Shown here: in pieces, positions 1 to 64,000 of the stretch
Position numbering within the stretch: position 1 is the first letter of the stretch
How the letters are laid out: every line of letters starts with the position of its first letter
NCBI GenBank assembly: GCA_934561115.1
Contig: CAKTFS010000001.1
Coordinates: 62,001-126,000, forward strand
Source: an uncultured Faecalibacterium sp.
GTDB taxonomy: Bacteria > Bacillota > Clostridia > Oscillospirales > Ruminococcaceae
Direction of reading: 5' to 3'
Length of the DNA stretch: 64,000 nt
Notes under the pieces: model-generated
The model's database searches: none
Told to the model about the DNA's origin: nothing
What the model saw: the letters and a program-made list of their open reading frames with translations, nothing else
Program-made: the position numbers and the translations under genes

Positions 1-474
1 ACCGAGACTCATACCTCTCCCTTGTCTCCGCCGCCGTATATGGCGGGCGCTGCCGAGGTAGAGGTGGATACCGAGACCGGCGAAGTGAAGGTGCTGGAAT
101 TTGACGCCTGCGTGGACTGCGGCACCCCCATCAACCCCAACCTGACCCGCGTGCAGGCCGAAGGCGGCATTCTGCAGGGCATCGGTATGACCCTGACCGA
201 AAACATCACCTACGACAAAAACGGCTACCCGGAGGAGAACTCTCTGTTCCAGTACAAGATCCCTGCCCGCAACGATATCGGGCATATCCATGTGGAGTTT
301 GAGAACAGCTACGAGCCCAACGGCCCCTTTGGCGCAAAGTCCATCGGCGAGGTGGTCATCAATACGCCGCTGCCCGCCATCTCGGACGCCATCTACAACG
401 CCATCGGCACCCGCTTCTACGAGCTGCCCATCACCCCAGAGCAGATCGCCATGGCAGTTGCAGCTAAGCACTAA
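1..474 (+). CDS. Molybdopterin-dependent hydroxylase large subunit, C-terminal end (partial)
   Basis: The reading frame is open from the first base, so this is the 3' end of a gene that begins outside the window. The visible 157 residues resemble the C-terminal molybdopterin-binding domain of the xanthine dehydrogenase/aldehyde oxidase family. They include a run with PNGPFGAKSIGEV near the end, which holds the family's Gly-Glu catalytic region, and a closing ELPITPEQI segment. The enzyme would hydroxylate a purine or other N-heterocycle using a Mo cofactor. The genes that follow (yqeC, selD, yedF, xdhC, yqeB) are the known genomic company of selenium-dependent molybdenum hydroxylases, so I infer a labile-selenium type. 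The substrate cannot be read from this fragment. Confidence 0.85.
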   Translation, partial: TETHTSPLSPPPYMAGAAEVEVDTETGEVKVLEFDACVDCGTPINPNLTRVQAEGGILQGIGMTLTENITYDKNGYPEENSLFQYKIPARNDIGHIHVEFENSYEPNGPFGAKSIGEVVINTPLPAISDAIYNAIGTRFYELPITPEQIAMAVAAKH

Positions 475-480
475 AAGCGG

Positions 481-1182
481 ATGCTGAACGAAAAAGAATT
501 TCCGTTTCTGGCAGAGAAGGGGCATATCGTTTCTCTGGTAGGCGGCGGGGGCAAAACCACCCTGCTGTATGCCATGGCAGACTACTGTGCCCGCAAGGGC
601 TGGCGGGTGCTTGTGATGACGACCACCCATATCTGGCAACCGGCAGCCTGCTATGCCCCGGATGATGCAGCGCTTGCCGCCCTGTGGCAAGCGGGTCACT
701 ATGCAGTAATTGGCACTCCGGCAGAAAACGGGAAACTGACCCTGCCGCCGCAGCAGCTTTTGCGCCGGATGGCGCAGGCAGATGCGGTATTTGTAGAAGC
801 AGACGGTGCAAAGCACCACCCCTGCAAAGTCCCGGCGGCGCACGAGCCGGTGCTGCTGCCCCGAAGCGATATCGTTTTGGCGGTGGCAGGGCTTTCGGCG
901 CTGGGAAAGCCCTTGCTGGAGGTCTGCTTCCGCTATGAAACCATCCGTCCGCAGTTTTTAGCGGCTGCGCCGGATGCACCTCTTACGCCGCCCATGCTGG
1001 CGCAGCTGCTTGCAAGCACGCAGGGCAGTCGCAAAGCGGTGGGTGACCGGCAGTTTTACGCTGTGCTCAATCAGGCTGATACGCCGGAATTACGCCAGCA
1101 GGGCATACAGATACAACAGCTTTTGCGTCAGCAGGGCATACCGTGCGTGCTGACGCATTTCAAAGAGGAAGAACGTGCATGA
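481..1182 (+). CDS. yqeC: Selenium cofactor/SDMH accessory protein YqeC
   Basis: A 233-residue P-loop protein with GGGGKTT at residues 19-25 and a TTTHIW segment after the second strand, typical of the YqeC family. YqeC is known only from comparative genomics, as a companion of selenium-dependent molybdenum hydroxylases; its biochemical step is unproven. The start lies 6 bp after the hydroxylase stop, and the end overlaps the selD start as ATGA, so translation is probably coupled. ATP or GTP use is inferred from the P-loop. Confidence 0.85.
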
Positions 1183-2216
1183 GCAAGGACGATAAGATCG
1201 TATTCTGTACCGGCGGCGGCTGCACCGCAAAGCTGGGTGCCGGGGTGCTGAGCCGTATTCTGGAAAAGCTCCCCCGGGGCGAAAAAGACCCGGATCTTCT
1301 GGTAGGCTACGACAGCCGGGATGATGCGGCAGTCTACCGCATTACGGAGGACATTGCGCTGGTGCAGACTGTAGACTTTTTCCCGCCGATGGTGGATGAC
1401 CCCTATACCTTTGGGCAGATCGCAGCCACAAACGCCCTAAGCGATGTCTACGCCATGGGCGGCGAGGTAAAGACTGCCCTGAATTTGGTCTGTTTCCCGG
1501 AGGATATGGATCTGAACGTGCTGGGTGAGATTTTGCGCGGCGGTGCTGAAAAAGTGGCAGAAGCCGGCGGCAGCCTTGCGGGCGGGCATTCCATCGCGGA
1601 CAGCGGGGTAAAATACGGCCTTTCCGTGACCGGCCTTGTTGACCCGCACCGGATGTACACGAACGACACCGGTATGCCGGGCGATAAGCTGGTATTGACC
1701 AAGGCCTTGGGTGTGGGTCTTCTGTGTACGGCAAACCGCGTAGGCGAAGCCGCCCCGGAGGAAATGGAAGCCGCCATTCGCTCCATGACCACTCTGAATA
1801 AAACGGCGGCAGAGATCAGCCGCAAATACCGCGTCCATGCTGCTACGGATGTGACCGGCTTCAGCTTTCTGGGGCATCTGCATGAGATGATGGGCGGCAG
1901 ACTTTCCTGCATCATCCACGCAAATGCCGTGCCGGTGCTGCCGGGGGCGAAAAAGGCGGCAGATGCGTTTTTGTACACCGCCGCCGGGCAGCGCAACCGC
2001 AACCATACCGGGCCGTTCGTCCGGTTTGAAAATGTAAGCTTTGCCATGGAGGAAGTTTTGTTCGACCCGCAGACCTCCGGCGGGCTGCTGCTGGCGGTAG
2101 ATCCGGCAGATGTAGCGGCGTTGGAGCAGGAGCTGCGTGCCGCAGGTCTGCCCGCAAGTATCGTGGGAGAGATCCTGCCGAAACAGGAAATTGAAATTAC
2201 TGTAACAGACAAATGA
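1179..2216 (+). CDS. selD: Selenide, water dikinase
   Basis: SelD makes selenophosphate from selenide and ATP, the activated selenium donor for Sec-tRNA, selenouridine or the labile selenium cofactor of Mo hydroxylases. The N-terminal Gly-rich segment GGGCTAKLG carries the catalytic Cys and, three residues on, the Lys. The Cys is an ordinary TGC codon, not selenocysteine. AIRS-type N- and C-terminal domains follow, with GGHS and [10 protein letters not shown] motifs. I chose the ATG at 1179 because it overlaps the yqeC stop (ATGA); a longer frame starting at 1143 would run inside yqeC. About 345 residues, normal for the family. No selA, selB or Sec tRNA gene is visible in the window, so the local role is probably the Mo-hydroxylase selenium cofactor. 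Confidence 0.95.
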
Positions 2217-2230
2217 GAGGAGTAATCAGC

Positions 2231-2845
2231 ATGGCTAAATTTATCAAAGTGGATGCGCTGGGCGACGCCTGCCCGCTGCCTGTTGTCAAGGCAAAAAAGG
2301 CAATTTCTGAGCTGCAGGGCGCAGGACAGGTAGAGGTTCTGGTGGACAACGAGATCGCTGTGCAGAACCTGACCAAAATGGCACAGCAGAAGGGCTATCA
2401 GTACAGCGCTGAAAAGCTGGAAGAGCGCAAATACCGTGTGCTGTTCACGCTGGGAGAAGCAGCAGGCACCTCGGCAGAGGAAACTTCCGTCTGCACACCG
2501 GATGCCCGCACCGATACGGTGGTGGCTATTTCCGCTGCCGCTATGGGCGATGGCAGCGAGGAGCTGGGCAAGACCCTGCTCAAAGCCTTTGTGTTTGCGC
2601 TGACCCAGCAGGACAAGCTGCCCAAGACGATCCTGTTCTATAACGGCGGCGCAGCACTGACCTGTGAAGGCTCTGCTATGCTGGAGGACCTCAAGGCGCT
2701 GGAGGCACAGGGCGTGGAGATCCTGACCTGCGGCACCTGCCTGAATTTCTACGGCCTTACCGAGAAGCTGGCGGTGGGCAGTGTGACCAACATGTACACC
2801 ATTGCCGAAAAGCTGACGCAGGCAGGGAACGTGGTAAAGCCGTGA
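2231..2845 (+). CDS. yedF: Sulfurtransferase-like selenium metabolism protein YedF
   Basis: Two-domain protein of about 204 residues. The first 75 residues are TusA-like, with the CPLPVVKAKKA motif whose Cys carries sulfur or selenium in TusA relatives. The second half resembles a DsrE/DsrF-like domain with a CGTC pair near the end. This fusion is associated with selenium metabolism in Clostridia. A GAGAGGAG site at 2215-2222 ends 8 bp before the ATG at 2231 and decides the start over an ATG at 2213. The selenium-trafficking role is inferred from the family and from the neighbours selD and the aminotransferase. Confidence 0.85.
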   Translation: MAKFIKVDALGDACPLPVVKAKKAISELQGAGQVEVLVDNEIAVQNLTKMAQQKGYQYSAEKLEERKYRVLFTLGEAAGTSAEETSVCTPDARTDTVVAISAAAMGDGSEELGKTLLKAFVFALTQQDKLPKTILFYNGGAALTCEGSAMLEDLKALEAQGVEILTCGTCLNFYGLTEKLAVGSVTNMYTIAEKLTQAGNVVKP

Positions 2846-3990
2846 TCTATCTGGATAATGCAGCTACCACCCTGCATAAACCACCGCAGGTGGAACAGGC
2901 TATTGTGGAGGCACTGCACACAGCAGGCAACCCCGGGCGCGGCGCACACGAGCCTACCCTTCACGCCGCACGGGTCGTGCTGGATACTCGTCTGGCGCTG
3001 GCAGAGCTTTTCCATGCGCAGGACCCCTCCTGCATTGTTTTTGCCGCCAATGCGACCATGGCGCTGAACACGGTGCTGAACGGTGTGCTGCATCCGGGTG
3101 ACCATGTGATCACAACGGTATGCGAGCATAACTCCGTTCTGCGTCCACTGTACCGGCTGCGGGCGCAGGGAATAGAGGTCTCTTTTACCGGGGTGGATGA
3201 CGTTGCACGGCTTTGCTACGACCAGTGGAAAACGCTGCTGCGTCCCACGACCCGGGCACTGGTGGTGACGGGAGCTTCCAATGTGACCGGCAACGGCATA
3301 GACCTTTCCCGCGCTGCGGATTTTGCTCACCGGCACGGACTGCTGCTGATTGTAGATGCTGCCCAAACTGCCGGTGCGCAGCCTATTGATGTGCAGCAGC
3401 TGGGTATAGATGCCCTCTGCTTTACCGGACACAAGGCGCTCTTGGGGCCGCAGGGTACTGGCGGTGCTTATGTGCGCCCCGGGTTACAGATCGCGCCGCT
3501 CCTTGTGGGCGGCAGCGGTGTGCACAGCTTTGACGAAACACACCCCTTGCAGATGCCCACCGCGCTGGAGGCCGGCACACTGAACGTGCACGGCCTTGCC
3601 GGGCTGTGCGCAGGGGTGCGCTGGCTGCTGGAGCAGGGCGTAGAAAGCCTTGCTGCCCGGGAAAGCTCCCTTGCCCGCCTGTTTTATGAGCAGGTGCGTA
3701 CTGCGCCGGGCGTAACGCTGTATGGAGATATGACCCTACAGCCCCGTGCACCCATTGTGGCACTGAACATCGGACAGGAGGATTCTGCCCGGGTGGCAGA
3801 TATTCTGTGGGAGGACTACGGCATCTGCGTGCGTGCTGGGGCACACTGCGCTCCGCTGATGCACAAGGCGCTTGGAACAGCCGAGCAGGGCGTGGTACGG
3901 TTCAGCTTTTCTCATTTTAATACGGAGCAGGAGGTGCAGCAGGCAGCGCAGGCAGTTTGCGCACTTGCCCGGGAACTTTTATGCGAATAA
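2842..3990 (+). CDS. Class V aminotransferase fold protein (cysteine desulfurase / selenocysteine lyase-like)
   Basis: PLP enzyme of 382 residues with the family N-terminus YLDNAATT, a Schiff-base Lys in GHKALLGPQGTGG, and a Cys in the C-terminal active-site loop (RAGAHCAPL). It resembles the desulfurase-like proteins that travel with SelD and YedF in Clostridia. It would mobilise S or Se from cysteine or selenocysteine to the YedF-like carrier; that direction is inference. The GTG start overlaps the yedF stop (GTGA), showing tight coupling. Confidence 0.85.
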   Translation: MIYLDNAATTLHKPPQVEQAIVEALHTAGNPGRGAHEPTLHAARVVLDTRLALAELFHAQDPSCIVFAANATMALNTVLNGVLHPGDHVITTVCEHNSVLRPLYRLRAQGIEVSFTGVDDVARLCYDQWKTLLRPTTRALVVTGASNVTGNGIDLSRAADFAHRHGLLLIVDAAQTAGAQPIDVQQLGIDALCFTGHKALLGPQGTGGAYVRPGLQIAPLLVGGSGVHSFDETHPLQMPTALEAGTLNVHGLAGLCAGVRWLLEQGVESLAARESSLARLFYEQVRTAPGVTLYGDMTLQPRAPIVALNIGQEDSARVADILWEDYGICVRAGAHCAPLMHKALGTAEQGVVRFSFSHFNTEQEVQQAAQAVCALARELLCE

Positions 3991-4211
3991 AACGAAGCTA
4001 TATCGTGCTTTCCTTCCGCACTACCTTAGAAGCTATGGAGTGGGAAAAGCAATGCCATGCCCGGCAGGTGCCCGGGCGGCTGATCCCGCTGCCGCGTGAG
4101 ATATCGGCGGGGTGCGGGCTTGCATGGCGGATGCTGCCGGAGGACTGGCAAAGCTGGCAGGCAGAACTGGACCAAACACAGTTTGATAAGGTAACGCCTG
4201 TGGAGCAATAA
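3981..4211 (+). CDS. DUF3343 protein (putative Se/S carrier-like)
   Basis: Small protein of 76 residues starting MRIKRSYIVLSFRTTLEAM, which fits the DUF3343 / Se_S_carrier family (PF11823). These proteins have a compact alpha/beta fold and usually occur beside selenium or Fe-S genes. A conserved-looking Gly-Cys-Gly sits mid-protein (SAGCGLAWRM) and could hold a chalcogen. The ATG at 3981 lies inside the last codons of the preceding aminotransferase gene (10 bp overlap), which I prefer to the in-frame ATG at 3957. Function is inferred from family and context. Confidence 0.75.
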   Translation: MRIKRSYIVLSFRTTLEAMEWEKQCHARQVPGRLIPLPREISAGCGLAWRMLPEDWQSWQAELDQTQFDKVTPVEQ

Positions 4212-4230
4212 CAGAGGGAGAGAAACACCA

Positions 4231-5286
4231 ATGAACAGACAAACGCTTGCAGACGTTCTGCAAGATACAAACCAGACCGGCAGCTATACGCTGGCTACCG
4301 TACTGGAAGGTTCAGAGACGGGCAGTCAGCTGCTGCTGCGGGACGGAGATGCCCTGTGGCAGACCCCGAGCGCCGGGCTTCTGCAGCGGCAGCTTGCTGC
4401 CCTGCAGGCCTGTACCGCCACGGGCTTTCTTACACTGGATGGGCAGCGGATATTTGCCGAGCGCTTTGGTGCCATGCCGCAGCTGGTAGTCTGCGGCGGT
4501 GGTCATGTGGCTGCTGCTCTTGTAAAGCAGGCAAAGCTTCTCGGCATGCCGGTGCTTGCCATAGACGACCGGGAGGAATTTGCCCAGCAGCTGCGCGCCG
4601 CCGGAGCGGATACCGTGCTTTGCGCCCCCTTTGCACAGGCACTCCAGAATGTGCCCGGCGGGGCAGAGACCTATTTTGCGGTGCTGACCCGCTCCCACGC
4701 CTTTGATCTGGACTGCCTGACCCAGATCCTGCAAAAGCCTGCGGCCTATGTGGGCATGATGGGCAGCCGCGGCCGTGCCGCATTGGTGCGCCGTCAGCTG
4801 TTGGAGGTCGGATTGGACAGTCAGCGGATTGATGCACTCTGCGCCCCCATCGGCCTTGCCATCGGGGCGCAGACCGCTGCGGAGATCGCGCTTTCCATTC
4901 TGGCGCAGATCGTGCAGGTCAAGAATGCCCGCCCCCAGACCGAGGGCTATCCCATTGCATTGCTGGATGCCATGGTGCAGGCAGAAAATGCCCGCACTCC
5001 GGCGGTGCTGGCGACCATCGTTGCACGGCATGGCTCCACCCCGCGGGATGTGGGTGCAAAAATGCTCATTCTGCCCGATGGCAGTACGGTGGGCAGTGTG
5101 GGCGGCGGCATTATGGAGCATTACACGGTACAGGCTGCTCAGAAGCTGCTGACACAGGCTACACCCGCCCTGCAATGCTTGCAGCTTTCGGCTGACGGCA
5201 AAAACGAGGATGCGGCTGTTGCTGCCTGCGGCGGCTCCATGGAGGTGCTGTTGCAGACACTTTGCCCCGGGGAGGAAACAAAATGA
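4231..5286 (+). CDS. XdhC/CoxI family protein
   Basis: XdhC relatives insert or sulfurate the Mo cofactor in hydroxylases. This 351-residue protein has a Rossmann region at about residues 85-230 (VVCGGGHVAAAL, GMMGSRGR, PIGLAIGAQTAAEIALSILAQI). The CoxI-type domain follows at about 250-345, with HGSTPRDVGAKM and GSVGGGIMEH. In the commonly described XdhC order the CoxI domain comes first, so the arrangement here is reversed. A clean GAGGGAGAG site precedes the ATG. It ends in an ATGA overlap with yqeB. A role in maturing the hydroxylase at position 1 is inferred from context. Confidence 0.85.
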   Translation: MNRQTLADVLQDTNQTGSYTLATVLEGSETGSQLLLRDGDALWQTPSAGLLQRQLAALQACTATGFLTLDGQRIFAERFGAMPQLVVCGGGHVAAALVKQAKLLGMPVLAIDDREEFAQQLRAAGADTVLCAPFAQALQNVPGGAETYFAVLTRSHAFDLDCLTQILQKPAAYVGMMGSRGRAALVRRQLLEVGLDSQRIDALCAPIGLAIGAQTAAEIALSILAQIVQVKNARPQTEGYPIALLDAMVQAENARTPAVLATIVARHGSTPRDVGAKMLILPDGSTVGSVGGGIMEHYTVQAAQKLLTQATPALQCLQLSADGKNEDAAVAACGGSMEVLLQTLCPGEETK

Positions 5287-6098
5287 AAAAGGATGCTTTG
5301 ATCATCGTGCGCGGCGGCGGCGACCTTGCCACCGGTACCATCCACCGGTTGTGGAGCGCCGGGCTGCGGGTGCTGGTATTGGAAACGACACAACCTGCAG
5401 CCATCCGCCGTCAGGTAGCCCTGTGTGAAGCAGTGTATGAAGGCGAAGCCATTGTTGAGGGGCTGCGCGCCGTCCGCATTGAAGCGTTGGAGCAGGCGCA
5501 GTCCGTCTGGGCGCAGGGGGCCGTTCCGGTGCTCGTTGACCCGGAGGGAGCCTGTATTGCCCGGGCAAAGCCGGCGGTCGTAGTGGACGCCATTCTGGCT
5601 AAGCGCAACCTTGGCACCTGCCGGGATATGGCACCGCTGACCGTCGCCCTTGGCCCCGGCTTTGTGGCCGGGCAGGATGTGGATGCCGTGGTGGAGACCA
5701 AGCGCGGCCACCGGCTGGGCCGAATCATCCGGGAGGGAAGCGCTATCCCCAATACCGGAATCCCCGGCGTCATCGGCGGGTACGGTGCAGAGCGGGTGAT
5801 CCATGCACAGGCTGCCGGTGTTTTTATGAATGTGCTTAAAATCGGTGATCTAGTGGAGAAGGGCGAGACTATCGCTACCATCCGCACCCCGGAAGGAGCA
5901 GATATCCCGGTCACAGCACAGATCCCCGGTATTCTGCGCGGACTACTGCGCAGCGGCTATCCGGTCACGCCGGGCTTTAAGATCGCAGATATCGACCCCC
6001 GGCGGGAGGAACTTTCCAACTGCTTTCTGATCTCGGATAAATCCCGCTGCATTGCCGGCAGTGTATTGGAGCTTGTCTGTGCGCAGGTGTGGCAGTAA
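5283..6098 (+). CDS. yqeB: Selenium-dependent molybdenum hydroxylase system protein, YqeB/EF2563 family
   Basis: 271 residues beginning with a nucleotide-binding-like glycine run (IIVRGGGDLATGTIHRLWSAG), then the family segments PGFVAGQDVDAVVET and RGH-LGR, and a C-terminal barrel-like part. EF2563/YqeB proteins are markers of the selenium-dependent Mo hydroxylase system; the exact reaction is not known. The ATG at 5283 overlaps the stop of the XdhC gene (ATGA). It is the last gene of the cassette; a strong hairpin terminator follows 17 bp after the stop. Confidence 0.88.
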   Translation: MKKDALIIVRGGGDLATGTIHRLWSAGLRVLVLETTQPAAIRRQVALCEAVYEGEAIVEGLRAVRIEALEQAQSVWAQGAVPVLVDPEGACIARAKPAVVVDAILAKRNLGTCRDMAPLTVALGPGFVAGQDVDAVVETKRGHRLGRIIREGSAIPNTGIPGVIGGYGAERVIHAQAAGVFMNVLKIGDLVEKGETIATIRTPEGADIPVTAQIPGILRGLLRSGYPVTPGFKIADIDPRREELSNCFLISDKSRCIAGSVLELVCAQVWQ

Positions 6099-6115
6099 AG
6101 CTTGTATAAAAAAAT

Positions 6116-6165
6116 AACCCCTGCCGTTTTGCAAAAAAGGAAGCAAATACGGCAGGGGTTTTATG
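6116..6165. terminator. Bidirectional rho-independent terminator after the selenium cassette
   Basis: Perfect 12-bp stem (AACCCCTGCCGT, 6116-6127, pairs with 6149-6160) with a 21-nt loop. An A-rich run precedes the left arm and TTTTAT follows the right arm. It can therefore stop yqeB transcription rightward and the small leftward gene ending at 6174. Confidence 0.85.
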
Positions 6166-6173
6166 GTTCCATG

Positions 6174-6368
6174 TTAGTTGCGGTAGCAGCGATCCTGCCC
6201 CACAAGCCAGTTTTCGCACAGGCGCTGGGCTTCCTCAAGACTGCGGCTCTCACAGTCAAAGAATGCACCGCGCATAGAGCAGTAGGAGTAGTGTACCTTA
6301 GGAACACCATTGCCATCCTTGAAGCGCTCGTATCGTTCTTCACCGGGCATCAGAAAAAGCTGTTCCAT
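6174..6368 (-). CDS. Small hypothetical protein
   Basis: A 64-residue protein starting MEQLFLMPGEERYERF, with several Cys residues and a charged, aromatic-rich composition; I do not recognise the family. The start at 6368 has a good AAAGGAG site about 9 bp upstream, which favours it over the longer frame from 6422. It lies between two hairpins: the shared terminator on its 3' side and a GC-rich palindrome on its 5' side. No membrane segment or signal peptide is visible. Confidence 0.55.
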   Translation of the reverse strand: MEQLFLMPGEERYERFKDGNGVPKVHYSYCSMRGAFFDCESRSLEEAQRLCENWLVGQDRCYRN

Positions 6369-6403
6369 GGTTCCTTCTCCTTTGTGTTCAAGCAGTCCAA
6401 ACG

Positions 6404-6417
6404 GCCGCCCGGGCGGC
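6404..6417. repeat. 14-bp perfect GC palindrome
   Basis: GCCGCCCGGGCGGC is its own reverse complement. It sits between the small gene and its probable promoter, so it would form a hairpin in the 5' leader or serve as a dimer-protein site. Role unknown. Confidence 0.5.
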
Positions 6418-6434
6418 GGCACACAACGCTTGTT

Positions 6435-6463
6435 ATTGTATCACGATGGAGAAAGGTTTGCCA
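6435..6463 (-). promoter_or_regulatory. Possible promoter of the small gene
   Basis: On the minus strand, TGGCAA (6458-6463), 17 bp, then TACAAT (6435-6440). The -35 is a weak match and the -10 good. It would put the start of transcription about 60 nt upstream of the small gene. Confidence 0.35.
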
Positions 6464-6529
6464 TTGTCTTTTTATCCAAAGATACGCCGCTTTTTTCTCT
6501 GCGGTTGTGGCGAAGAAGGGCTTGACAAG

Positions 6530-7033
6530 TCATTCGTGCAAACTGCGCTCCTTTTCCAATGCAGCTTTCATGCCATGGATACGTCCCAGTGCATAGGAGA
6601 GCATTGCTGCGCACAACAGGTTCAGCCAGCCGTACCGGAACTGGTCCAGAGAGTTCGTTATGCCAAGAATCAGGTTGGCCAGACAAATCAGGAAAAGCAT
6701 CCGGTCAATACGACTCAGGTGCGTCAGGCGGGAGTCGATATCCGAGAGCAGTTCAAAGCTGCCAAGCTCCGCTTTCCGCCGGAAGTACACCCAGTTGACA
6801 CAGCCGCCGATATATTCCGCACCCAGTTCCTTTACAAAAGCACGGTAATCGCTGCTAGGGTTCATTTCCAAGCGGATGATATACTCGCCCGGTTCGCAGC
6901 GCACAAAGGTATAAAAGGAAAACCCGGTGTTGTCCAGTACCCAGCCCTCCTGTGCCATCTCATTCAGCCAGCGCTCTTCTTTTTCAAAATCCCACACAAA
7001 GAAAAGCTTGAAAACGGTTTTCTTTTCCTTCAT
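6530..7033 (-). CDS. DUF2812 membrane protein
   Basis: 167 residues. The N-terminal half matches the DUF2812 pattern: an early FKLFFVWDFEKEERWLNEM segment, then a beta-rich stretch with GEYIIRLEM and ELGAEYIGG. Two membrane segments lie near residues 110-128 and 134-150 (MLFLICLANLILGI and YGWLNLLCAAMLSYALG). DUF2812 proteins are typically encoded next to a PadR regulator, as here: the start overlaps the end of padR by 4 bp. A role as a membrane effector or sensor partner of the regulator is inference only. Confidence 0.8.
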   Translation of the reverse strand: MKEKKTVFKLFFVWDFEKEERWLNEMAQEGWVLDNTGFSFYTFVRCEPGEYIIRLEMNPSSDYRAFVKELGAEYIGGCVNWVYFRRKAELGSFELLSDIDSRLTHLSRIDRMLFLICLANLILGITNSLDQFRYGWLNLLCAAMLSYALGRIHGMKAALEKERSLHE

Positions 7034-7362
7034 AAGGCTTCCTCCTTCAGGATGCTCTCACCATTGGCCACAAGCTGCTGCAAGCGGGCAAGCTCGTGCT
7101 TTAAGATCTGTACGCCCTCTGCGGTAAGCTGGTATTCCTTTTTGCGGCTGCCGCTTTCGGCGGGCAGGGGACGGATCCAGCCTTTTTCGCACAGAGAGGT
7201 CAATGCACCATACAGTGTCCCGGCGGCAAGATGGACTCTGCCGCCGGAAAGCTGCTCCGTCTGTTGCATGATGCCATAGCCGTGTTGCGGATGGTAAAGA
7301 GACAACAGGATATAATAGGTCGATTCTGTCAATGCAAGGTTTTCCATACTGAAATACTCCAT
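7030..7362 (-). CDS. PadR family transcriptional regulator
   Basis: 110 residues with the PadR winged-helix pattern: TESTYYILLSLYHPQHGYGIMQ, then GTLYGALTSLCEKGWI (recognition helix and turn), then the wing KKEYQLTAEG. PadR proteins are dimeric repressors released by small molecules or stress. Two tandem inverted repeats of the type TATATCG-N5-CGATATA, one covering the -10 and spacer of its own promoter, imply autoregulation. The start could also be the ATG five codons downstream. Cotranscribed with the DUF2812 gene. Confidence 0.9.
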   Translation of the reverse strand: MEYFSMENLALTESTYYILLSLYHPQHGYGIMQQTEQLSGGRVHLAAGTLYGALTSLCEKGWIRPLPAESGSRKKEYQLTAEGVQILKHELARLQQLVANGESILKEEAL

Positions 7363-7381
7363 GGATTCTATCGGATATCTT

Positions 7382-7440
7382 TATATCGCCAACCGATATA
7401 TCGTGCTTAAAGTATATCGTCTCCCGATATACTTTGTCAA
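7382..7440 (-). promoter_or_regulatory. padR promoter with two tandem operator palindromes
   Basis: Minus-strand promoter TTGACA (7435-7440), 18 bp, TATACT (7411-7416). Operator 1 is AGTATATCG-N5-CGATATACT at 7411-7433, covering the spacer and the -10. Operator 2 is TATATCG-N5-CGATATA at 7382-7400, downstream of the -10. Their centres are 31 bp apart, close to three helical turns, which suits two dimers on one DNA face. This layout predicts tight autorepression. Confidence 0.8.
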
Positions 7441-7599
7441 GCGTTTTCAGAAAAAAGCCATCAAAAAGCTTTAAAACACAGTTCGTATGGAAAAACCGAT
7501 GGAACACGAGAAAATATTTTGTGCACTTTTCATAGTTTTCTTCTGAAGATTTTGGTGGTACAATATAGTCATCAAATTCTGCAATTCGGGAGGAGCTCC

Positions 7600-8595
7600 A
7601 TGGCGGAAAAGTGTATTGAACTGGATAGTGTAGAGATCGCAGCGGCTGTTTTTGGCAACTGCGACCGGAACATTCGCTTATTGGAAAAAGAGTTTTCTGT
7701 TACCGCTGTCTGTCGCGGTACACAGCTGCGCATTTCCGGCGAGCCTGCCAATGTGGCGGCAGCGAACCGCGCTGTGGAGGGAATGCTTCTTCTGATCGAG
7801 AACCGCACCCCGCTGGAGGATCAGACGGTGCACTACTGTATCAGTCTGGCGCACGACGGCGCGGAGAAGCGGGTAAAGGAACTGACCGAGGACTTTGTCA
7901 CCGTCACAGTAAAGGGACGCCCGATCCGCCCAAAAACACTGGGACAGAAGGAGTACCTGAGCGCCATCCGCTCCAATGCCATAACCTTCGGTGTCGGCCC
8001 GGCGGGTACCGGCAAGACCTATTTGGCCGTTGCCATGGCGGTAAAGGCTTTCAAGGCAAAGGAAGTATCCCGCATCATCCTGACCCGCCCGGCGGTGGAG
8101 GCAGGCGAGAAGCTGGGCTTTCTGCCCGGTGACCTGCAGCAGAAGGTAGACCCCTATCTGCGGCCGCTGTACGACGGTCTGTTTGATATGCTGGGCGCAG
8201 AGACCTACGAGCGTCTGGTGGAAAAGCAGATCATCGAGGTGGCTCCGCTGGCCTATATGCGCGGGCGCACACTGGATGATTCCTTTATCATTCTGGACGA
8301 GGCGCAGAACACCACCCCGGAGCAGATGAAAATGTTCCTTACCCGTATGGGTGTGGGCTCTAAGGTGGTCGTTACCGGCGATGTGACCCAGATCGATCTG
8401 CCGGGCAGCACCCGCAGCGGTCTGGTGGACGCGCTGAAGGTACTGAAGGATGTGAACGGCATTGCGCAGTGCTACTTTACCGATAAGGACGTTGTGCGCC
8501 ACCGGCTGGTGCAGGAGATCGTAAAGGCTTACGAGCGTGCAGCCCATCCGGCTGCCGAAGCGGAAAATAAAGAAAACAAAAAGAATTTTAAATAA
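7600..8595 (+). CDS. phoH: PhoH family ATPase
   Basis: 331 residues. A divergent N-terminal KH-like part (to about 100) is followed by a P-loop ATPase domain with GPAGTGKT and a DEAQN Walker B. PhoH proteins are RNA-linked ATPases whose exact task is unsettled. The start at 7600 is set by GGGAGGAG 5 bp upstream; the longer frame from 7519 has no such site. It is followed by ybeY and era, the classical Firmicutes ribosome-assembly cluster. The C-terminal tail is Ala/Glu/Lys-rich. Confidence 0.92.
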   Translation: MAEKCIELDSVEIAAAVFGNCDRNIRLLEKEFSVTAVCRGTQLRISGEPANVAAANRAVEGMLLLIENRTPLEDQTVHYCISLAHDGAEKRVKELTEDFVTVTVKGRPIRPKTLGQKEYLSAIRSNAITFGVGPAGTGKTYLAVAMAVKAFKAKEVSRIILTRPAVEAGEKLGFLPGDLQQKVDPYLRPLYDGLFDMLGAETYERLVEKQIIEVAPLAYMRGRTLDDSFIILDEAQNTTPEQMKMFLTRMGVGSKVVVTGDVTQIDLPGSTRSGLVDALKVLKDVNGIAQCYFTDKDVVRHRLVQEIVKAYERAAHPAAEAENKENKKNFK

Positions 8596-8618
8596 CCCTT
8601 TGAAAGGAGTGGACCGAT

Positions 8619-9110
8619 ATGTCCAACAAAGTTTTGATCACCAACTCCCAGAAAGCTGTCAAGGTGCCCTCCGGGCTTCGCATCCTCATCCGCCGCGCCT
8701 GCAACGCTGTGTTGGAGTATGAACATTTCGACCGTCCCGCTGAGATCAGCGTTACCTTTGTGGACAACGCTGCCATTGCCGAGCTGAACAACCAGTACCG
8801 TAACAAGCCCATGCCCACCGATGTGCTGAGCTTTCCTCTGGGGGAAAACGGCAAGTATGATATCGACGAGAACAACGGCTGCATGATGCTGGGCGATATC
8901 GTCATCAGCATGGAGCGCGCCATGGAGCAGGCCAATCTGTATGGGCATCCGCTGCAGCGGGAGGTGGCCTTTCTGACCGTCCACTCCATGCTGCATCTGC
9001 TGGGCTACGACCACGAAAACGGCGGTCTGGAGGCCATGCGTATGCGCGAAAAAGAGGAGGCCGTGCTGCTGCAGCTGGGTCTGCCCCGCACGGTCAGCTA
9101 CACGGAATAA
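8619..9110 (+). CDS. ybeY: Endoribonuclease YbeY, rRNA maturation
   Basis: 163 residues with the metal-binding motif HSMLHLLGYDH, whose three His ligate zinc in YbeY, and the upstream NxxYRNKPMPTDVLSF signature. YbeY takes part in 16S rRNA 3'-end processing and 70S quality control. GAAAGGAG lies 8 bp before the ATG. Position between phoH and era is the standard Firmicutes order, although dgkA and cdd, which lie between ybeY and era in B. subtilis, are absent here. Confidence 0.95.
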   Translation: MSNKVLITNSQKAVKVPSGLRILIRRACNAVLEYEHFDRPAEISVTFVDNAAIAELNNQYRNKPMPTDVLSFPLGENGKYDIDENNGCMMLGDIVISMERAMEQANLYGHPLQREVAFLTVHSMLHLLGYDHENGGLEAMRMREKEEAVLLQLGLPRTVSYTE

Positions 9111-9156
9111 TATCCATTCATTGCAACAGAACATAAAAACAAGACAGGAGTTCGCT

Positions 9157-10092
9157 TTGAGTACTACAACACCCGTTCAGGAGCATTACGACACCTCCTC
9201 TGTATTCGTTGCTGTCATCGGACGGCCGAACGTGGGCAAATCCAGCCTGACGAACCTCTTGGTCGGCGAAAAGGTGGCTATCGTCACCTCTAAGCCCCAG
9301 ACCACCCGCACCCGCATTACCGGCGTGATCACACGGGGGCCGCTGCAATATGTGCTGCTGGATACCCCCGGTGTGCACAAAGCCCACAACAAGCTGGGCA
9401 AGCGCATGGATAAGACCGCCAGCGATTCCATTGCGGATGTGGATGTTTCCATGATGCTGTTTGAGCCCTACGGTGCGCTGAACGAATCCGAGATGGTATT
9501 GGTGGAAGCGCTGCACCGCAGCGGCCCGGCCATTGCGGTCATCAACAAGACTGACCTTGTGAAAGACCCTGCCGATTTGGAAGCCCGCAAGGCAGAGCTG
9601 AAGGCACTGGGCGTGTTTGACGAGATCTACACCATCAGTGTGCGCAACAAGGAGGGCAGTGAGGAACTGTTCGATGCTCTGAGCCGCTATGCCGTGGAAG
9701 GCCCCCATTACTTTGATGATGACGCCTATACCGATATGCCCGAAAAAGAGCTGGTGGCCGAGGTCATCCGCGAAAAGGCACTGCTTTTTATGCGGGACGA
9801 AATCCCGCACGGCATTGCAGTAGTGGTGGAGCGCTTCAAGGAGCGCCCGGGCACAGACCTGATCGACATTGATGTGAACATCTACTGCGAGCGGGAAAGC
9901 CACAAGGGCATGGTCATCGGCAAGGGCGGTGCGATGCTGAAAAAGATCGCCAGTGCCGCCCGCGCTGACTGCGAGGAGTTCTTGGGCTGCCGGGTCAATC
10001 TGCAGTGCTGGGTCAAGGTAAAATCCGACTGGCGGGACAACGAATTTTTGCTGAACAATTTCGGCTTCAAGCAGAATTCCTCCAACCGCTGA
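9157..10092 (+). CDS. era: GTPase Era
   Basis: Ribosome-assembly GTPase that binds the 16S rRNA 3' end. 311 residues. GTPase motifs: GRPNVGKSS, DTPG, NKTD. A C-terminal KH domain contains GMVIGKGGAMLKKIA. I place the start at the TTG at 9157, since GACAGGAG lies just upstream; the other TTG at 9121 lacks a site. The start codon is therefore rare (TTG), which may limit expression. Confidence 0.95.
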   Translation: MSTTTPVQEHYDTSSVFVAVIGRPNVGKSSLTNLLVGEKVAIVTSKPQTTRTRITGVITRGPLQYVLLDTPGVHKAHNKLGKRMDKTASDSIADVDVSMMLFEPYGALNESEMVLVEALHRSGPAIAVINKTDLVKDPADLEARKAELKALGVFDEIYTISVRNKEGSEELFDALSRYAVEGPHYFDDDAYTDMPEKELVAEVIREKALLFMRDEIPHGIAVVVERFKERPGTDLIDIDVNIYCERESHKGMVIGKGGAMLKKIASAARADCEEFLGCRVNLQCWVKVKSDWRDNEFLLNNFGFKQNSSNR

Positions 10093-10196
10093 GTGCTGCC
10101 AAAGCAGGACAGTTTTCCCTTGTATGCTGTGCTAGAATCAGGCTGACACTATAAATAAGCGTAGCCTTTGCACAGGAAAGGGAAGGAGTGCTGAAG

Positions 10197-10361
10197 ATGG
10201 ATGCTGCCGCAAGCTGGCAGGCCTTTGCCTGCACGGGGAATATTCTCCGTTATCTCGATTACAAACAACTGGCGCAGCTGCCCGCCGAGCATCCGGCAGG
10301 AGAAACGGACGATGGAACCATTTGTGACCATGGGTCTGGTACTGAAGGAGACCCGTTATAG
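10197..10361 (+). CDS. yqzL: YqzL-like small protein
   Basis: A 54-codon frame, preceded by GGAAGGAG 8 bp upstream. The product starts MDAAASWQAFACTGNILRYL, showing the W-x-x-F-x-x-T-G-x-I-x-x-Y-L pattern of YqzL-like proteins. In B. subtilis the 47-residue YqzL lies exactly between era and recO, as here. It overlaps the recO start by 50 bp in another frame, so the two are probably translationally coupled. Function unknown. The family call rests on remembered pattern and synteny. Confidence 0.65.
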   Translation: MDAAASWQAFACTGNILRYLDYKQLAQLPAEHPAGETDDGTICDHGSGTEGDPL

Positions 10362-11061
10362 AGAAGCAGATCGTATTCTGACGATCCTGACCCCGAAGCT
10401 GGGCGTGATCACGGCAATGGCTGCAAACAGTCTGCGGCTGAAAAGCAAGCTGTTCAGTGCCTGCGGGCTGTTCTGCTATTCAGAGTTTACACTGGTGCCC
10501 GGACGCAATATGTATACCGTGCGGGAAGCCGAGGTGCAGAACATCTTCCACGGCATTTCCTCCTCTATTGAAGGAGTAAGTCTTGCGATGTATCTTACCG
10601 AGCTGGCCGCTGCTCTTTCACCTACCGGAGAGGAAGCCGCCAGGGAGCTGCGGCTTGTGCTGAACAGCCTGTATATGATCAGCGAGCACCGCACCGACCT
10701 GCGGGTGATCAAGGCGGTATTTGAGCTGCGCACCATGAGCGAGTGCGGCTTTATGCCGCAGATTGTCTGCTGCCGGGATTGCGGCACCTACGATGAAGGG
10801 GATGCCTTTTATCTGGACGCACAGGAAGGGCATCTGCTCTGTGCAGCCTGCGCCGCAAAGGCCGGCAAGAACTGCAATCTGGACAAGGCTGCACTGTTTG
10901 CACTGCGCCACATCTGTTTGGTAGAGGACAAAAAAATATTTGCATTCAAGATCTCTGTGGGCAGTCTGGCAAAGCTTTCTGCAGTGGCTGAAAACTATGC
11001 CCTGACGCATCTGGATAAGCCGCTGAAGAGCTATGCTTTTTTGAAAAGCGTGCTGCCCTGA
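10312..11061 (+). CDS. recO: DNA repair protein RecO
   Basis: 249 residues: an N-terminal OB-fold (GLVLKETRYREADRILTILTPKLG) and a C-terminal helical part with a four-Cys zinc site (C-x2-C and C-x2-C around residues 147-182). RecO loads RecA on SSB-coated DNA with RecR. The start at 10312 follows GGCAGGAG and fits the family N-terminus; a longer frame from 10201 reads through yqzL in another phase. Confidence 0.93.
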   Translation: MEPFVTMGLVLKETRYREADRILTILTPKLGVITAMAANSLRLKSKLFSACGLFCYSEFTLVPGRNMYTVREAEVQNIFHGISSSIEGVSLAMYLTELAAALSPTGEEAARELRLVLNSLYMISEHRTDLRVIKAVFELRTMSECGFMPQIVCCRDCGTYDEGDAFYLDAQEGHLLCAACAAKAGKNCNLDKAALFALRHICLVEDKKIFAFKISVGSLAKLSAVAENYALTHLDKPLKSYAFLKSVLP

Positions 11062-11076
11062 CCAAAAAGGAACAGT

Positions 11077-13491
11077 ATGGAAACAAGTTACTTAAAAACA
11101 TTAGAACTGGATAAGATCATCGCCCGTGCAGCGGAGGGTTGCGTGTGCAAGGAAGCCCGTGCCATGCTGCTGGCCATTGAGCCGCAGTGCGACCCGGACG
11201 AGGTGCGCTACGCGCTGGAACAGACGGACGCCATCAACACCCTGCTGATCAAAAACGGATCGCCGCGCTTTGGCGGGGTAGAGGGGGTTAGCCAGCTTGC
11301 CGCCCGTGCCGTAAAGGGCGGCGTGCTTTCCATGGGCGAGCTGTTGATGGTGGCCGGTGCGCTGCGCAATTTTCAGCACCTGACCAGCTGGTATGGCTCC
11401 TCTGAGCACGATGCTCTGCCGACCGATGATCTGTTTTACGCGCTGGCACCGGAACCGGGCCTTGAGCAGCAGATCTCCAGCGCCATTCTGGCACCGGATG
11501 CCATGGCAGATACAGCCTCCCGCACGCTGGCAGAGTTGCGCAAGAAGATCCGCGCCACCGAAAACAGCATCCGCGACCGGCTGGAAAGCATGGTGCGCAA
11601 CATGGATACCTCTAAATATTTGCAGGAGAGCGTGGTTTCCATGCGCAACGGCCGGTATGTTGTGCCGGTCAAGAGCGAGTACCGCGGCGAGGTGAGCGGT
11701 ATCATCCATGATGTATCCTCTACGGGCGCTACGGTGTTTGTGGAGCCGCAGGCTGTGGTGGAAGCCAACGCCCGCATCCTGCAGTACCGCGCGCAGGAAG
11801 CGCAAGAGATCGAGCGCATTCTGGTGGCCTTTACCGCACAGGTGGCTGCCATTGAGCCGCAGTTCCAGTACAGCTACAAGGCTATGCTGGAAATCGACAT
11901 CCTGCTGGCGAAAGCACGGCTTGCGCTGGAACTGAAAGCCTTTAAGCCCACTGTGCGGACGGATTCTTCCTTTAATCTGATCCGCGCCCGCCACCCGCTG
12001 ATCGACCCGCAGAAGTGCGTTCCTGTGGATATTGCACTGGGCGGGGAATACGATTCCCTGATCATCACCGGCCCGAACACCGGCGGTAAAACGGTCACCC
12101 TGAAAACTGCCGGTCTGCTGTGCGCCATGGCGCAGTGCGGCTTTTTGATCCCGGCAGACGAGCGCAGCGAGATCTGCGTGTTTGATGAATTTCTGGTAGA
12201 TATTGGCGACGAGCAGAGCATTGAGCAGAGCCTGTCCACCTTCTCCGGTCACATGAAAAAGATCACCGGTATTCTGGAGCTTGCCATGCCGCATACCCTT
12301 GTGCTGCTGGACGAGCTGGGTGCCGGTACCGACCCCGCCGAAGGTGCTGCACTGGCTGTTGCTATCATTGAGGAGTTGCGTCGCCGTGGTGTGCTGCTGA
12401 TGGCTACCACCCACTATGCAGAGTTGAAGGTCTTTGCGCTGGAGACTAAGGGCGTGGTCAACGCCAGCTGTGAGTTTGATCTGGAGACCCTGCGTCCCAC
12501 CTATAAGTTGAGTGTGGGTGTACCGGGCAAATCCAACGCATTCCTGATCAGCGAAAAGCTGGGCATCCCCAGCCGTGTCATCGAAGCTGCCCAGCAGCAT
12601 CTGTCTGCCGAGGATAAGCGTCTGGATGCGGTTCTGGGGCAGCTGGACGACCTGAAACTGCAGCTGAAGGAAAGTCAGAATGAAGTGGAGCAGCTGCGCA
12701 ACGAAGCCTCCCATCAGCTGGAAGCTGCCCGCAAAAAGCGGGATGAGCTGATCCAGCAGGGCGAGAATGAATTGGAAGCCGCTCGTGCCAAGGCACGCAC
12801 GCTGGCACAGCAGGTGGAAACGCAGGCCTACGCACTGACCGACGAGCTGCGCCAGTTGCAAAAGGACGAGCGCATGAGCGCCCAGCAGAAAGCGCAGCGC
12901 GCCCGCGAAATTGCCAAAAAGGAGACCGAAAAGCTGTTTGCCGGTACGGAGGTAGTGCATAACCCCGTTAAGGAGTTTGTGCCGCTGAAGGAGGTAAAGG
13001 TAGGGCAGGAGGTCTGCATTGCAGAGCTGAACCAGCTGGCCACCGTTCTGGCACTGCCGGACAAAAACGGCGATGTTCTGGTGCGCGCCGGTATTATCAA
13101 GACCAAGGTACCCCTCAAGGGTCTGAAGCAGCCGGAAAAGCTGGTAAAAGAACCCACTGCGCCCAAGACCAAGGCACAGCAGCGGTACTCCCGCCTGACC
13201 GGCGATACCAACCGTCCCAACGGCAGGGTAGAGCGTGTACAGCGCACTGCTAAAATGGAGTGTAACCTGCTGGGCTTGACGGTAGATGAAGCGTTGTCGG
13301 AGGTGGATTCCTTTATTGACCGCGCCATCCTGAACGGACAGACGGTGGTCTACCTGATTCACGGCAACGGCACCGGCGCACTGCGCACTGCCATCCATAA
13401 GCATCTGCGCGGCAACCGCATGGTCAAAAGTTTTCGTCTTGGTCGTTACGGCGAAGGCGAAAGCGGCGTAACGGTTGTAGAACTGAAATAA
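11077..13491 (+). CDS. mutS2: Endonuclease MutS2
   Basis: 804 residues. Domain order: MutS core/lever region, ATPase with Walker A GPNTGGKT (near residue 330) and LDELGAGTDPAEG Walker B, a long coiled coil (about 520-620), a KOW-like stretch, and a C-terminal Smr nuclease domain with VYLIHGNGTGALR. MutS2 acts in recombination suppression and on collided ribosomes. The start at 11077 has an AAAAAGGA site. A strong terminator follows directly. Confidence 0.96.
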   Translation: METSYLKTLELDKIIARAAEGCVCKEARAMLLAIEPQCDPDEVRYALEQTDAINTLLIKNGSPRFGGVEGVSQLAARAVKGGVLSMGELLMVAGALRNFQHLTSWYGSSEHDALPTDDLFYALAPEPGLEQQISSAILAPDAMADTASRTLAELRKKIRATENSIRDRLESMVRNMDTSKYLQESVVSMRNGRYVVPVKSEYRGEVSGIIHDVSSTGATVFVEPQAVVEANARILQYRAQEAQEIERILVAFTAQVAAIEPQFQYSYKAMLEIDILLAKARLALELKAFKPTVRTDSSFNLIRARHPLIDPQKCVPVDIALGGEYDSLIITGPNTGGKTVTLKTAGLLCAMAQCGFLIPADERSEICVFDEFLVDIGDEQSIEQSLSTFSGHMKKITGILELAMPHTLVLLDELGAGTDPAEGAALAVAIIEELRRRGVLLMATTHYAELKVFALETKGVVNASCEFDLETLRPTYKLSVGVPGKSNAFLISEKLGIPSRVIEAAQQHLSAEDKRLDAVLGQLDDLKLQLKESQNEVEQLRNEASHQLEAARKKRDELIQQGENELEAARAKARTLAQQVETQAYALTDELRQLQKDERMSAQQKAQRAREIAKKETEKLFAGTEVVHNPVKEFVPLKEVKVGQEVCIAELNQLATVLALPDKNGDVLVRAGIIKTKVPLKGLKQPEKLVKEPTAPKTKAQQRYSRLTGDTNRPNGRVERVQRTAKMECNLLGLTVDEALSEVDSFIDRAILNGQTVVYLIHGNGTGALRTAIHKHLRGNRMVKSFRLGRYGEGESGVTVVELK

Positions 13492-13498
13492 TCCGAGC

Positions 13499-13534
13499 AA
13501 AGACTGCCTTTTGAAAAATTGGCAGTCTTTTTTT
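13499..13534 (+). terminator. Rho-independent terminator after mutS2
   Basis: Stem AAAGACTGCC (13499-13508) with GGCAGTCTTT (13521-13530), 12-nt loop, then TTTTG, giving seven consecutive T at the 3' side. Confidence 0.9.
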
Positions 13535-13535
13535 G

Positions 13536-13566
13536 TTGCAGCACAGGCAAAAGGCGAGTATACTCG
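13536..13566 (+). promoter_or_regulatory. Promoter of the amidase gene with a palindrome on the -10
   Basis: TTGCAG (13536-13541), 17 bp, TATACT (13559-13564). The -10 lies inside the perfect 12-bp palindrome CGAGTATACTCG (13555-13566), a possible operator. The amidase start is about 47 bp downstream of the -10. Confidence 0.65.
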
Positions 13567-13610
13567 TATTATATAAATGAGAATGTAAAACGAACAGGAA
13601 GTAAAACTTT

Positions 13611-14474
13611 ATGCCAACCAGTTATCGCAGACCCGCGAATAAGCATAGCAAACGTAAAACAAACCGACGCAAAACGCAGCACCGGATTTTGAACGGTCTG
13701 CTGCTGCTTTTTGCGGTGCTGATGCTCTGTTTCGGTCTGCTTTTATGGAAGGCGGCGCTGGAACTGAACGCGCCCGCAGAACCGGCAGTCTCGGTCTCGG
13801 CAGATGACTTTCGTCCCGTGGTGGGCGACCCGCCGTACCGTGTGGCAGTGGATGCCGGACATGGCGGCAGCGACCCGGGCGCAAGGGGAGTGGTCGAGGA
13901 AAAACAGGTCACCGCAGCCACGGCTGCTGCGGTGCTCCAATGGTTAGAGCAGGACCCCAATTACATCCCACTGCAAACCCGGGAAAGCTTTGATGCCACC
14001 GCCACGCCTGCCCAGCGTGCAGCAGCTGCCAGTGCCCAAAGCCCGCAGTTGCTGCTGTCCATCCACGGAAACTCCGCAGCCAACGGCTCTACGGCATCCG
14101 GCTTTGAATGCTATCCGGCAGTGCCCGGGCGTACATGGCATCAGGAGAGCTTTTATTTCGCCCGGCTGCTGGCAGGTGGAATGCAGAGCATCGGCGCAAA
14201 GCTGCGCGGACGTGGGGGAGTGCGTTACATTTATTATCTGGAAAACGACCAGAAGCAGCTGGTGGAAAACACCTACACACAGGTGCGGCCTGAACGCAGC
14301 TTTACGCTGCTGGAAGATGTGGATTGTCCGGCAGTGTTGGCGGAGCAGTGCTTTGTGACAAACGCCGAGGATGTGGAGCGCTTTGGCAGTGAACAGGGCT
14401 GCAAGACTGTGGCACGCATTTATTACGAAGCCATCTGTGCATACTTCGGTACAGAACCGCTGCCGGTAAAATGA
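13611..14474 (+). CDS. N-acetylmuramoyl-L-alanine amidase (Amidase_3)
   Basis: 287 residues: a basic N-terminus, one membrane segment (about residues 28-48, LLLLFAVLMLCFGLLLW), then an extracytoplasmic Amidase_3 domain. Zinc ligands are visible as the His in VDAGHGGSDPG, a Glu in RGVVEEKQVT and the His in LSIHGNS; the catalytic Glu lies in VLAEQCFVTN. It cleaves the amide between MurNAc and the stem peptide; CwlD-like roles in spore cortex are possible but not shown. Its stop codon lies inside a sequence homologous to the 3' end of queA (see 14467). Confidence 0.88.
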   Translation: MPTSYRRPANKHSKRKTNRRKTQHRILNGLLLLFAVLMLCFGLLLWKAALELNAPAEPAVSVSADDFRPVVGDPPYRVAVDAGHGGSDPGARGVVEEKQVTAATAAAVLQWLEQDPNYIPLQTRESFDATATPAQRAAAASAQSPQLLLSIHGNSAANGSTASGFECYPAVPGRTWHQESFYFARLLAGGMQSIGAKLRGRGGVRYIYYLENDQKQLVENTYTQVRPERSFTLLEDVDCPAVLAEQCFVTNAEDVERFGSEQGCKTVARIYYEAICAYFGTEPLPVK

Positions 14475-14545
14475 GCATCGCATCACCTAAGCAGAAGAAG
14501 CGATCCTGCTAACGTACCAGAACTGCCACCGCAGGCAGAAGTCGA
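14467..14545 (-). pseudogene. Decayed fragment of a queA 3' end
   Basis: Bases 14467-14502 match 20774-20809 (the 3' end of queA in this window) at 32 of 36 positions. Read on the minus strand it encodes DRFFCLGDAMLIL against YRFFSFGDAMLIL in QueA; two of the four changes are synonymous. Upstream it breaks down: an in-frame stop precedes RFF and there is an insertion relative to queA. It also lacks the queA stop and runs into the amidase gene. Confidence 0.55.
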
Positions 14546-14614
14546 ACGCTTGAACATACTGGTAATACGTCCAGCGGCGTAGAAGCGGGCGTGCGCAAAC
14601 TGAAAAGCATCCAC

Positions 14615-14666
14615 AGAAGCTGCCGGAAATCTGACAGAAAGAGAGAAGGGCAGCTTCTCTTTTTTG
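14615..14666 (+). terminator. Rho-independent terminator downstream of the amidase
   Basis: Stem AGAAGCTGCC (14615-14624) with GGCAGCTTCT (14649-14658) and a 24-nt loop, followed by CTTTTTTG. It lies 140 bp after the amidase stop, the nearest convincing terminator. Confidence 0.7.
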
Positions 14667-15066
14667 ATAATAGTTGTTTCGTATAATGCACGTTATGCGA
14701 AACTTAGGGAAGTGAAAAATGCCCATTTCCCGGATTTTTGGCGTTCCAGACCCGGCTGGCTCATTTTTGGGCTTGGTTCAGCGATTCTGCACACTTTGCA
14801 CTTTTATCATATTTTATTGTTTTATTTATCTCACGCTTACAGATTGTTTTTGCGTTATGCGCTGCTGCATCGGTTCGTTAGTAATTCATTTTATTCCGGC
14901 AAGCATCTATGCGCTTGCTTTATAACATTTCATGTTGCGGCTGCGGTTGTTCATTTGTTTTTTGTAGACATTACTTTGCGCATTTCTAACAGATCGTTTC
15001 TCTAACAGATCGTTTCTATGGATGCTCCTGTATGTATGGATGCTGACTGCTTGTAATGTAAATTAT
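14667..15066. other. Low-GC intergenic stretch without a supported gene
   Basis: About 400 bp of distinctly T-rich DNA in a GC-rich chromosome. A 113-residue open frame (14664-15005, +) has no ribosome binding site, begins inside the terminator tail and has atypical composition, so I do not call it. The only clear structure is the tandem repeat at 14985-15016. It may be a remnant of acquired DNA. Confidence 0.5.
14985..15016. repeat. Two exact tandem copies of a 16-bp unit
   Basis: TCTAACAGATCGTTTC occurs at 14985-15000 and again at 15001-15016 with no spacer. It could be a slippage duplication or the scar of an insertion/excision event. Confidence 0.85.
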
Positions 15067-15115
15067 AAAGACCCATGACGTTATCCGGTCAAGCCGGATC
15101 GTGTCATAGGCCTTT
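15067..15115 (-). terminator. Long hairpin, probable terminator of the xer-radA transcript
   Basis: ATCCGG (15083-15088) pairs with CCGGAT (15094-15099), flanked by ATGAC/GTCAT and AAAG-x-CC/GG-x-CTTT, giving a 49-nt near-symmetrical hairpin. On the minus strand it is followed by TATAATT rather than a strong T run, so termination may be leaky. Confidence 0.55.
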
Positions 15116-15158
15116 GCATCGTTTCAAACGCTATTCAGGTCATAAAGATCTTAGTGGT

Positions 15159-16367
15159 TTAAGTATCGTTCGATGAGTCGTTTGTTTCTTCGGCAGACAT
15201 TGTCAAGATATCTACCCGGAAGCCATCCTGTGCAGCGCCCTCAAAGGCAGCCATCGGGCCGGACGGCTCAGAAGCATCCTCTCCCGCCGGGGCGTTTTCG
15301 GCAGATGTCTCCCCTGCCGTTTCTGTTGTATCCAAGCTTGCTTTTGCAGCTTTTATGGGCAACACCTTGCCAAGTGGGTTCTCTTCAATGGCAGAGCGCA
15401 CCTGAAATTCTTGCAGGTGCGTATAAATTTGTGTTGTTCCCACACTGCTGTGTCCCAGAAGCTGCTTGAGGGTAAGGATATCCACATTGCCGGTCTGATA
15501 CATCAGGGTCGCGGCTGTGTGGCGCAGCTTATGGGTGGAAAAGCCCTTCAGTCCGGCAGCCTTCATCGCGCCGGAGATCAACTGTTCCACCCTGCGGTTC
15601 GAGATACGCTCCTTGCGCATCCGCGTAATAAATACCGCTTTTTCCTTGGGTGAAAGCCCTTCCATAGTATTACGCTTGCGCAGATACAGCTGCAATGCTT
15701 CCACGCAGGCATCATTCAGGTAGACCATGCGTTCCTTATGGCCTTTGCCGAACAGGCGGATCTGCCGCTGCTCTAAATCAATATCTCCAAGGTCCATACC
15801 TACCAGCTCTGCAAGACGCATACCGCAGTTGAGAAACAGCACCACCATGCAATAGTCCCGCTCCGGGAAATCGCTCTGGGTCTGGGTGCTCTCCAACAGC
15901 GAGATGGACTGCTCTGCCGTCAGGTACTTGGGCAATACTTTATCCTGTTTGGGCGGACGAATGGCCGCCGTAGGGTCCTCGGACAAGCGGTTGACCTGAT
16001 TGACCAGATAATCATAAAAGCCGTGCAGGCTGGCCAGCCGCCGGGCGGTAGAGGATTTTTTGTTGCCGCACTCCCCGTTCAGAAAATACAGATACTCGTA
16101 GATGTCCTCTTTGGTTATGCTGCCCCAGAAGGCTGTATCCAGCCCCTTGGGGTCGATCTCTTTAAACTCTGCATCCGTGGCCACAAGCCCGCGGCGGCGC
16201 TTCATAAAACGGCTGAAGGAGCGCAGGTCGCAGTAATAACTGAACGCCGTATTGGCGCTTTTGCCGGCAATCACCTCAAGGTACCGCACATATTCTACAA
16301 TATCCGGGGCAGCGTCCTCAAAGGGAGCGTGCTTTCCGGGGTTTCTTTCGTCCAGATAGATCGACAT
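15159..16367 (-). CDS. Tyrosine recombinase, XerC/XerD type
   Basis: 402 residues. An N-terminal SAM-like core-binding domain (about 22-135) is followed by a catalytic domain with Arg in CGMRLAEL, His-x-x-Arg in HKLRHTAA, His in LLGHSS and the nucleophile Tyr in TQIYTH. A chromosome-dimer resolvase role at dif is likely, since it is linked to radA and a SpoIIM-like gene, and xerD lies near spoIIM in B. subtilis. Oddity: about 65 residues beyond the catalytic Tyr region form an acidic, Ala/Ser/Thr-rich tail not needed in typical Xer proteins of about 300 residues. A phage-type integrase is less likely because no mobile genes adjoin it. Confidence 0.85.
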   Translation of the reverse strand: MSIYLDERNPGKHAPFEDAAPDIVEYVRYLEVIAGKSANTAFSYYCDLRSFSRFMKRRRGLVATDAEFKEIDPKGLDTAFWGSITKEDIYEYLYFLNGECGNKKSSTARRLASLHGFYDYLVNQVNRLSEDPTAAIRPPKQDKVLPKYLTAEQSISLLESTQTQSDFPERDYCMVVLFLNCGMRLAELVGMDLGDIDLEQRQIRLFGKGHKERMVYLNDACVEALQLYLRKRNTMEGLSPKEKAVFITRMRKERISNRRVEQLISGAMKAAGLKGFSTHKLRHTAATLMYQTGNVDILTLKQLLGHSSVGTTQIYTHLQEFQVRSAIEENPLGKVLPIKAAKASLDTTETAGETSAENAPAGEDASEPSGPMAAFEGAAQDGFRVDILTMSAEETNDSSNDT

Positions 16368-16382
16368 AGGTTCCTCGTTTCA

Positions 16383-17786
16383 TCACAGGCGGTCATTTTT
16401 CAGCGCGTTGATGGCATCTGCAATATACGCCGCACCGACCAGCTTCATGCCGGGATAATCTGCGGAATTCAGGTGCGCAAGGCTGTGCTTGGGGATGACC
16501 GCCCGCTCAAAGCCGATGCGCTCTGCTTCGTGCAGACGCTGTTCCAGATTAGGCACGCTGCGCACTTCCCCGCCCAGACCTACCTCTCCGATGGCAATAA
16601 GCTTATCGCTGACCGGTCGGTCCAGCAGCGAAGAGACCATGCTCAGGCAGACTGCAAGGTCGCAGGCGGTATCCCGCAGTGCAATGCCGCCCACGATATT
16701 GACATAGACATCCAGATTGCCAAAGAAATACCCTGCCCGCTTTTCCAGCACGGCAATCAAAAGATTCATGCGGTTATAGTCGTATCCGCTACAAGCGCGG
16801 CGGGGTGCCGGGAAATTCGTCTTGGTGGCAAGCGCCTGTATCTCGCTCAGGATGGGACGGCTGCCCTCCATGGTACAGGCCACACAGTTGCCGGAAACCC
16901 CCAGCGGACGTCCTTCCAATAGCATCTGGGAGGGGTTTTCAATCTCGGCAAGTCCTGTGCCGGTCATATCGAACATGCCAAGCTCATTGGTAGAACCGTA
17001 GCGGTTTTTGGCTGCCCGCAGAATACGGTACGGCAGCATCTTGTCGCCCTCAAAGTAGAGCACCGTATCCACGATATGCTCCATGACCTTGGGGCCTGCA
17101 ATCGCGCCATCCTTGTTCACATGACCCACGATGAACATGGGAATCTCCTGCTTTTTGGCTACCGCCAGCAGCCGCGCGGCACTCTCCTTCACCTGACTGA
17201 CTGTGCCCGACGAAGACGAAATGTCCATGCAGCGCATGGTCTGGATGGAGTCAATGACCACAAGATCCGGCTTTTCCTTTTCAATCAGTCCGCAGATCTC
17301 GTCTACGTCGTTTTCCGCCGCCAGAAAAATGTTGTCCTGCGGTACCTTCAGCCGCGCTGCCCGCAGCTTGACCTGCCGGACAGATTCCTCACCGGTGATA
17401 TACAGCACGCTGTGCTGGTTGGAGATGGCACCGCACAGCTGTAACAGCATGGTGGATTTGCCCACGCCCGGCTCACCGCTCAAAAGCACTACACCGCCCA
17501 GCACGATACCGCCGCCCAATACGCGATCCAGCTCTGAGATGCCGGTCAGGATGCGGCTTTTTTCCTCGGTAGTGCTGATCTCTGACAGCCGCCGGGCGGT
17601 CAGTGTGGTCACGCCCTCCTGACGAGCCGCAGCAGCCTGCCGGGCGGCAGGTGTTCCTGCCTTAGGTGCTTCGGCTACCACATCCTCGTTCATGGTGTTC
17701 CAGCTGCCGCAGCTGGGGCAGCGCCCCATCCAGCGGGGGCTTGTCTCTCCGCAATTGGAGCATACATAGACGGATTTCAGTTTCAT
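16383..17786 (-). CDS. radA: DNA repair protein RadA
   Basis: 467 residues: a zinc finger (CSNCGETSPRWMGRCPSCG) at 9-27, an ATPase core with Walker A GEPGVGKST, the RadA-specific KNRYGSTNE motif, and a C-terminal Lon-protease-like domain. RadA is a DnaB-type helicase for branch migration in recombination. The xer gene starts 15 bp downstream, so the two share a transcript. Confidence 0.96.
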   Translation of the reverse strand: MKLKSVYVCSNCGETSPRWMGRCPSCGSWNTMNEDVVAEAPKAGTPAARQAAAARQEGVTTLTARRLSEISTTEEKSRILTGISELDRVLGGGIVLGGVVLLSGEPGVGKSTMLLQLCGAISNQHSVLYITGEESVRQVKLRAARLKVPQDNIFLAAENDVDEICGLIEKEKPDLVVIDSIQTMRCMDISSSSGTVSQVKESAARLLAVAKKQEIPMFIVGHVNKDGAIAGPKVMEHIVDTVLYFEGDKMLPYRILRAAKNRYGSTNELGMFDMTGTGLAEIENPSQMLLEGRPLGVSGNCVACTMEGSRPILSEIQALATKTNFPAPRRACSGYDYNRMNLLIAVLEKRAGYFFGNLDVYVNIVGGIALRDTACDLAVCLSMVSSLLDRPVSDKLIAIGEVGLGGEVRSVPNLEQRLHEAERIGFERAVIPKHSLAHLNSADYPGMKLVGAAYIADAINALKNDRL

Positions 17787-17818
17787 GTCTGTCCCTCATT
17801 TGTTTATGGTCTTTTGTT

Positions 17819-17847
17819 ATTGTAACACACTGTGCCAAAACCCGCAA
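17819..17847 (-). promoter_or_regulatory. Probable radA-xer promoter
   Basis: Minus strand TTGCGG (17842-17847), 17 bp, TACAAT (17819-17824), about 32 bp upstream of the radA ATG. Confidence 0.55.
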
Positions 17848-17861
17848 GAAAAGGATGCTGA

Positions 17862-18617
17862 TTACAGGCGGCTGCCCAGATACGAAAGCCCTGCCGCAGC
17901 GCCGCACAGCGGCAGCAGCACCACCATGGTCAGCAGATATTGTCCCAGCAGTGCCTGAACCCCAGGGCGGGCTTGTCCGCCGGGATGTTTGCGAAAGGAA
18001 TAGGCGTGGATACGGCTGCTGACCTGCAAAGCACAAGCTCCGAAAAAACACAGGCAACCGCTTGCCGCTGCTGCCGGCAGGCCTGTCCACAGCAGCGCCA
18101 GAAGTATCGTTTTCCACCCGCCTGCTGTGCAAAGCTGTACCATAAGCAGACCGCTGCCAAGGCCATACAGCATCATGCTGCCAAAGATCATTACAGGCCC
18201 AAGGGCAGAAAGCCCCAGCACCAGAAAAAGGCTGACCACAAGGCCGAGTGTCAGGTATTCCATGCCAAAAAGCTGTACTGCCCCCTGCATACTGCCCGGT
18301 GCAAACAGCTTTTGCCACGCTTCCAGATAATACCGCAGCAGTTCTGCCTGCCGGGCATCACATACGGCCTGCAATACACCGGCTGCCGTACATCCCAGCA
18401 GAAACGCTGCAGCCAGCAGCCAGCAATCCCGGGTGGCGTGCCGCTTTGCCGGGATGCAGGGCTCTTTTGACGGCAATTGCTGCACCGGTGTCGGCGGTTC
18501 CGGTGCAGTTGCCGGTACAGTCGGCAGAGCAGATTCCGCTTTCTGTACCGGTAGGCTGACCGTCTGCGGCAGTAAAGATAAGGTTTCTTCCGGGTTAGAT
18601 TGTTCATAGATCCACAT
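17862..18617 (-). CDS. SpoIIM-like membrane protein
   Basis: 251 residues. A soluble Pro-rich N-terminus (about 1-60) is followed by four to five membrane segments from about residue 66 to the C-terminus. The topology and Gly-rich central helices (YLTLGLVVSLFLVLGLSALG, GSMMLYGLGSGLLM) resemble stage II sporulation protein M, which works with SpoIID/SpoIIP in septal peptidoglycan removal during engulfment. Position near xer and radA supports this, since spoIIM and xerD are close in B. subtilis. The start at 18617 gives the short frame; the longer one from 18896 would overlap the next gene. The call is tentative: an unrelated integral membrane protein is possible. Confidence 0.5.
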   Translation of the reverse strand: MWIYEQSNPEETLSLLPQTVSLPVQKAESALPTVPATAPEPPTPVQQLPSKEPCIPAKRHATRDCWLLAAAFLLGCTAAGVLQAVCDARQAELLRYYLEAWQKLFAPGSMQGAVQLFGMEYLTLGLVVSLFLVLGLSALGPVMIFGSMMLYGLGSGLLMVQLCTAGGWKTILLALLWTGLPAAAASGCLCFFGACALQVSSRIHAYSFRKHPGGQARPGVQALLGQYLLTMVVLLPLCGAAAGLSYLGSRL

Positions 18618-18658
18618 ACGCTGCTTTCCCCTCTGTTTCGTTCGATTTGCTGGTGCAA

Positions 18659-19057
18659 TCAACGAAGCGTGTGCCTGCGGCTGCGCAGAGTGACCCCAAG
18701 CAGCCCGCCAATGCAGCCGCAGAGCAGCACCGCCAGAATGCGGCACACCACAGCCGGCTCGGTGGCTGTACCGTTCCATACAGCAGAAAGCGCCAGCGGC
18801 ACTGCCAGAAATGTACTTTGAAGCAGTCCGGTCAGCAGACCGCGCGCCTTTTTGCGGAACGCTGCCGCCAGTGCGCACAGCAGACTGCCCATGCACACAG
18901 CTGTTGTGGCAAGAATCGGCACTACACTGCCGGAGCAGCCCTGCCCGGCCATCAGGTGCGCAAAACCAGCCAGCGCCGCCGCTGTTACGGCCACCCCCAG
19001 CACCCCGAAAAGCAGAAACGAAAGAAGCTCCGCCGGGAAACCACGAGATTCAGACAT
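18659..19057 (-). CDS. TIGR04086-like four-helix membrane protein
   Basis: 132 residues with four hydrophobic segments (about 13-35, 43-66, 74-93, 100-120) and short loops. Size, topology and position directly downstream of yajC fit the TIGR04086 family of unknown function found in Clostridia. The start at 19057 is set by GGGAGGCGG; unusually, that site lies in the 3' arm of the yajC terminator hairpin and the T-tract touches the start codon. A role is not known. Confidence 0.6.
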   Translation of the reverse strand: MSESRGFPAELLSFLLFGVLGVAVTAAALAGFAHLMAGQGCSGSVVPILATTAVCMGSLLCALAAAFRKKARGLLTGLLQSTFLAVPLALSAVWNGTATEPAVVCRILAVLLCGCIGGLLGVTLRSRRHTLR

Positions 19058-19101
19058 AACAAAACCGCCTCCCTGCACATAGTCTATGCAGGGAGGCGGT
19101 T
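19058..19101 (-). terminator. yajC terminator hairpin carrying the next gene's ribosome binding site
   Basis: A 15-bp perfect stem: 19063-19077 pairs with 19087-19101, 9-nt loop. On the minus strand it is followed by TTTTGTT and then immediately ATG of the TIGR04086-like gene. The 3' arm contains GGGAGGCGG, the only plausible ribosome site for that gene. The element can stop transcription and also hide the ribosome site. Confidence 0.8.
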
Positions 19102-19122
19102 CATGTATGCACGGTTAAATGC

Positions 19123-19440
19123 TTACTTCTTATCGGCAGGAGCCTTGTCCATGTTCAGCTTTTCGACCGAAGAGATAGCGGACTTGGTGAAGCGGATCTT
19201 CACGCGGTCAGCGCCGGTCTCCAGAACAAAGGTGTCGTCCTTGATGGCGACAACGCGGCCAATGATACCGCCGATGGTGGTGACCTGATCGCCAATCTCC
19301 AGACTGCTGCGCATAGCGGCATCCTTCTTTTCCTGCTTCTTCTGGGGACGGTAGATCATGAAGTACAGCAGGACCAGCATCAATGCCAGCGTGAAGAACA
19401 GGCTGATATAGCCTTCGGACGTGGTAGTCAGAAATTGCAT
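19123..19440 (-). CDS. yajC: Preprotein translocase subunit YajC
   Basis: 105 residues with one N-terminal membrane segment (about 10-30, ISLFFTLALMLVLLYFMIY), then RPQKKQEKK and a small domain with GDQVTTIGGIIGRVV. YajC associates with SecDF at the Sec translocon. It lies downstream of tgt and queA, the usual order in bacteria, and has its own promoter. Confidence 0.93.
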   Translation of the reverse strand: MQFLTTTSEGYISLFFTLALMLVLLYFMIYRPQKKQEKKDAAMRSSLEIGDQVTTIGGIIGRVVAIKDDTFVLETGADRVKIRFTKSAISSVEKLNMDKAPADKK

Positions 19441-19476
19441 GGGGCAAAATCTCCTCTCAAAAATTCAGATAATGCT

Positions 19477-19505
19477 ATTATACCCTCTTATCGGCCTTGT
19501 TGCAA
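19477..19505 (-). promoter_or_regulatory. yajC promoter
   Basis: Minus strand TTGCAA (19500-19505), 17 bp, TATAAT (19477-19482). The -10 lies 36 bp upstream of the yajC ATG, in the gap after tgt. Confidence 0.75.
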
Positions 19506-19514
19506 GGCTAAAGT

Positions 19515-20753
<1,239 letters not shown>

Positions 20754-20770
20754 CTACAATTGCAAATGGA

Positions 20771-21799
20771 TTATAAAATGAGCATCGCGTCGCCAAAGGA
20801 GAAGAAGCGGTACTTCTCTGCCACGGCTACCTCATAGGCGTGCATGGTCTTTTCGTAGCCGTACAGAGCGGACACCAGCATGATCAGGGTGCTCTCCGGC
20901 AGATGGAAGTTGGTGATCAGACCATCGATGCAGTTGAACTTTACCCCCGGATACAGGAAGATGGAGGTGTTGCCGCTGCAAGCTTTGATCTCGCCATACT
21001 TGGCAGCGGCAGCCTCCAACGTGCGGCAACTGGTGGTGCCCACGGCGATGACCCGGTGGCCAGCGGCCTTGGTCTCGCGGATGCGCCGGGCGGTCTCCTC
21101 GCTGATGGAGTACCACTCGCTGTGCATCTTGTGGTCGGAGATCTCGTCCTCCTGCACAGGGCGGAAGGTACCCAGACCAACGTGCAGGGTGACCTCGGCA
21201 ATGCCGACGCCCATAGCACGGAGAGTGTCCATCAGCTCCGGGGTAAAGTGCAGGCCGGCGGTGGGAGCGGCCGCGCTGCCCAGCTCCTTGGCGTAGACGG
21301 TCTGGTACTGGCTCTGATCCTCCAGCTGCTTTGTGATGTAAGGCGGCAGCGGCATCTTGCCAAATTCATCCAGCTTTTCATAAAGCGTTTCGGTATCATA
21401 ATAGAATGTAACGTACTTGTTGCCGTCCTCCATGGTCTCGTCTACCACAGCGGTCAGACTGCCGTCACCAAAGCTCACCTTTGTGCCGGGCTGCATCCGT
21501 TTGCCGGGCTTTGCCAGGCACTCCCACTGGTCGCCCTTCACCTGCCGCAGCAGCAACAGCTCGCACACGGCACCGGTGGGCTGCTTGACGCCCACGATGC
21601 GGGCGGGCAGCACTTTGGAATTGTTCACCACCAAAAGATCCCCCGGCTCCAGAAATTCCGGCAGATCACGGAACACCTTGTGCCGGATGCTGTCATCCTT
21701 CCGGCTCAGAACCATCAGCCGCGCAGCGTCCCGCGGGGCTACGGGCTCCTGTGCAATGAGCTCTTTGGGTAAATCATACCAAAAATCTTTTTTTAACAT
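20771..21799 (-). CDS. queA: S-adenosylmethionine:tRNA ribosyltransferase-isomerase
   Basis: 342 residues. QueA transfers and isomerises the ribosyl of SAM onto preQ1-tRNA to give epoxyqueuosine. Family segments: FWYDLPKELIAQEP at the start, PPYI, AAPTAGLHFTPEL, HVGLGTFRPV, and the C-terminal YRFFSFGDAMLIL. The start could instead be the ATG at 21808; I chose 21799 by ribosome-site spacing and family N-terminus. The 3' end is duplicated in decayed form near 14470. No preQ1 synthesis genes are visible, so the cell may salvage preQ1 or make it from genes elsewhere. Confidence 0.95.
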   Translation of the reverse strand: MLKKDFWYDLPKELIAQEPVAPRDAARLMVLSRKDDSIRHKVFRDLPEFLEPGDLLVVNNSKVLPARIVGVKQPTGAVCELLLLRQVKGDQWECLAKPGKRMQPGTKVSFGDGSLTAVVDETMEDGNKYVTFYYDTETLYEKLDEFGKMPLPPYITKQLEDQSQYQTVYAKELGSAAAPTAGLHFTPELMDTLRAMGVGIAEVTLHVGLGTFRPVQEDEISDHKMHSEWYSISEETARRIRETKAAGHRVIAVGTTSCRTLEAAAAKYGEIKACSGNTSIFLYPGVKFNCIDGLITNFHLPESTLIMLVSALYGYEKTMHAYEVAVAEKYRFFSFGDAMLIL

Positions 21800-21823
21800 A
21801 GTGTGCATTTGCCTTTCCGATGA

Positions 21824-21853
21824 TTGACACGGACAACGTATCAATGATATCAT
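21824..21853 (+). promoter_or_regulatory. asd promoter
   Basis: TTGACA (21824-21829), 18 bp, TATCAT (21848-21853). It leaves a leader of about 105 nt before asd. It faces the queA promoter at 21876-21904, so each transcript runs through the other promoter. Confidence 0.6.
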
Positions 21854-21875
21854 AGAATCTGTATAAACAGTATCT

Positions 21876-21904
21876 ATTATATTGCATCGCTGTCCGGTTT
21901 GCAA
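21876..21904 (-). promoter_or_regulatory. queA-tgt promoter
   Basis: Minus strand TTGCAA (21899-21904), 17 bp, TATAAT (21876-21881), about 75 bp upstream of the queA start. Confidence 0.75.
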
Positions 21905-21965
21905 GCCGTGTTCTTCGCAATGCTAAGATTTGCTGTTTGTTTTTTTGAAAGGAAAGGTGCTGGAA

Positions 21966-23048
21966 ATGGAAAGACAGTATAAAGTGGGTATCGTAGGCGC
22001 AACTGGCATGGTGGGTCAGCGTTTTGTGACTCTGCTGGAGAATCATCCCTGGTTCAAGCTGACCGTACTGGCCGCATCCGGCCGCAGTGCGGGCAAGAGC
22101 TATGAGGATGCAGTAGGCTCCCGCTGGGCCATGACCACTCCCATGCCGGAGAGCGTGAAGAAGATGACCGTTCTGGACGCTTCCAAGGTGGAGGAAGTGG
22201 CTTCGCAGGTGGATTTTGTTTTCTGCGCTGTCAATATGCCCAAGGACGAGATCAAAGCACTGGAGGAAGCATACGCCAAGGCAGAGTGCCCGGTGGTCTC
22301 CAACAACAGTGCTCATCGTTTTACTCCGGATGTTCCTATGGTGGTGCCCGAGATCAACGCCGACCATATCGAGATCATTCCCGCCCAGCGCAAGCGTCTG
22401 GGCACCAAGCGCGGTTTCATCGCGGTCAAGTCCAACTGCAGCCTGCAGAGCTATGTGCCTGCCCTGCATCCCCTGATGAAGGACTTTGGCGTGAGCAAGG
22501 CGCTGGTGTGCACCTATCAGGCCATTTCCGGTGCCGGCAAGACCTTTGACCGGATGCCTGAGATCGTGGACAACGTGATCCCCTACATCGGCGGCGAGGA
22601 GGAAAAGAGCGAGCGCGAGCCGCTGAAGCTGTGGGGCCACATTGAGGGTGACCAGATCGTCAATGCCGAGAAGCCGGTCATCACTGCACAGTGCTTCCGT
22701 GTACCTGTCTCGGACGGCCACACCGCAGCCGTGTTCGTAAGCTTTGACAAAAAGCCCACCAAGGAGCAGATGCTGGAAGCATGGGCAAACTTCCGCGGCC
22801 CCGCACAGGAGCTTGGCCTGCCTAGCGCACCCAAGCAGTTCCTGCACTACTTTACCGAGCCCGATCGTCCGCAGCCCAAGCTGGACCGCAACACCGAAAA
22901 CGGCATGGCCGTGTGCATCGGCCGTCTGCGGGAGGATACCCTGTTTGACTACAAGTTTGCCTGCATGAGCCACAACACCCTGCGCGGTGCTGCCGGCGGT
23001 GCTGTGCTGCTGGCTGAGCTGCTGGCAGCGAAGGGCTATATGGACTAA
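21966..23048 (+). CDS. asd: Aspartate-semialdehyde dehydrogenase
   Basis: 360 residues. Reduces aspartyl phosphate to the semialdehyde feeding lysine/DAP, threonine and methionine. NADP-binding GATGMVGQRF at the start; catalytic Cys in VKSNCSLQS; His in the RVPVSDGHTA region. The pattern (QRFVTLLENHPWF, CSLQ, GAGKTFDRMPEI) looks like the archaeal/eukaryal-type Asd (TIGR00978) rather than the usual bacterial one. The start at 21966 has GAAAGGAAAGG upstream. First gene of an asd-dapA-dapB group. Confidence 0.95.
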   Translation: MERQYKVGIVGATGMVGQRFVTLLENHPWFKLTVLAASGRSAGKSYEDAVGSRWAMTTPMPESVKKMTVLDASKVEEVASQVDFVFCAVNMPKDEIKALEEAYAKAECPVVSNNSAHRFTPDVPMVVPEINADHIEIIPAQRKRLGTKRGFIAVKSNCSLQSYVPALHPLMKDFGVSKALVCTYQAISGAGKTFDRMPEIVDNVIPYIGGEEEKSEREPLKLWGHIEGDQIVNAEKPVITAQCFRVPVSDGHTAAVFVSFDKKPTKEQMLEAWANFRGPAQELGLPSAPKQFLHYFTEPDRPQPKLDRNTENGMAVCIGRLREDTLFDYKFACMSHNTLRGAAGGAVLLAELLAAKGYMD

Positions 23049-23093
23049 TGCCTGAATTTTTGCGCGATACACGCAGCAAAGGAGTTTTTTACT

Positions 23094-23987
23094 ATGAAGA
23101 AGCCTGTCTTTACCGGTGCGGGTGTTGCCATCATCACCCCGATGTACGAGGACGGAAGCATCAACTTTGACGAGCTGGGCCGCATTATCGAGGATCAGAT
23201 CGCCCGCCATACCGATGCCATCATCATCTGCGGCACCACCGGCGAGTGCTCTACCATGACCGATGAGGAGCAGCTGGCCGCCATCAAGTTCACCGTGGAT
23301 ACGGTCAATCACCGCGTACCGGTCATTGCCGGTGCCGGTTCGAACGATACCGACCACGGCTGCGCACTGGCAGCAAAATCTGCTGCCTGCGGTGCCGATG
23401 CCCTGCTGATGGTCACCCCCTACTACAACAAGACCTCGCAGGCCGGTCTGGTGGCGCACTTTACCGCCATGGCTGAGGCCGGCGGCATCCCGGTCATCCT
23501 GTACAATGTGCCCTCCCGCACGGGTCTGAACATTGCGCCTGAGACCGCTCTGGAGCTGAGCAAGCACCCGCTCATCAACGGCATCAAGGAGGCCTCCGGC
23601 AACATTTCTCAGGTGGCCAAGGTGGCTGCACTGTGCGGTGATGCGCTGAACATCTACTCCGGCAATGACGATCAGGTGGTTCCCCTGCTGGCACTGGGCG
23701 GCAAGGGTGTCATCAGTGTAGTGTCCAATGTTGCGCCGGAGCTGGTGCATAACTGCTGTCAGGCTTTCTTTGACGGCGACACCGCCAAGGCCTGCGCCCT
23801 GCAGCTGGAAATGCTGCCGCTGGAGGAGGCTCTGTTCTGCGAGGTGAACCCCATTCCGGTCAAGTACGCCATGAACGTGCTGGGCTGGAATGCAGGCGAA
23901 TGCCGTCTGCCGCTGGTAGAACCCAGCGATGCCCACAAGGCAAAGATCGAGCAGGCTCTGCAGGCTGCCGGTCTGATCAAGAAATAA
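23094..23987 (+). CDS. dapA: 4-hydroxy-tetrahydrodipicolinate synthase
   Basis: 297 residues, TIM barrel. Condenses pyruvate and aspartate semialdehyde. Schiff-base Lys in INGIKEASGN, catalytic Tyr in TPYYNKTSQ, and the GTTGE substrate loop are present. Begins 45 bp after asd with an AAAGGAG site. A hairpin lies between it and dapB. Confidence 0.97.
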   Translation: MKKPVFTGAGVAIITPMYEDGSINFDELGRIIEDQIARHTDAIIICGTTGECSTMTDEEQLAAIKFTVDTVNHRVPVIAGAGSNDTDHGCALAAKSAACGADALLMVTPYYNKTSQAGLVAHFTAMAEAGGIPVILYNVPSRTGLNIAPETALELSKHPLINGIKEASGNISQVAKVAALCGDALNIYSGNDDQVVPLLALGGKGVISVVSNVAPELVHNCCQAFFDGDTAKACALQLEMLPLEEALFCEVNPIPVKYAMNVLGWNAGECRLPLVEPSDAHKAKIEQALQAAGLIKK

Positions 23988-23995
23988 AAAGCGTA

Positions 23996-24032
23996 CAGAA
24001 TGCCCGGGAATCTTCAGCTTCCGGGCATTCTG
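23996..24032. repeat. Inverted repeat between dapA and dapB
   Basis: CAGAATGCCCGG (23996-24007) pairs with CCGGGCATTCTG (24021-24032), extendable by two A-T pairs past a bulge. No T-tract follows, so it looks more like an mRNA processing or stabilising hairpin than a terminator. Confidence 0.7.
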
Positions 24033-24059
24033 CCATATTATAGAAACGAGGAAACAACA

Positions 24060-24818
24060 ATGACAGAGATCGTGATTCAGGGCATCGGCGGCCGTATGGG
24101 CCATGTGCTGTGCGATATGATCGCACAGCGGGAGGACTGCTGCGTGGTGGCCGGTATTGATATGAAGGACGGCGAGCAGAACGGCATCCCGGTCTACGAC
24201 AGTCTGGAAAAGCTGAACGGCAAGGGCGATGTGATCATCGACTTCAGCTCCCCTGCCGCAGTGGAAAAGGCACTGCCCTACTGCCAGAGCCACAAAATGC
24301 CCATCGTGGTGTGCACCACCGGCCTTTCGGAAGAGCTGCAGCTGAAGGTAGTGCAGCTGTCCCGCAGCGTTCCGGTGTTCAAGAGCGCCAATATGTCCAT
24401 GGGCATCAACGTGCTGGCGGAGCTGTGCAAGCGCGCCTCTGCTGTACTGGGCATCAACTATGATATCGAGATCGTGGAGCAGCATCATCACAACAAGCTG
24501 GATGCTCCCAGCGGAACGGCACTGATGCTGGCCGATGCCATCAACGAGGAAAATGACGGCGCGTACCATTATGTGTACGACCGCTCCTCCGTGCGCCAGA
24601 AGCGCGACCCGAGGGAGATCGGCATCAGCGCTGTGCGCGGCGGCAGCATCGTGGGCGACCACGAGGTGCTGTTCTGCGGCCCGGACGAGGTGATCACCCT
24701 GCGGCATACCGCCTACTCCCGCAGCATTTTTGCCAACGGTGCGGTGAATGCTGCAGTCTATCTGGCAAAGAAGGAGCCGGGTCTGTACGATATGGGCGAC
24801 CTGATCGCCGCGCTCTGA
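24060..24818 (+). CDS. dapB: 4-hydroxy-tetrahydrodipicolinate reductase
   Basis: 252 residues. NAD(P)-binding GIGGRMGHVLCDMI at the start; the catalytic signature EQHHHNKLDAPSGTA with the HH pair and Lys; the C-terminal IFANGAVNAAVYL. Produces tetrahydrodipicolinate for DAP/lysine. The start at 24060 is preceded by ACGAGGAAACAACA. The first enzyme of the branch, aspartokinase, is not in the window. Confidence 0.96.
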   Translation: MTEIVIQGIGGRMGHVLCDMIAQREDCCVVAGIDMKDGEQNGIPVYDSLEKLNGKGDVIIDFSSPAAVEKALPYCQSHKMPIVVCTTGLSEELQLKVVQLSRSVPVFKSANMSMGINVLAELCKRASAVLGINYDIEIVEQHHHNKLDAPSGTALMLADAINEENDGAYHYVYDRSSVRQKRDPREIGISAVRGGSIVGDHEVLFCGPDEVITLRHTAYSRSIFANGAVNAAVYLAKKEPGLYDMGDLIAAL

Positions 24819-24859
24819 AAAACAAATTGCCCGGCATACACCGGGAGAAGAGGTGAACA

Positions 24860-26158
24860 ATGAAGCAGGAACCTTTAAAGCGGCGGCGTCCGGCTGCCCG
24901 TAGGCGCGGCCGAAATCAAACGCTCCGGGCGGCGGTGCTATCGGTTCTGGCTGTGAGCGTGATAGCGCTGTGTCTGGGGATCTGGACCAAGCTGCCGGGG
25001 GAAGATGTACCGGTGGGCGGCATAGAGCCGCCGGAGGATGCGCTACCCCCTGCTTCATCCGTTGCGACCCCGGAGCCGGAGCCCGAACCGCAGCCCGTGG
25101 TGGAAACCATCCGTTTTTCCGCAACAGGAGATAACCTGATCCATGCCCCTATCTATAAACAGGCCGCCCGCCGGGCAGGCGAAGATGGAACGTACAGCTT
25201 TGATTACTGCTATGAGCACATCGCGCCTTTGTACGCCGAGCAGGACGTGAACTGGATCAATCAGGAGACCCTTTGCAGCGACACCCTTGCCCCCTCCACC
25301 TATCCCAGCTTTTCTACCCCCGGCGACTGTGCGCGGGCACTGTACCGTGCCGGAGTACGGATATTCAGCCTGTCCAATAACCACACCTACGATAAGGGCG
25401 CGTCCGGCATTGCGGCTACGCTGCAATTCTGGGAATCCATGCCGGAGGATGTGGTCACCACCGGTCTGTGGCGCGGCGAAGAGGACTATGACCGCATTCC
25501 GCTGCAAACCGTCAACGGTGTCACCATCGCCTATCTTTCCTACACCGAGCACACCAACGGCATCCGCCAGAACAAGAATATGACGGCCAATGTCATCTAC
25601 ACCAGCCAGACCGATGTGATCGAGCGGCAGGTGCGCTTGGCGCGTCAGCAGGCGGATTTTGTGGTGGTGGGGGTGCACTGGGGCGTAGAGGACAGCCACG
25701 CCATCGTGGACAGTCAGCGCACACTGGCACAGAATCTGGCAGACTGGGGCGCGGATGTCATTGTGGGCACCCACCCTCATGTATTGCAGGACGCCCAGTG
25801 GCTGACAGCAGCGGACGGCCGGCGAAGTTTTGTCGCCTACTCGCTGGGTAATTTTCTCAGCACCCAAAGCCGCCCGGATCAGCTGGTAGGTGCAATCCTG
25901 ACCCTGCAGCTGCAAAAGACTACCCAGCCGAATGGTTCAGTACAGTGTGAAGTGCTTGCACCGCAGCTGCACCCCACCGTGACCCATTACGATGCCGGAA
26001 AAAACAATGTGCGCACCTATCTTTTGCGCGATTACACGCAGGAATTGGCGGCAGCGCATGGTGTGCGGGCAAATTATTCTGATTTCAGCCTTGACAGGAT
26101 ACAAAAAATCGCGCAAAATAATATCAGCGCATCCTTTTTATCGCAAGACAAAAATTAG
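24860..26158 (+). CDS. CapA family metallophosphatase-like protein
   Basis: 432 residues: a very basic N-terminus, one membrane segment (about 24-42), a Pro/Glu-rich linker, then a CapA domain with FSATGDNLIH, NQETLCSD, LSNNHTYDKG, VGVHWG, GTHPHVLQ and YSLGNFLS. These are the metal and active-site blocks of the calcineurin-like CapA/PgsA fold. It is probably an extracytoplasmic enzyme for envelope polymers; poly-gamma-glutamate synthesis is only suggested by the family name, and no pgsBC genes adjoin. It begins 41 bp after dapB. Confidence 0.85.
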   Translation: MKQEPLKRRRPAARRRGRNQTLRAAVLSVLAVSVIALCLGIWTKLPGEDVPVGGIEPPEDALPPASSVATPEPEPEPQPVVETIRFSATGDNLIHAPIYKQAARRAGEDGTYSFDYCYEHIAPLYAEQDVNWINQETLCSDTLAPSTYPSFSTPGDCARALYRAGVRIFSLSNNHTYDKGASGIAATLQFWESMPEDVVTTGLWRGEEDYDRIPLQTVNGVTIAYLSYTEHTNGIRQNKNMTANVIYTSQTDVIERQVRLARQQADFVVVGVHWGVEDSHAIVDSQRTLAQNLADWGADVIVGTHPHVLQDAQWLTAADGRRSFVAYSLGNFLSTQSRPDQLVGAILTLQLQKTTQPNGSVQCEVLAPQLHPTVTHYDAGKNNVRTYLLRDYTQELAAAHGVRANYSDFSLDRIQKIAQNNISASFLSQDKN

Positions 26159-26173
26159 CGCAACGTGAAAACA

Positions 26174-26190
26174 GCATATTTGCGATATGC
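26174..26190. repeat. Short inverted repeat after capA
   Basis: GCATAT (26174-26179) pairs with ATATGC (26185-26190), loop of 5, in the 142-bp gap between capA and the ACT-domain gene. No T-tract follows, so terminator function is doubtful. A possible promoter TTGAAT-16-TAAAAA (26222-26249) lies between it and the next gene. Confidence 0.35.
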
Positions 26191-26300
26191 AATGTAGCGC
26201 TGTTACGGTTGCATTAAAAAGTTGAATTGCGATAGTACTTACATAAAAATGTGAAAGATTGAGCGTTGTCCGGCAACCCGGGCAGAACGGAGGACTTTTT

Positions 26301-26768
26301 ATGTACGGAGTATCGAAGATCAATATCGAGACTGACCTGATGATGATCAGCGTGCAGGACGTGGCGTTCCGGGGCAACAGTCTGTCCCGGTATCTGGATA
26401 TCTTTGCAGAGACCGGCGTGGTGGTGGATATGATCAGCCAGAGCGCCCCTCACGGCACTACCATTGATTTCAGCTTTACCGCATCCAGCAGCGATCTGCC
26501 ACTGGTGATGAAGGCGATCTCGGCGGCAAATCTGGACAAGGACGCCAAGGCTTCTCCCCTGATCAGCGTGGGCTATTCCAAGCTGAATCTGTTCGGCGAG
26601 GACATGGTCACCAGCTGCGGTGTGGCTGCGCGGGCGCTGAACGCACTTGCTATGGCCGGTATCGAGGTGCTGCTGATCACCACCAGCGATCTGGATATCT
26701 CTCTGCTCGTCCACGCAGAAAACGAGGACGCAGCCTATGAGGCACTGAAAAAGGCATACGAGCTGTAA
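26301..26768 (+). CDS. Stand-alone aspartokinase-type ACT domain protein
   Basis: 155 residues forming two ACT repeats and nothing else. They read like the regulatory C-terminus of aspartate kinase: MISVQDVAFRG, FAETGVVVDMISQSAPHG, then GVAARALNALAMAGIEVLLITTSDLDISLLV and AAYEALKKAYEL at the end. There is no kinase domain, so it cannot phosphorylate aspartate. It may bind lysine or threonine, or act as a separate regulatory subunit near the asd-dap genes. GGAGG lies 9 bp before the ATG at 26301. Confidence 0.85.
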   Translation: MYGVSKINIETDLMMISVQDVAFRGNSLSRYLDIFAETGVVVDMISQSAPHGTTIDFSFTASSSDLPLVMKAISAANLDKDAKASPLISVGYSKLNLFGEDMVTSCGVAARALNALAMAGIEVLLITTSDLDISLLVHAENEDAAYEALKKAYEL

Positions 26769-26780
26769 CAGCAATCAACC

Positions 26781-26818
26781 GGGGCCGGAGGGGCATTTTC
26801 CCTTTCGGCCCTGTTTTT
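26781..26818 (+). terminator. Terminator after the ACT-domain gene
   Basis: GGGCCG (26782-26787) pairs with CGGCCC (26806-26811), with an inner GGG/CCC pairing, then TGTTTTTG. Confidence 0.65.
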
Positions 26819-26877
26819 GCGGAATACGCCGGCAATGCGGAAAGTGGAAGCACTGCTGCCAAAGGAAGGAAACCGGA

Positions 26878-27450
26878 ATGAAAGACCCCGCAACTCTCGT
26901 ACATAGCATCCGGCAGCGGCTGCTGGAACATCTTGAGAACAATGCACAGCTGCTCTCCCCGGAGGACCCAGCAACGGAAGCCACTGCTGCGGAGAGCGGA
27001 CAACTGCTCTATGCGCCGGTCACCGGACGTATCCGGGCACTGACACGGATCAAGGATCCGGTATTCTCCAGCGAGGTGTTGGGCAAGGGCTGCGCCATCG
27101 AGCCCAGCTGCGGCGAGGTGGTAGCGCCCGCAGACGGCATCGTAAAAAAGATTGCCAAAGCCCACCACGCCGTCAGCCTGCTGTGCGATAATGGTCTGGA
27201 GGTTCTGATCCATGTTGGCATGGACACCGTGGAGCTGAAGGGCAAAGGCTATGAATTGTTTGTACAGGCTGGCGACCATGTGCAGAAGGGACAGCTGCTC
27301 TTCCGGTTCGATCTCCAAGCCATCGCAGCAGCAGGATACACGCTGACCACCCCGGTGATCGTGACCAACAGCAGTCGGTTTGCGCAGATAGAACCATTAC
27401 TCTCCGGCCGGGTAACTGCCGGGCAGCAGCTGTTACGCGTCAAAATGTAA
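26878..27450 (+). CDS. PTS glucose-type IIA domain protein
   Basis: 190 residues. An N-terminal extension of about 40 residues precedes a IIA-Glc domain with APVTGRI, DPVFSSEVLGKGCAIEP, and the phospho-His segment LIHVGMDTVELKG. A stand-alone IIA passes phosphate from HPr to a membrane IIBC partner, which must be elsewhere since none is encoded nearby. GGAAGGAAACCGG precedes the ATG. It is flanked by terminators on both sides, so it is probably a single-gene unit. Confidence 0.9.
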   Translation: MKDPATLVHSIRQRLLEHLENNAQLLSPEDPATEATAAESGQLLYAPVTGRIRALTRIKDPVFSSEVLGKGCAIEPSCGEVVAPADGIVKKIAKAHHAVSLLCDNGLEVLIHVGMDTVELKGKGYELFVQAGDHVQKGQLLFRFDLQAIAAAGYTLTTPVIVTNSSRFAQIEPLLSGRVTAGQQLLRVKM

Positions 27451-27452
27451 AA

Positions 27453-27488
27453 ATGGGCCAGAAACGCCTACAGACGTTTCTGGCCCAT
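27453..27488. terminator. Bidirectional terminator between the IIA gene and tyrS
   Basis: A 14-bp stem: 27453-27466 pairs with 27475-27488, loop of 8. Flanked by AAAA on the left and TAAATTTT on the right; it serves the two converging genes. Confidence 0.85.
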
Positions 27489-27504
27489 AAATTTTATAAT
27501 GCTT

Positions 27505-28725
27505 TTACAGCGTTACCTTGTGGTAGATCTTTTTGCCCTTTTTGATGACGATGCCCTTGGCCAGCTGCTCTGCGGTAAAGCTGACGGTGGGAGCGGCGAC
27601 CTTTTCGCCGTCTGCCAGCACACCGCCCTGCACCACCAGACGGCGAGCCTCGCCGTTGGAAGCAGCCAGACCGGCCTTGACCATCAGGGTCAGGATGCCG
27701 ATAGCGCCGTCCGTCAAATCAGCCTCGGTCAGCTGGGTGCTGGGCATGTGCTCGGTATCCATCGCGTTGCCGCTGAACAGTGCGCGGGCAGCGTTCTGCG
27801 CCTTCTCGGCCTCTTCCTTGCCATGCACCATGCTGGTCATCTCGTAAGCAAGGATCTCTTTGGCCTCGTTCAGGCGCTGATCCTGCCAGGTGCTCATCTC
27901 TTCGATCTGCTCCAGCGGCAGGAAGGTGAGCATACGGATGCACTTCATCACATCGGCATCGCCCACGTTGCGCCAGTACTGGTAGAACTCGAAGGGGCTG
28001 GTCTTGTTGGGGTCCAGCCAGACAGCGTTGCCGGCGGTCTTGCCCATCTTCTTGCCCTGAGAGTCGGTCAGCAGGGTCACGGTCATAGCGTAGGCATCCT
28101 TGCCCAGCTTGCGGCGGATCAGCTCGGTACCGCCCAGCATATTGCTCCACTGATCGTCGCCGCCGAACTGCATATTGCAGCCGTAGTGCTGGAACATGTA
28201 GTAGAAGTCGTAGCTCTGCATGATCATGTAGTTGAATTCCAGGAAGGACAGACCCTTCTCCATGCGCTGCTTGTAGCACTCGGCGCGCAGCATATTGTTC
28301 ACGGAGAAGCAGGCGCCCACCTCGCGCAGCAGCTCAACGTAGTTCAGGTCCAGCAGCCAGTCGGCGTTGTTCACCATCAGAGCCTTGCCCTCGGAGAAAT
28401 CAATGAACTTCTCCATCTGCTTTTTAAAGCAGGCTGCATTGTGTGCAATATCGTCCTTGGTCAGCATCTTGCGCATATCGGTGCGGCCGGAGGGGTCGCC
28501 GATCATGGTAGTGCCGCCGCCGATCAGGGCGATGGGCTTGTTGCCTGCCAGCTGCAGGCGCTTCATCAGGGTCAGTGCCAGAAAATGGCCGGCGGTCAGA
28601 CTGTCGGCAGTGCAGTCAAAGCCGATGTAAAAGGTAGCCTTGCCGTTGTTGATCAGATCAATGATCTCCTCATCGGTGATCTGGGCTACCAGACCGCGGG
28701 CCTTCAGTTCTTCGTACAGCGTCAT
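27505..28725 (-). CDS. tyrS: Tyrosyl-tRNA synthetase
   Basis: 406 residues. Class I synthetase: YIGFDCTADSLTAGHFLAL contains the HIGH-like motif (AGHF). A KMGKT sequence is the KMSKS equivalent, and an S4-like RNA-binding tail follows (about 345-405, GEARRLVVQGGVL). AGGAGG sits 8 bp before the ATG at 28725. Expression is controlled by the T-box leader upstream. Confidence 0.96.
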   Translation of the reverse strand: MTLYEELKARGLVAQITDEEIIDLINNGKATFYIGFDCTADSLTAGHFLALTLMKRLQLAGNKPIALIGGGTTMIGDPSGRTDMRKMLTKDDIAHNAACFKKQMEKFIDFSEGKALMVNNADWLLDLNYVELLREVGACFSVNNMLRAECYKQRMEKGLSFLEFNYMIMQSYDFYYMFQHYGCNMQFGGDDQWSNMLGGTELIRRKLGKDAYAMTVTLLTDSQGKKMGKTAGNAVWLDPNKTSPFEFYQYWRNVGDADVMKCIRMLTFLPLEQIEEMSTWQDQRLNEAKEILAYEMTSMVHGKEEAEKAQNAARALFSGNAMDTEHMPSTQLTEADLTDGAIGILTLMVKAGLAASNGEARRLVVQGGVLADGEKVAAPTVSFTAEQLAKGIVIKKGKKIYHKVTL

Positions 28726-28760
28726 GGAAAAAACCTCCTGTTTTCAGGGCAGAGGAAACA

Positions 28761-29046
28761 AAAACGCCCTCTGCCAAAAATAAATTTGGCAGAGGGCGAG
28801 ATAACTTCGCGGTACCACCTCTGTTTGCCGTTCCCTCACGGAAGCGGCCTTACGAGTGCACACCCCAGAGTAGAGTGACACTCCTGCGTCTTTAACGCTC
28901 GCACGCGGCACAGCCTACTAGCTTTGCGCATTCAGCCTGCAGCTCCGGGAGGTATTTCCCCTGCTGTTCTGTGATCCCTTGCACCAACCGGGACTTCTCT
29001 GTACAGAACGCTTCAGGGTACTTGTTCCCTTCATCGCCATTAACAT
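28761..29046 (-). ncRNA. T-box leader of tyrS (tyrosine riboswitch)
   Basis: The minus strand carries the conserved T-box bulge AGGTGGTACCGCG at 28808-28820, which pairs with the uncharged tRNA 3' end in the antiterminator. A strong terminator follows: 28765-28778 pairs with 28785-28798, then a T run. Stem I begins near 29035 (GCGATGAAGGGAACAAGTAC type). A TAC triplet at 28952-28954, in GAAATACC, is a plausible tyrosine specifier. Uncharged tRNA-Tyr would permit read-through into tyrS. Confidence 0.9.
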
Positions 29047-29051
29047 TGTTT

Positions 29052-29080
29052 ACTCTATCACAAGACCGCCGCCTTGTCAA
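29052..29080 (-). promoter_or_regulatory. tyrS T-box promoter
   Basis: Minus strand TTGACA (29075-29080), 17 bp, TAGAGT (29052-29057), immediately upstream of the T-box stem I. Confidence 0.8.
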
Positions 29081-29115
29081 GAGCTGTCTTTTCTGCAAAA
29101 ATGCATTCCGCTGCA

Positions 29116-30786
29116 TCAGCCACCGTGCTTGCGCTCCTGCAGCATCTCCCGTGCATTGGCGCGGGAAAGCTCGGTGACGTGATCACCGGAAATGAGACGT
29201 GCCAAAGCCTCTACGCGTCCGTTTTCATCCAGCGGATGGATCTCGGTATAGGTGCGCTCGTTGGACACGTTTTTCTGGATGAGCAGATGGCAATCGGCCA
29301 GCGCTGCGATCTGCGCCGTATGGGTGATACACAGGATCTGATGTCCCTGTGCGCTCTGGAGCAGCACCTCACCGATGCGACCAGCCGCCTTGCCGGACAC
29401 GCCGCTGTCGATCTCATCATAGATCACGGTAGGCACAGCATCCTTATCGGCCATTGCGTTCTTGATGGCAAGGGTGATGCGGCTCAGCTCGCCGCCGGAC
29501 GCGATCTTGGCCAGCGGCTTGGGCGCTTCCCCGGGGTTTGTTGAGATGTAAAACTCAATGCTGTCCTGCCCATGGCTGGCCAGCGGGCCGCGGGTGTGCC
29601 GCAAGGTCATGCGCACTCCCGGCATATTCAAAAAATCCAGTGTGCCGGAAATGCGGGTGTTCAGTTCCTCAAAGGCTTTCAGCCGGGTCTGGGTCAGCGC
29701 CTCTGCCTTTTCCCGCGCTTTTGCGTAAAGGCGCAGCTTTTCCGCCTGCAAGGCATCATAGCGCTGCTGGGAATGCTGGATGTTGTCCAGTTCCTCCCGG
29801 GCTCTCTGCCCGAAAGCGATCACATCCTCCACCGTACTGCCGTACTTGCGTTTCAGCCGGTACAAAAGATCAAGCCGCTGCTCCACCTCGTCCAGCTCTG
29901 CATCGTTGGTGTCGTAGGCATCCAGCCGCCCGATCAGATCTGCGGCCACGTCCTTGGCATTATAGTATAAGTCCAGCAGCTGCCCAGCGGCGGCTGCAAG
30001 CGCGGGGTCCAACTGCGCAGCGGCATCCACTGCGTTGGAGGCTTCTCCCAGCAGATCCACCGCACCTGCGGCATCATCGCTGCCGGATAGCAGCGCATAG
30101 CTTTGTGCCAGACGATCCCGGATGGCAGATGCATTGGACAATACCTTCCGGCGGTTTTCCAGCGTCTGCTCCTCACCGGCCGTCAGTCCGGCATCCTCGA
30201 TCTCCTGCACCTGATACTGCAACAGGTCGATCTTGCGCTGCTTTTCAGCCTCGTCGGTGATCAGGGCATCCAGCTCCCGCTTGACCCGCACCAGTTCCCT
30301 GTACAGGGCATAGTACTCCTGAAAAACGGTGCGGTTCTGCGCATAATCATCCAAAATGCCCAGATGATGCGCCGGATTGAGCAAGCCCACCGAATCGTGC
30401 TGGCCGTTGATGTTGATCAGCCCGCCGCACAGATCCCGCAGAACGGCCGCCGTGGCCGGCATTCCGTTGATGCGGCAGCTGCTTTTACCCTCGGCAGTGA
30501 TCTCGCGGCTGAGCAGCAGTGCCTCCGAGCGCTCGTAGCCGGACTGTTCCAGCTTGTCCAACACCGCAGACGGCACCTGCTCAAAGGCGGCGCGGATCAC
30601 CGCTTTTGCAGCCCCGGTACGCACCAAGTCCTTAGAGGTGCGGTTGCCAAGAATCGCATTGATGGAATCGATCAGGATAGATTTGCCCGCACCGGTCTCG
30701 CCAGTCAATACATTCAGCCCCGGTTCAAAGTGCACCTCTGCCTTCTGGATCACGGCAACATTTTCAATTTGCAGGCTACTCAGCAT
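29116..30786 (-). CDS. recN: DNA repair protein RecN
   Basis: 556 residues, SMC-like. Walker A GETGAGKS near residue 30; long coiled coils in the middle; a C-terminal ABC signature (SGGELSR) and Walker B (VIYDEIDSGVSG). Acts in double-strand break repair. It follows argR by 18 bp, as in B. subtilis. The next genes in B. subtilis, spoIVB and spo0A, are absent here; the tyrS T-box begins about 35 bp past the recN stop. Confidence 0.96.
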   Translation of the reverse strand: MLSSLQIENVAVIQKAEVHFEPGLNVLTGETGAGKSILIDSINAILGNRTSKDLVRTGAAKAVIRAAFEQVPSAVLDKLEQSGYERSEALLLSREITAEGKSSCRINGMPATAAVLRDLCGGLININGQHDSVGLLNPAHHLGILDDYAQNRTVFQEYYALYRELVRVKRELDALITDEAEKQRKIDLLQYQVQEIEDAGLTAGEEQTLENRRKVLSNASAIRDRLAQSYALLSGSDDAAGAVDLLGEASNAVDAAAQLDPALAAAAGQLLDLYYNAKDVAADLIGRLDAYDTNDAELDEVEQRLDLLYRLKRKYGSTVEDVIAFGQRAREELDNIQHSQQRYDALQAEKLRLYAKAREKAEALTQTRLKAFEELNTRISGTLDFLNMPGVRMTLRHTRGPLASHGQDSIEFYISTNPGEAPKPLAKIASGGELSRITLAIKNAMADKDAVPTVIYDEIDSGVSGKAAGRIGEVLLQSAQGHQILCITHTAQIAALADCHLLIQKNVSNERTYTEIHPLDENGRVEALARLISGDHVTELSRANAREMLQERKHGG

Positions 30787-30804
30787 GGCTTCGTTCTCCT
30801 ACTG

Positions 30805-31293
30805 TCATCTCTGCCCCACATAGCGGGTCAGCTCCGAACAAATGGTCTTGGCATCGCGCTCCGAGCGCGCAACAATTAAGAAGGTGTCATCACCGGAAAG
30901 GGTACCGACAACGTTTTTCCACTGCAAAGCGTCAAAAACTTCGCAGGCGGCATTGGCCATGCCGGAATAGCATTTTACCAGTACAACGTGCCCGGCATAA
31001 TCCACCCCCAGAACGGACTCGTGGAAGATGGTCTCAAAACGCCCTTGGGTCTTGGGATTAAAGCTTTCGTTCCGGCTGGAAACATAGCGGTAGCCCTCGG
31101 TGGTGGCGGCCTTTACAAGGCACAGCTCCCGGATATCGCGGGAAACGGTGGCCTGCGTTACCTCAAAGCCCTCGTTCCGCAGGTGCTCAAGCAGCACCTC
31201 CTGTCGGCTGATGGGATGCTCCTGCACAAGACGCAGGATTGTCTGCAAGCGTTCCGCTTTTGTTTTTGTATCTTCTTTGCGGCTGCGTGCCAT
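30805..31293 (-). CDS. argR: Arginine repressor ArgR
   Basis: 162 residues. N-terminal winged helix (ISRQEVLLEHLRNEGFEVTQATVSRDIREL) and a C-terminal hexamerisation/arginine-binding domain ending with GTLSGDDTFLIVARSERDA, where the Asp-Asp pair contacts arginine. Regulates arginine metabolism genes. Between NAD kinase and recN; the position next to recN is conserved in Firmicutes. Confidence 0.95.
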   Translation of the reverse strand: MARSRKEDTKTKAERLQTILRLVQEHPISRQEVLLEHLRNEGFEVTQATVSRDIRELCLVKAATTEGYRYVSSRNESFNPKTQGRFETIFHESVLGVDYAGHVVLVKCYSGMANAACEVFDALQWKNVVGTLSGDDTFLIVARSERDAKTICSELTRYVGQR

Positions 31294-31313
31294 CTTAAAA
31301 ATCGCCTCCCATG

Positions 31314-32165
31314 TTATTGTCTTTTACGCAGTTTCTGGTCAATGGCCTGAAACTGGTCTGCCCGCCCAAAGGTGATAAGCTTGACGTTCTGATCGGACAG
31401 GCGGATCTCTGCGGTGGCACCCGCCTTGAGGGGGTAGCCCGTGCCGCCGTCACAGCTGATAAACACTTCTCCGTCTGCCACCTGCCCCACACAGACATTC
31501 AGCTTGCGCTCCTGTGCAAACACCATGGCCGGACTGGCCAGACTGTGGGGGCAGATGGGGGTCACCACAACGCCCTTGGTCTGAGAATCCAAGATCGGGC
31601 CGCCGGCTGCCAGCGAGTACGCCGTAGAGCCGGTGGGGGTTGCCACAATAACGCCATCGCCACGGTAATGTTCTACTAAAATATCATCGCAGTAAACGCT
31701 GAAATCAATAGCCTGCTGCAGGCGTCCCTTGGTCACGACCACATCATTGAGGGCATGCCCCTCCCAGCCGTCCTGACCAAGCACCCGGGCATATAAAAGC
31801 ATCCGGTTGTCCAGCTGAAAATCGCCCCGCGCCACAGCGGACAGCTTTGTTTCCATTTCGCCGATCTCGCAGGTAGCCAGAAAGCCGCAGCGTCCCAGAT
31901 TGATGCCGAGGATGGGCTTTGCGTACCGGAGCGAAAGATTCGCTTCGTGCAGAATGGTACCGTCCCCGCCGATGGTCAGGATCACGTCCGTGCGCTCCAG
32001 ACACTGCTCCAAGGGCAGATAAACGACCCCTGCCGTGCTGCAGCTTTCCCGCAAGGCATCGCTCATCAGCACAGTTGCGCCGTGGGTCAGCAGGATCTGC
32101 GCCGCACGCAGCGCGATCTCGCTGGCAGAGGTCTTGCCCGGATTGGGCGAAATGTAGATCGTCAT
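31314..32165 (-). CDS. nadK: NAD kinase
   Basis: 283 residues. Phosphorylates NAD to NADP. Diagnostic GGDGTILHEANL near residue 66, NLGRCGFLA, and the DGVIVATPTGSTAYSLAAGGP block are present. Gaps of 20-30 bp to tlyA and argR place it in one operon with them. Confidence 0.95.
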   Translation of the reverse strand: MTIYISPNPGKTSASEIALRAAQILLTHGATVLMSDALRESCSTAGVVYLPLEQCLERTDVILTIGGDGTILHEANLSLRYAKPILGINLGRCGFLATCEIGEMETKLSAVARGDFQLDNRMLLYARVLGQDGWEGHALNDVVVTKGRLQQAIDFSVYCDDILVEHYRGDGVIVATPTGSTAYSLAAGGPILDSQTKGVVVTPICPHSLASPAMVFAQERKLNVCVGQVADGEVFISCDGGTGYPLKAGATAEIRLSDQNVKLITFGRADQFQAIDQKLRKRQ

Positions 32166-32195
32166 ACCGGCTTCTCCTTTGCTGACGGCTGGGGC

Positions 32196-32999
32196 TTAAC
32201 GATCCAGCGTGGTGTGGCTTGCTGCCACCACCTGTGCGGCGGCTTCATCATCCAGCACAGCGGGCTGGTCGCTCTTCTGCACAAACATCAGGTACTCGAT
32301 ATTGCCCTCCGGCCCCTTGACCGGGCTGTAATCCAGCCCGCGCACCACAAAACCGTTTTCAGCAGCATAAGACATGGCGTTATGCAGCACCTCACGGTGC
32401 ACGGCGGGGTCGCGTACCACGCCGTTTTTGCCCACCTTCTCACGGCCTGCTTCAAACTGGGGCTTCACCAGACAGACACCCATGGCATCCGGGGTGGTGA
32501 TGCGCTGCGCTACCGGGAAAATATGATGCAAAGAAATAAAGGAAACATCTACACTGAAAAACTCAATTGGCTCTGCCAGATCCTCCGGCGTGACATAGCG
32601 GATGTTGGTACGTTCCATGTTCACCACGCGCGCATCCGTCCGCAGGCTCCATGCCAGCTGGCCGTAACCAACATCTACGGCGTACACCTTCACTGCGCCA
32701 TTTTGCAGCATACAATCGGTAAAGCCACCGGTGGACGCACCGATGTCCATGCAGACTTTTCCGTCAGGGGTTAGTGGGAAGCACTTCATAGCTTTTTCCA
32801 GCTTCAGACCGCCGCGACTGACGTAGCCGATATCATGACCGCGCACCTCGACAACTGCGTCTTCTTTGATCATCTCGCCGGCCTTGTCCACCTTTTGCTG
32901 GTTGACAAAAACCACACCGGCCATGATCAGAGCCTTGGCGCGCTCCCGGCTCTGCACAAGGCCGTTCTGCACAAGATATTGATCCAACCGAATTTTCAC
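32196..32999 (-). CDS. tlyA: TlyA family rRNA 2'-O-methyltransferase (hemolysin A-like)
   Basis: 267 residues: an S4 domain at the start (RLDQYLVQNGLVQSRERAKALIMAGVVFV), then an FtsJ-like methyltransferase with DIGASTGGFTDCML. The GTG start at 32999 overlaps the dxs stop (GTGA); the frame continuing to 33146 would lie inside dxs. It methylates 16S/23S rRNA in characterised relatives; the hemolysin label is historical. Confidence 0.92.
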   Translation of the reverse strand: MKIRLDQYLVQNGLVQSRERAKALIMAGVVFVNQQKVDKAGEMIKEDAVVEVRGHDIGYVSRGGLKLEKAMKCFPLTPDGKVCMDIGASTGGFTDCMLQNGAVKVYAVDVGYGQLAWSLRTDARVVNMERTNIRYVTPEDLAEPIEFFSVDVSFISLHHIFPVAQRITTPDAMGVCLVKPQFEAGREKVGKNGVVRDPAVHREVLHNAMSYAAENGFVVRGLDYSPVKGPEGNIEYLMFVQKSDQPAVLDDEAAAQVVAASHTTLDR

Positions 33000-34876
33000 A
33001 GTTCGTTTTCTCCTTTCGTAAGGGAAGCCCGGACTGCCTGCACAATATCCGCAGCACCCAGACCGGTACATTGCTTGATCTGCGGGACAGTCGCGTGCGG
33101 CAGGCAGGCTGTGCGGACAGCGCGGTGCAAGAAGCGGCCGTTCCAACCCTTTTGCTGCAAAGCGTAAGCCAGATGCTCACCAATGCCCCCTGCTGCAACG
33201 CATTCCTCTGCAAACAGCACGGTTTTATATTTCGACACAGCATCGACAAGTTTATCTGTAAAGGGATACAGCTTTACAAGCTTCAGAACATCCGTATTCT
33301 GCGATGCATCGTTCAACTGCTCGGCAGCGTCCAGCAAGTCCTCCAGTTCGTCCGCATAGCTGACCAGAAGGATCTCTGCCCCGGGCGTCTGCTGCAGAAA
33401 GTCGTATTCCTGCTTTGTGCAAGGGTACTGTGCCAGCCTTGCACTCTCGCCGCCACGGGGGTAACGGATGGCCCGTGGGCCGGAGACTGTATCCTGCAGC
33501 AAATAGTGCAGCCAGTATTGCAGTTCCTCGTAGTTGGAGGGTGCATAGACCGGGATGCCCATCTGGCTGAGGAAGGCTGCATCATAGATGCCCTGATGAG
33601 TCTCGCCGTCTGCTGGAACAAAACCTGCACGGTCAATGGCAAAGACCACATTCTCCTTCAACAAATTGACGTCATGGATGATCTGGTCATAGGAGCGCTG
33701 TAGGAAGGTAGAGTAGATGCACACCACCGGCAGCATTCCCTGACTGGCAAGACCTGCTGCAAAGGTAACAGCGTGCTGCTCTGCCATGCCCACATCAAAA
33801 AAGCGCTGCGGGTGGCGATGGGCAAAGAACTGCAGTCCGGTGCCGTACTTCATGGCTGCGGTGATCGCACAGATCTTCGGATTTTGTGTTCCCTCCTGCA
33901 CCAACAGCTTGCCGAAAACGGTGGAGAAGGATTCCTTCGGCGCAACCTCCGGGTCCGGCATTCCGTCCGGATCAAAGGCAGATACGCCGTGATAGTTGCC
34001 CGGGTTCATCTCTGCCGGCTGATAGCCCTTACCCTTTTTGGTCACCACATGCAAAAAGTGCGGGCCCGGCCGCTGATAGATCGAGCGCAGGGTGCGCTCC
34101 AGTTCCTCCACATTATGACCATCCATCGGGCCGATGTACTCAAAGCCCATATCCTCGAACATGGTGGAGTGGTACATGGCGCGGCGCACCAGCGTTTTTG
34201 CGCCCATCAGCGACTTTTTCATCGGCGTACCGATCAACGGCACACCGTCCAGAAAACTGCGCACATTATCCTTGGCATCATAATATGCCGTGGTCGTGCG
34301 CAGATGGGTCAGATACCGCGCCAGCGCACCTACATTTTTGGAGATGGACATCTTGTTATCGTTCAGGATCACAAGCAGATTGTCCAGCCCGCCGATGTTG
34401 TTCATGCCCTCGTACACCATACCGCCGGTAAAGGCGCCATCGCCAATTACTGCCACCACAAGTCCAGGCTCACGCTTGATCTTTTTTGCCCAAGCCATGC
34501 CAATGGCGAGTGAAAGCGCTGTATTGCCATGTCCGGCAATAAAGGCATCGTGTGCGCTTTCGTGAGGGTTCGGGAAGCCGGAAATACCATCCAGCTGCCG
34601 CAAATGATCAAACTGCTTCCGGCGTCCGGTAAGCAGCTTGTGAGTGTAGCACTGATGCCCTACGTCAAATACGATCTTATCCTTGGGTGTTTCCAGCACA
34701 CGGTGCAGTGCCACGGTCAGCTCTACAGTGCCAAGATTAGAGGCCAGATGCCCACCGGTCTTGGAGATATTTTCCAGCATAAAATGCCGGATCTCCGCAC
34801 AAAGCTTCTCCACCTGCTGTGCATTCAGCTTTTTAAGATCGCTGGGCTGATCAATTTTGTCCAGCAACGATTCCAT
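32996..34876 (-). CDS. dxs: 1-deoxy-D-xylulose-5-phosphate synthase
   Basis: 626 residues. Thiamine-diphosphate enzyme starting the MEP isoprenoid pathway. ThDP motif GDGAFTGGMVYEGMNNIG, substrate segment HxAHDAFIAGHGNTALS, and the transketolase-like middle and C-terminal domains are intact. The ATG at 34876 has AAAGGAC about 8 bp upstream; a GTG two codons earlier is possible. With ispA upstream this is the isoprenoid part of the operon. Confidence 0.96.
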   Translation of the reverse strand: MESLLDKIDQPSDLKKLNAQQVEKLCAEIRHFMLENISKTGGHLASNLGTVELTVALHRVLETPKDKIVFDVGHQCYTHKLLTGRRKQFDHLRQLDGISGFPNPHESAHDAFIAGHGNTALSLAIGMAWAKKIKREPGLVVAVIGDGAFTGGMVYEGMNNIGGLDNLLVILNDNKMSISKNVGALARYLTHLRTTTAYYDAKDNVRSFLDGVPLIGTPMKKSLMGAKTLVRRAMYHSTMFEDMGFEYIGPMDGHNVEELERTLRSIYQRPGPHFLHVVTKKGKGYQPAEMNPGNYHGVSAFDPDGMPDPEVAPKESFSTVFGKLLVQEGTQNPKICAITAAMKYGTGLQFFAHRHPQRFFDVGMAEQHAVTFAAGLASQGMLPVVCIYSTFLQRSYDQIIHDVNLLKENVVFAIDRAGFVPADGETHQGIYDAAFLSQMGIPVYAPSNYEELQYWLHYLLQDTVSGPRAIRYPRGGESARLAQYPCTKQEYDFLQQTPGAEILLVSYADELEDLLDAAEQLNDASQNTDVLKLVKLYPFTDKLVDAVSKYKTVLFAEECVAAGGIGEHLAYALQQKGWNGRFLHRAVRTACLPHATVPQIKQCTGLGAADIVQAVRASLTKGENEL

Positions 34877-34979
34877 ATTCACACGTCCTTTATGCGTTTG
34901 TTCTTTAGCTTTTTACCACAGCCGTTCTGCACTGCCCTGTCGCAAATACAAAGCAACTTCTACAGAAGGCCACATTTTA

Positions 34980-35447
34980 TCACATGACCGGGAACAAAAA
35001 GCCCACCACTGCACCCAGCAGCACACCCGCCACGACCTGCAGCGGCGTATGACCGACCATTTCCTTCAGATGCATATTCTGCAAAAAGGGAGCGTTTTTC
35101 TCGCTCACATCGATCCACTGGGCAATCATCTGGTTCAGCACCTTTGCCTGCTCGCCGGTCTCATGCCGGACACCCATGGCATCGTGCATGGTGATAATAG
35201 CCACCACACAGGCCACCGCAAAAATCGGCGAGGCGACCCCTGCACTGCGCCCGGTAACAATGGCCATGGCACAGACAGTCGCGCTGTGTGCGCTGGGCAT
35301 ACCGCCATCGCCCCACATCCGCTCCAGCTGGAACTTGCCCAGCAGAACAAAGTTGATGATGGTCTTTAGCACCTGCGCAATGAACCAGCTGAGGAGCGAT
35401 GCGGTCAGGATCTGATTGACCGATAAGATGTTTTGAATAAACTGCAT
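34980..35447 (-). CDS. Divergent PAP2 (DUF212) membrane protein
   Basis: 155 residues with four hydrophobic segments and the GGMPSAHSATVCAMA motif, where SAHS resembles the PAP2 phosphatase site, and HDAMGVRHETGEQA. DUF212/YuiD proteins are thought to be lipid phosphate phosphatases. Its place between ispA and dxs suggests polyprenyl phosphate or phosphate-lipid recycling; this is inference. Confidence 0.85.
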   Translation of the reverse strand: MQFIQNILSVNQILTASLLSWFIAQVLKTIINFVLLGKFQLERMWGDGGMPSAHSATVCAMAIVTGRSAGVASPIFAVACVVAIITMHDAMGVRHETGEQAKVLNQMIAQWIDVSEKNAPFLQNMHLKEMVGHTPLQVVAGVLLGAVVGFLFPVM

Positions 35448-35465
35448 ATCCGTATTCCTTTTTCT

Positions 35466-36347
35466 TTAGTTTTGGCGCACCAAAAGCTGCTGCGCCAACT
35501 GCTGCAGGAAAGCCGCCTTTGCACCAAAATGCTGCTGCAGATCATTGCAGATCTGCTCGTTCAGCTTTTGCGCCAGCGCCATTGCGCCGTCCACCCCGTA
35601 CAGGGTGACGAAGGTAGTCTTACCGTTTTCGCTGTCGCTGCCAATGGGCTTGCCCAGCTGCTCCGGGGTGCTGGTAACATCCAGCACATCGTCCACGATC
35701 TGGAATACCAGACCCAGCCCGTATGCGTAGGAGGCCAGGATCTCGCACTGCTGCGGCGTTGCACCGGCTGCGGCGGCGCCCATCTGGACGGCGGCGTTGA
35801 TCAGTGCACCGGTCTTGTTGCGATGGATGAGGCGCAGCTGTTCCTCGGTGGCTGCCAGTGCCTCGTATTTCAGATCCAGCTCCTGTCCGTAGACCATGCC
35901 ACGGCTGCCTGCACCTGCACCCAAAGCACGAGCAGCTGCCACGCAGATCTGCGGTGCAGCGGGTGCGTTAGCGATCACCTCAAAGGCCTCGGTCAGCAGC
36001 ACATCACCGGCAAGCATTGCCGTAGACTCGCTGAAAGCCTTGTGGCAGGAGGGACGCCCCCGGCGCAGATCATCGTTGTCCATGCAGGGCAGGTCATCGT
36101 GGATCAGTGAGTAACAATGCAGCATCTCCACAGCTGCTGCAAACTGTTCAGCAGCCTGCATCTCGCCGCCCAGCATATCGCAGACGCTGAGCGTCAGAAT
36201 TGCGCGAACGCGCTTTCCGCCGCCCAGCAAACTGTAACGGGCGGCTCTGCACACCTCTGATTCCTCGGGCAGAAAACGGGCACTGGCTGCATCCAGTGCA
36301 GCCGTAGCCTGCAACAGATATTCCTGATATTGCGCCTTGTATTCCAT
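35466..36347 (-). CDS. ispA: Polyprenyl (farnesyl) diphosphate synthase
   Basis: 293 residues. First Asp-rich motif DDLPCMDNDD with the two-residue insertion typical of bacterial farnesyl synthases, second motif QIVDDVLD, GGGKRVR substrate motif. Product is probably FPP for undecaprenyl phosphate. The start overlaps the xseB stop by one base. Confidence 0.94.
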   Translation of the reverse strand: MEYKAQYQEYLLQATAALDAASARFLPEESEVCRAARYSLLGGGKRVRAILTLSVCDMLGGEMQAAEQFAAAVEMLHCYSLIHDDLPCMDNDDLRRGRPSCHKAFSESTAMLAGDVLLTEAFEVIANAPAAPQICVAAARALGAGAGSRGMVYGQELDLKYEALAATEEQLRLIHRNKTGALINAAVQMGAAAAGATPQQCEILASYAYGLGLVFQIVDDVLDVTSTPEQLGKPIGSDSENGKTTFVTLYGVDGAMALAQKLNEQICNDLQQHFGAKAAFLQQLAQQLLVRQN

Positions 36348-36577
36348 TATTCTTCCTCCTGCTCCTGCGGGGTTTCTACGGTCTGTGCGATCCTTGCACT
36401 GATCTCCTCGATCTGCAGCGACGTTTTTTCCAGCGTTGCATGGCAGTACTGCATCAGGGAGGCAGCTTCCGCATACAGCTTGACGGAATCTGCCAGCGAG
36501 GTATCCTCCTGCTGCATCTGCGCAAGGATCGCGTTCAGCCGATCCATTCCTTCTTCAAAGCTTTTGGGTGCTCTCAT
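36347..36577 (-). CDS. xseB: Exodeoxyribonuclease VII small subunit
   Basis: 76 residues of helical coiled-coil type with the family start KSFEEGMDRLNAILAQMQQEDTSLADSVKLYAEA and an acidic tail. Pairs with XseA. Its start lies 23 bp inside the 3' end of xseA. Confidence 0.92.
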   Translation of the reverse strand: MRAPKSFEEGMDRLNAILAQMQQEDTSLADSVKLYAEAASLMQYCHATLEKTSLQIEEISARIAQTVETPQEQEEE

Positions 36578-37778
36578 TGATCTCCTCCACCGTTTCTACA
36601 CGGCATCGTGCCTGATATTGCCGGCTGCGTACGCAGATGGCCTGCTCCGGCTGCAGCTGCTCCACAGTGCAGACCTTGCCTTTTGCATCGGTCACCAGAG
36701 CATAGCCGCGGGCCAGCACCCGGTACGGATCCAGCGATGCTGCCAGCGCAGCCGCATGTTGCAGCTGCATTTTTTTGTCATTCATACGCGCTTTTTGCCG
36801 TGCCTGAATGGCCTGCTGCACCTGCTGCAGACGGTTCAAGTACTGCTGTAAGATTTTATCTGGCGCGTTCTGCTCCAACAAAAAGTTGTATTGTTCCAGA
36901 CCATTATAGCACAACGCAAGCCGTTTTTGTATATTTTTGTGAATATTTTCTTCAATATTTTCAAAAATGCGCTGCTGCTCCTCACGATCCGGCACCGCAA
37001 GCTCTGCAGCAGCGGACGGTGTTGGTGCACGCTGGTCGGCTACAAAGTCCAGAAGGGTGTAGTCGATCTCGTGTCCGATAGCGCTGATCAGCGGCGTTTT
37101 GCAGCGAAATGCTGCCCGGGCGATCTCTTCAGCATTGAACACCCACAGGTCTTCCCTGCTGCCGCCGCCCCGGGCCACGATGATCTCGTCCACCCGCCCA
37201 CTCTGATCCAGCGTGCGGATGGCTGCGGCGATCTGCCGGGCTGCCTCAAAACCCTGCACCGTTACCGGGCACAGCAGCAGCCGGACGGACGGCCAGCGGC
37301 GGCTGATCACGTTGCGGATATCCTGCAGCGCCGCTCCTGTTTTGCTGGTGACGACACCAATACATTTGGGGTATGCAGGCAGCGGCTTTTTGTGCGCGGG
37401 GTCGAATAGACCTTCCTTTTCCAGCCGGGCTTTCAGCTGCTCCAGCGCAAGCTGTGCGGCGCCCAGACCGTCCAGGAACATTTCGTTCACATAGACCTGA
37501 AACGCGCCGTCCCGCTCGTAAAGGGTGGCACGGCAGCGCACCACCACCCGCATTCCCTCTTCCGGGCGAAATGCCAGACGACGGGCATCGGTGCGGAACA
37601 TGACTGCTTTTACGCTGCAGGCTTCATCGCGCAGAGAAAAATAGCAGTGCCCGCTGCGGGCGTTCTGCACAAAGTTTGCGATCTCGCCCCGCAGGGCAAG
37701 ATCAAACAGACCATCGTTGACATCCAGCAGTGTTTTTACATAATGGTTCAGTTCTGAGACCGAGATCACATCAGCCAT
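36555..37778 (-). CDS. xseA: Exodeoxyribonuclease VII large subunit
   Basis: 407 residues. N-terminal OB fold (DGLFDLALRGEIANFVQNARSGHCYFSLRD), catalytic core with TGAALQDI, RGGGSREDLWVFN, and APTPSAAAE, then a coiled-coil tail. Degrades single-stranded DNA with XseB. Overlaps the upstream M22-like gene by 13 bp. Confidence 0.95.
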   Translation of the reverse strand: MADVISVSELNHYVKTLLDVNDGLFDLALRGEIANFVQNARSGHCYFSLRDEACSVKAVMFRTDARRLAFRPEEGMRVVVRCRATLYERDGAFQVYVNEMFLDGLGAAQLALEQLKARLEKEGLFDPAHKKPLPAYPKCIGVVTSKTGAALQDIRNVISRRWPSVRLLLCPVTVQGFEAARQIAAAIRTLDQSGRVDEIIVARGGGSREDLWVFNAEEIARAAFRCKTPLISAIGHEIDYTLLDFVADQRAPTPSAAAELAVPDREEQQRIFENIEENIHKNIQKRLALCYNGLEQYNFLLEQNAPDKILQQYLNRLQQVQQAIQARQKARMNDKKMQLQHAAALAASLDPYRVLARGYALVTDAKGKVCTVEQLQPEQAICVRSRQYQARCRVETVEEINESTQKL

Positions 37779-38707
37779 AGCCCGGCCTCCCGCGCAGCAA
37801 GAATGGACACGCCGATGGCGTTATCGCTGGAATACTGCCCCGGCACAAAATAGACCTGCGGCAGACGCTGCTGCACCCATGTGCGGATGATATCGCTGCT
37901 CATCACGCCGCCGGCGCAGACCACCGGCAAGCCGGGGTATTCCTTCTGCGCAGCCTTTGTCATGCGGACAACGGTATCTGCCACGCAGAGCAGGCAGTAC
38001 TTGCAGACGTATTCCGATGCTTTTCCGGCAGCAAGCAGGGCGTTGCACTGGTTTTCCAGCCCGGAAAGGCTGCATTGCAGCCCCTTTACGCTGGATTTTG
38101 GGCGGATTTCCTCGGTGCACTGCGCGGCAAGGCGGGAGACCTCGGCGCCTGCGGGGAAGCCAAAGCCCAGCCGCACGCCTACGCGATCCACCGCCTGACC
38201 GGCGTACAGATCCGTGCTGGTGCCAAGGGTGGTGATGGTGCGCACCTGATCGCACAGCAAAAGATCCGTGGTACCGCCGGAGATGTGGAACAGCAGCACC
38301 TTCTGGGAGAACAGTGCCTCGCCCTTTGCGGCATACAGCGCTGCCGCAGCGTGACCCTGCTGATGGGTGGTGTGGATCAGCGGAATGTCCCGCGCCGCCG
38401 CAAAAGCAGTCGCAGCACTGACACCAGCCAGAAAACAGGGCATATAGCTGCCCTCCACCGGGCGCGGCTTTTGCGAAACACCTACGGCATCTATTTTGGT
38501 CAGGTCGAATTCCTGCGCCAGCTCCTGCAGCATCTCCGGCAAAGCCGCCGTATGATGGAACAGTGCATCGCTCTGCCGCAGGCCAAGCTGCCCGGCTTTT
38601 ACCGGCAAAAAGCGCTTTTTTGCACAAACAACCTCCCCGGCTGTATCAAAAACTGCCAGAGAGGTTGCATAGTTGCTTGTATCGACCCCGAGCGTATAAC
38701 GGCTCAC
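37766..38707 (-). CDS. TsaD/Kae1-like (peptidase M22-like) paralogue
   Basis: 313 residues of the ASKHA fold: GVDTSNYATSLAVFD phosphate loop, metal-site-like HQQGH (H-x3-H), SGGTTDLL, and C-terminal CAGGVMSS. It resembles TsaD, the t6A37 tRNA enzyme, but is shorter and divergent. I read it as the second paralogue found in many Clostridia, with an unknown task, rather than the true TsaD. The GTG start overlaps the nusB stop (GTGA). Confidence 0.75.
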   Translation of the reverse strand: MSRYTLGVDTSNYATSLAVFDTAGEVVCAKKRFLPVKAGQLGLRQSDALFHHTAALPEMLQELAQEFDLTKIDAVGVSQKPRPVEGSYMPCFLAGVSAATAFAAARDIPLIHTTHQQGHAAAALYAAKGEALFSQKVLLFHISGGTTDLLLCDQVRTITTLGTSTDLYAGQAVDRVGVRLGFGFPAGAEVSRLAAQCTEEIRPKSSVKGLQCSLSGLENQCNALLAAGKASEYVCKYCLLCVADTVVRMTKAAQKEYPGLPVVCAGGVMSSDIIRTWVQQRLPQVYFVPGQYSSDNAIGVSILAAREAGLWLM

Positions 38708-39150
38708 TGTTCAGCCGACTCCGCGACGGCTTCATCACTCAGGCCGTGGTCGCGTGCCACAGCACCCAGCAGGCCATTCACAAACTGGTAGTCCTCACCC
38801 GCGCCGTACTTCTTGGTCAGTTCCACAGCCTCATTGATGGCAACGCCGGGCTTGTTCTCGCCGCCGAACAGCATCTCGGCCACAGCCAGACGCAGCACAG
38901 TCAGGCTGACACGCGGCAGACGCTCCATAGTCCAGTTGCGCAGATGCGCGCGGATCTCGTCATCCACCTCTGCGGAATGATCGTAGTAGGCGTTCAGCAG
39001 CAGACGGCTGAACGCATCCACGGGATGCTCCTCGTCGTTCTCGGCGTGGTTGGACAGTGCCTCGGCCAGAGGAATGTCACCAAAGGTCTGCGAAAATGCC
39101 AGCAAAAAGGCGTTTTCGCGGGCTTCTCTACGGGGCAGAATATTTTCCAT
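38704..39150 (-). CDS. nusB: Transcription antitermination factor NusB
   Basis: 148 residues, all helical, with RREARENAFLLAFSQTF at the start and VAINEAVELTKKYGAGEDYQFVNGLLGAVAR in the C-terminal half. Works with NusE/S10 in rRNA antitermination. The start at 39150 is clear; the long frame from 39261 reads through the gap. Downstream of the Asp23 gene, as in B. subtilis (yqhY-nusB). Confidence 0.94.
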   Translation of the reverse strand: MENILPRREARENAFLLAFSQTFGDIPLAEALSNHAENDEEHPVDAFSRLLLNAYYDHSAEVDDEIRAHLRNWTMERLPRVSLTVLRLAVAEMLFGGENKPGVAINEAVELTKKYGAGEDYQFVNGLLGAVARDHGLSDEAVAESAEQ

Positions 39151-39235
39151 AATGTTCCTTTCGCAATACAAACCCTCCCCGCCGGGCGTACCGGGAGGAG
39201 GATCGTTTCTGATATGATTTTTTTTGCTGAATTTG

Positions 39236-39595
39236 TTACCGCGCCTCGGCAAGGCCTGCAATGACCAGATCCACGCGGCTGACCGTCACATTGGTCATGT
39301 TCTGTACGGCAGACTTGACGTTCTCCTGTACCTTTTCAGCCACAGAGGGGATCCGTGCGCCGAACTGCATCATCAGGTGCAGGGTGATGCTGGCCGTGCC
39401 GTCCCGCATCTCCACCGCCACAGGCGGCTGGATGCTGGCAGATTCCAGCAGGCTTTTCAGCTTTTTGTTCTGCACGCCGCAGGATACCTCGGCAACGCCG
39501 TCCACTTCCAGTGCGGCGCAGCGGGCGATTTTGCCCACGACCTCGGTCGAAATCTGAAGGCTGCCGCCCTGAAGATCCATGTTCTGTAAATCCAT
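39236..39595 (-). CDS. Asp23/Gls24 (YqhY-type) protein
   Basis: 119 residues with the Asp23 pattern: GSLQISTEVVGKIARCAALEVDGVAEVS, later HLMMQFGARIPSVAEKVQENVKSAVQNMTNVTVSRVDLVIAGL. YqhY-type members near nusB are tied to fatty acid/acetyl-CoA carboxylase regulation in B. subtilis, where accBC are adjacent; here accBC are missing. The start at 39595 is chosen because GGAGG lies 8 bp upstream; an ATG at 39610 overlaps that site. Confidence 0.9.
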   Translation of the reverse strand: MDLQNMDLQGGSLQISTEVVGKIARCAALEVDGVAEVSCGVQNKKLKSLLESASIQPPVAVEMRDGTASITLHLMMQFGARIPSVAEKVQENVKSAVQNMTNVTVSRVDLVIAGLAEAR

Positions 39596-39732
39596 TGTGC
39601 TGTCCTCCATCCAAAGGCCGCTCCGGCGGCGGTCTCAAAACCTTGAAACCGGTCTGCCGTACCTGCCTTTTGTGTTCAAACGCGCCCTTGTGCGGTGCAT
39701 AAAGGCGCGCAGCATTCATTTTTGATAGAGTT

Positions 39733-39762
39733 ATTATACCATCAATGCGGGGGCAATTTCAA
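39733..39762 (-). promoter_or_regulatory. Promoter of the asp23-nusB-...-recN operon
   Basis: Minus strand TTGAAA (39757-39762), 18 bp, TATAAT (39733-39738). It gives a leader of about 130 nt to the Asp23-type gene. The rest of the 288-bp gap (39596-39883) shows no further gene. Confidence 0.65.
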
Positions 39763-39883
39763 TACTTGTTTGGAAAAGAAGATGGAAATCAGCACGGAAT
39801 GGCATCCCGCAGCGGGCGCGGCTTTCTGCCTGCAGGAAAAGCTGTGCCTGCGCCGCCGGGGTGTCGGCATAAATAAAGAGCGC

Positions 39884-40507
39884 TTACTTTACCTCTACCA
39901 CCGTAATATTCTGGGCGGTCACACTGCTTTTGTTCATCACCACATCCCGGATCTGCGCCACCTGTGCCGCTGTGAGCGGCTCGCCTGCCGTCATCACGGT
40001 CAGGTCTGCCCGCCCCGCTTGCAAAAAGCACAGACAGTCCGCAAATCCCTTGGCACGCACCAGCGTTTCGATTTCGTTTTCTGCATTCAGGTCTTCCAGC
40101 CCTGCCGCCATTTGTGCGGTATACTCCTTTTTCTCCTCGGCTGTCAGGGAGGAAGATTTCAGGCTCTTTTGCAGCGTGTCCATGGCTTCGTCATGTGCCT
40201 TTTCCCGCTTGAGACGAGCCTGTTCAAAAAAGCGGGTGCCGCTGTCGTTTGCCACGCTGACAAGCTGTGCCTCGCCATAGTTTTTGTTGACACCGGAGGC
40301 AGCTTCCGCTTCTGTGGGCAGTGCATCTGTGATGGTGGTCTCCGCTTCTGCATCCACCGGTTCTGCCGAGACCATGAGGGTGTCGTCCTCTGTCTGCGGG
40401 GTGATGTCTGCCCGGGCATACTGCCAGTTTAAGTAGACGGCAATGACCAGCGCCGCCGCCAGCGTCAGAGCGGTGACCCTGCGGGTGTTTCTGGAAAGTG
40501 CTCTCAT
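39884..40507 (-). CDS. spoIIIAH: Stage III sporulation protein AH
   Basis: 207 residues: a basic start, one membrane segment (about 10-26, TALTLAAALVIAVYLNW), a low-complexity acidic linker, then a ring-forming YscJ-like domain with FFEQARLKREKAHDEAMDTLQKSL. It interacts with SpoIIQ across the engulfment septum. Last gene of the spoIIIA operon. Confidence 0.9.
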   Translation of the reverse strand: MRALSRNTRRVTALTLAAALVIAVYLNWQYARADITPQTEDDTLMVSAEPVDAEAETTITDALPTEAEAASGVNKNYGEAQLVSVANDSGTRFFEQARLKREKAHDEAMDTLQKSLKSSSLTAEEKKEYTAQMAAGLEDLNAENEIETLVRAKGFADCLCFLQAGRADLTVMTAGEPLTAAQVAQIRDVVMNKSSVTAQNITVVEVK

Positions 40508-40567
40508 AAAACGGTTCCTCCTTTGGTATTTCGGTAAGCGATTGCGGTACTTGACAAAAACAGCAGC

Positions 40568-41080
40568 TCAACGCTTACGCTGCTCCACACAGATGCGGTT
40601 TGTGGGCAGATCCAGCAGCGAATGTAGCAGCTCAGTGATCCGGGCTGCAACGCGGACATCTCCCCCGCCCTCACACAGCACGGCGACCCCGCAGACCTGC
40701 GGCAGATAGGTGGTCTCAGCCAGCGCAGAGCCATCCTGCAAAAGAACGTGTGTCTCCTGCTGCTGCAGATCCCCGGTCTGGGTATCTACTGCATAGATAG
40801 TCTCCTCCCCAGTGGTCAGGGTGACCATGACCGTGGTGCGCCCCGCCCCCTGCAGCTGGCTGATAAGCCCTTCCAGCTGCTGTTCCAGCTGGGTCTGGTA
40901 CTGGCTGACGGCAGTTGTTTGGGTGGTGGATACCGCCATTTTCTGCGCACTGTCTCCGGGTAAAAGCTCCGACAGTAAAAGCAGCAGCATTGCCAGCACA
41001 CCGACCGCCACTGCCAGCGAGGTGCGGTTTTTGTTGCTTTGCAGAGAGCGTAAAGCGGAAAGCAATTCATTCTTCTTCAT
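40568..41080 (-). CDS. spoIIIAG: Stage III sporulation protein AG
   Basis: 170 residues: one membrane segment (about 23-39) after a short basic N-terminus, a Thr/Gln-rich linker, and a ring-building domain with GAGRTTVMVTLTTGEETIYAVD. Forms the large ring of the feeding-tube channel. The ATG at 41080 overlaps the spoIIIAF stop; the longer frame to 41659 is a shadow of AF/AE. Confidence 0.9.
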   Translation of the reverse strand: MKKNELLSALRSLQSNKNRTSLAVAVGVLAMLLLLLSELLPGDSAQKMAVSTTQTTAVSQYQTQLEQQLEGLISQLQGAGRTTVMVTLTTGEETIYAVDTQTGDLQQQETHVLLQDGSALAETTYLPQVCGVAVLCEGGGDVRVAARITELLHSLLDLPTNRICVEQRKR

Positions 41081-41556
41081 GGTGTGCTCTCCTCCGCTGC
41101 CGTGGAAACACCCAGCGTCTGCTGCAAAAAGCTGAACACCGCCTGCTTTTGGGCGGCGGTGCAGCCCGCCGGAAAGGCTGCAACCGCTTTTTTTACCACG
41201 ACCTGCTGACCGGCTTTTTCCAACGTGATAGACACACGAATGTTCAGCCCGAATTGCCGTCGGCACTGTGCGGCGCAATATTCTTCCAGCCGGGTCTCGG
41301 CCCCGGTCAGGATCTCCGTTTCCAGTGCATCCGATTGCGCCGCAGACAGAGCCGCCGGGGCTGTATTGCCCGAAAAAGCGGTCATGATCTTGCCCGGCAG
41401 CCGTGGCAGCTGCGCAAGAAGGACTGCTAAAATATATAGCCCGGCTACGGCTTTTATGCACCGGCCTGCCCAGCTTTGCCCGCCAAAAAGGCTGACCAGC
41501 TCTGCCCCGATACACGCCATACAAAACACTGCCGCAGCCCGCTGAAATGCCTGCAT
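41077..41556 (-). CDS. spoIIIAF: Stage III sporulation protein AF
   Basis: 159 residues with two N-terminal membrane segments (about 6-22, 34-50) followed by a soluble part with ALETEILTGAETRLEEYCAAQCRRQFG. Matches SpoIIIAF in topology, length and place. Directly abuts spoIIIAE. Confidence 0.88.
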   Translation of the reverse strand: MQAFQRAAAVFCMACIGAELVSLFGGQSWAGRCIKAVAGLYILAVLLAQLPRLPGKIMTAFSGNTAPAALSAAQSDALETEILTGAETRLEEYCAAQCRRQFGLNIRVSITLEKAGQQVVVKKAVAAFPAGCTAAQKQAVFSFLQQTLGVSTAAEESTP

Positions 41557-42612
41557 CTAACCACCCCCTGTCAGCATCAGCAGCACGATGCCCACCACAA
41601 ATAACATGAAAAACAAGGCCGTAACTGCCGCCATGCAGCGCACAGCCTCGGCAAAGCATTGCAGCAGCTTATGGCAATGCTCCATCCCGCCGATCCCGGC
41701 AAGCCAGCTACAGCAGGACAGAAAAAACAGATGCACCAGCAGCCCAAGATACAAGGGTGCAAACTCTGCCCCGATGCTGAGCAATGCGGCAATGCCAAGG
41801 GTGCTTTTGAGCAGCTGCATCCCGGCCAGTACCGCGTCTGCCGCGCTGCTCAGCGCCTGCCCCACGATGGGCACGCTGCCGGTCAGCAGCTGCCCCAGAC
41901 GAGAAGCAGAGCGATCCAACTGCACCGTTACCACGCGCTGAAGGCTCATCAGGGCGGCAAACGCTTTGCCAGCCCAGCCGATAGCCTGTCGCAGCAGCCG
42001 CCCGGTCAGAGTACAGCCCTCGGACAGGCTTTTGCGGGAGCTGATGCCGCAGGCCATACTGATGGCAAGATAGCTGCGCAGCAGCGGCTGCAGCCAGAGA
42101 GTGACCGCCTGTGCAATAAAGCACAGCACCGTGAGCAGAAAGCCGTTTGCAGCCGCTCCGGCGTTCCATTCGCCACCGGCTGTCAGCACACCGCTGTATA
42201 CCGGCAAAAAGCCCAGCAGATAGCTTTTCCACCCGGCCATCCGGGTGCACAGGGCGGCGGCAAGCTTGTCCAGTTCCTGCCACAATAAAACGCCGCAGCC
42301 GCCGGCAGCTGCCAGCTCCAGCAGTGCTCTGTCAGTGGTGTCCTGCAAGAGAAATGCAAGCCCGGCAGCCATCGACAAAAACAGCATAACATCGGCATAT
42401 TGCTGCAGCACTTCCCGCAGCAATTGCACCGGCTCGGCGGCAAATAAATGCAGCAGGGTACCCAGCGGGTCTGCTGCAAACCGCTCAGCCTGTACAGGTG
42501 CTTTGTCGAGATAGGTCTGCCACGGCGCGGCTTCCGCAGCAGCTTTCAGGGTAGTTTCACTGCACAGAAAGCCCAGAGTTACCCCGCAAATGATAAGGCT
42601 GCGTTTTTTCAT
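41557..42612 (-). CDS. spoIIIAE: Stage III sporulation protein AE
   Basis: 351 residues: a probable signal peptide (KKRSLIICGVTLGFLCSETTLKAAAEA), then six to eight membrane segments. The ring/channel-associated permease-like protein of the spoIIIA complex. The ATG at 42612 overlaps the spoIIIAD stop (ATGA); the frame continuing to 43065 lies inside AD and AC. Confidence 0.9.
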   Translation of the reverse strand: MKKRSLIICGVTLGFLCSETTLKAAAEAAPWQTYLDKAPVQAERFAADPLGTLLHLFAAEPVQLLREVLQQYADVMLFLSMAAGLAFLLQDTTDRALLELAAAGGCGVLLWQELDKLAAALCTRMAGWKSYLLGFLPVYSGVLTAGGEWNAGAAANGFLLTVLCFIAQAVTLWLQPLLRSYLAISMACGISSRKSLSEGCTLTGRLLRQAIGWAGKAFAALMSLQRVVTVQLDRSASRLGQLLTGSVPIVGQALSSAADAVLAGMQLLKSTLGIAALLSIGAEFAPLYLGLLVHLFFLSCCSWLAGIGGMEHCHKLLQCFAEAVRCMAAVTALFFMLFVVGIVLLMLTGGG

Positions 42613-42992
42613 CCCACCAACCCCCAGATCGTCTGGAATATCTGTTCCAGCAGCGGCCACACTGCCGCCAGTACGAGACACCGCCCTGCCAGCCCGGCGC
42701 ACCATGCAAGGGCATCCGCTCCGGCTTCCTCGCAAAGGGTGCGGACATAATCCGCCAGCAACAGGATCCCCGCGCTGCGCAAAAGACAGGAAAAGGCCTG
42801 TGCATTGGTGCGCTGCCCCAGCTGCACCATTGCTTGCAGTACCCCGCGCAGCGGCTGAGCCAGACGGAGCAGCAGCCACACTGCAGCGCCCAGTGAAAGC
42901 AGCAGTGCAAACGCCGGGGAGTGCTTCTGCAGCAGAATCCCGGCAAAGGCTGCCAGCAGCAGCGCCACCAGCACCGGAACCGCCGTGCTCAC
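42609..42992 (-). CDS. spoIIIAD: Stage III sporulation protein AD
   Basis: 127 residues with three to four membrane segments; GTG start overlapping the spoIIIAC stop by 4 bp. The pattern LLRSAGILLLADYVRTLCEEAGADALA is characteristic of AD. Confidence 0.88.
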   Translation of the reverse strand: MSTAVPVLVALLLAAFAGILLQKHSPAFALLLSLGAAVWLLLRLAQPLRGVLQAMVQLGQRTNAQAFSCLLRSAGILLLADYVRTLCEEAGADALAWCAGLAGRCLVLAAVWPLLEQIFQTIWGLVG

Positions 42993-43183
42993 AGCGCAAA
43001 CAGAGACCGGATGGTGGCAAACAGGGCGCTGATCTGCTTGACCAGAATGGAGAGCACCACCACAAGTCCCGCCAGCGTGGTCATCATGGCCTGATCCTCC
43101 CGCCCGGAGCGGATGAGCAGCTGATTGAGTACTGCCACAATAATGCCGATGGCCGCAATTTTGAACACAAGTTCGATATCCAT
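42989..43183 (-). CDS. spoIIIAC: Stage III sporulation protein AC
   Basis: 64 residues with two membrane segments (about 3-20, 34-54) and the family core IGIIVAVLNQLLIRSGREDQA. Small membrane subunit of the SpoIIIA complex. Confidence 0.9.
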   Translation of the reverse strand: MDIELVFKIAAIGIIVAVLNQLLIRSGREDQAMMTTLAGLVVVLSILVKQISALFATIRSLFAL

Positions 43184-43210
43184 CCGTTTCTCCTTTGTTC
43201 CGTACAGCCT

Positions 43211-43675
43211 TTACAAAAAGAGCAGTGCCAGCATCATGCCGCCCGCCAGCCCAAGACGGTGCGGCAGACCGGCCTGCCGTTGCGCTGTGCGGCGCGCCTG
43301 TTGTAAATAGCCCTCAAACCGCGCTGTATAGTAGCCCAGCCGTTCGCATTCCTGTGCGGCCTCTGCGCGGCCAAGATTGCCAAAGCACTCTGTAAAACAG
43401 GCACGCTCCGCAGCGGAGAGCTGCTCCGGTGCGGGCAACTGCTGCAATGTACCGCCGGGGATTTGCGGCACAAGACCCTCGCGGCAAAGCTGCCGGTAAA
43501 GACTTTGCAGGTCTGCCCGGCGGTACTGGATCTCCTGCCGGATGCGTTGCAGCAGCTCGATGGTATGTTGCAACGCAGTGAGATGCAGGGCTGTTCTGGC
43601 TTGTACTGCGTCCCCCGCCAGCCAACCACACAGTGGGAGCAGAATCAGACCAAACCCGCGCAGAAGGCTGCTCAT
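43211..43675 (-). CDS. spoIIIAB: Stage III sporulation protein AB
   Basis: 154 residues with an N-terminal and a C-terminal membrane segment and a central helical part resembling a GspF-like domain (LLQRIRQEIQYRRADLQSLYRQL). The ATG at 43675 overlaps the spoIIIAA stop by 4 bp. Confidence 0.88.
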   Translation of the reverse strand: MSSLLRGFGLILLPLCGWLAGDAVQARTALHLTALQHTIELLQRIRQEIQYRRADLQSLYRQLCREGLVPQIPGGTLQQLPAPEQLSAAERACFTECFGNLGRAEAAQECERLGYYTARFEGYLQQARRTAQRQAGLPHRLGLAGGMMLALLFL

Positions 43676-44562
43676 ACGGCGCACACTTCCCGGATGCAGC
43701 CCGGGTTCTGCCGCCCGGTAAGGACGACCAGCTGCCGCAGCATTCCGCGTTGCAGTAAAGTCTGCACCTGCGGGCGGCATCGTGCCTGTGCAGCGTCCGG
43801 TGCGTGGATGCTGGCAATAAAGTCCACCCCGCTGAAAAAGCCCTGTTCCAGCGCCATCGTTTCCTCCAGACTGCCCAGCTCGTCCAGCAAGATCACCTGC
43901 GGCGCCAGCGTGCGCAGCGCCATCTGGACAGCACGGGCTTTATCCACCCCGCCGATGCGTTCCAGCGGCGGCAAAGGCAGCTCCGGCGGGAAAAGCTCGC
44001 CCCGCTCGTCCACTACTGCTACCAAACGCTGCCGCTCGGCCAGCGTCCGGGCAATGGTGCGCAGCAGGGTGGTCTTGCCGCTGCCGGGTTCTCCCACTAT
44101 CAGCAGCCCGGTAAAATGCTGCTCCAGCAGCTTGTCCAGCGCGGGCGGCAAAGGGATAATACAGCTGCGTGCAATCCGCAGGTTGAGCGAGGTGACCTTT
44201 TGCAGGGTAATGCTCTGCCCTTCCCGCTGCACAAACTGCCCCGCCACGCCCACGCGGTTACCGGCAGCGGTGGTCAAGTAGCCCTCGGCAAGCTCCCTTT
44301 CGTGGGTGTGCACCGAGCCATTGCAAAGCGTGTAGAAGATCTCCTCTATTTGCAGTGCATCCAGCCGTATTGCAACCAGTGCCGGTGGACAGCCCGGCAA
44401 TGCCAAAGCAGGGCATTGCCGCCCCTGTACGGTAAATGTGACCGCACAGCCTGTGCGCAGGCGCAGCTCCTGTATGTGCACTGCCGTTTGTGCGGGCAGC
44501 TGTGCCAGCGGCGCTGCCAACCAAGCGGGAAGGGCTTTGACGGTTCGGTAATACTCGTCCAC
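43672..44562 (-). CDS. spoIIIAA: Stage III sporulation protein AA (ATPase)
   Basis: 296 residues. Secretion-type ATPase that energises the SpoIIIA-SpoIIQ channel between mother cell and forespore. Walker A GEPGSGKTTLLRTIA near residue 158, Walker B ILLDELG, and the AAA-like Glu/His region (ASIHAPDAAQA). The GTG start has GGAAGGAG upstream. First gene of a complete AA-AH operon with overlapping starts and stops. A sigma-E-like -10 lies upstream. Confidence 0.93.
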   Translation of the reverse strand: MDEYYRTVKALPAWLAAPLAQLPAQTAVHIQELRLRTGCAVTFTVQGRQCPALALPGCPPALVAIRLDALQIEEIFYTLCNGSVHTHERELAEGYLTTAAGNRVGVAGQFVQREGQSITLQKVTSLNLRIARSCIIPLPPALDKLLEQHFTGLLIVGEPGSGKTTLLRTIARTLAERQRLVAVVDERGELFPPELPLPPLERIGGVDKARAVQMALRTLAPQVILLDELGSLEETMALEQGFFSGVDFIASIHAPDAAQARCRPQVQTLLQRGMLRQLVVLTGRQNPGCIREVCAV

Positions 44563-44597
44563 TTTGGTTTCTCCTTCCGCGAAAGCTTTGTGCTAGC

Positions 44598-44605
44598 ATT
44601 GTATG
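44598..44605 (-). promoter_or_regulatory. Sigma-E-type -10 box of the spoIIIA operon
   Basis: Minus strand CATACAAT, an exact match to the B. subtilis sigma-E -10 consensus (CATACAHT), 36 bp upstream of the spoIIIAA GTG. The -35 region (GTTCTAA, spaced 14) is a poor match. In B. subtilis this operon is sigma-E dependent, so the site is credible. Confidence 0.55.
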
Positions 44606-44640
44606 CGCTTTGTGCGTCATTAGAACCGGGAACGGGCAAA

Positions 44641-44676
44641 CAAAAAAGCCTCTGCAACAGCATCGCAGAAGCTTTT
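44641..44676 (-). terminator. ligA terminator
   Basis: The arm at 44644-44655 pairs with 44665-44676 with one mismatch, loop of 9. On the minus strand the hairpin is followed by TTTTTTG. Confidence 0.75.
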
Positions 44677-44713
44677 GAGATCTCATTTATATTTCGGCAT
44701 TCGGGGAGGTTCT

Positions 44714-46753
<2,040 letters not shown>

Positions 46754-46835
46754 CTACCTGATGCGTATCTGATGCGATTTACAGTACGCGGGTCGACCCG
46801 GGCAGAAAACATTCTGGTTCTATAAGCTCTACTTT

Positions 46836-46864
46836 AGTATACCACATCCATCAATGCTCTGCAA
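46836..46864 (-). promoter_or_regulatory. ligA promoter
   Basis: Minus strand TTGCAG (46859-46864), 17 bp, TATACT (46836-46841): the same -35 and -10 hexamers and spacing as the amidase promoter at 13536. The leader to ligA is about 100 nt. Confidence 0.65.
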
Positions 46865-47066
46865 AGCACAAAATACAAATCGTATTCCTGAAGCGTTCTC
46901 ATGAATTGAAATCGATATCAGTTTGGACTTTGCGTTGATTTTAAATCATCATTTAAAGATACTAATCGTATATTCGTCACATTTTGCGACGTTGGTACGT
47001 CTTATTTTGCAAATTCTCTTTTCAATCTTCTCAGTAACTTTTTGCCTTGTTTTTCTGCGCAGGTAC
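46865..47066. other. AT-rich gap between ligA and the SPOCS gene
   Basis: About 200 bp of low-GC DNA with no gene I can support. It contains a short inverted repeat TTTAAAT-N4-ATTTAAA (46940-46957). A frame at 46923-47300 (+) overlaps the terminator and the SPOCS gene and is not called. Confidence 0.5.
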
Positions 47067-47128
47067 GGGCAAAAAACGTCCCCTCCCCGGCGTGACAGAT
47101 CGTACCGTCCGGGAAAGGGGTGTAGTTT
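47067..47128. terminator. Hairpin terminator downstream of the SPOCS gene
   Basis: The imperfect hairpin pairs CCCCTCCCCGG-like and CCGGGAAAGGGG-like arms, with A/T runs on both outer sides (AAAAAAC on the left, GTTTTTTT on the right). It can end the SPOCS transcript leftward. Confidence 0.6.
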
Positions 47129-47158
47129 TTTTCTATCGTTTACAGTCTTACCTGCGGC

Positions 47159-48676
47159 TCAGGTGACCGGGATCAGCAGCCGCTGCGCCTGCGGCAGACA
47201 GGAAAGCTCCTCTTCCAGCTGGTTTGCTGCAAGGATCTGCGCTGGAGCCACATGGAACCGCCGTGCCACTGCAAACACCTCCTCCCCGGCCTGCGCGTAG
47301 TAGATCCGCAGCGCGATCTCGGGGTCGGTATCGGGCAGTGGGTCGCCAAGGGTGATGCTGCCTATGACCGGGCTTGTGGTGCAGCCTAAGATCGCGCCCT
47401 CTGCCCGCACGGTAATGGTAGCTTCCAGCGTACCGCCCGCACAGGTGCATTGCACGTTCTCGGTGCTCAGCCAGCATTCCGGCACAAGTGCCGTTCCCTC
47501 CGGCGGCGTAATGGGCAGTGGGACAGTGACCTCCAAGGTTTTCTCGTAGCTTTCCAGCTCACCGAGGGTATTCTCTGCAAGGGCTGTTACCACTGCTTTG
47601 GCGGCAAGCACCCAGCCCTCCCCTTTTGGGAGCGTCTGCTGGGGGCCGTAGTGCACAAAGCAGGCCCGCAGCTGTGCCCCCGCATCCGGCAGCGGGCCGG
47701 AACCTGTGGCAGTGGCAGTATCGTTCAGGGTGCAGAGCAGCTGCTCTGTGACAAGCGGCTGCGGCGTGAGCTCCGTTGCGAACCGGGTAGAAAAAGCATC
47801 CACCGCTACTTGCAGCTGGTAGCTGCGCCACGCCCGCAGATGCAGCATGACATTTGCCGTCAGCTGGGCGGCGGCGCTTTCTGCCTGCGACAGGGTAAAC
47901 CCCACCGGCTCTGCCACACATAAGCATTGGCAGTCCTCGGTGATGCCCTCCAGATCTATCACCTGCTGGAAGGGCAGCGCCGCCGCCTGACTTTGCAGGG
48001 CAGTGTCCCCTTCTGCTCGCCACGCGCACTGCACCCGCAGTTCACCCTTGACCACAGCTTTACCGGCAAGCAGCTTTACCTCCCCCACACAGGCGTTGCC
48101 GGTAATGTCCAGTACGGCAGCCGGGGGCTTTGCAAAGACCAGCTCTCCCTCCAAGGTGACCAGCTTATCCAGCACAGCCACGCTGCGTACACCCTGCAGG
48201 GTACGCAGCTGCTGCTCGATGCCACCATCCGCCAGTGCAGTAATGACCTCGGTCTTGCACTGGGTGTGCACCGTGACCACAAGCCCATAGGCACCCCGCA
48301 CCTCGATGCGGCGCGGGTCTGCCGCGCGGGTGTTGAGGTACTCTGTCTGCCCTTCCACCACAGCTGTCCATGCTGTAAATGCCAGCTCCGGCAGTTCCAG
48401 CTGCCGGGTAAAGGGCAGCTTTTGCTCGGTCTGGCACAGGCCTTTTTCTGTTTCGCTCTGGTAAAACACTGTACAGCGCAGATAGCCCTCTAAGGTAAGC
48501 CTGCCCGGCTGCAGCTGCCGCTGCAGCACCACCGGGCGGACAAAACACTTGACCAGCTTCCCCACCGGCGGCAGATCATCGGAGATGCGGATCTCGGTCT
48601 CCAGCGGAAGTTCTGCTTTTACGGTACAGCCTGCCCCGCCCTGCGGCAGCGTGTCCCGGAATATCTTCAGTTCCAT
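47159..48676 (-). CDS. SPOCS (DUF3794) repeat protein with C-terminal LysM
   Basis: 505 residues. It contains repeated beta-rich segments of the DUF3794/SPOCS type (ISDDLPPVGKLVKCFVRPVV near the start; VTLEGELVFA; repeated acidic beta blocks). It ends in a LysM domain (YYAQAGEEVFAVARRFHVAPAQILAANQLEEE). SPOCS/LysM proteins are associated with the spore coat or cortex of Clostridia. The start at 48676 is supported by GGAAAGGAG upstream; a sigma-E-type promoter precedes it. The exact function is unknown. Confidence 0.82.
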   Translation of the reverse strand: MELKIFRDTLPQGGAGCTVKAELPLETEIRISDDLPPVGKLVKCFVRPVVLQRQLQPGRLTLEGYLRCTVFYQSETEKGLCQTEQKLPFTRQLELPELAFTAWTAVVEGQTEYLNTRAADPRRIEVRGAYGLVVTVHTQCKTEVITALADGGIEQQLRTLQGVRSVAVLDKLVTLEGELVFAKPPAAVLDITGNACVGEVKLLAGKAVVKGELRVQCAWRAEGDTALQSQAAALPFQQVIDLEGITEDCQCLCVAEPVGFTLSQAESAAAQLTANVMLHLRAWRSYQLQVAVDAFSTRFATELTPQPLVTEQLLCTLNDTATATGSGPLPDAGAQLRACFVHYGPQQTLPKGEGWVLAAKAVVTALAENTLGELESYEKTLEVTVPLPITPPEGTALVPECWLSTENVQCTCAGGTLEATITVRAEGAILGCTTSPVIGSITLGDPLPDTDPEIALRIYYAQAGEEVFAVARRFHVAPAQILAANQLEEELSCLPQAQRLLIPVT

Positions 48677-48712
48677 GTGCAGTGCGCTCCTTTCCCTGTC
48701 CGTTTCCGTAAG

Positions 48713-48741
48713 AGTGTATGCGGCGGCAGGCGGCGGTATGC
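48713..48741 (-). promoter_or_regulatory. Sigma-E-type promoter of the SPOCS gene
   Basis: Minus strand GCATACC (48735-48741), 14 bp, CATACACT (48713-48720). Against the B. subtilis consensus KMATATT-N14/15-CATACAHT, the -35 matches at five of seven positions and the -10 at all eight. The -10 is 36 bp upstream of the ATG, the same distance as at spoIIIAA. Confidence 0.65.
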
Positions 48742-48748
48742 CGACAGT

Positions 48749-48790
48749 AAAAGGCCGGTGTGCAGCAGCTTTGCCACACACCGGCCTTTT
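48749..48790. terminator. Terminator between spoVM and the SPOCS gene
   Basis: A 14-bp perfect stem: 48749-48762 pairs with 48777-48790, loop of 14. On the minus strand it lies 6 bp after the spoVM stop and its arm ends with TTTT. Confidence 0.75.
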
Positions 48791-48796
48791 ATGGAT

Positions 48797-48877
48797 TCAG
48801 TTTTCTTTGCGGATGCCGAACAGCTTGCGCAGAATGCCGCACAGCGCTTTCGGGCTGCGAATGACCACTACCTGCAT
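48797..48877 (-). CDS. spoVM: Stage V sporulation protein M (SpoVM)
   Basis: A 26-codon gene, MQVVVIRSPKALCG... with Ile6, Pro9, Lys10, Leu12, Gly14, Ile15, Arg17 and Gly21. All of these equal residues at the same positions of the 26-residue B. subtilis SpoVM as I remember it (about 9 of 26 identical, same length). SpoVM is the amphipathic helix that marks the forespore membrane and recruits the coat ATPase SpoIVA; Pro9 is essential for curvature sensing there. Its place directly after thiN equals the B. subtilis order (rsgA, rpe, thiN, spoVM). A Gly-rich AAAGGCGGGGTGGAG site precedes the ATG, and a TATAAT-like box lies about 30 bp upstream. Confidence 0.85.
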   Translation of the reverse strand: MQVVVIRSPKALCGILRKLFGIRKEN

Positions 48878-48947
48878 CTCCACCCCGCCTTTCGCTCATG
48901 TTTACCCCATTATAGCGTCTGACGGGCAAAAATGTTCCGGGAAGGGT

Positions 48948-49583
48948 TCAATCTGCGACGGTCTCCACCACCACCAGTGCGCCCTGCCGGGTGCTGATGG
49001 TGATGCAGTCTGAGCCTTCGGCGTACTCGTTGCTCACGCCCAGCGGATAGCCTGCTGTGAGCACGGCATCCTCCAGCTCGTAGAAGGAGCCTTTTTCATA
49101 CACGCCCTCGGCGCGCCCCTCCATGGGGAAAGCCGAGAAGTAGAAGAACTCCTCTTTGGGATAGCGGCGGCTCTCGCCCGGCAGCACAAAAGTGATGCGG
49201 GAGCGCTCGTCCTGCAGGGCGGCGCGGATGCCGCGCTGCTCCAGTCCAAGGCCGGTACACAGGTTTGCAAGGGTATGCTCCACCCGCTTGCCGCCCAGTG
49301 CACCCAGCAAAAGCACCTCGTCAAAGCCCTTTTGCGCAGCAAGCTTTGCGGCATACTCGGTATCGGTGTCGTCCTTGACGTGGGGCAGCACTACGATATC
49401 GTCCGTATCCTGCTGCGGACAGGGAGCGGAATCAAAATCGCCTACAATGATATCCGGCTTGCAGCCCAGCCGCGCGCAGTTGCGGTAGCCTGCATCACAG
49501 GCAATGATGAAATCATCGCTGCGCAGCAGGCGTCTGAGCTCCGGCTGCACCGGGCAGGCGGAAAGGATCACACAACGGGACAT
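48948..49583 (-). CDS. thiN: Thiamine diphosphokinase
   Basis: 211 residues. CDAGYRNCARLGCKPDIIVGDFDSA is the ThiN/TPK signature; later KDDTDTEYAAKLA and LGGKRVEHTLANL. Transfers pyrophosphate from ATP to thiamine, giving ThDP, the cofactor of Dxs. In B. subtilis rpe lies between rsgA and thiN; here it is absent (18 bp gap). Confidence 0.92.
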   Translation of the reverse strand: MSRCVILSACPVQPELRRLLRSDDFIIACDAGYRNCARLGCKPDIIVGDFDSAPCPQQDTDDIVVLPHVKDDTDTEYAAKLAAQKGFDEVLLLGALGGKRVEHTLANLCTGLGLEQRGIRAALQDERSRITFVLPGESRRYPKEEFFYFSAFPMEGRAEGVYEKGSFYELEDAVLTAGYPLGVSNEYAEGSDCITISTRQGALVVVETVAD

Positions 49584-49601
49584 CTCATTCTTCCTTCCGT
49601 T

Positions 49602-50480
49602 TTACACTTTCGGGCGCTGCCAGTCCTTGACATCCTTTACTTCGTCATACATGGCGCAGTAGCTGTCGTACCGGGTCTGGGAAAGCTTGCCCTCTGCCAG
49701 TGCCGCCCGCACCGCACAGCCTTTTTCGCTGCGGTGGGAGCAGCCGGTAAACTGGCACTGGCCCAGATAAGGCCCGAACTCCGGGAAGGCGTGCTCCAGA
49801 TTCTCCTTGGGGATGAACCCGGCGCGATTGGCTTCCAGGCTGGCAAAGCCCGGGGTATCGGCAATGCGTCCGCCGTAGGCTTCAAAGATGGTCACCTCGC
49901 GGGTGGTGTGGCGGCCGCGCCCCAGCTTCTGGCTGATGGCGCTGGTCTCGCGGGCAGCGTCCGGCAGCAACGCGTTCAGCAGGGTGGATTTACCCACGCC
50001 GGAGTTGCCGCAAAAGGCGCACAGCCTGCCGTTGATCCACTGCTTTACTTCGTCCAGCCCGGCACCGCTTTCGTAGTCGATGCGGATAAACGGCAGGGTG
50101 GACTTTGCGTAGGCGTTTGCCAGAAAATCCGCCTCGGCAAGGTCGCTTTTGGTGCACACCACCACCGGCTGTACGCCCTTATCCACCGCAATGGCGGAAA
50201 GCTTATCCAGCACCAAGGTGCTGGGGGTGGGCTGGGTGGTGCTTGCCACAAGGAACAGCACATCCAGATTTGCTACCGGCGGGCGCACAAAAACGTTTTT
50301 GCGGGGCGCGATCTGCGCAATGACGGCTGCGCCGTTCTCGGTTTCCAGCGTCACCTCATCCCCTGCCACGGGGGTGATCTTCTGCTTGCGGAAGATGCCG
50401 CGGGGTTTGCACTCCACGATGCCGTCCGGCGTTTTTACATAGTAAAAGCCGCCGATGCCTTTTACGATATAACCGTTCAT
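49602..50480 (-). CDS. rsgA: Ribosome small subunit GTPase RsgA
   Basis: 292 residues: N-terminal OB fold, circularly permuted GTPase (TKSD before GNSGVGKSTLLN, then DTPGF), and a C-terminal zinc site (CQFTGCSHRSEKGCAV). Assists late 30S assembly. The ATG at 50480 is chosen since GGAGG lies 6 bp upstream; the first in-frame ATG touches the ribosome site. 12 bp after prkC. Confidence 0.95.
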   Translation of the reverse strand: MNGYIVKGIGGFYYVKTPDGIVECKPRGIFRKQKITPVAGDEVTLETENGAAVIAQIAPRKNVFVRPPVANLDVLFLVASTTQPTPSTLVLDKLSAIAVDKGVQPVVVCTKSDLAEADFLANAYAKSTLPFIRIDYESGAGLDEVKQWINGRLCAFCGNSGVGKSTLLNALLPDAARETSAISQKLGRGRHTTREVTIFEAYGGRIADTPGFASLEANRAGFIPKENLEHAFPEFGPYLGQCQFTGCSHRSEKGCAVRAALAEGKLSQTRYDSYCAMYDEVKDVKDWQRPKV

Positions 50481-50492
50481 GCACATCCTCCG

Positions 50493-52373
50493 TCAGCCCA
50501 GCAGCGAGGACCACCAGTCCAGAATACCGCCGCCGGTGGAACTGCTGGAGCCCGGCTCGCCGCTGCCGCCGGTGCTCTCGCCGCCGGTAGAGCCTTCGCC
50601 AGTGGTGCCGGAAGTGCCATCACTGCCCGGCTGCTCCGGTTCCTGCACCGGTGCAGCGCCTGCGCTGACCACAACGTTTACGCGGCTGTTCAGCTTCGCG
50701 GTAGTACCTGCCGCCGGATTCTGACTGAGCACCGTACCTGCGGGCTGGTCGCTGTATTCCTCGCTCTGGCTGCCAAGGCCCAGATGGTTCTGTACCAGCA
50801 GGGTGCGGGCATCATCCACGCTCATGCCGGTAAGCGAGGGCACCTTGGTGGTAGTGGCTACCTGCGGACGGCTGATATAGATAATGACCGTGGAGCCAGC
50901 TGCCACCTGCGTACCGGCGGCGGGGTCGGTGCGGATGACCGCGCCGGAGGCCACCGAGGTATCCACAGCCTGCGTGACCAGCACCGAAACGCCCAGTGCC
51001 TTGAGCTGCTGCTCCGCATCGGACTGCACATAGTTGGTCAGGTCCGGCACAGTGACATACTGGGTACCCAGACTGACGGTCAAGGTCACGCTCTGACCCT
51101 CGCGGACGGTACGGCCGGACACCGGCGACTGCTTATAGATATAACCGGCTGCATAGTTGCTGTTATACTCTTCTGCCCACTCGGGAGAGATCTGGCCGGA
51201 TGCGATCTGATCCGTAGCCATGGCCTGCTCCTTGGTCATGCCAATATAGTCTCCAAGGGTGACATCGGCCTTGTTGTTCATCAGGTTGGAGGAGTCGTTC
51301 AGGATCATCCAGCACAGTGCCATGCAGGCCAGTGCAAAGGCAATGGTGATGCCGAACAAGGCAGGCAAAAAGACAGTGCGGCGCTTTTTACCCGGCTTGC
51401 TTTTGCCGTTTTTGCGGGGGGCGGGCTGTTCGTTCTGACGGATCGCGCGGTTCTGGTTCATGGTACGTTTCACCACCTTTTCGGGTGCTTCTTCTGTAAT
51501 ATACTGATATTCAAACAGCACGGAGGGGTTCTGCACATAGGTATCCAGTGCTTCCAGCATCGCCCGTGCCGAGGGGTAGCGGTTCTGGGGGAGCTTTGCC
51601 ATGGCCTTTTCGGTGATTTCCACCAATGCATAGGGCACCTCCGGTGCCAGCTCGTGCAGCGAGCGGGGCTCGTCCGAGATCTGCTTGATGGCAACCTCTA
51701 CCACGTCGTCGGCATCAAAGGGCAGATGTCCGGAAAGCATCTCGTACATCATAACACCTACCGAGTAGATGTCGCTGGTGCGGTCGGTCTCGTCCCCTTT
51801 TGCCTGCTCCGGACTGATATAATGCACACTGCCCATCGCCTTGCCGGCCAGCATCTGGTTATCTGCCCGGGAAATGCGGGCGATGCCGAAGTCCATCATG
51901 CGCAGCTGGCCGTTATCCAGCAGCATAATATTCTGGGGCTTGATATCCCGGTGCACGATGCCGTTGGCGTGGGCGTGCTCCAGCGCTTTAAGGATCTGGG
52001 AGATAAAGTGCACGGTCTCCCGGCTGGAAAGCTTGCCGCCACGCTCGTTGAGGTACTCCCGCAAGGTCATTCCATCCACATACTCCATAACGATATATTG
52101 CAGATGATCGTTGACCGAAACATCGTACACCTTGACGATGTTGGGGTGGTTCAGCAGCGAGATGGCCTTGGATTCGTTTTTAAAGCGGCGCACAAGATCC
52201 GGGTCGTGCATATACTCCTGCCGCAGCACCTTGACAGCCACCACAGTCCCGGCGGGCACGGGGCCGTTCTGTCCCCGCATGACCGCCTTATACACATTGG
52301 CCATGCCGCCGGAGCCGATCAGCTCCTGCACCTCGTACAGGCCGTCCAGTCTTTTACCGATCAGGTTATCCAT
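50493..52373 (-). CDS. prkC: PASTA-domain Ser/Thr kinase (PrkC/Stk1)
   Basis: 626 residues. N-terminal kinase with IGSGGMANVY, AVKVL Lys, HRDIKPQN and DFGIAR; a juxtamembrane basic stretch; one membrane segment (about 343-366); three PASTA repeats that bind muropeptides; and a C-terminal Gly/Ser/Thr-rich tail of about 35 residues. Senses cell wall state and, in Bacillus, germination signals. Overlaps the phosphatase gene by 8 bp. Confidence 0.96.
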   Translation of the reverse strand: MDNLIGKRLDGLYEVQELIGSGGMANVYKAVMRGQNGPVPAGTVVAVKVLRQEYMHDPDLVRRFKNESKAISLLNHPNIVKVYDVSVNDHLQYIVMEYVDGMTLREYLNERGGKLSSRETVHFISQILKALEHAHANGIVHRDIKPQNIMLLDNGQLRMMDFGIARISRADNQMLAGKAMGSVHYISPEQAKGDETDRTSDIYSVGVMMYEMLSGHLPFDADDVVEVAIKQISDEPRSLHELAPEVPYALVEITEKAMAKLPQNRYPSARAMLEALDTYVQNPSVLFEYQYITEEAPEKVVKRTMNQNRAIRQNEQPAPRKNGKSKPGKKRRTVFLPALFGITIAFALACMALCWMILNDSSNLMNNKADVTLGDYIGMTKEQAMATDQIASGQISPEWAEEYNSNYAAGYIYKQSPVSGRTVREGQSVTLTVSLGTQYVTVPDLTNYVQSDAEQQLKALGVSVLVTQAVDTSVASGAVIRTDPAAGTQVAAGSTVIIYISRPQVATTTKVPSLTGMSVDDARTLLVQNHLGLGSQSEEYSDQPAGTVLSQNPAAGTTAKLNSRVNVVVSAGAAPVQEPEQPGSDGTSGTTGEGSTGGESTGGSGEPGSSSSTGGGILDWWSSLLG

Positions 52374-53115
52374 GGCGCACCTCCATCGGCTCTACCCCCA
52401 CCAGCAGGGCGGTGATATTGTCCGGGCCGCCGTTTTCGTTGGCGGTGCGGATCAGAACATCCGGCAAATCGTAAAAAGACCCGCTGCGCAGCAGCTGCTC
52501 CAGCTGCTCTGTGGGCACGGCATTGGTCAGACCGTCCGTGCACAGCAGCAGAACATCCCCTGCCTGCAGCGCTACGGTGGTGAACTCCGGCTCCAGCCGG
52601 TAATCCACGCCCAGCGCCCGGGTGATGATGTTTTTCTGCGGGTGATGCTCTGCCTGCTCCTGCGTAATGGTGCCGCAGTCCACCAGCTCCTGCACATAGG
52701 AGTGGTCGTGGGTCAGCTGCACCAGCTTACCGTCCCGGTAGAGATAGGCGCGGGAATCTCCCGCATGGCTCAGGTAGGCCTTGCCGCCGCGCACCAGAGC
52801 GCAGACGGCGGTGGTGCCCATACCGGCCAGAGACTCCTCCCGCAGCGCCTTCTGGAACACATAGCGATTGGCGCTGAGCAACGCCTTTTTTAAAAAGGTC
52901 TCCTCTTCGCCGGGAATGCACTGGCTGTACTGCTCCTGAAAGCAGCGCTCGATGACGCTGCACGCACACTGCGAGGCTTCCCGCCCGCCGCGTGCGCCGC
53001 CCATGCCATCGCATACCAGCGCCCATGCTGCATCGCCGGGCAGCTCCCCGGCACGGTAATCATCCTGATTGTCCTGCCGGACGCGTCCTACATCCGTTTT
53101 TCCTGCAAGTTTCAT
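52366..53115 (-). CDS. prpC: PP2C-type Ser/Thr phosphatase (PrpC/Stp1)
   Basis: 249 residues. PP2C motifs: NQDDY, CDGMGGARGG, SHAGDSRAYLY, LLCTDGLTN, GGPDNITALL, with metal-binding Asp residues. Reverses PrkC phosphorylation. Confidence 0.95.
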   Translation of the reverse strand: MKLAGKTDVGRVRQDNQDDYRAGELPGDAAWALVCDGMGGARGGREASQCACSVIERCFQEQYSQCIPGEEETFLKKALLSANRYVFQKALREESLAGMGTTAVCALVRGGKAYLSHAGDSRAYLYRDGKLVQLTHDHSYVQELVDCGTITQEQAEHHPQKNIITRALGVDYRLEPEFTTVALQAGDVLLLCTDGLTNAVPTEQLEQLLRSGSFYDLPDVLIRTANENGGPDNITALLVGVEPMEVRHG

Positions 53116-53131
53116 AGGTTTCTCCCTCTGT

Positions 53132-54172
53132 TTATGCCTTGCCGTTCATTTCGTCGCGGCGCAGCTGGCCGCAGGCGGCGCTGATCTCGCTGCCAAGGCG
53201 GCGGCGCACCGTGGCGTTTACGCCAAGGCTTTCAAGCTTTTGCTGGAACCTGCGCACATTGGCCGCATCCGTAGCAGAATACGGACTGCCGTCCACCGGG
53301 TTGATGGGGATCAGATTTACATGAGCGCCCATGCCCCGGATCAGGTCTGCCAGCTGCTTTGCGCAGACATCAGAATCATTGACACCGCGCACCATGGAAT
53401 ATTCAAAGCTGACCCGGCGGCCGGTGGTCTCCTGATACCGGCGCACGGTCTGGATCAACTGCTCCACCGGATAGGCATCGTTGACCGGCATCATACTGCT
53501 GCGGATCTGGTTTGTAGGTGCGTGCAGCGAGATGGAAAGGGTGAGCTGCAGCTTTTTCTCCGCCAGCTGGTCGATCTTAGGCACAAGGCCGCAGGTGGAA
53601 AGGCTGATGTTGCGCATGCCGATATTGACGCCCTCGGGCGAGGTGATATTCTCCAAAAAGCGCATCACTTCGTCAAAGTTGTCCAGCGGCTCACCGATAC
53701 CCATGAGCACGATATGGGAGATGCGCTCACCGATATCCTTTTGAGCAGTGTAGATCTCGGAGCAGATCTCGCCTGCTTCAAGGTTGCGCACACGCCCCGC
53801 CTGTGTGGAGGCGCAGAACCGGCAGCCCATGCGGCAGCCCACCTGCGTGGACACGCACACGGTATTGCCGTAGTGGTAACGCATGACAACGGTCTCGATG
53901 CAGTTGCCGTCAGCCATGCGCAGCAGATACTTTACGGTGCCATCCTTGGCCTCCTGACGGCGCTCGATCTGCGGTGCAGCGATATAAAAGGTTTCTTCCA
54001 GCTTTGCCAGCAGGGTCTTGGGCTGATCGGTCATGGCAGAAAACTCGGTGACCAGTTTCTGGTGCACCCAGTGGAAGATCTGCTTTGCCCGGAAACCCGG
54101 CTGTCCCAGCGCTTTCAGTTCAGCAGTCATTTCTGCCAGCGTCAGGGAAGAAATACAGCGTTTTTGTTCCAT
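53132..54172 (-). CDS. rlmN: 23S rRNA (adenine2503-C2)-methyltransferase
   Basis: 346 residues. Radical SAM: C-x3-C-x2-C in CRMGCRFCASTQAG. Also the SAM-binding GIGEPLDN and the mechanistic Cys near the end in SAACGQLRRD. Modifies A2503 in 23S rRNA and A37 in some tRNAs. AGGAGAAC precedes the ATG. Confidence 0.96.
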   Translation of the reverse strand: MEQKRCISSLTLAEMTAELKALGQPGFRAKQIFHWVHQKLVTEFSAMTDQPKTLLAKLEETFYIAAPQIERRQEAKDGTVKYLLRMADGNCIETVVMRYHYGNTVCVSTQVGCRMGCRFCASTQAGRVRNLEAGEICSEIYTAQKDIGERISHIVLMGIGEPLDNFDEVMRFLENITSPEGVNIGMRNISLSTCGLVPKIDQLAEKKLQLTLSISLHAPTNQIRSSMMPVNDAYPVEQLIQTVRRYQETTGRRVSFEYSMVRGVNDSDVCAKQLADLIRGMGAHVNLIPINPVDGSPYSATDAANVRRFQQKLESLGVNATVRRRLGSEISAACGQLRRDEMNGKA

Positions 54173-54213
54173 TCTGTTCTCCTATAAGAGGATACGACCC
54201 ACAAAGGTCGTGC

Positions 54214-55545
54214 TTATTGCGTTGCGGCGGCTTTTTGCAGCACACACAGGAAAAAGCCGTCCATGCCGGTGCGGGTGGGCACCGAAAGGCAGCCGTGCTC
54301 CCCTGTCGTCATCCCGGCAGGCAGCGGCACCTCCGGTGCGCAGACCGCAAATTCCGGGTGACGTTGTAAAAAGGCTGCGATCTGCTGCTGATTTTCTGCC
54401 GGGTCGATGGTACAAGTGGAATAGACCAGCCGCCCGCCCGCCTTGAGCAGCGCCGCAGCGGTATCCAGAATTGCCGCCTGTGTGGCAAGCAGCTCTGCCT
54501 GCCGGGCAGCTTCCAGCTTTTTATAGCGCAGATCCGGCTTTTTTGCCAAAATGCCCAAACCGCTGCAAGGCACATCCGTCAGGATGCGGTCTGCCATGGG
54601 CAGAGCAGGGTTCGGCTTGGTGGCATCGTTGCACAGAGTGTGCACCCCGGCAAAGCCCATACGGTCCACAGCAGTGCGGATCAGCCCCACACGGTTCTCT
54701 GCTGCATCACAGCTGTACAGTTCTCCCGTGCCCTGCATCTGCTCGGCCAGCAGAATGGTCTTGCCGCCGGGGGCAGCGCACAGGTCCAGTACGGTTTCGC
54801 CGGGGGCTGCGCCCACGCAAAGGGCAGCCAGCTGGCTGGCCTGTCCCTCTACATGGTAGTAACCCTGCCGGAAGAGCTCGTTGTCTGCCGGGCTGCCCGC
54901 AAACCGTGCCAGCACACTGCCGGGCACGATGCCCTGCCGCACCTCTGCTGCGCCCTGCTCTGTAAGCATGGCACACAGCTGTGCTGCGCTGGCCTTGAGG
55001 GGGTTTGCACGCAGACTGGTCAGGCCTCCATCGGCCTGATAGGTCAGGATGCCCAGTGCTTCATCCGGGTAATTTTTGTGGAGGAATTCTGCCACATCCC
55101 GCCCGGCAGAGCCTAAAACCATCAGGCGCTGGATCTTGTCTGTAAAGACGGCAGTGTCTAAATCGTAGCCGCAGGCCTTGCGCAGCACAGCGTTGACAAG
55201 GCCGGATGCGCTGGATTTTTTAAAGGTGCGGGTCAGCTTGACCGCCTCGTTGACCGCTGCGGAGACAGGCACCTGCATATAGCGTGCCTGTGTCAGTGCG
55301 GCGCGTAAAATTTCCCGCACGGGGGCATCCAGCTTTGCCAGACCCTTGGGCAGAAACTGCTCCAGAATATAGTCCAGCGTGCCGCGGTGTTCCAGCACGG
55401 TGTAGAAGATGGCGCTTGCAAAAGCCTTATCCCGGCCCTCCAGCTTCTGGCGCTTGAGCTCTGCGTCCAGCACCAGATTGGAAAAGCCGTCCTGCTCCTG
55501 CCGTACCAGCGCGGCGACTGCCGCCGCACGCGGATTTGCGGCCAT
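54214..55545 (-). CDS. rsmB: 16S rRNA (cytosine-967-C5)-methyltransferase
   Basis: 443 residues: an N-terminal NusB-like domain (about 1-140) and a Rossmann methyltransferase with DLCAAPGGKT and catalytic VPCSGLG and YSTCTIDPAEN Cys residues. The start shares one base with the fmt stop (TGATG). Confidence 0.94.
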   Translation of the reverse strand: MAANPRAAAVAALVRQEQDGFSNLVLDAELKRQKLEGRDKAFASAIFYTVLEHRGTLDYILEQFLPKGLAKLDAPVREILRAALTQARYMQVPVSAAVNEAVKLTRTFKKSSASGLVNAVLRKACGYDLDTAVFTDKIQRLMVLGSAGRDVAEFLHKNYPDEALGILTYQADGGLTSLRANPLKASAAQLCAMLTEQGAAEVRQGIVPGSVLARFAGSPADNELFRQGYYHVEGQASQLAALCVGAAPGETVLDLCAAPGGKTILLAEQMQGTGELYSCDAAENRVGLIRTAVDRMGFAGVHTLCNDATKPNPALPMADRILTDVPCSGLGILAKKPDLRYKKLEAARQAELLATQAAILDTAAALLKAGGRLVYSTCTIDPAENQQQIAAFLQRHPEFAVCAPEVPLPAGMTTGEHGCLSVPTRTGMDGFFLCVLQKAAATQ

Positions 55546-56465
55546 CAGAGGCTATCCCCCGTTTTCAGGCGCAGACCCGCTGCAAAAGCGGTGCCGTCCA
55601 TGGGCTTTTTGCCTTCCGGCACAACTTCCAGCAGCTGGATGGCGCCCTCGCCGCAGGCTACGGTCAGGGGCTTTGTGGCCAACACCGTGCCCGGGGCTTC
55701 GCCGTTGGCGGCAGCCACACGGCAGGACATCACCTTGAGCTTTTTGCCGCCGGAGGTGACGAACCATGCACCCGGCCAAGGGTTCATGCCGCGCACCCAG
55801 TTATGGATATGGGCAGCAGAGTCGGTCAGGTGGAACTCCGCCATCTCCTTGTTCAGCATGGGGGCAAGGGTAGCGTTCTCGTGCTCCTGCGGCACAGCGG
55901 TCAGAGTGCCGGCAGCGATCTGGGGAATCGTCTCGCACAGGGCTTCAGCACCCACGGCGGTAACGCGGTCGAACAATTCGCCGCTGGTCTCCTCGGGGTC
56001 GATGGCGATCTTTTTGCAGTACAGCACATCGCCGGTATCCAGCCCCTCGTCCATCTGCATGATGGAAACGCCGGTCTCGGCATCACCGTTCAGTACCGAC
56101 CACTGCACCGGGGCGCTGCCGCGATATTTCGGCAGCAGCGAAACGTGCAGATTGATGCAGCCGTAGCGGGGCATTTCCAGCACGGACTTCGGCAGGATGC
56201 AGCCATAGGCCACCACTACGATCAGTTCCGGGGCGAGGGCGCGGATATTTTCGTCCTCGCTGCCGTCCCGCAGGGTGCGGGGCTGGAACACAGGCGTGCC
56301 GTGCGCCAGAGCAACCTCCTTGACCGGCGGCGCAGTGAGCACCTGCTTGCGGCCGACCGGCTTATCCCGCCGGGTGTACACAGCACAGATATCATGCCCG
56401 GCGGCGTACAGGGCTTTCAGGCACTCGGCAGCAATATCCGGCGTGCCCATGAACAAAATGCGCAT
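55545..56465 (-). CDS. fmt: Methionyl-tRNA formyltransferase
   Basis: 306 residues. MRILFMGTPDIAAECL start, VYTRRDKPVGRK, and the catalytic HVSLLPKYRGSAPVQW with its His; then a C-terminal OB domain. Formylates initiator tRNA. The start shares one base with the def stop (TGATG). Confidence 0.96.
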   Translation of the reverse strand: MRILFMGTPDIAAECLKALYAAGHDICAVYTRRDKPVGRKQVLTAPPVKEVALAHGTPVFQPRTLRDGSEDENIRALAPELIVVVAYGCILPKSVLEMPRYGCINLHVSLLPKYRGSAPVQWSVLNGDAETGVSIMQMDEGLDTGDVLYCKKIAIDPEETSGELFDRVTAVGAEALCETIPQIAAGTLTAVPQEHENATLAPMLNKEMAEFHLTDSAAHIHNWVRGMNPWPGAWFVTSGGKKLKVMSCRVAAANGEAPGTVLATKPLTVACGEGAIQLLEVVPEGKKPMDGTAFAAGLRLKTGDSL

Positions 56466-57001
56466 CAGTTCTTTCCTTTCGCTTCGCGGGCAGCCTTTTT
56501 GCCTTCCTCGGTATCCTCGTAGAAGTACTCGCTGGACTCCATGATGGTAATGCCGTCCAGATGGTCGTTTTCGTGCTGGATGCAGCGGCCCAGCAGACCG
56601 TCAGCTTCCAGCTCGAACCATTCGCCGTTGCGGTCCTGCGCACGCACCTTGACGGCAACCGGGCGGGTCACAGCGCCGTTATGTCCCGGGAAGGACAGGC
56701 AGCCCTCGTAGGCGGTTTCCTCTTCCTCGGAAACGGCAAGGATCTCGGGGTTGACGAAATCGATAAACTTGTACTCGTAATCCTCGGGGATCTCCTCCGG
56801 GGCGTCGGTGGTGTCCCACACCACGAACAGGCGGCGCATCATGCCCACCTGCGGGCCTGCCAGACCCACGCCGTCGGCGGCGATCATGGTCTCGCGCATA
56901 TCATCCAGCAGGGTGGCCAGACGATCATCAAAATTGGTCACAGGGCGGCAGACCTTGTTCAGGATGGGGTCGCCTTCTTTTACAATATTACGGATAGCCA
57001 T
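56465..57001 (-). CDS. def: Peptide deformylase
   Basis: 178 residues. Metal and catalytic motifs: GVGLAGPQ (usual form G-x-G-L-A-A-P-Q, so one Ala is Gly here), EGCLSFPG, and QHENDHLDG. Removes the formyl group added through Fmt. The start at 57001 agrees with the family N-terminus. A short acidic/basic C-terminal extension (EDTEEGKKAAREAKGKN) is present. Confidence 0.95.
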   Translation of the reverse strand: MAIRNIVKEGDPILNKVCRPVTNFDDRLATLLDDMRETMIAADGVGLAGPQVGMMRRLFVVWDTTDAPEEIPEDYEYKFIDFVNPEILAVSEEEETAYEGCLSFPGHNGAVTRPVAVKVRAQDRNGEWFELEADGLLGRCIQHENDHLDGITIMESSEYFYEDTEEGKKAAREAKGKN

Positions 57002-57020
57002 AATGGTACCTCCAGTTTTA

Positions 57021-59282
57021 TCAGATGTCACCGTCCGAGTGCAGGTCTACCACGACCGATGCCTTGGACGGAAGTTTTTCTTTTTCATACAGTGCCAGTG
57101 CAGCACGCACAAGGTCGCGGAAGCGGCGGTCGTTGCGGCACTTGACGGTAAGCTTATAGCGGTAGGTATCGTTGATCTTTTCAATGCTGCCGGGCGTAGG
57201 ACCCAGAATGCGCAGGGGCAGATCCGGCTGCTTGGCCGCCTGCTGCCCTAAAAGCGCCGAGAACCGGGCAGCGGCGCGCGCCACCTCGTTCTCCTTTGCA
57301 CCGGCAAATCCGATGACGCACAGACCGCAGAAGGGCGGGTACAGGCCCAGCTTGCGGTAAGCGATCTCCTGCTCGTAAAAAGCATCGTAATCCTGCGCGG
57401 CGGCAAGGGTGAGCACTGGGTTGTCCGGGTCGGTGGTCTGGATGATAGCAAAGCCGGGCTCTTTTGCACGGCCGCTGCGTCCCACCACCTGCGTGATCAG
57501 GCTGAACACGTTCTCGTAGGCTCGGAAACCCTGCGCAAACAGCAGCGAATCAATGCCCAGAACGCCCACAAGGGTCACATCCTCGAAATCCAGACCCTTC
57601 GCCACCATCTGGGTGCCCACCATGATATCGTATTCATGCGCTGCAAATTTTGCAAGCAGCTTTTCGTGGGCGTCCTTGGCGGCGGTAGAGTCCTGATCCA
57701 TGCGCAGCACCCGCGCCTCCGGGAAGAGCTTTGCCAGCTCCTCCTCAGCCTTCTGGGTACCAAAGCCCCGGTACTGCAGCTTACCGCCGCAGACCGGGCA
57801 AAGGGTGGGCGGCGGCTCCTGCTGGGAGCCGCAGTAGTGGCACAGCACCTTATGTGCTGATTTGTGGTACACCATGGGCACGCTGCACTTGGGACACTTG
57901 AGCACCTCGCGGCAATCCTCGCACTGGGCAATGGTCTGGTAGCCCCGGCGGTTGAGCAGAAGGATGGTCTGCTTTTCCGCGTCCAGATTGCGGCGGATGG
58001 CATCTTCCAGCGCAAGGCTGATCTCGCGGGGATTACCCGCAGCCAGTTCTGCCCGCATATCCACGATCTGCACACTGGGCAGCGGGTTGCCGCCGTAGCG
58101 CTTGGTCAGGCGCACCAGCTGGGTGCGGCCATTCTGCGCAGCGTAAAAGCTCTCGGTGCTGGGGGTGGCGCTGGCCAGAAGCAGCAGTGCACCGTTTTCG
58201 GCGGCGCGCTGCCGGGCGACCTCGTGGGCAGAGTAGCGCGGTGCGGATTCCGACCGGTAGGTATGCTCCTGCTCCTCGTCAATGATGATAAGGCCGATAT
58301 TTTCCAGCGGCGAAAACACTGCGCTGCGGGTACCCACCACGATATCTGCACCGCCATCCTGGATCATCTGCCATTGCAGCAGACGCTCGGTGTGGTTGAG
58401 CGCGGAGTGCTGCACCGCCACGCGGCGGCCGAACTGCCCTTTTAACCGCAGGATCATCTGCGGGGTCAGGCTGATCTCCGGCACCAGCACCAGTGCCTTG
58501 CGGCCAAGCTCCAGACAGCGAGAAATCAGCTTTAAAAATACCAGTGTCTTACCGCTGCCGGTCACACCATACAGCAGCGCCGAATGAGGTGCTGCATCTT
58601 CTAACCTTGGCAGCAGCGCATCGTAGGCGGCCTGTTGCTGTTCGGTAAGGGCAATAGGGTCGTTGCGCAGCGGAATGGAGGCGTACAGGTCGATGGACTT
58701 ATTCACCTTGCTGCATTCCAGCACGCCTTTGGTGCACAGGTTATCCAGCACCGCGCGGCTGATGCCTTTATCCTCCAGCTCGTTCAGGGTGCGAGGGCCG
58801 CCGCTCAGCAATGCCACCGCCGCCAGCTGTTTTGCCGTAGGCTTTGGCTTTTGCGGCAGTGTGCCCACCAGCTTATAGGCGTTTTCGGTGTGGCGGGTAA
58901 GCTGCTTTTGCAGCACCGGGGTCACACCGTCCGCCGCCACGGCAGGCTTGTACTGCGCACCATACGGAATGACCGCCTTGACGGCCTCGTAGTAGGTGCA
59001 GAAGGTGCGCTCCTTTAAAAAATGCACCAGCCGCAGCAGCTCCGGGGTCAGACAGGCCGAGGCCGGAGCTACGTCGAACAGATATTTGAGCTTGGAGTGC
59101 TCCGGCTCGGCATCGCAGGCCAGCACCACGCCCATGCGGGCACGGCTGCCCTTGCCGAAGGGTACCAGCACCATGCTGCCCAGACGCACCGCATTCTGGT
59201 GTTCCGGCAGAACGGCGTAGGTATACAGCTTATCAAAATGGAAGGTTGCATTGCTGACGGCAACACCTACCGTTTTGGGCAT
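57021..59282 (-). CDS. priA: Primosomal protein N' (PriA helicase)
   Basis: 753 residues: a DNA-binding N-terminal domain, then a helicase with YGVTGSGKT, DEEQEHTYR (DEEH-like) and two zinc sites (CEDCREVLKCPKCSVPM, CHYCGSQQEPPPTLCPVCG), then GTQMVAKGLDFEDVTLVG. Restarts stalled forks. Follows gmk with 29 bp; rpoZ and coaBC, which lie here in B. subtilis, are absent. Confidence 0.96.
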   Translation of the reverse strand: MPKTVGVAVSNATFHFDKLYTYAVLPEHQNAVRLGSMVLVPFGKGSRARMGVVLACDAEPEHSKLKYLFDVAPASACLTPELLRLVHFLKERTFCTYYEAVKAVIPYGAQYKPAVAADGVTPVLQKQLTRHTENAYKLVGTLPQKPKPTAKQLAAVALLSGGPRTLNELEDKGISRAVLDNLCTKGVLECSKVNKSIDLYASIPLRNDPIALTEQQQAAYDALLPRLEDAAPHSALLYGVTGSGKTLVFLKLISRCLELGRKALVLVPEISLTPQMILRLKGQFGRRVAVQHSALNHTERLLQWQMIQDGGADIVVGTRSAVFSPLENIGLIIIDEEQEHTYRSESAPRYSAHEVARQRAAENGALLLLASATPSTESFYAAQNGRTQLVRLTKRYGGNPLPSVQIVDMRAELAAGNPREISLALEDAIRRNLDAEKQTILLLNRRGYQTIAQCEDCREVLKCPKCSVPMVYHKSAHKVLCHYCGSQQEPPPTLCPVCGGKLQYRGFGTQKAEEELAKLFPEARVLRMDQDSTAAKDAHEKLLAKFAAHEYDIMVGTQMVAKGLDFEDVTLVGVLGIDSLLFAQGFRAYENVFSLITQVVGRSGRAKEPGFAIIQTTDPDNPVLTLAAAQDYDAFYEQEIAYRKLGLYPPFCGLCVIGFAGAKENEVARAAARFSALLGQQAAKQPDLPLRILGPTPGSIEKINDTYRYKLTVKCRNDRRFRDLVRAALALYEKEKLPSKASVVVDLHSDGDI

Positions 59283-59311
59283 TCGTCCAACTCCTTCAAC
59301 GCTTGATTTTT

Positions 59312-59884
59312 TCAGCCCTGCAGCCCGGCGCGCTGGCAGATGACCTGATACAGCTCTGCGGCGCAGGGTTCGATCTGGTTATTGACCAGCTTTACGGTAA
59401 ACTTATCCTGCTCGGCCAGTTCCTGCCGGGCGGTGGCGAGACGCTCCTGAATGCTTTCCTCGGTCTCGGTACCGCGGCCGCGCAGACGGTGCTCCAGCTC
59501 CTCCACAGAGGGCGGCAGCAGAAACACGGTGGTAGCGCCCGGGAACATCCGGCGGATATTGGCAGCGCCGTGCACATCGATGACCAGCACGACCACCTTG
59601 CCAGCTTCCAGACGCTTTTCCACCTCAGACTTCAGGGTGCCGTAGTAGTTGCCATTATAGAAGTTGTGCTCCACCACCTGATCGCTCTCCAGCAGCTGCT
59701 GGAACTGCTCACGGGTGCGGTAGTAGTAATCCACACCCTCCTGCTCGCCGGGGCGCGGGGTACGGGTGGTGGCAGAGACGGTCTTTTCGATCTCGGGGTG
59801 TGCCTCGCGCAGTGCCTTGACCACGCTGTCCTTGCCGGTACCGGCTGCGCCGGAAACTACAAACAGAAATTTATCATTCGCCAT
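59312..59884 (-). CDS. gmk: Guanylate kinase
   Basis: 190 residues. P-loop [12 protein letters not shown]-binding [17 protein letters not shown], and the lid [10 protein letters not shown] region. The usual Gly in the P-loop (S/A-G-x-G-K-S/T) is kept. Overlaps the remA end by 11 bp. Confidence 0.95.
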
Positions 59885-60152
59885 GAGATGCTTCTTCCTC
59901 CATTGATGCTTTGCCCTCCTGCCCGGCGGCACGGCTTGCCACTGTTTCGGGCTGAAGAGCTGACAGCACGACATGATCGGAGTCCATGATGAGCACCGCC
60001 CGGGTGCTGCGGCCGTAAGAGGCATCGATCAGCATCCCGCGCTCCCGCGCTTCCTTCACCAGACGCTTGACCGGTGCAGAGTCCGGGCTGACGACTGCCA
60101 CCACGCGCCCCGCACTGACCATATTGCCAAAGCCGATGTTGATGAGTTTCAT
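59874..60152 (-). CDS. remA: Extracellular matrix regulator RemA (DUF370)
   Basis: 92 residues: [38 protein letters not shown] fits RemA/YlzA exactly. In B. subtilis it activates matrix genes by DNA binding. In non-biofilm Clostridia its targets are unknown. The start at 60152 follows GGAGGAGC; the tail (from about residue 70) is Ala/Glu-rich. Confidence 0.94.
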
Positions 60153-60170
60153 AGGCTCCTCCACAACATA

Positions 60171-61049
60171 TTATTCCAGATTCTGGATCTGTTCGCGGAT
60201 CTTTTCGATCTCTGCCTTCATATCCACCACGATGCGGGTGATATCCAGATCCTGACACTTTGAACCGATGGTATTGGTCTCGCGGTTCAGCTCCTGCGTC
60301 AGGAAATCCAGCTTACGGCCTACGGGCTCGTCCAGCTGTAAGATATCGCGGTACTGGGCAATGTGGCTGCGCAGACGGACAGTTTCTTCATCCACGGCGG
60401 TCTTATCGCCAAAGATGGCGGCCTCGGTCAGCACACGGGCGTCATCAATGTCGCGATCCTGCAGGATGACCTTGAGTTTCTCGTACAGGCGGTTGGTGTA
60501 GTTCTCTACCCGGCCTGCGCTCAAGGCTTCCACCTTGCCGACACACTCCTCCAGAAACACAAGACGGTTTTCCACGTCCGCCTTCATCTTGGCACCCTCG
60601 GCAGCGCGCATCTCCACAAAGCGATCCAGTGCCTGCGCGGTGACGGCAGATACATCCTGCCACAGCTGCTCCTCGTCCACATCGGCGTGGCGGGTGGTCA
60701 GCACATCCGGGAAGCGGGTCAGAACGGCAGTGGATACATCATTTTTGACCCCCAACTGCTCGGACAAGTCCCGCATGGCCTGCTGATAACTGCGGGCAAG
60801 CTCCATGTTGACGGCGACCACAGTATCTGCCGCATCCACGTTCTGCACGGTCATGCTAAGCTCTACCTTACCGCGGGAGATCCGCTGGTTGAGCTGTTTT
60901 TTCAGGCGGCTGTCCAGAGAACTGCAGGTGCGCGGGATGCGGGAGGAATACTCGAAATAGCGGGAGTTCACGCTGCGCAGCTCCACAGTGATCTCGCGGC
61001 CATTGAGCACGGCAGTCCCCCTGCCGAAACCGGTCATGCTTAAGATCAT
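60171..61049 (-). CDS. yicC: YicC/YloC family endoribonuclease
   Basis: 292 residues with the N-terminal MTGFGRG and SVNSRYFEYSSRIPR, and the C-terminal DUF1732 region ending in QELNRETNTIGSKCQDLDITRIVVDMKAEIEKIREQIQNLE. Acts on structured RNA in E. coli. AGGAG lies 5 bp before the ATG at 61049. First gene of the gmk-priA-def cluster. Confidence 0.93.
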   Translation of the reverse strand: MILSMTGFGRGTAVLNGREITVELRSVNSRYFEYSSRIPRTCSSLDSRLKKQLNQRISRGKVELSMTVQNVDAADTVVAVNMELARSYQQAMRDLSEQLGVKNDVSTAVLTRFPDVLTTRHADVDEEQLWQDVSAVTAQALDRFVEMRAAEGAKMKADVENRLVFLEECVGKVEALSAGRVENYTNRLYEKLKVILQDRDIDDARVLTEAAIFGDKTAVDEETVRLRSHIAQYRDILQLDEPVGRKLDFLTQELNRETNTIGSKCQDLDITRIVVDMKAEIEKIREQIQNLE

Positions 61050-61141
61050 ACTAGCTCCTATTCTTTTACGGTTCACTTCGTTTTTTCTGTATAGGTATCC
61101 GCTTTGGGCACACAAACCCATGTTACGATACATATAGCATC

Positions 61142-61170
61142 ATTTTACTATTCTTTTCTGAAAAATTCAA
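61142..61170 (-). promoter_or_regulatory. Promoter of the yicC-remA-gmk cluster
   Basis: Minus strand TTGAAT (61165-61170), 17 bp, TAAAAT (61142-61147). The leader to yicC is about 85 nt. The remaining gap to 61279 shows no gene. Confidence 0.5.
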
Positions 61171-61279
61171 GGTGCAGACTGCATTCGCGCAAAAAACGCA
61201 ATTGCCGTTTTCTGCCGCCGCACACCCGATAACAGCCAAAACAACATGGCTGCGGCAGATCCCTAATTATTATAGAAAA

Positions 61280-61328
61280 AGCGCCCTGAAATGATTCACA
61301 AACAGAATCATCTCAGGACGCTCCTATC
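61280..61328 (-). terminator. Terminator of the HTH gene
   Basis: 18-nt arms (61280-61297 and 61305-61322) pair almost fully with a 7-nt loop. On the minus strand TTTTTC follows. It directly abuts the stop of the HTH gene. Confidence 0.8.
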
Positions 61329-61668
61329 AGTTCGTCTTATAAACGCAGGTCACACTGGTTTGCAGGATATCTGCATTGAGCAGCGTGCGCTCCACCCAAT
61401 GGATGTTGTCGGCAATGGTATCCAGAGAGACCTCGTATTCCTTGGCAATGCTCTCCATCGTGCGGTATTCGTAGCGATAGATCAGGGTCAGGATGAGCTT
61501 GTCCATCATGGAGATCTTAGTAAAGCGGGTCTTACGCTTGTGCTCCTGACGGTAAGCCTCCTGCAGAGCCTTGAGCATCCGGTCAAATTCCAGCTTTGAT
61601 ATGCCAAAATACAGTTGATAATCCTGCTCCTGAAACTCAGCAATGCGCTGTTCCGGAATGCTTCGCAT
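61327..61668 (-). CDS. Lone transposase-type helix-turn-helix protein
   Basis: 113 residues: YFGISKLEFDRMLKAL, then KTRFTKISMMDKLILTLIYRYEYRTMESIAKEYEVSLDTIADNIHWVERTL. This resembles the HTH domain at the N-terminus of IS5-type DDE transposases (HTH_Tnp_4). The DDE catalytic part is completely absent; the frame ends and a terminator follows at once. GGAGG lies 8 bp before the ATG at 61668. It is either a domesticated DNA-binding protein or a trimmed transposon remnant. Its own promoter argues for the former. The family call is moderate. Confidence 0.6.
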   Translation of the reverse strand: MRSIPEQRIAEFQEQDYQLYFGISKLEFDRMLKALQEAYRQEHKRKTRFTKISMMDKLILTLIYRYEYRTMESIAKEYEVSLDTIADNIHWVERTLLNADILQTSVTCVYKTN

Positions 61669-61716
61669 AGCATTTTCCTCCACATCATCTGTTATATTGT
61701 ATAGGCTATGTTAGTT

Positions 61717-61745
61717 ATTATAAAATGTATTGAGCGGCAAGTCAA
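61717..61745 (-). promoter_or_regulatory. Strong promoter of the lone HTH gene
   Basis: Minus strand TTGACT (61740-61745), 17 bp, TATAAT (61717-61722). Leader of about 45 nt. Confidence 0.75.
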
Positions 61746-61810
61746 TGTGTATGCAGAAGTTTTTCCGGTATCGTCTGACAGAGTATGTCTTACACCTTTT
61801 CTGGATACGC

Positions 61811-61847
61811 AAAAGGGCTGCTGCACAGCGTTTTGTGCAGCAGCCCT
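61811..61847 (-). terminator. Terminator of the carboxyltransferase operon
   Basis: A 14-bp perfect stem: 61814-61827 pairs with 61834-61847, loop of 6; on the minus strand TTTTG follows. Placed 20 bp after the oadA-like stop. Confidence 0.85.
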
Positions 61848-61865
61848 GAAAGGGATGTTTATTTA

Positions 61866-63269
61866 TCAGACAGGATGAGACTGGTTGGTGTAGTCCACAT
61901 GATCGCCGTCCACGCCCTGCTTTTTGGCATTGCGCTTATCGAAGAACTTGGGTGCGACCTGCGGGAACATTGCGTAGGTCAGCACGTCCTCTTCCTGCGT
62001 AGCCCACTTAGCAGCCTCGGCCTTCAGCTTGTCCATCTCGGGAGCCAGCGTATCGGCAAAGCGGCAGGTAATGGGCTGCTCGTCGCCAAGGATTTTCTTG
62101 GTGAACTCCGGCTTGATGGGAGCGGGAGTCTTGCCGTAGTCGCCGTGGACCAGCCCCTTGAACTCCTTGGTGACCATCTTGTAGCGCTCGCCCATGATGA
62201 CGTTGAACACAGCCTGCGTGCCAACGATCTGGCTGGTGGGGGTGACCAGCGGCGGATAACCTGCATCCTCACGGACGCGGGGGATCTCGGCCAGCACCTC
62301 GTCCAGCTTATCTTCCTTACCGGCATCCTTCAGCTGCTTGAGCATGTTGGAGAACATACCGCCCGGCACCTGATACAGCAGAGTGTTGGCGTCCACGCCC
62401 AGGCTCTTGGGGCTGATCTGACCGTTGGCGATGTACTTCTCGCGCAGCTTAGCAAAGTAAGCGCGCACGACGTTCAGCTGCTTCAGATCCAGACCGGTGT
62501 CGTAGTCGGTGCCCTGCAGAGCAGCCACCAGGCTCTCGGTGGGCATGTGGCTGGTGCCAAGGCTCAGGGGGCTCATGGCGGTGTCAATGATATCGGCACC
62601 TGCCTCGATGCCCTTGAGGATGGACATGGAAGCCAGACCAGCAGTGTAGTGGCTGTGGATATCCACAGGGATGCTGACGGTCTCCTTCAGCTTCTTGACC
62701 AGATCATAGCAGGTATAGGGGGTAAGCAGACCGGCCATATCCTTGATGCAGATGGAGTTTGCGCCCATCTCCTCCAAAGTCTTGGCGTAGGATGCAAAGT
62801 ACTCGTTGTTGTGCACGGGGCTCAGGGTGTAGCTGATGCAGCCCTGCACATGAGCACCCTCCTTATTGGCAGACTTGATAGCAGTCTGCAGGTTGCGGGG
62901 GTCGTTCAGAGCGTCGAAGATGCGGATGACGTCGATGCCGTTGGCAACGGACTTCTGTACAAAGTACTCGACCGCGTCATCGGCGTAGGGACGGTAGCCC
63001 AGCATATTCTGGCCGCGGAACAGCATCTGCAGCTTCTGGTGCGGCAGCTCCTTGCGCAGGATGCGCAGACGCTCCCACGGATCTTCGTCCAGGAAGCGGA
63101 TGCAGCTGTCGAACGTAGCGCCGCCCCAGCACTCCACGGAGAAGTAGTTGATCTTGTCCATTTCGGGCAGGATGGGGCGCATCTCGTCCATGGTCATACG
63201 GGTAGCCAGCAAAGACTGGTGCGCATCACGCAGGACGACCTCGGTCACCTTGATCGGCTTTTTTGCCAT
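61866..63269 (-). CDS. Oxaloacetate decarboxylase alpha / transcarboxylase 5S-type carboxyltransferase
   Basis: 467 residues. Pyruvate carboxyltransferase TIM barrel: VVLRDAHQSLLATRM (metal Asp), ECWGGATFDSCIRFLDEDPWERL, IKDMAGLLTPY (carbamylated-Lys type segment), DIHSHYTAGLA (metal His pair), then a conserved PYC/OADA domain (YKMVTKEFKGLVHGDYGKTPAPI). It lacks the fused biotin domain; biotin is carried by the separate upstream gene. It transfers CO2 between biotin and pyruvate/oxaloacetate. AGAGG lies 8 bp before the ATG. Confidence 0.9.
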   Translation of the reverse strand: MAKKPIKVTEVVLRDAHQSLLATRMTMDEMRPILPEMDKINYFSVECWGGATFDSCIRFLDEDPWERLRILRKELPHQKLQMLFRGQNMLGYRPYADDAVEYFVQKSVANGIDVIRIFDALNDPRNLQTAIKSANKEGAHVQGCISYTLSPVHNNEYFASYAKTLEEMGANSICIKDMAGLLTPYTCYDLVKKLKETVSIPVDIHSHYTAGLASMSILKGIEAGADIIDTAMSPLSLGTSHMPTESLVAALQGTDYDTGLDLKQLNVVRAYFAKLREKYIANGQISPKSLGVDANTLLYQVPGGMFSNMLKQLKDAGKEDKLDEVLAEIPRVREDAGYPPLVTPTSQIVGTQAVFNVIMGERYKMVTKEFKGLVHGDYGKTPAPIKPEFTKKILGDEQPITCRFADTLAPEMDKLKAEAAKWATQEEDVLTYAMFPQVAPKFFDKRNAKKQGVDGDHVDYTNQSHPV

Positions 63270-63285
63270 GGTTGTCACCTCTTCC

Positions 63286-63666
63286 TTAGTTCATGGAAAC
63301 CAGAACGTCACCGGAGTTGACGGTATCGCCCTTGTTCACGTTGATGGAAGCCACGGTGCCATCCTGCGGAGCAACGATCTCGTTCTCCATCTTCATGGCC
63401 TCGAGGATGACCAGCACATCACCGGCCTTGACAGAAGCACCGGCAGCGACCTTGACATCCAGAATGTTGCCGGGCATGGGAGCCTTGACGGTAACAGCAC
63501 CGGCTGCACCGGCGGCTGCCTTGGGAGCAGCTGCGGGAGCGGGAGCAACCTTGGGTGCGGCGGGTGCAGCAACGGGAGCAGCGGCAACGGGAGCAGCGCC
63601 TGCGGCGGTTTCCTCAACGGAAACGCTGTAAGCAACACCATTGACAGTAATATTGTAGTACTTCAT
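63286..63666 (-). CDS. Biotin carboxyl carrier protein
   Basis: 126 residues: a short N-terminal segment (MKYYNITVNGVAYSVSVEE), an Ala/Pro-rich flexible linker (about 25-60), and a biotinyl domain with EAMKMENEI, the Lys being the biotin site. The carrier swings between two carboxyltransferase subunits. Size and architecture are close to the 1.3S subunit of transcarboxylase. GGAGG 8 bp upstream sets the start at 63666. Confidence 0.92.
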   Translation of the reverse strand: MKYYNITVNGVAYSVSVEETAAGAAPVAAAPVAAPAAPKVAPAPAAAPKAAAGAAGAVTVKAPMPGNILDVKVAAGASVKAGDVLVILEAMKMENEIVAPQDGTVASINVNKGDTVNSGDVLVSMN

Positions 63667-63717
63667 GGAAGGATCCTCCAATTCAAAATCGAACTCAATT
63701 AACTTACATTCGGACGC

Positions 63718-64000
63718 TTACAGGGCCATATTGCCATGCTTCTTGGGCAGGCGGGCGGCGCGCTTGGTGCTCAGCAGCTCCAGTGCAGCCACAACGCTGG
63801 CACGCACATTGGCGGCATCGCAGCTCATATCGGCAGCACCGGCAGCCACTGCGCTGGCAGCGCTGCACACCTCTGCGGTGTAGGCAGCAGCCTTGGCCTT
63901 GGTGGCGGCAATGATGTTGTCGGAAGCATCGATCTCGTCCTTGTACAGCACGCTGACAGCGGCGCTGGGCTCCAGTGCGCTGACGGTGCAGCCGGTCACA
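63718..64000 (-). CDS. Acyl-CoA carboxylase/decarboxylase carboxyltransferase (MmdA/PccB-like), C-terminal end (partial)
   Basis: The last 94 residues of a gene that begins beyond the window end. The closing KRAARLPKKHGNMAL is characteristic of methylmalonyl-CoA decarboxylase alpha / propionyl-CoA carboxylase beta chains. The visible part is Ala-rich and unlike typical family C-termini elsewhere. As the first gene of the mmdA-like, biotin carrier, oadA-like order, it would be the acyl-CoA side of the biotin carboxyl transfer. Confidence 0.75.
   Translation of the reverse strand, partial: VTGCTVSALEPSAAVSVLYKDEIDASDNIIAATKAKAAAYTAEVCSAASAVAAGAADMSCDAANVRASVVAALELLSTKRAARLPKKHGNMAL

What the first reader, a model, noticed from the sequence alone, without database searches (positions are those of the whole stretch)
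48797..48877. Unannotated 26-codon spoVM found by sequence and synteny
The minus strand downstream of thiN encodes a 26-residue peptide sharing about nine residues in register with B. subtilis SpoVM, including the essential Pro9. It sits at the B. subtilis position and has its own terminator. Automatic callers usually miss genes this short. Together with spoIIIA it argues that engulfment and coat-base functions are retained.
Basis: partly seen in the sequence, partly recalled or inferred. Interest (0 to 1): 0.8.

Follow-up and report, generated by a model that had tools for sequence, protein, structure and literature searches.

The report
Faecalibacterium spore-coat peptide gene spoVM
The window holds a real 26-amino-acid spore-coat anchoring gene, kept intact across a gut genus whose ability to make spores is disputed: an ordinary gene in a puzzling place.

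Summary
Window 48797-48877 (-) encodes MQVVVIRSPKALCGILRKLFGIRKEN, which passes NCBI's SpoVM equivalog model (35.4 bits, cut-off 31) and shares 9 of 26 residues, Pro9 included, with B. subtilis SpoVM (PDB 2mvh). Named matches place the window in Faecalibacterium, near F. prausnitzii. All 31 same-genus genomes searched carry the frame: 30 complete, 1 cut by a contig end. It is under purifying selection, has a promoter-like pair with a 14-nt gap in 31 of 31 sequences, and a strong terminator-like hairpin. In 14 of 31 relatives spoVM, sipL and spoIVA are consecutive; SpoIVA is found in 31 of 31. So it is a new member of a known kind, and the coat-base genes are retained. The unexpected part lies outside the coordinates: the genus keeps Spo0A, SpoIID, SigG-like and SpoVAD-like proteins and the coat base, but 0 of 31 genomes show an alpha/beta SASP, against 18 of 20 related genomes. 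Whether a spore is built is not shown.

The parts
48797..48877 (-). spoVM, 26 codons plus TGA
   Evidence: NF033436 35.4 bits over cut-off 31; complete in 30 of 31 same-genus genomes
48883..48893 (-). Shine-Dalgarno-like GAAAGGCGGGG before the ATG
   Evidence: sequence; GAAAGG stands in the 25 nt before the ATG in all 30 complete same-genus copies (by eye)
48909..48937 (-). conserved promoter-like pair GAACATT-N14-GCTATAAT (sigma-E-like by recalled consensus)
   Evidence: ACATTTT-to-TATAAT gap of 14 in 31 of 31 sequences while the distance to the ATG varies 23-39 nt; sigma-E consensus score 11 of 15, weak on its own: 96 sites of 11 or more in the window with gaps of 13-15, 24 of them with gap 14
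48748..48791 (-). terminator-like hairpin after spoVM
   Evidence: -35.5 kcal/mol, z -8.0 against 200 shuffles
48713..48741 (-). sigma-E-like promoter of sipL, GCATACC-N14-CATACACT
   Evidence: best match (13 of 15) in the whole 64-kb window, both strands; 36 bp before the sipL ATG; consensus recalled
47159..48676 (-). sipL (SPOCS domain, LysM-like C terminus), 505 aa
   Evidence: PF12673 SipL 69.6 bits over cut-off 23.6; LysM models at residues 459-505 below their cut-offs; matched in 37 of 37 genomes
48948..49583 (-). thiN, thiamine diphosphokinase
   Evidence: TIGR01378 135.9 bits over cut-off
49602..50486 (-). rsgA
   Evidence: TIGR00157 199 bits over cut-off
50493..52373 (-). PASTA Ser/Thr kinase (prkC-like)
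   Evidence: NF033483 522.9 bits over cut-off
52366..53115 (-). PP2C phosphatase (stp/prpC-like)
   Evidence: PF13672 80.4 bits over cut-off
39884..44562 (-). spoIIIA operon AA to AH
   Evidence: Pfam over cut-off for AA, AB, AC, AD, AE, AH; AF and AG by position only, no Pfam hit; AA is below its NCBIfam cut-off (144 of 281.3 bits); CATACAAT sigma-E-like -10 ending at 44598

Best explanation
This is spoVM of a Faecalibacterium close to F. prausnitzii, a real gene under selection. Its product most likely works as in B. subtilis and C. difficile: a small helix, kinked at Pro9, that sits on the outer forespore membrane and binds the ATPase SpoIVA through Ile6. SpoIVA is also held by SipL, and the three form the base layer of a coat. 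Shown here: the gene, its conservation, the selection on it, the neighbouring sipL, and spoIVA in all 31 same-genus relatives, with the glycine that pairs with Ile6 where it was read. Inferred: sigma-E control in the mother cell, membrane targeting, binding. Not shown: that Faecalibacterium ever completes a spore.
For: Equivalog model over cut-off. Complete ATG-started frame of 24-30 codons in 30 of 31 same-genus genomes, the other cut at a contig end. Over 27 distinct coding sequences, mean pS 0.58 against pN 0.17; 148 of 281 differing codons are synonymous, against 80 +/- 7 in 2000 randomisations, none reaching it. Promoter-like gap of 14 nt in 31 of 31. SipL next door. SpoIVA in 31 of 31, split over two contigs in G003. 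spoVM-sipL-spoIVA consecutive in 14 of 31 same-genus genomes, G003 and G018 broken by contig ends (positions). SpoIVA reads GLIC(I/F) at its end in 14 of the 15 loci given (the 15th, L091, returned no line), from 12 genomes; counted back from the end, the glycine falls at profile position 486 (L064 is cut at the locus end). The Ile6-Gly486 pairing and Pro9 kink are from passages of PMC5607322.
Against: Residue 2 is Gln here and in 28 of 30 complete genus peptides, against Lys in 18 of 20 from other genera; K2A stops cortex production in B. subtilis (PMC5607322, legend passage). The helix's hydrophobic moment is no better than shuffles (0.405 against mean 0.35; 36% reach it), while 4.5% reach that of B. 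subtilis SpoVM. In C. difficile SpoVM is largely dispensable (PMC5607322, title and abstract passage). No expression data. In 9 of 31 genomes none of the three genes are adjacent. The sigma-E match of spoVM is weak by score.
Confidence: 0.9

Rival explanations
1. It is spoVM, but a passive relic in a lineage that has lost sporulation.
For: Faecalibacterium is listed among genera that lost endospore formation (PMC8196900, passage). No alpha/beta SASP in 31 of 31; SpoIIM matched in 6 of 23, all below cut-off; Spo0A not found in G017, SigG-like not found in G013 and G019, SpoVAD not in G009, GPR not in G009 and G028, though most of these genomes are incomplete (G028 is 99% complete).
Against: Purifying selection over genus-wide divergence, the fixed promoter-like gap, no broken copy among 30 complete ones, and spoIVA, sipL and SpoVAD kept (31 of 31, 31 of 31, 19 of 20).
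Confidence: 0.07
2. The module is kept for a non-classical product: a coated forespore-like cell without SASP-bound DNA, or another use of the coat base.
For: Coat base, Spo0A (22 of 23 over cut-off), SigG-like (29 of 31, none over cut-off), SpoIID (20 of 20 matched, 8 over cut-off) and SpoVAD (19 of 20 matched, none over cut-off) are kept while alpha/beta SASP is not found.
Against: GPR, the SASP protease, is kept over cut-off in 18 of 20, which suggests that divergent SASP-like substrates may exist below detection. Nothing seen shows such a cell.
Confidence: 0.15
3. Chance open frame downstream of thiN.
For: Only 26 codons, lying in GC-rich DNA with many open frames.
Against: Model score, conservation, selection and frame-specific codon pattern: the shifted frames give pS 0.27 against pN 0.26 and pS 0.13 against pN 0.32, with stops in 18 of 27 and 2 of 27.
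Confidence: 0.01

Closest known systems
Bacillus subtilis SpoVM (PDB 2mvh)
   Same: 26 residues, 9 identical in register, among them Ile6, Pro9, Gly14, Ile15, Arg17, Gly21; downstream of thiN (B. subtilis gene order recalled)
   Different: Gln2 instead of Lys2; Ser8 instead of Leu8; hydrophobic moment not above shuffles; sipL downstream
Clostridioides difficile SpoVM with SpoIVA and SipL
   Same: SpoIVA and SipL as partners, SipL being found in Clostridia (PMC5607322, abstract and passages)
   Different: Passages put C. difficile spoVM near rpmB and downstream of a 50-aa gene; its SpoIVA has Asn where relatives of the window have Gly
Other spoVM loci with the same cluster: Gemmiger sp. An50 and An87 (L115, L117), Candidatus Fournierella merdavium (L163), uncultured Flavonifractor (L134), Candidatus Intestinimonas (L161)
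   Same: rsgA, spoVM, sipL, spoIVA in this order, thiN too in all but L161
   Different: in the window spoIVA does not follow sipL

Membership tests
SpoVM (NF033436) | score over the curated equivalog cut-off over the full length | tested here: met
   35.4 bits, cut-off 31, positions 1-26 of 26
SpoVM (NF033436) | Pro9 | tested here: met
   P9 in the window and all 30 complete genus peptides, 19 of 20 from other genera
SpoVM (NF033436) | amphipathic helix | tested here: inconclusive
   moment 0.405, 36% of shuffles reach it; net charge +5; no structure predicted (peptide below the 30-residue limit)
SpoVM (NF033436) | partner SpoIVA in the genome | tested here: met
   31 of 31 same-genus genomes; the window's own assembly is not held, so this is by relatives
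SpoVM (NF033436) | mother-cell sigma-E transcription | tested here: inconclusive
   conserved promoter-like pair, consensus score modest, consensus recalled
SpoVM (NF033436) | localises to curved forespore membrane and recruits SpoIVA | not testable with these tools
   needs cells or vesicles
SipL (neighbour) | SPOCS domain | tested here: met
   PF12673 69.6 bits, cut-off 23.6
SipL (neighbour) | C-terminal LysM domain | tested here: inconclusive
   two LysM models match residues 459-505 below their cut-offs (23.4 of 36 and 21.5 of 29.3 bits)

The most novel reading that the evidence does not exclude
Faecalibacterium runs a Spo0A- and sigma-factor-driven programme that still builds a SpoVM-SpoIVA-SipL-coated internal cell, but one without classical alpha/beta SASP-bound DNA: a cryptic, non-classical resting or transmission form in a common human gut bacterium.
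Probability: 0.15. Interest if true: 0.8.

Novelty: new member of a known kind. Interest (0 to 1): 0.38.

Why it matters
The papers I saw disagree on whether Faecalibacterium forms spores: PMC8196900 says that it lost the ability, PMC8953710 calls F. prausnitzii a spore-former (one passage each). A selected spoVM with its own promoter-like pair, next to sipL, gives a direct handle: a reporter or tagged SpoVM would show whether a forespore ever forms.

Tried and rejected
Rejected: chance frame; loss of spoVM in G005, G012, G018 and G021, where the family search found nothing, but reading downstream of thiN showed intact genes in three, and G018 has a copy cut by a contig end; loss of SpoIIM as a firm claim, because weak hits in 6 of 23, such as G001 (22.6 bits) and G023 (23.5 bits), suggest a diverged gene. 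From its place next to yajC I inferred that the matching stretch of the window is near 17862-18620, but Pfam gave no hit there.

Led nowhere: PDB search with the window peptide (no hit); Pfam with it (none); a regular-expression search for rpmB near 80 loci found none, and I do not trust the expression enough to claim absence; literature searches for Faecalibacterium with SpoVM (0 papers), with SpoIVA (1 paper, listing only) and with small acid-soluble (3 papers, listing only, except that PMC8953710 was read for Faecalibacterium passages). PMC8340488 (passages and section 5) names Faecalibacterium only in its reference list; PMC4890681 and PMC5814915 (passages) gave no sporulation result for it; PMC12536801 and PMC11536998 (term searches) do not name it. 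No structure was predicted: the peptide is below the 30-residue limit.

The sigma-E consensus is recalled. In one search the -35 was the best of 12 positions (4 to 7 of 7 matches) and the -10 pattern admitted variants. SASP absence rests on PF00269 at E <= 0.001 after a first-look filter. Searches used 28 of the 61 genomes (20 of 31 of the genus, picked mostly for completeness; G004 and G013, also above 90%, were left out); drew 23 of 31 of the genus; only for SASP were the other 8 searched too.

Full report
What is there. The minus strand at 48797-48877 reads ATG...TGA with 26 codons, MQVVVIRSPKALCGILRKLFGIRKEN. NCBIfam's equivalog model for SpoVM matches it end to end at 35.4 bits, cut-off 31, E = 8e-9. 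'Unannotated' cannot be tested, because no annotation is given, and the B. subtilis gene order is recalled.

Where it is. The window's own assembly is not held. In the four genomes with an identical peptide (L024-L027) RsgA, ThiN and SipL are 95.7-99.2% identical to the window's.

Conservation. The family search found NF033436 at E <= 0.001 in 47 of 61 related genomes, 30 of 61 over the cut-off; of 14 control genomes only B. subtilis rang. In the same genus it listed 27 of 31. For the four missing ones I located thiN. G005, G012 and G021 have intact spoVM genes just after it. G018's copy is cut by a contig end next to sipL. Thus 30 of 31 are complete and 1 is a fragment; none of the complete ones is broken. 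Pro9 is kept in all 30 and in 19 of the 20 peptides read from other genera, the exception being G060, which has Ser. Gln stands at position 2 in 28 of 30 genus peptides, against Lys in 18 of 20 others.

Selection. Over 27 distinct sequences (31 rows, identical ones dropped; codons 2-24) the mean synonymous difference is 0.58 and the nonsynonymous 0.17. Of 281 codons differing from the consensus 148 are synonymous, against 80 +/- 7 when the same base changes are placed at random, 0 of 2000 reaching 148. Reading the same DNA one or two bases out of frame removes the pattern.

Signals. A pair ACATTTT (4 to 7 of 7 matches) and TATAAT-like lies upstream with a gap of exactly 14 in 31 of 31 sequences (30 genomes plus the window), while its distance to the ATG varies between 23 and 39 nt. 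Read with the recalled sigma-E consensus it is GAACATT-N14-GCTATAAT, 11 of 15. Such a score is common by itself (96 sites of 11 or more in the window with gaps of 13-15, 24 of them with gap 14), so the weight rests on conservation. The best sigma-E-like site of the whole window, 13 of 15, stands 36 bp before the next gene, sipL, and a CATACAAT -10 precedes spoIIIAA. After spoVM comes a 20-bp hairpin, -35.5 kcal/mol, z -8.0.

The gene after spoVM is SipL (PF12673, 69.6 bits). PMC5607322 (abstract and passages) states that SipL is conserved only in the Clostridia and is required for C. difficile coat formation, and that in B. subtilis SpoVM binding to SpoIVA depends on Ile6 and Gly486. SipL matches in 37 of 37 family genomes searched and SpoIVA in 31 of 31 of the genus and 59 of 61 in all. 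From the positions I counted by hand: spoVM-sipL-spoIVA consecutive in 14 of 31 same-genus genomes (G003 and G018 broken by contig ends); spoVM-sipL only in 5; sipL-spoIVA only in 3 (G020, G024, G028; G028 also has a second, contig-cut sipL start beside spoVM); none adjacent in 9. Among the 80 named loci, sipL follows spoVM in 14 and spoIVA follows sipL in 8, three of these 8 being Faecalibacterium. The queries came from two genera and some loci are short, so these are lower bounds. In 14 of 15 SpoIVA loci given (12 genomes; L091 returned no line) the C terminus reads GLIC(I/F), the glycine at profile position 486 counted from the end, unlike the Asn reported for C. difficile.

Does the rest of the programme exist? 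In the genus: Spo0A over cut-off in 22 of 23 genomes, not in G017. A SigG-like protein of 333.9 bits or more in 29 of 31, not in G013 and G019, with a TAG inside the G018 match; none of the 61 genomes, other genera included, reaches the curated 457. SpoIID is matched in 20 of 20, 8 over cut-off. SpoVAD is matched in 19 of 20, none over cut-off, not in G009. GPR is over cut-off in 18 of 20, not in G009 and G028; the genus matches end by profile position 229 of 306, and those of two other-family genomes, G049 and G050, end at 234 and 237. The window has spoIIIAA to AH, six of the eight with Pfam support. SpoIIM is matched weakly in 6 of 23. The alpha/beta SASP family PF00269 is found in 0 of 31, against 6 of 6 genomes from other genera of the family and 12 of 14 of the order.

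Reading. It is SpoVM, and it most likely anchors SpoIVA on a forespore. The genus-wide selection says that the gene is used. What it is used for in bacteria reported to have lost sporulation (PMC8196900, passage) or to be spore-formers (PMC8953710, passage) is open. PMC3533761 (passages) notes that SpoVM is rarely recognised in annotation, that it was found in some but not all clostridia, and that SASP genes are easily lost. Kept GPR argues that SASP-like substrates may still exist, so the SASP-less reading stays at 0.15.

Novelty. A new member of a known kind. The spoVM-sipL-spoIVA cluster and the missing SASPs were not seen in the listings or passages of my literature searches, which cover open-licence papers only; most of the listed papers were not opened.

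Noticed in passing
genus-wide, G001-G031: No alpha/beta SASP (PF00269) in 31 of 31 same-genus genomes, against 6 of 6 same-family and 12 of 14 same-order genomes with one, although the SASP protease GPR is kept in 18 of 20.
   Followed up: partly
window 17862-18620, minus strand (approximate): Membrane protein next to yajC that may be a diverged SpoIIM: TIGR02831 hits at what I take for the matching place in G001 and G023 score only 22.6 and 23.5 bits, and Pfam has no hit for the window's protein.
   Followed up: partly
L079 and L080, downstream of spoVM: In G012 a small Phd/Fic-like pair (19 and 20.4 bits, below cut-offs; the second protein given only in part) lies after spoVM, with a similar remnant in G005; both have sipL a few kb away, as if an insertion had split the pair.
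   Followed up: partly
L034 (G060): SpoVM-like peptide (28.1 bits, below cut-off) with Ser instead of Pro at position 9, yet beside thiN, sipL and spoIVA.
   Followed up: no
L006 (G028): A second sipL start (60% identity over 43 residues) at a contig end beside spoVM, while a full sipL lies next to spoIVA on another contig.
   Followed up: no
L179, L184: A spoIIGA-like gene, a sigma factor and the SigG-like gene stand in a row in G006 and G010; the first two names are by eye.
   Followed up: no
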